Assembly: GCA_003644825.1 (NCBI GenBank)
Contig: QNDJ01000043.1
Coordinates: 1 to 9,047, forward strand
Origin: B21-G16 sp003644825 [NCBI: Candidatus Zhuqueibacterota bacterium]
GTDB taxonomy: Bacteria > SM23-31 > B21-G16
Length of the DNA: 9,047 bases
Direction of reading: 5' to 3'
The position numbers and the translations under genes are program-made. Positions 1-9,047 of this stretch are shown here, piece by piece (the first letter of the stretch is position 1; each line of letters starts with the position of its first letter). The notes under the pieces are model-generated. The model was not told where the DNA came from. It searched no databases and worked only from the letters and a program-made list of their open reading frames with translations.

Positions 1-22
1 CTCTTATTTCTTTAGGATCCAT
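1..22 (-). CDS. Possible 5' end of a gene downstream of ligA (partial)
   Basis: Reading leftwards, an ATG at 22-20 opens a frame that runs off the window edge and encodes M-D-P-K-E-I-R. A purine-rich GGGGG tract (31-27) lies 4 bases upstream of it. A similar G-run precedes the ATG of the Gfo/Idh gene at 5871, so this may be a usable ribosome-binding site here. The 85-base gap after the ligA stop would fit a co-transcribed gene. Seven codons are too few to name a product or to prove that it is coding. Confidence 0.35.
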
Positions 23-107
23 TGCACCCCCAAATTCTAATTTTAATTTTTCTAAATTTAAAAAATTTAATAATTATTTTAATCAATGTCAATTTAAAAT
101 TTCTAAA

Positions 108-2150
<2,043 letters not shown>

Positions 2151-2171
2151 TTAAAAATTCCCTTAAAATGA

Positions 2172-2200
2172 AATTTAACATTTAAAAAATAATTTTTCAA
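2172..2200 (-). promoter_or_regulatory. Weak candidate promoter for ligA
   Basis: On the minus strand a -35-like TTGAAA (2200-2195) is followed after 17 bases by TAAATT (2177-2172), giving 5/6 and 4/6 matches to the sigma70 consensus. Transcription would start near 2165 with a leader of about 40 bases. It overlaps the 2177-2205 inverted repeat, which could therefore act as an operator. In sequence this AT-rich such matches are common, so this is only a suggestion. Confidence 0.2.
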
Positions 2201-2205
2201 ATGTT
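2177..2205. repeat. Inverted repeat with A/T core, ligA side
   Basis: The arms AACATTT (2177-2183) and AAATGTT (2199-2205) are perfectly complementary. Inside them AAAAA (2184-2188) pairs with TTTTT (2193-2197), leaving an ATAA loop and one unpaired C (2198). The 12 base pairs are nearly all A-T. The core AAAAAATAATTTTT recurs exactly in the hairpin at 2403-2430. It could be a protein-binding site or a leader hairpin. Confidence 0.4.
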
Positions 2206-2248
2206 TTGTTTAATATAGTCTTCCTTCTCATATATGTTGATGGCTAAA

Positions 2249-2262
2249 AGTATACTCGAGTA
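2249..2262. promoter_or_regulatory. Overlapping palindromes, possible operator
   Basis: AGTATACT (2249-2256) and TACTCGAGTA (2253-2262) are perfect palindromes that overlap by four bases near the middle of the divergent region. The 8-mer AGTATACT occurs again at 7144-7151, in front of the last gene of the operon. Dimeric repressors usually bind palindromes of this size, but no regulator gene lies in the window and the match may be chance. Confidence 0.25.
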
Positions 2263-2290
2263 ATAAAAAAAGAAAAATCTTAAAATCTTA

Positions 2291-2319
2291 TTGATTGAAG
2301 AAAAATTTATTTATATATT
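2291..2319 (+). promoter_or_regulatory. Weak candidate promoter for the sugar operon
   Basis: TTGATT (2291-2296) and TATATT (2314-2319) are separated by 17 bases and match the sigma70 -35 and -10 hexamers at 4/6 and 5/6 positions. A start near 2326 would give a leader of about 115 bases containing the 2403-2430 hairpin. A perfect TATAAT at 2338-2343 lacks a good -35 partner but is an alternative -10. Confidence 0.25.
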
Positions 2320-2402
2320 ATTAACTGAATTTTCATATATAATATTACGCATACACGATATATATCCTGCCAATGTCAAAAATCGATTATAAATTTTCTT
2401 CA

Positions 2403-2430
2403 TTAGTTAAAAAAATAATTTTTAAACTAA
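2403..2430. repeat. Inverted repeat with A/T core, operon side
   Basis: TTAGTT (2403-2408) pairs with AACTAA (2425-2430). Inside, AAAAA (2409-2413) pairs with TTTTT (2419-2423), leaving an AATAA loop and one unpaired A (2424). This is the same architecture as the hairpin at 2177-2205, including one bulged base on the 3' side, with the same 14-base core but different outer arms. It ends 12 bases before the doxX-type start codon, and its last two bases belong to the presumed AAGGG ribosome-binding site. Confidence 0.4.
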
Positions 2431-2442
2431 GGGTTAATTACA

Positions 2443-2958
2443 ATGCAAAAAGAAATTACACTTGGTCAAATGGATTTACCGAATTATAGAAATGTTCAAC
2501 TAACAATTCTTGTAATTTTAAGGGTTCTTATTGGTTGGCATTTTCTATATGAGGGGGTAGTAAAACTGCTTAGCCCTTACTGGTCTTCGGTAGGGTATCT
2601 TCTGGAAGCAAAGGGTATATTTTCCGGGTTATTTAACTGGATAACAGCCAGTTCAACTGCAATTAGAGTAGTAGATTTTTTAAATATCTGGGGATTGATT
2701 GCAATCGGGCTTGGATTAATATTGGGTTGTTTAACAAGAGCTGCAAGTATAGCAGGTATAATTCTATTGGGTTTATATTATGTGGCAAATCCACCATTTG
2801 TTGGGTTTAAATACTCATTTCCAACAGAGGGGAGTTATTTGATAGTAAATAAAAACTTAATAGAGATTTTTGCTCTTGCAGTGTTAACAGTATTTCCAAC
2901 TGGTAAAATAATCGGACTCGATAGGTTAATATTTTATAAAAAGAAATCTGCTGGATAA
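2443..2958 (+). CDS. DoxX-family integral membrane protein
   Basis: A 171-residue membrane protein with four hydrophobic segments (about 18-41, 76-96, 99-115 and 137-153). The first segment has the DoxX signature pattern R-x3-G-W-H-F-L-Y-E-G-x2-K-L (R27, G31, E37, G38, K41). DoxX was first described as a subunit of the archaeal thiosulfate:quinone oxidoreductase. Relatives are widespread small membrane proteins tied to redox chemistry, mostly of unknown function. A long loop between segments 1 and 2 carries W47 and two aromatic-rich stretches. The start has only a weak AAGGG nine bases upstream. A later Met10 lacks any site, so the first ATG is kept. The gene heads the operon, 54 bases ahead of a Tat-exported oxidoreductase, which suggests it may pass that enzyme's electrons to quinone. 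That role is inference. The family call itself is fairly secure. Confidence 0.82.
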   Translation: MQKEITLGQMDLPNYRNVQLTILVILRVLIGWHFLYEGVVKLLSPYWSSVGYLLEAKGIFSGLFNWITASSTAIRVVDFLNIWGLIAIGLGLILGCLTRAASIAGIILLGLYYVANPPFVGFKYSFPTEGSYLIVNKNLIEIFALAVLTVFPTGKIIGLDRLIFYKKKSAG

Positions 2959-3012
2959 AAATTTAGCTTTTTGTAGCTTTTATCAAGAGTTATAAAATCT
3001 GGAGGAATTAAA

Positions 3013-4575
3013 ATGAGTCAGGAACCAAAGGAAAATAATAAAAAAACAGGTGAAGAACCCGATGAGGGTTCTATTGGAAGAAGAGATTTATTAAAGGGGC
3101 TTGCTACAATACCTGTTATAGGGGTTTTTCTGTACAGTTTGTTTAAGAAGAGGTCCTATGATAAACGTATAAAGAAGAGTATTTTTGAAGAATTAGGTTT
3201 AAGTAGAGAGGCTCCGGCTGTTCTTCCAAAATATACTATGAAAAAGCCCGGTCAGTTGATAAGATTAGGGATTATAGGTTTTGGTGGAAGGGGGGAAGCT
3301 CTTGTTAGGTCTTCTGGTTTTGCCCATCCCGATTGGATTGAAAAGAAAAAGAAAGATGCTCTGAAAAACAAAAGAGACAAAACATTAAAGCATTTTTTAG
3401 AACAGGAGGACCTTAATATTGTTTACAATGGGGTTTGTGATGTTTTTGATATTCGGGCAGAAAGAGGTTTAGCCACTGCTGGAAAATCAGCAAAAAGATA
3501 TATTCACTATCAGGAACTGCTGGCAAGTAAAGATATTGATGCAGTAATTATTGCTACTCCAGACCACTGGCATGCCCGGATGGTTATCGATGCAGCTAAA
3601 GCCGGAAAGCATGTTTATGTTGAAAAATGTATGACGAGAACTGTTGATGAAGTTTACAGGGTTGTTGATGCAGTTAAAAAAAGTAATATAGTTTTTCAAC
3701 TGGGTCACCAGGGAAGAGAAGCTGAAAGTTATATTAAGGCAAGAGAAATTATGAAGAAAAATATTCTTGGTAAGGTGACACTGGTTGTAACATCTACAAA
3801 TAGAAATGACCCCAATGGTGCCTGGGTATATAAAATTCATAAAGATGCTAGCCCGAAAAATATTGATTGGGAACAGTTTCTTGGGCCTGCACCCAGAAGA
3901 CCGTTCAGCCTGGAAAGATTTTTCAGATGGAGATGCTGGTATGATTATGGAACGGGATTATCAGGCGACCTTTTCACGCATGAGTATGATGCTGTTAACC
4001 AGATTATGGATTTAGGAATACCGAGGTCTGCAGTGGCTTCTGGAGGAATTTACTTTTTCAAAGATGGAAGGGATGTTCCGGATGTTTATCAGGTTGTTTA
4101 TGAATATCCTGATAAGGACCTTACTCTTGTTTACAGTGCGACCCTTGCAAGTGAAAAAAGACGAGGTAAAGTTTTTATGGGACACGATGCATCTATGGAA
4201 GTGGGGGGAAGTTTAACTGTGACAGTTGATCCCAGGTCTACAAAGTATAAAAAGAAAATAGAAGAAGGTATTATAGACCTGTCTCTTCCACTGTTTGTTT
4301 ACAGCCCCGGTTTAAAAGGTATTGATGTTGTTACATCTGCTACCGAAAAATATTTTGCAGGAAGAGGATTAATGTATACTTTTAGAGGTGGAAAAATTGT
4401 TGATACAACCCATTTACATATTAAAAACTGGCTTGATTGTATAAGAAATGGAGGAAAAACAAGCTGTAATATTGATCTGGGATTCCAGGAAGCTATAACT
4501 GCTCACATGGGAACAATATCTTACAGAGAAGGAAGAAAAGTTTACTGGGACCCCGTGAAACAGAAAATAGTATGA
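3013..4575 (+). CDS. Tat-signal Gfo/Idh/MocA-family sugar oxidoreductase
   Basis: A 520-residue NAD(P)-dependent dehydrogenase-type protein, probably acting on a sugar or glycoside hydroxyl. Residues 22-28 read G-R-R-D-L-L-K, close to the twin-arginine motif, followed by a hydrophobic stretch (29-44) ending in basic residues. No clear A-x-A cleavage site follows, so it may stay anchored in the membrane facing the periplasm. The Rossmann domain (about 82-210) has the G-F-G-G-R-G dinucleotide loop at 89-94, A-T-P-D-H-W-H at 181-187 and the catalytic-lysine motif E-K at 204-205. The usual proline after that lysine is C206. The C-terminal sheet domain carries G-D-x3-H-x2-D (318-326), with H323 the likely catalytic histidine. 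A lysine-rich stretch (about 108-130) separates the first two strands. Start: GGAGGA lies six bases upstream. The Tat route fits proteins exported folded with bound cofactor, as in Zymomonas glucose-fructose oxidoreductase. The substrate is unknown. Confidence 0.88.
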   Translation: MSQEPKENNKKTGEEPDEGSIGRRDLLKGLATIPVIGVFLYSLFKKRSYDKRIKKSIFEELGLSREAPAVLPKYTMKKPGQLIRLGIIGFGGRGEALVRSSGFAHPDWIEKKKKDALKNKRDKTLKHFLEQEDLNIVYNGVCDVFDIRAERGLATAGKSAKRYIHYQELLASKDIDAVIIATPDHWHARMVIDAAKAGKHVYVEKCMTRTVDEVYRVVDAVKKSNIVFQLGHQGREAESYIKAREIMKKNILGKVTLVVTSTNRNDPNGAWVYKIHKDASPKNIDWEQFLGPAPRRPFSLERFFRWRCWYDYGTGLSGDLFTHEYDAVNQIMDLGIPRSAVASGGIYFFKDGRDVPDVYQVVYEYPDKDLTLVYSATLASEKRRGKVFMGHDASMEVGGSLTVTVDPRSTKYKKKIEEGIIDLSLPLFVYSPGLKGIDVVTSATEKYFAGRGLMYTFRGGKIVDTTHLHIKNWLDCIRNGGKTSCNIDLGFQEAITAHMGTISYREGRKVYWDPVKQKIV

Positions 4576-4601
4576 TTATTAAATAATATCAGGAGGATTG
4601 A

Positions 4602-5834
4602 ATGGGTGTAAAGTTTCGGCTTGGGCTGATGATGTTTTTGCAGTATGCAATCTGGGGTGCATGGGCACCTCCCCTTTCTGAATATTTACAGAATACACTC
4701 GGGTTTAATGGAACTCAGGTCGGTATAATTTACAGTCTTCTTCCGCTTGCTACTATCATATCGCCTTTTATTGGTGGTCAGGTCGCTGATAGATATTTTG
4801 CCACTCAAAATGTTATAGCATTTTTGCAGTTTATTGGAGGTATTTTTCTTATAATTCTTTCGAGAATCTCAAACTACACGCCTATGATGTGGATGATGCT
4901 TGTGTATTCTCTTTTGTATGCACCGACTCTTGCTCTTACAAATTCTCTTGCTTTTCATCATCTTTCTCAGTCCGATAAAGAATTTGGTTGGATACGGGTC
5001 TGGGGAACAATTGGATGGATTATTGCAGGGCTTATATTATCAGGCTGGAGATATCTTGCAAAAGCTAACACTACATTTGCCTTTCAGGGTGATACCCTTT
5101 TGTTGGCAGGTATATTTTCCATTATTATGGGAATTTTTTCTTTGAAATTACCTCATACTCCTCCCAAAAAGGAAGGAAGTAATCCTCTGGCTTTTGTTGA
5201 AGCAATAAAGATGTTAAAAGATAAAAATTTTCTTGTATTTATTATCATTTCATTTGTAGTTGCTACGGAACTGATGTTTTATTATGTTCTTACGGCTCCA
5301 TTTTTAACATCTGAAAAAATCGGTGTTGCAAGTCAGAGTGTTGCAGGTGTTATGGTTATAGCCCAGATTGCAGAGATTTTTGTTATGGCTTTTGCTTTAC
5401 CTTACTTTTTACCGAAGTTTGGTATTAGAACAACACTTACAATTGGAGTGATAGCCTGGCCTATACGATATATAATTTTTGCTATAGGTTCGCCTGTATG
5501 GCTGGTTATCGCTTCACTTGCACTACATGGTTTATGTTATGTTTTCTTTTTTACGGCATCACAAATCTATGTTGATATGGTAGCACCAAAAGATATAAGA
5601 GCGTCTGCACAGAGCCTGATTGCACTGGTAACTCTGGGTATTGGAATGTATATTGGTAGTATTTTTGCAGGATGGATACAGAACCATTTTTCCGTAATCG
5701 GGGCTCAGGGAAATATAGTAAGTACAAACTGGACTGGGGTTTTTCTTGTTCCCTGCGTTTTAACAATATTATGTGCAGTTGCTTTTATGGTGTTATTTAA
5801 AGAAAAAAGAACTTATGTTACTGCTGAAGCTTAA
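4602..5834 (+). CDS. MFS transporter, nucleoside:H+ symporter (NupG/XapB)-like
   Basis: A 410-residue inner-membrane carrier with about twelve hydrophobic segments and a central cytoplasmic stretch (about 183-208, with P-H-T-P-P-K-K-E). The first segment with L-Q-Y-A-I-W-G-A-W (13-21), the G-G-Q-V-A-D-R loop (58-64, MFS motif A) and the late H-G-L-C-Y-V-F-F-F with Q-I-Y-V-D (about 309-325) are typical of the nucleoside:H+ symporter branch of the major facilitator superfamily. E. coli members import nucleosides. Members found beside Gfo/Idh and TIM-barrel genes are more likely to carry sugars or sugar derivatives. Start: a perfect AGGAGG lies five bases upstream, and the gene begins 26 bases after the previous stop. 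Its position between the exported and the cytoplasmic oxidoreductases suggests that it imports the product of the extracytoplasmic steps. That substrate assignment is inferred from context only. Confidence 0.85.
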   Translation: MGVKFRLGLMMFLQYAIWGAWAPPLSEYLQNTLGFNGTQVGIIYSLLPLATIISPFIGGQVADRYFATQNVIAFLQFIGGIFLIILSRISNYTPMMWMMLVYSLLYAPTLALTNSLAFHHLSQSDKEFGWIRVWGTIGWIIAGLILSGWRYLAKANTTFAFQGDTLLLAGIFSIIMGIFSLKLPHTPPKKEGSNPLAFVEAIKMLKDKNFLVFIIISFVVATELMFYYVLTAPFLTSEKIGVASQSVAGVMVIAQIAEIFVMAFALPYFLPKFGIRTTLTIGVIAWPIRYIIFAIGSPVWLVIASLALHGLCYVFFFTASQIYVDMVAPKDIRASAQSLIALVTLGIGMYIGSIFAGWIQNHFSVIGAQGNIVSTNWTGVFLVPCVLTILCAVAFMVLFKEKRTYVTAEA

Positions 5835-5870
5835 TTATAGTTTTTTCCTGGTAAAAAATGGGGGTATATA

Positions 5871-7115
5871 ATGAAAAAGAGATTAGGGATAGGTATTATC
5901 GGTGCAGGGTTTGTGGCAAATTTTCATATAAGGGCATGGGTTGGAGTTCGTCATAGTGATATTCTTGGAATTATTAGCCTTGATGAAAAGGAGTCCGAAA
6001 AAGCTGCAGCCAGCGTAAAGAGGCTTGGAGTAGGTGATGCAACCGTTTATAAATCAATTTCAGAGATGGTTGCAAATCCTGATATTGATGCTATATGGAT
6101 TTGTGCTCCAAACTTCGCCCGGATTGAGGTTATGGAAGAAATTGTTCATACACTGGAAACAGGAAAAGGAAAGTTGATAGGTGTGACCTGCGAAAAACCT
6201 CTTGGAAGGAATGTAGCAGAAGCAAGAAAAATGCTGGAACTTGTTAAAAAAGTGGAACTCCTCGATGGATATCTTGAGAACCAGGTTTTTTCACCTATGG
6301 TAGTTAGGGGAAAGGAGATAATCTGGGCAAGGGGTGCAGCCATTGCTGGAAAACCTTATCTTGCGAGAGCTGCTGAAGAACACAGTGGCCCACATATGCC
6401 TTGGTTCTGGGAAGGTGAGCTACAGGGGGGCGGTGTTCTAAATGATATGATGTGTCATTCTGTAGAAACCGCCCGGTTTCTATTAACACCGCCAGGGGCA
6501 GACCGCACCGTTCTTACACCTAAAAAGGTTACTGCTTATACAAACTGTTTAAAATGGCAACGGCAGAAGTATGCGAGAATACTTGCTGAAAACAGTAGAG
6601 GGAAAACAGATTATATAAATAGACCAGCAGAGGATTTTGCCCGTTCTCTGATTGAATATGCTGATGAAAATGGTGAACCTCTTGTTGTAGAAACAACTAC
6701 TTCCTGGAATTTTGTTGGTGCAGGTCTTCGGCTGAATATGGAATTACTTGGGCCTGAATATTCTCTTTCCATCAATACTCTCGATTCCGGATTAAGAGTA
6801 TTTTTCAGTAGAAATGTAAAGGGGGATGTTGGTGAAGACCTTGTTGAAAAACAGAACGCTGAAACAGGACTTATGCCGGTTGTTGGTAATGAAGCCTTCG
6901 AGTATGGATATGAGGCTGAAGACAGGCATATGGTTGAATCTTTTTTAGCGGGTAAACGACCTGATGAAAACTTCAGTGATGGTTTAAATGTTACCGAGCT
7001 TTTGATGACTGCATATATGAGTGCTGAACAGGAAAAAACTATTGAATTTCCACCACCAAACCTCGATACATTTATTCCTGCTGTTGCAAAAGGGAAATGG
7101 AACCCTAAAAAATAA
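5871..7115 (+). CDS. Cytoplasmic Gfo/Idh/MocA-family oxidoreductase
   Basis: A 414-residue NAD(P)-dependent oxidoreductase with no signal peptide or membrane segment, so probably cytoplasmic. The N-terminal Rossmann fold starts almost at the first residue with G-I-I-G-A-G-F (8-14). I-C-A-P-N (77-81) and the classical E-K-P (108-110, catalytic lysine K109) follow. The second domain has G-G-G-V-L-N-D-x3-H-x2-E (186-199). H196 would be the catalytic histidine, and the residue three after it is E199 where the family usually has aspartate. It is divergent from the other Gfo/Idh protein of the operon, so this is not a recent duplication. The start has a GGGGG tract six bases upstream rather than a standard AGGAGG. 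In an operon with an exported paralogue and a transporter it may catalyse the reductive or final step on the imported keto-sugar. Inositol-type or amino-sugar substrates are alternatives. Confidence 0.86.
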   Translation: MKKRLGIGIIGAGFVANFHIRAWVGVRHSDILGIISLDEKESEKAAASVKRLGVGDATVYKSISEMVANPDIDAIWICAPNFARIEVMEEIVHTLETGKGKLIGVTCEKPLGRNVAEARKMLELVKKVELLDGYLENQVFSPMVVRGKEIIWARGAAIAGKPYLARAAEEHSGPHMPWFWEGELQGGGVLNDMMCHSVETARFLLTPPGADRTVLTPKKVTAYTNCLKWQRQKYARILAENSRGKTDYINRPAEDFARSLIEYADENGEPLVVETTTSWNFVGAGLRLNMELLGPEYSLSINTLDSGLRVFFSRNVKGDVGEDLVEKQNAETGLMPVVGNEAFEYGYEAEDRHMVESFLAGKRPDENFSDGLNVTELLMTAYMSAEQEKTIEFPPPNLDTFIPAVAKGKWNPKK

Positions 7116-7143
7116 ACAATCAATTAAAAAAATTCCGTTTTTT

Positions 7144-7151
7144 AGTATACT
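7144..7151. promoter_or_regulatory. Second copy of palindrome AGTATACT
   Basis: The 8-base palindrome AGTATACT from the divergent promoter region (2249-2256) is found again 19 bases before the start of the TIM-DUF1080 gene and is followed by the palindrome TTAATTAA (7151-7158). It lies in the joint-longest gap within the operon (55 bases). It may be a secondary operator or an internal promoter element, or a chance match in AT-rich sequence. Confidence 0.2.
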
Positions 7152-7170
7152 TAATTAAGAAGGAGTAATA

Positions 7171-8604
7171 ATGAAAATTAAATTTTTTGCAACACTTTTA
7201 TTAGTGTTCAGTTTTTTAGTTCCTACAGCCGGGGGTAGAATTAAGTGCGATGATTACAAGGATGTTAGAATTAAGAAATTTCCTCTTGCTGTTCAGTGCT
7301 GGTCTTTTAGAAAATTTTCATTTTTTGAGACCCTTGATAAAGTAAATGAGCTCGGAATAAAATATCTGGAAGCTTATCCCGGTCAGGTCCTGAGCAAGGA
7401 TATGCCGGATGTTAAATTTAATGAAAATTTATCGGATGAACTCATCAGACTTGTTAAGAAAAAATTGAGAGAACACAATATTAAACTGGTTAATTATGGT
7501 GTTGTTGGCTTCAAAAACACCGAGGAAAGTATGCGGAAAGTGTTTGATTTTGCGCGAAAACTTGGTATTAGAACAATCGTAACTGAACCTCAATTTGAGG
7601 ATTTTGACCTGCTGGAGAGAATGGTAAGAAAATATAATATAAAAATAGCTATTCATAATCATCCAGAACCTTCAAAATATGCACATCCTGAAACAGTTCT
7701 TGAACATGTAAAAGGCAGGGATTTGAGAATTGGTGCCTGTGGAGATACTGGACACTGGATGAGAAGTAAAGTTAAGCCCCTGGATGCTATTAAATTACTA
7801 AAGGGAAGATTAATCAGTTTTCATCTTAAAGACCTTAATGTTTTTGGAGATAAGGAGAATGCCTATGATGTTCCTTATGGAAAGGGAGCAGCAAATATAA
7901 GGGATATCCTTGCAGAGTTAACAAAACAGAATTTCCATGGGTTTCTTTCGATTGAGTATGAAAATCAAAAAGAGGTTGAAAATCCTGTTCCTTCAATTAA
8001 AAAAGGAATAGAGTACATTAAAAGTATAACATATTATCAGGATTATGAAGAAATCCTTAAATGGAATGAATATGAAGGTTATACAAAAGCAGGGTGGAAC
8101 CATTATGGGCCGGGTTATTTTGAACTCGATAGAAAAACAGGTGTACTGAAATCTCACGGAGGTATGGGATTATTATGGTATAGCAGAAAGAAATATAAAA
8201 ATTTTATTCTTGAACTGGATTATAAAGTGGACAGGGTAACATCAAATTCCGGTATTTTTCTGAGGGTGCCAGATGTTCCAACAAGTGATGATTATATTCA
8301 TCACTGTCTTGAAGTTCAGGTTTATGATTGCGGTAAAGGTATTCATAAAACTGGGGCACTGTATGATGGAGAACCGCCAAAAGTTAATGCTTTTAAAGAA
8401 CCAGGAGAATGGAACCACATCAAAATAACTGTAATTGGAAATCATTATAGAGTCGAACTTAATGGTGTTCTGGTGAATGACTGGGATGCAGAACCCCGGG
8501 GAAAAGTAAAAGATTTACCTGATGAAGGTTATGTTGGTGTTCAAAACCACGATTGGTCTTCTTCTGTTTATTACAGAAATATTTTTATTAAGGAATTGAA
8601 ATAA
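7171..8604 (+). CDS. Secreted fusion: xylose-isomerase-like TIM barrel plus DUF1080 (3-keto-disaccharide hydrolase) domain
   Basis: A 477-residue two-domain protein. Residues 1 to about 21 form a Sec signal peptide (K-I-K, then a hydrophobic run ending in V-P-T-A-G-G), so the protein works outside the cytoplasm. Residues about 37-288 are a sugar phosphate isomerase/epimerase-type TIM barrel with the expected metal-ligand quartet E139 (V-T-E-P), D192 (G-D-T-G-H), H218 (S-F-H-L-K-D) and E262 (S-I-E-Y-E), plus I-H-N-H-P at 161-165. Residues about 290-477 match the DUF1080 family (Pfam 3-keto-disaccharide hydrolase), a concanavalin-like beta sandwich, with S-G-I-F-L-R, L-E-V-Q-V-Y-D, G-E-W-N and G-Y-V-G-V-Q-N-H. 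TIM barrels of this class cleave 3-keto-glycosides in C-glycoside breakdown (DgpC type), so together the domains suggest cleavage of a 3-keto-glycoside made by the upstream enzyme. Start: AAGGAG lies five bases upstream. Three in-frame stops (TAATAATAA) end the gene. Confidence 0.88.
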   Translation: MKIKFFATLLLVFSFLVPTAGGRIKCDDYKDVRIKKFPLAVQCWSFRKFSFFETLDKVNELGIKYLEAYPGQVLSKDMPDVKFNENLSDELIRLVKKKLREHNIKLVNYGVVGFKNTEESMRKVFDFARKLGIRTIVTEPQFEDFDLLERMVRKYNIKIAIHNHPEPSKYAHPETVLEHVKGRDLRIGACGDTGHWMRSKVKPLDAIKLLKGRLISFHLKDLNVFGDKENAYDVPYGKGAANIRDILAELTKQNFHGFLSIEYENQKEVENPVPSIKKGIEYIKSITYYQDYEEILKWNEYEGYTKAGWNHYGPGYFELDRKTGVLKSHGGMGLLWYSRKKYKNFILELDYKVDRVTSNSGIFLRVPDVPTSDDYIHHCLEVQVYDCGKGIHKTGALYDGEPPKVNAFKEPGEWNHIKITVIGNHYRVELNGVLVNDWDAEPRGKVKDLPDEGYVGVQNHDWSSSVYYRNIFIKELK

Positions 8605-8802
8605 TAATAACTCAAGATTTTATTAACAGATTAAGGTATAAGATATTATCTGTGTTTCTGTCAATCATTTTAATAAGGTAAGATACTGTAATAAGGCATA
8701 TCTGATACTATGTGGAAATTCTTTACGAACGGGTAAAAATCTCCATCCTATGGATGTAATATATCAAGAATTGAAGATATGACATCCTTACTGGAGTTAT
8801 TC

Positions 8803-8824
8803 CATTCCGCTCCTATTGGAGCTC
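8803..8824. repeat. Palindromic repeat R1, copy 1
   Basis: CATTCCGCTCC-TATT-GGAGCTC contains a perfect five-base-pair GC-rich hairpin (GCTCC 8809-8813, GGAGC 8818-8822). The left half CATTCCGCTCCT recurs at 8976-8987 and the full hairpin recurs at 9034-9047. Two shared blocks within 250 bases that stand out from AT-rich surroundings make chance unlikely and suggest a dispersed repeat family. Confidence 0.6.
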
Positions 8825-8841
8825 TCGGTTAAAACCATACC

Positions 8842-8876
8842 TGTCATTGCGAGTCCTTATGTACGAAGCAATCTTC
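8842..8876. repeat. Dispersed TCATTGCGAG / GAAGCAATC element
   Basis: TGTCATTGCGAG (8842-8853) and ACGAAGCAATCTTC (8863-8876) frame an 9-base spacer. ATTGC (8846-8850) and GCAAT (8868-8872) form inverted ends. From memory, this motif is a recurring small palindromic repeat in intergenic DNA of many environmental bacteria. Copy number in this genome cannot be judged from one copy in the window. Confidence 0.6.
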
Positions 8877-8946
8877 TGATTATGTGAAATCTATTTATGA
8901 ACTGACACAGATGCCCGTTCAACTGGTAAAATATATTAATAATTGT

Positions 8947-8973
8947 AGGTCGGGCATCCCTGCCTGACTTTTT
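8947..8973 (+). terminator. Hairpin plus T-run, candidate intrinsic terminator
   Basis: AGGTCGGGCA (8947-8956) pairs with TGCCTGACTT (8961-8970) around a TCCC loop, with two G-T (G-U in RNA) pairs, and the run TTTTT (8969-8973) overlaps and follows the 3' arm. Only the plus-strand reading has the T tract. It lies about 340 bases after the last stop codon, so it could end the operon transcript. The GTCGGGCAT core also looks like a dispersed repeat, so it may be a mobile palindrome that happens to work as a terminator. Confidence 0.45.
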
Positions 8974-8975
8974 AA

Positions 8976-8987
8976 CATTCCGCTCCT
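8976..8987. repeat. Palindromic repeat R1, partial copy 2
   Basis: CATTCCGCTCCT is identical to 8803-8814. The 3' half has diverged (GACGATGCTC instead of ATTGGAGCTC), so the hairpin is broken. This looks like a decayed copy of the same element. Confidence 0.45.
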
Positions 8988-9033
8988 GACGATGCTCAAT
9001 ATCTTTTTAAATATCTCATTCTACAAACATAAT

Positions 9034-9047
9034 GCTCCTATTGGAGC
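9034..9047. repeat. Palindromic repeat R1, copy 3 at window end
   Basis: GCTCC-TATT-GGAGC is identical to 8809-8822 and runs to the last base of the window. The five bases before it (ATAAT) do not match copy 1, so the shared unit here is the hairpin itself. Confidence 0.5.

Follow-up and report, generated by a model that had tools for sequence, protein, structure and literature searches.

Exported Gfo/Idh oxidoreductases of the NAD(P)-dependent type are common in environmental bacteria, and their reoxidation outside the cytoplasm is, to our knowledge, poorly understood. An operon that bears on this question lies in a 9,047-nucleotide window (the whole stretch of DNA analysed here) of a metagenome-assembled genome (MAG). 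The operon consists of five intact open reading frames (ORFs) on the + strand: a DoxX family membrane protein of 171 residues with about four transmembrane helices (positions 2443–2958, PF07681), a putatively Tat-anchored Gfo/Idh oxidoreductase of 520 residues (Gfo1, 3013–4575, PF01408 and PF19051), an MFS transporter of the nucleoside:H+ symporter (NupG) family (4602–5834, PF03825), a signal-less Gfo/Idh protein (Gfo2, 5871–7115, PF01408), and a protein with a signal-like N-terminus that combines a xylose-isomerase-like TIM barrel with a DUF1080 domain (7171–8604, PF01261 and PF06439). The intergenic gaps are, in order, 54, 26, 36, and 55 nt, and each start codon is preceded by a purine-rich stretch. 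The ORF positions and Pfam matches bear out the gene layout given in the initial annotation, which had described five closely spaced same-strand genes of these types and read them as a split-compartment 3-keto-sugar or keto-glycoside pathway.

Gfo1 matches PF01408 (58.7 bits) and PF19051 (44.1 bits). In its structure model, a twin arginine at residues 23–24 is followed by a long hydrophobic helix (residues 34–61), which suggests that the protein is exported via Tat and remains anchored in the membrane. Its best fold match is the glucoside-3-dehydrogenase AL3 (PDB 8tdf and 8tdh). The best NCBIfam match is the glycoside 3-dehydrogenase family BT_2158_fam, but at 141 bits Gfo1 stays well under the cut-off (750 bits) and falls outside the family as defined. 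Glucose-fructose oxidoreductase is also found among its sequence and fold matches. Based on family and fold, Gfo1 is proposed to be a glycoside 3-dehydrogenase.

The remaining three proteins could supply the other steps. The MFS protein matches its family with 348.7 bits. The Rossmann match of Gfo2 (65.1 bits) begins at residue 6, leaving no room for a signal; among its nearest sequence relatives in the PDB are 6jw6, DgpA, and 1,5-anhydrofructose reductase. In the last protein, the TIM barrel (AP_endonuc_2, residues 55–285, positions 7333–8025) scores 72.2 bits and carries polar residues that are invariant among the window protein and four homologues (E139, D192, H195, H218, and E264). Its hydrophobic N-terminus resembles a signal, and the protein is putatively secreted. 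The DUF1080 domain (residues 303–474, positions 8077–8592) scores 127.1 bits against a cut-off of 26.8. In the DgpA–DgpB/C system of C-deglycosylation, a Gfo/Idh enzyme oxidises C3 before cleavage in the cytoplasm. DgpA is among the PDB relatives of both Gfo1 and Gfo2, but none of the 13 PDB matches of the last protein at an E-value of 0.001 is named DgpC, and the kinship to DgpC claimed in the initial annotation is not supported. The annotation's assignment of DUF1080 to 3-keto-disaccharide hydrolases agrees with the clear Pfam match, and the family has been genetically tied to 3-keto-disaccharide use (PMC9007349). No glycoside-hydrolase family was matched by the six window proteins scanned with Pfam and NCBIfam. 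Since the window covers 9 kb of a MAG in 493 contigs, this absence carries little weight, and a complete hydrolase-free unit, as had been claimed, cannot be established from it. The 3-keto-glycoside reading as a whole is plausible, drawing on the gene order, the AL3-like fold of Gfo1, and DUF1080. The odds lean modestly toward 3-keto-sugar chemistry, and we infer the substrate and the C3 regiochemistry.

No role had been assigned to DoxX (26.2 bits, cut-off 23.6); comparison across genomes points to a dedicated DoxX–Gfo1 pair. Among 81 DoxX ORFs at 80 loci, 76 adjoin a Gfo relative or are fused to an oxidoreductase-like domain: 52 are neighbours of a long Gfo1 relative, 10 are neighbours of another or cut-off Gfo, and 14 are fusions (the other five have neither). 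The oxidoreductases found next to close DoxX relatives, or fused to them, are of three kinds, namely Gfo1, a second clade of Gfo proteins, and a domain resembling aldo-keto reductases. DoxX residues R27, H33, Y36, E37, K41, Y132, and E141 are conserved in 70 or 71 of the 71 rows of an alignment that counts the window's own protein twice. Among 60 relatives, including the window's own genome, DoxX is present in the three that have a DoxX-adjacent Gfo1. Almost certainly, DoxX and Gfo1 form a dedicated partnership.

The link extends to a sequence element that Gfo1 has in common with other DoxX partners, an RR-x9-P-x2-G anchor at residues 23–60 (positions 3079–3192). It is found in 55 of 56 Gfo1 proteins, 7 of 9 other DoxX-adjacent Gfo proteins (both exceptions are cut ORFs), and 15 of 16 DoxX fusions (the exception is a cut copy of L053), but in none of 40 RR-bearing Gfo proteins away from DoxX. 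Within the scanned loci, 78 of the 79 carriers adjoin DoxX, and the remaining one lies 731 nt off. A fresh sample gave 8/8 for Gfo1, 11/11 for other DoxX-adjacent Gfo proteins, and 17/21 for fusions. The anchor is thus linked near-perfectly to DoxX, onto which its helix would dock physically.

A second element of Gfo1, D-V-V-T-S-A-T (residues 438–444, positions 4324–4344), resembles the ApbE flavinylation motif D-x-x-[ST]-G-A-[ST] (PMC12052999) but departs from the canonical form in having Ser in place of Gly. Across 50 Gfo1 proteins, the first Asp and a Thr or Ser at the last position are invariant, and the relaxed form D-x-x-[ST]-[GST]-A-[ST] occurs in 40. The Gly position holds Ser in 41 and Gly in two, which is also the number with the canonical motif; Pro replaces Ala in six and Ala replaces the first Ser/Thr in four. 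The motif is present in 43 of 55 DoxX-adjacent Gfo1-clade ORFs, against 0 of 75 other Gfo ORFs and 11 of 466 background ORFs, and in all seven full-length Gfo1 proteins of the fresh sample; in L089/L122 and L171, Gfo1 is cut upstream of the site. Most DoxX fusions carry a similar motif, and 6 of 13 have the Gly (two of these with Asp); in the fresh sample it occurs in 16 of 21 when N, H, or A is accepted at the Asp position. Two Acidobacteria fusions that directly adjoin ApbE read HAITGAT, with His in first place. The second DoxX-adjacent Gfo clade has the anchor, but its members lack the motif (0/6, and 0/11 in the fresh sample). In the Gfo1 model, pLDDT falls below 50 at residues 437–440 and 442–444, while the rest of the core is confident; this would be compatible with both a modified site and a docking loop. 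In a model protein, replacing the Gly by Ala reduced flavinylation to about half (PMC12052999). The chances that Gfo1 carries the predicted covalent FMN appear evenly balanced.

Genomic linkage to ApbE, the flavinylating enzyme, bears on the same point. In 50 genomes, nine DoxX–ApbE pairs lie within 1.5 kb and 13 within 6 kb, where uniform placement would give 0.12 and 0.48, respectively. The two genes are in the same orientation within 1.5 kb in six of these genomes, and in two genomes from a different phylum they are direct neighbours. The order ApbE–DoxX–Gfo1 is seen in L071, L075, L089/L122, and L171, ApbE adjoins a DoxX fusion in L053, L059, and L127, and in L041 and L135 a convergent ApbE gene follows the five-gene operon. 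An ApbE match is present in 48 of the 50 host genomes (none in G061 and G108). The window's own MAG has none; as this MAG is 83.6% complete and contains three FMN_bind proteins with [ST]GA[ST], ApbE was probably not recovered.

From these observations, the operon probably oxidises sugars outside the inner membrane, and DoxX is proposed to be the membrane electron acceptor for Gfo1. In this split-compartment pathway for sugars or glycosides, the first step would be wired to the membrane. Tat would export Gfo1, and the RR-x9-P-x2-G helix would keep it anchored and docked on DoxX. With tightly held NAD(P), Gfo1 would oxidise a hydroxyl of a glycoside or sugar, most likely at C3 judging by family and fold. 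The periplasm lacks a pool of free NAD, and the hydride would therefore be handed to an FMN that ApbE would attach to Thr444 in the DVVTSAT loop; from there, electrons would pass to DoxX and then to quinone. We infer this route from the motif, its recurrence in the unrelated aldo-keto-reductase-like domain fused to DoxX, and the ApbE linkage. In the thiosulfate:quinone oxidoreductase DoxDA, a four-helix membrane protein of the DoxX/DoxD type is likewise paired or fused with a periplasmic subunit anchored by one helix, although the partner enzyme and substrate are unrelated; on this analogy, DoxX is about as likely as not to reduce quinone. The secreted TIM–DUF1080 protein would cleave the keto-glycoside, the MFS protein would bring in the keto-sugar or the fragment released, and Gfo2 would act as a cytoplasmic keto-sugar reductase, with the reducing direction presumed. 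Taken from NAD(P)H through covalent FMN, DoxX, and quinone to cleavage, import, and reduction, this chain is the best single account, at a likelihood slightly short of even.

Alternatively, D-x-x-[ST]-x-A-T may be a structural or DoxX-docking loop, with nearby ApbE serving other flavoproteins such as Rnf. The Ser found at the Gly position in most Gfo1 proteins fits this idea. In three Aminicenantes loci, moreover, a divergent ApbE adjoins a NusG_II gene, and its target there may be Rnf; in L009, a protein with RnfB-like FeS and Fer4 domains lies nearby. In the fresh sample, ApbE is present in 6 of 12 stretches with the motif-less second clade but in none of 7 Gfo1 and 20 fusion stretches, so that there it does not track the motif. 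Against it stand the like motif in an unrelated domain, where 6 of 13 fusions have the Gly, and the co-oriented ApbE–DoxX pairs and their adjacency in another phylum, and we consider it rather unlikely.

Somewhat less likely still is a 3-keto-glycoside pathway in which Gfo1 is redox-neutral and DoxX a mere membrane holder, with no flavin involved. Tightly bound NAD(P) allows redox-neutral turnover in Gfo/Idh proteins such as glucose-fructose oxidoreductase, an enzyme that is among the matches of Gfo1. The MAG's missing ApbE, the motif-less second clade, and two relatives (G002 and G004) with a Gfo1-like protein but no DoxX match point the same way. Yet a plain anchor would need no conserved DoxX with invariant R27, H33, E37, K41, and E141, and neither the fusion of DoxX to an unrelated oxidoreductase-like domain nor the ApbE linkage would be accounted for. 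Inositol or polyol breakdown, with both Gfo proteins as inositol-type dehydrogenases and the TIM protein as inosose dehydratase or isomerase, is improbable, given that the NCBIfam matches to iolG (83.2 and 65.8 bits, cut-off 355) and iolE (30.7 bits, cut-off 290) are weak and far below threshold, that the best family of Gfo1 is a glycoside 3-dehydrogenase, and that DUF1080 is not known to belong to inositol pathways.

The membrane-wired oxidation proposed above resembles several known systems. In Bacteroides, BT2158 has been described as a periplasmic glycoside 3-dehydrogenase (PMC11300592) and BT2157 as a DUF1080-containing hydrolase of 3-ketotrehalose (PMC9007349). The window shares with these proteins and Alistipes AL3 the combination of a periplasmic Gfo/Idh glycoside 3-dehydrogenase, in the window a predicted one, and a DUF1080 protein, but its Gfo1 falls well short of BT_2158_fam. 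Gfo1 also has a DoxX partner, a P-x-x-G anchor, and a flavinylation-like loop. The Caulobacter lactose 3-dehydrogenase LacABC is membrane-bound and oxidises C3 in the periplasm ahead of a proposed periplasmic DUF1080 hydrolase (PMC9007349), as predicted here; however, it is a three-component dehydrogenase of another kind, whereas oxidation in the window would fall to a Gfo/Idh enzyme paired with DoxX. ApbE-flavinylated systems (Rnf, Nqr, FMN_bind, DUF2271, and PepSY-like, among others) likewise comprise an exported protein with the motif, a redox partner in the membrane, and an ApbE gene close by (PMC8238504, PMC11334425), but in the window electrons would run inward, from sugar to quinone. 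Neither "Gfo" nor "aldo" occurs in the main text of these two surveys, and no report joining flavinylation, ApbE, and DoxX was found in the literature searched.

More generally, DoxX together with the RR-x9-P-x2-G anchor may be a module that connects exported sugar oxidoreductases to the quinone pool, whatever the fold of the NAD(P)-dependent enzyme; for two of three kinds, the connection would run via ApbE-attached FMN. We advance this tentatively, as a proposal with somewhat less than an even chance. The three kinds would be the two Gfo/Idh clades and the aldo-keto-reductase-like family, the last fused as a single Sec/Tat hybrid membrane protein. If true, extracytosolic electron transfer would gain a new class, one that runs inward. 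It would explain how NAD(P) enzymes can run as dehydrogenases in the periplasm, tie sugar oxidation to respiration, and give a role to the poorly understood DoxX family. The DoxX-linked anchor and flavinylation-like loop make the reoxidation question directly testable.

The gene order itself is conserved across genomes, a check that the initial annotation had proposed. Of 49 DoxX–Gfo1 loci, 34 have at least 4 kb downstream, and nine of these keep the order DoxX–Gfo1–MFS–Gfo2–DUF1080 (one titled Aminicenantes, eight Neomarinimicrobiota or Marinimicrobia). The last gene is a TIM–DUF1080 fusion in two of the nine (L005 and L012) and has a DUF1080 match only in the other seven. One additional locus, L135, shows the five-gene order, and L173–L175 have the first four genes followed by a TIM domain where the stretch ends.

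The five genes of the operon lie on the plus strand in the order DoxX, Gfo1 (a Gfo/Idh oxidoreductase with a Tat signal), MFS, Gfo2 (a signal-less Gfo/Idh) and TIM+DUF1080, with intergenic gaps of 26 to 55 nt. The families assigned in the initial annotation were borne out by Pfam for all five genes, and the MFS protein could be placed more precisely in the nucleoside:H+ symporter family PF03825. The N-terminal helix of Gfo1 spans residues 34–61 in the model and shows no visible cleavage site; Gfo1 is therefore read as membrane-anchored. TatC is encoded in the host genome, a MAG of 2.48 Mb in 493 contigs (83.6% complete).

A search of named genomes with the window DoxX yielded 368 confirmed loci. 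The best 80 were picked by DoxX similarity, so the adjacency rates are valid for close relatives of this DoxX only. They contain 81 DoxX ORFs: 52 adjoin a long relative of Gfo1, 14 are fused to a further domain, 10 have a different or cut-off Gfo as neighbor, and no partner is visible for 5. Three of these partnerless cases (L027, L043, and L064) lie on stretches that stop at or close to a contig end, the DoxX at L015 is preceded only by a weak Gfo fragment, and at L008 an adjacent Gfo1 is truly missing. The last locus, from Latescibacterota (L008:5163–9747), carries DoxX, MFS, Gfo2, and TIM+DUF1080, without Gfo1 between DoxX and MFS. Among 60 relatives, host included, DoxX was matched in three (the host, G011, and G050), the same three that hold a DoxX-adjacent Gfo1. 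Five of six genomes of the host phylum gave no DoxX match at E 1e-12, the window DoxX is the sole match of its kind in the host MAG, and its best match is from Aminicenantes. Residues R27, H33, Y36, E37, K41, Y132, and E141 of DoxX are kept in 70 or 71 of the 71 alignment rows, where the window protein was entered twice (once as L085).

Gfo1 is found downstream of DoxX in 49 of the best 80 of 368 loci, and 34 of the 49 extend at least 4 kb beyond Gfo1. MFS, Gfo2, and DUF1080 follow in order in nine of these 34, so the conservation of the five-gene order in other genomes, a check proposed at the outset, was indeed found. The terminal gene is a TIM+DUF1080 fusion in two of the nine (L005 and L012); the other seven matched DUF1080 only, six of them at 34 to 48 bits. 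The full order is also present at L135, whereas it is begun on stretches that are then cut at L006, L075, and L079, and L071 holds all operon parts in a different order. Three loci from the phylum of G050 (L173–L175) have DoxX, Gfo1, MFS, and Gfo2, then a TIM domain, and in many Bacteroidota- or Bacteroidales-titled loci a further Gfo and a DUF1080 gene come after the DoxX-Gfo1 pair. Elsewhere in the host MAG, another Gfo/Idh lies directly upstream of a DUF1080 gene (198 bits; G000:C70:355–2379, L001).

The joint between the two parts of the DoxX fusions approximates RR-[DE]-x-[LI]-K-x-L-A-T-x-P-x-x-G, and Gfo1 starts with the same segment. Defined by a proline 10 residues and a glycine 13 residues after the second R (RR-x9-P-x2-G), this anchor occurs in 55 of 56 DoxX-adjacent Gfo1 (the single miss, L135, has P but no G). 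Among DoxX-adjacent Gfo from a different clade, 7 of 9 carry it (the misses, L015 and L136, the latter a copy of L023, are cut ORFs), as do 15 of 16 fusions (the exception, L116, duplicates L053 in truncated form). The anchor occurs in none of 40 RR-bearing Gfo not adjoining DoxX, which is the meaningful control because the loci were chosen around DoxX. This census covered Gfo ORFs with RR in the first 110 residues, identical proteins being counted once, and fusions with RR sought at residues 150–330, identical ones not being collapsed. With a stricter hydrophobic pattern, applied to ORFs of at least 200 aa (identical proteins once) in L001–L123, L127–L136, and L171–L211, omitting L124–L126 and L137–L170, 78 of 79 anchor carriers adjoin DoxX, and the remaining carrier lies 731 nt from DoxX. 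A later sample comprised 40 listed DoxX places (some genomes repeated, not the whole list) and one more place; judged by size and position, L177 and L181 duplicate L015 and L044. There, the anchor was present in 8/8 Gfo1 (cut L171 included), 11/11 other DoxX-adjacent Gfo, and 17/21 fusions, a spurious-looking match in the L210 fusion being left out. From this comparison of sequences, Gfo1 and DoxX are almost certainly a dedicated pair with a common anchor.

In the fusions (L048, L053, L054, L055, L059, and others), an internal RR motif connects DoxX with a domain resembling aldo-keto reductases. Their second part begins with the RR-bearing helix, and the domain that follows is closest in the model to aldo-keto reductases, including L-galactose dehydrogenases (mean pLDDT 74, pTM 0.53). 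The fusions are apparently polytopic proteins whose last helix would use Tat, and they can be likened to the actinobacterial Rieske proteins, which are polytopic with a Tat-dependent last helix.

The Gfo1 model (mean pLDDT 85.3, pTM 0.82) is closest in fold to the glucoside-3-dehydrogenase AL3, both unbound and in complex with trehalose (8tdf and 8tdh), followed by levoglucosan dehydrogenase and others; a glucuronide-3-dehydrogenase and DgpA proteins are also among the matches listed. Its top NCBIfam family is the BT_2158_fam glycoside 3-dehydrogenase, of which it is a relative rather than a member, since its score of 141 bits falls short of the 750 required. PF06439 (DUF1080) bears the Pfam name 3-keto-disaccharide hydrolase. 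For Caulobacter, excerpts of one report tie a DUF1080 gene to lactose use by mutant fitness, and its authors propose 3-ketolactose as the route (PMC9007349). A keto-glycoside pathway is a reasonable reading of the operon, and Gfo1 may well carry out sugar C3 chemistry; we infer the C3 position, the identity of the substrate, and the direction of Gfo2. The proposed kinship of the TIM barrel to DgpC did not emerge from a PDB comparison. An inositol pathway was rejected, as every inositol family score fell below its cut-off.

Gfo1 also carries a flavinylation-like motif. ApbE puts FMN on the final residue of D-x-x-[S/T]-G-A-[S/T], as stated in excerpts of PMC12052999; the window Gfo1 has D438-V-V-T-S-A-T444. 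In an alignment of 50 Gfo1, all have D438, 48 have Thr and 2 have Ser at position 444, and 40 fit D-x-x-[ST]-[GST]-A-[ST], but the canonical Gly is seen in only 2. This relaxed motif was found in 43/55 DoxX-adjacent Gfo1-clade ORFs vs. 11/466 background ORFs, in neither of two Gfo1-clade ORFs not adjoining DoxX (E replaces D), and in none of 73 other Gfo ORFs, all counts covering ORFs of 300 to 620 aa. The N-terminal 79 residues aside, the Gfo1 model falls below pLDDT 50 only at 437–440, 442–444, and 450–454; the motif stretch of the fusion model (residues 230–236) is likewise below 50. A similar motif stands just after the anchor in 13/13 fusions if the initial D may also be N, H, or A (8 of the 13 have D, and 6 have Gly), and H replaces D in the two Acidobacteria fusions adjoining ApbE. 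The later sample gave the motif in 16/21 fusions (N, H, or A allowed for D) and 7/7 full-length Gfo1, which are not seven independent cases because L172–L174 belong to one genus. Two relatives of the host class, G002 and G004, encode a Gfo1-like protein (L129:684–2141 and L130:3194–4651) with a seemingly ordinary Tat signal and E-E-I-T-S-A-T, and their genomes have no DoxX match; to judge from these sequences, the motif loop may predate the link to DoxX. The chances that Gfo1 bears the covalent FMN predicted from the motif are about even.

ApbE is present in 48 of the 50 genomes that carry the DoxX. DoxX-ApbE pairs within 1.5 kb number 9 vs. 0.12 expected, and those within 6 kb number 13 vs. 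0.48, based on 87 ApbE and 86 DoxX places from whole-genome positions and an expectation of uniform placement ignoring contig ends; ApbE pieces of one gene were merged beforehand (G064:C342, G065:C10, and G104:C322). Six of the nine close pairs are co-oriented. Co-oriented arrangements are ApbE-DoxX-Gfo1 in two Gemmatimonadota (L071 and L075) and DoxX-fusion-ApbE in two Acidobacteria (L053 and L059); a Hydrogenedentes MAG (L127) has ApbE-DoxX-fusion, and G091 (L128), with a DoxX only 42% identical, has ApbE-DoxX-other Gfo. In a different phylum, two of four genomes (G011 and G111) likewise show ApbE-DoxX-Gfo1, Gfo1 being cut before the motif, and in two Neomarinimicrobiota (L041 and L135) the five-gene operon is followed by a convergent ApbE.

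Flavinylation of the motif is too simple a reason for every DoxX-near ApbE. Three Aminicenantes loci have a divergent ApbE paired with a NusG_II gene, perhaps an Rnf neighbor; this ApbE may belong to Rnf. A second DoxX-linked Gfo clade (L178–L181, L183–L185, L187–L191, L128, L133, and L136) has a P-x-x-G anchor where the N-terminus is present and often ApbE nearby, and [ST][GS]A[ST] was absent from 7/7 of its sequences. In the later sample, ApbE lay within the stretch in 6/12 cases of this motif-less clade and in none of 7 Gfo1 or 20 fusion stretches. Judged by gene neighborhoods, ApbE thus goes with the DoxX module rather than strictly with the motif.

The host MAG (83.6% complete) gave no ApbE match. 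It encodes three FMN_bind proteins with [ST]GA[ST] and another bearer of this motif, which we take to be RnfD-like; most likely, then, the organism flavinylates proteins and its ApbE gene lies in the unrecovered portion of the genome. One FMN_bind protein and one RnfD-like protein with TGAT motifs lie about 1.5 kb from TatC on one host contig (G000:C145; L137 and L140).

Gfo1 would oxidize a glycoside or sugar in the periplasm using bound NAD(P), the hydride would pass to FMN on Thr444, and electrons would go through DoxX to quinone. The model for this last step is DoxD/DoxA, a thiosulfate:quinone oxidoreductase, and by this analogy quinone is an evenly balanced prediction for the acceptor. 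The TIM+DUF1080 protein would cleave, the MFS protein would import, and Gfo2 would reduce.

Keto-glycoside pathways, DUF1080 hydrolases, and ApbE systems are already known. In the open-access papers searched, with subscription papers and supplements outside the scope, no paper was found on DoxX with ApbE, on flavinylation, ApbE, and DoxX together, or on Gfo with flavinylation, and DoxX was absent from the papers listed that combine at least two of Gfo, DUF1080, and 3-keto. Two surveys of flavinylated systems (PMC8238504 and PMC11334425) mention neither "Gfo" nor "aldo" in their main text. The DoxX module stands a real chance of forming a separate class.

Outside the operon, the window holds an unrelated NAD-dependent DNA ligase gene on the minus strand (108–2138; ORF and family match). 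Positions 8845–8885 hold CATTGCGAGTCC and CGAAGCAATCT, presumably belonging to an intergenic repeat that is common in some candidate phyla.
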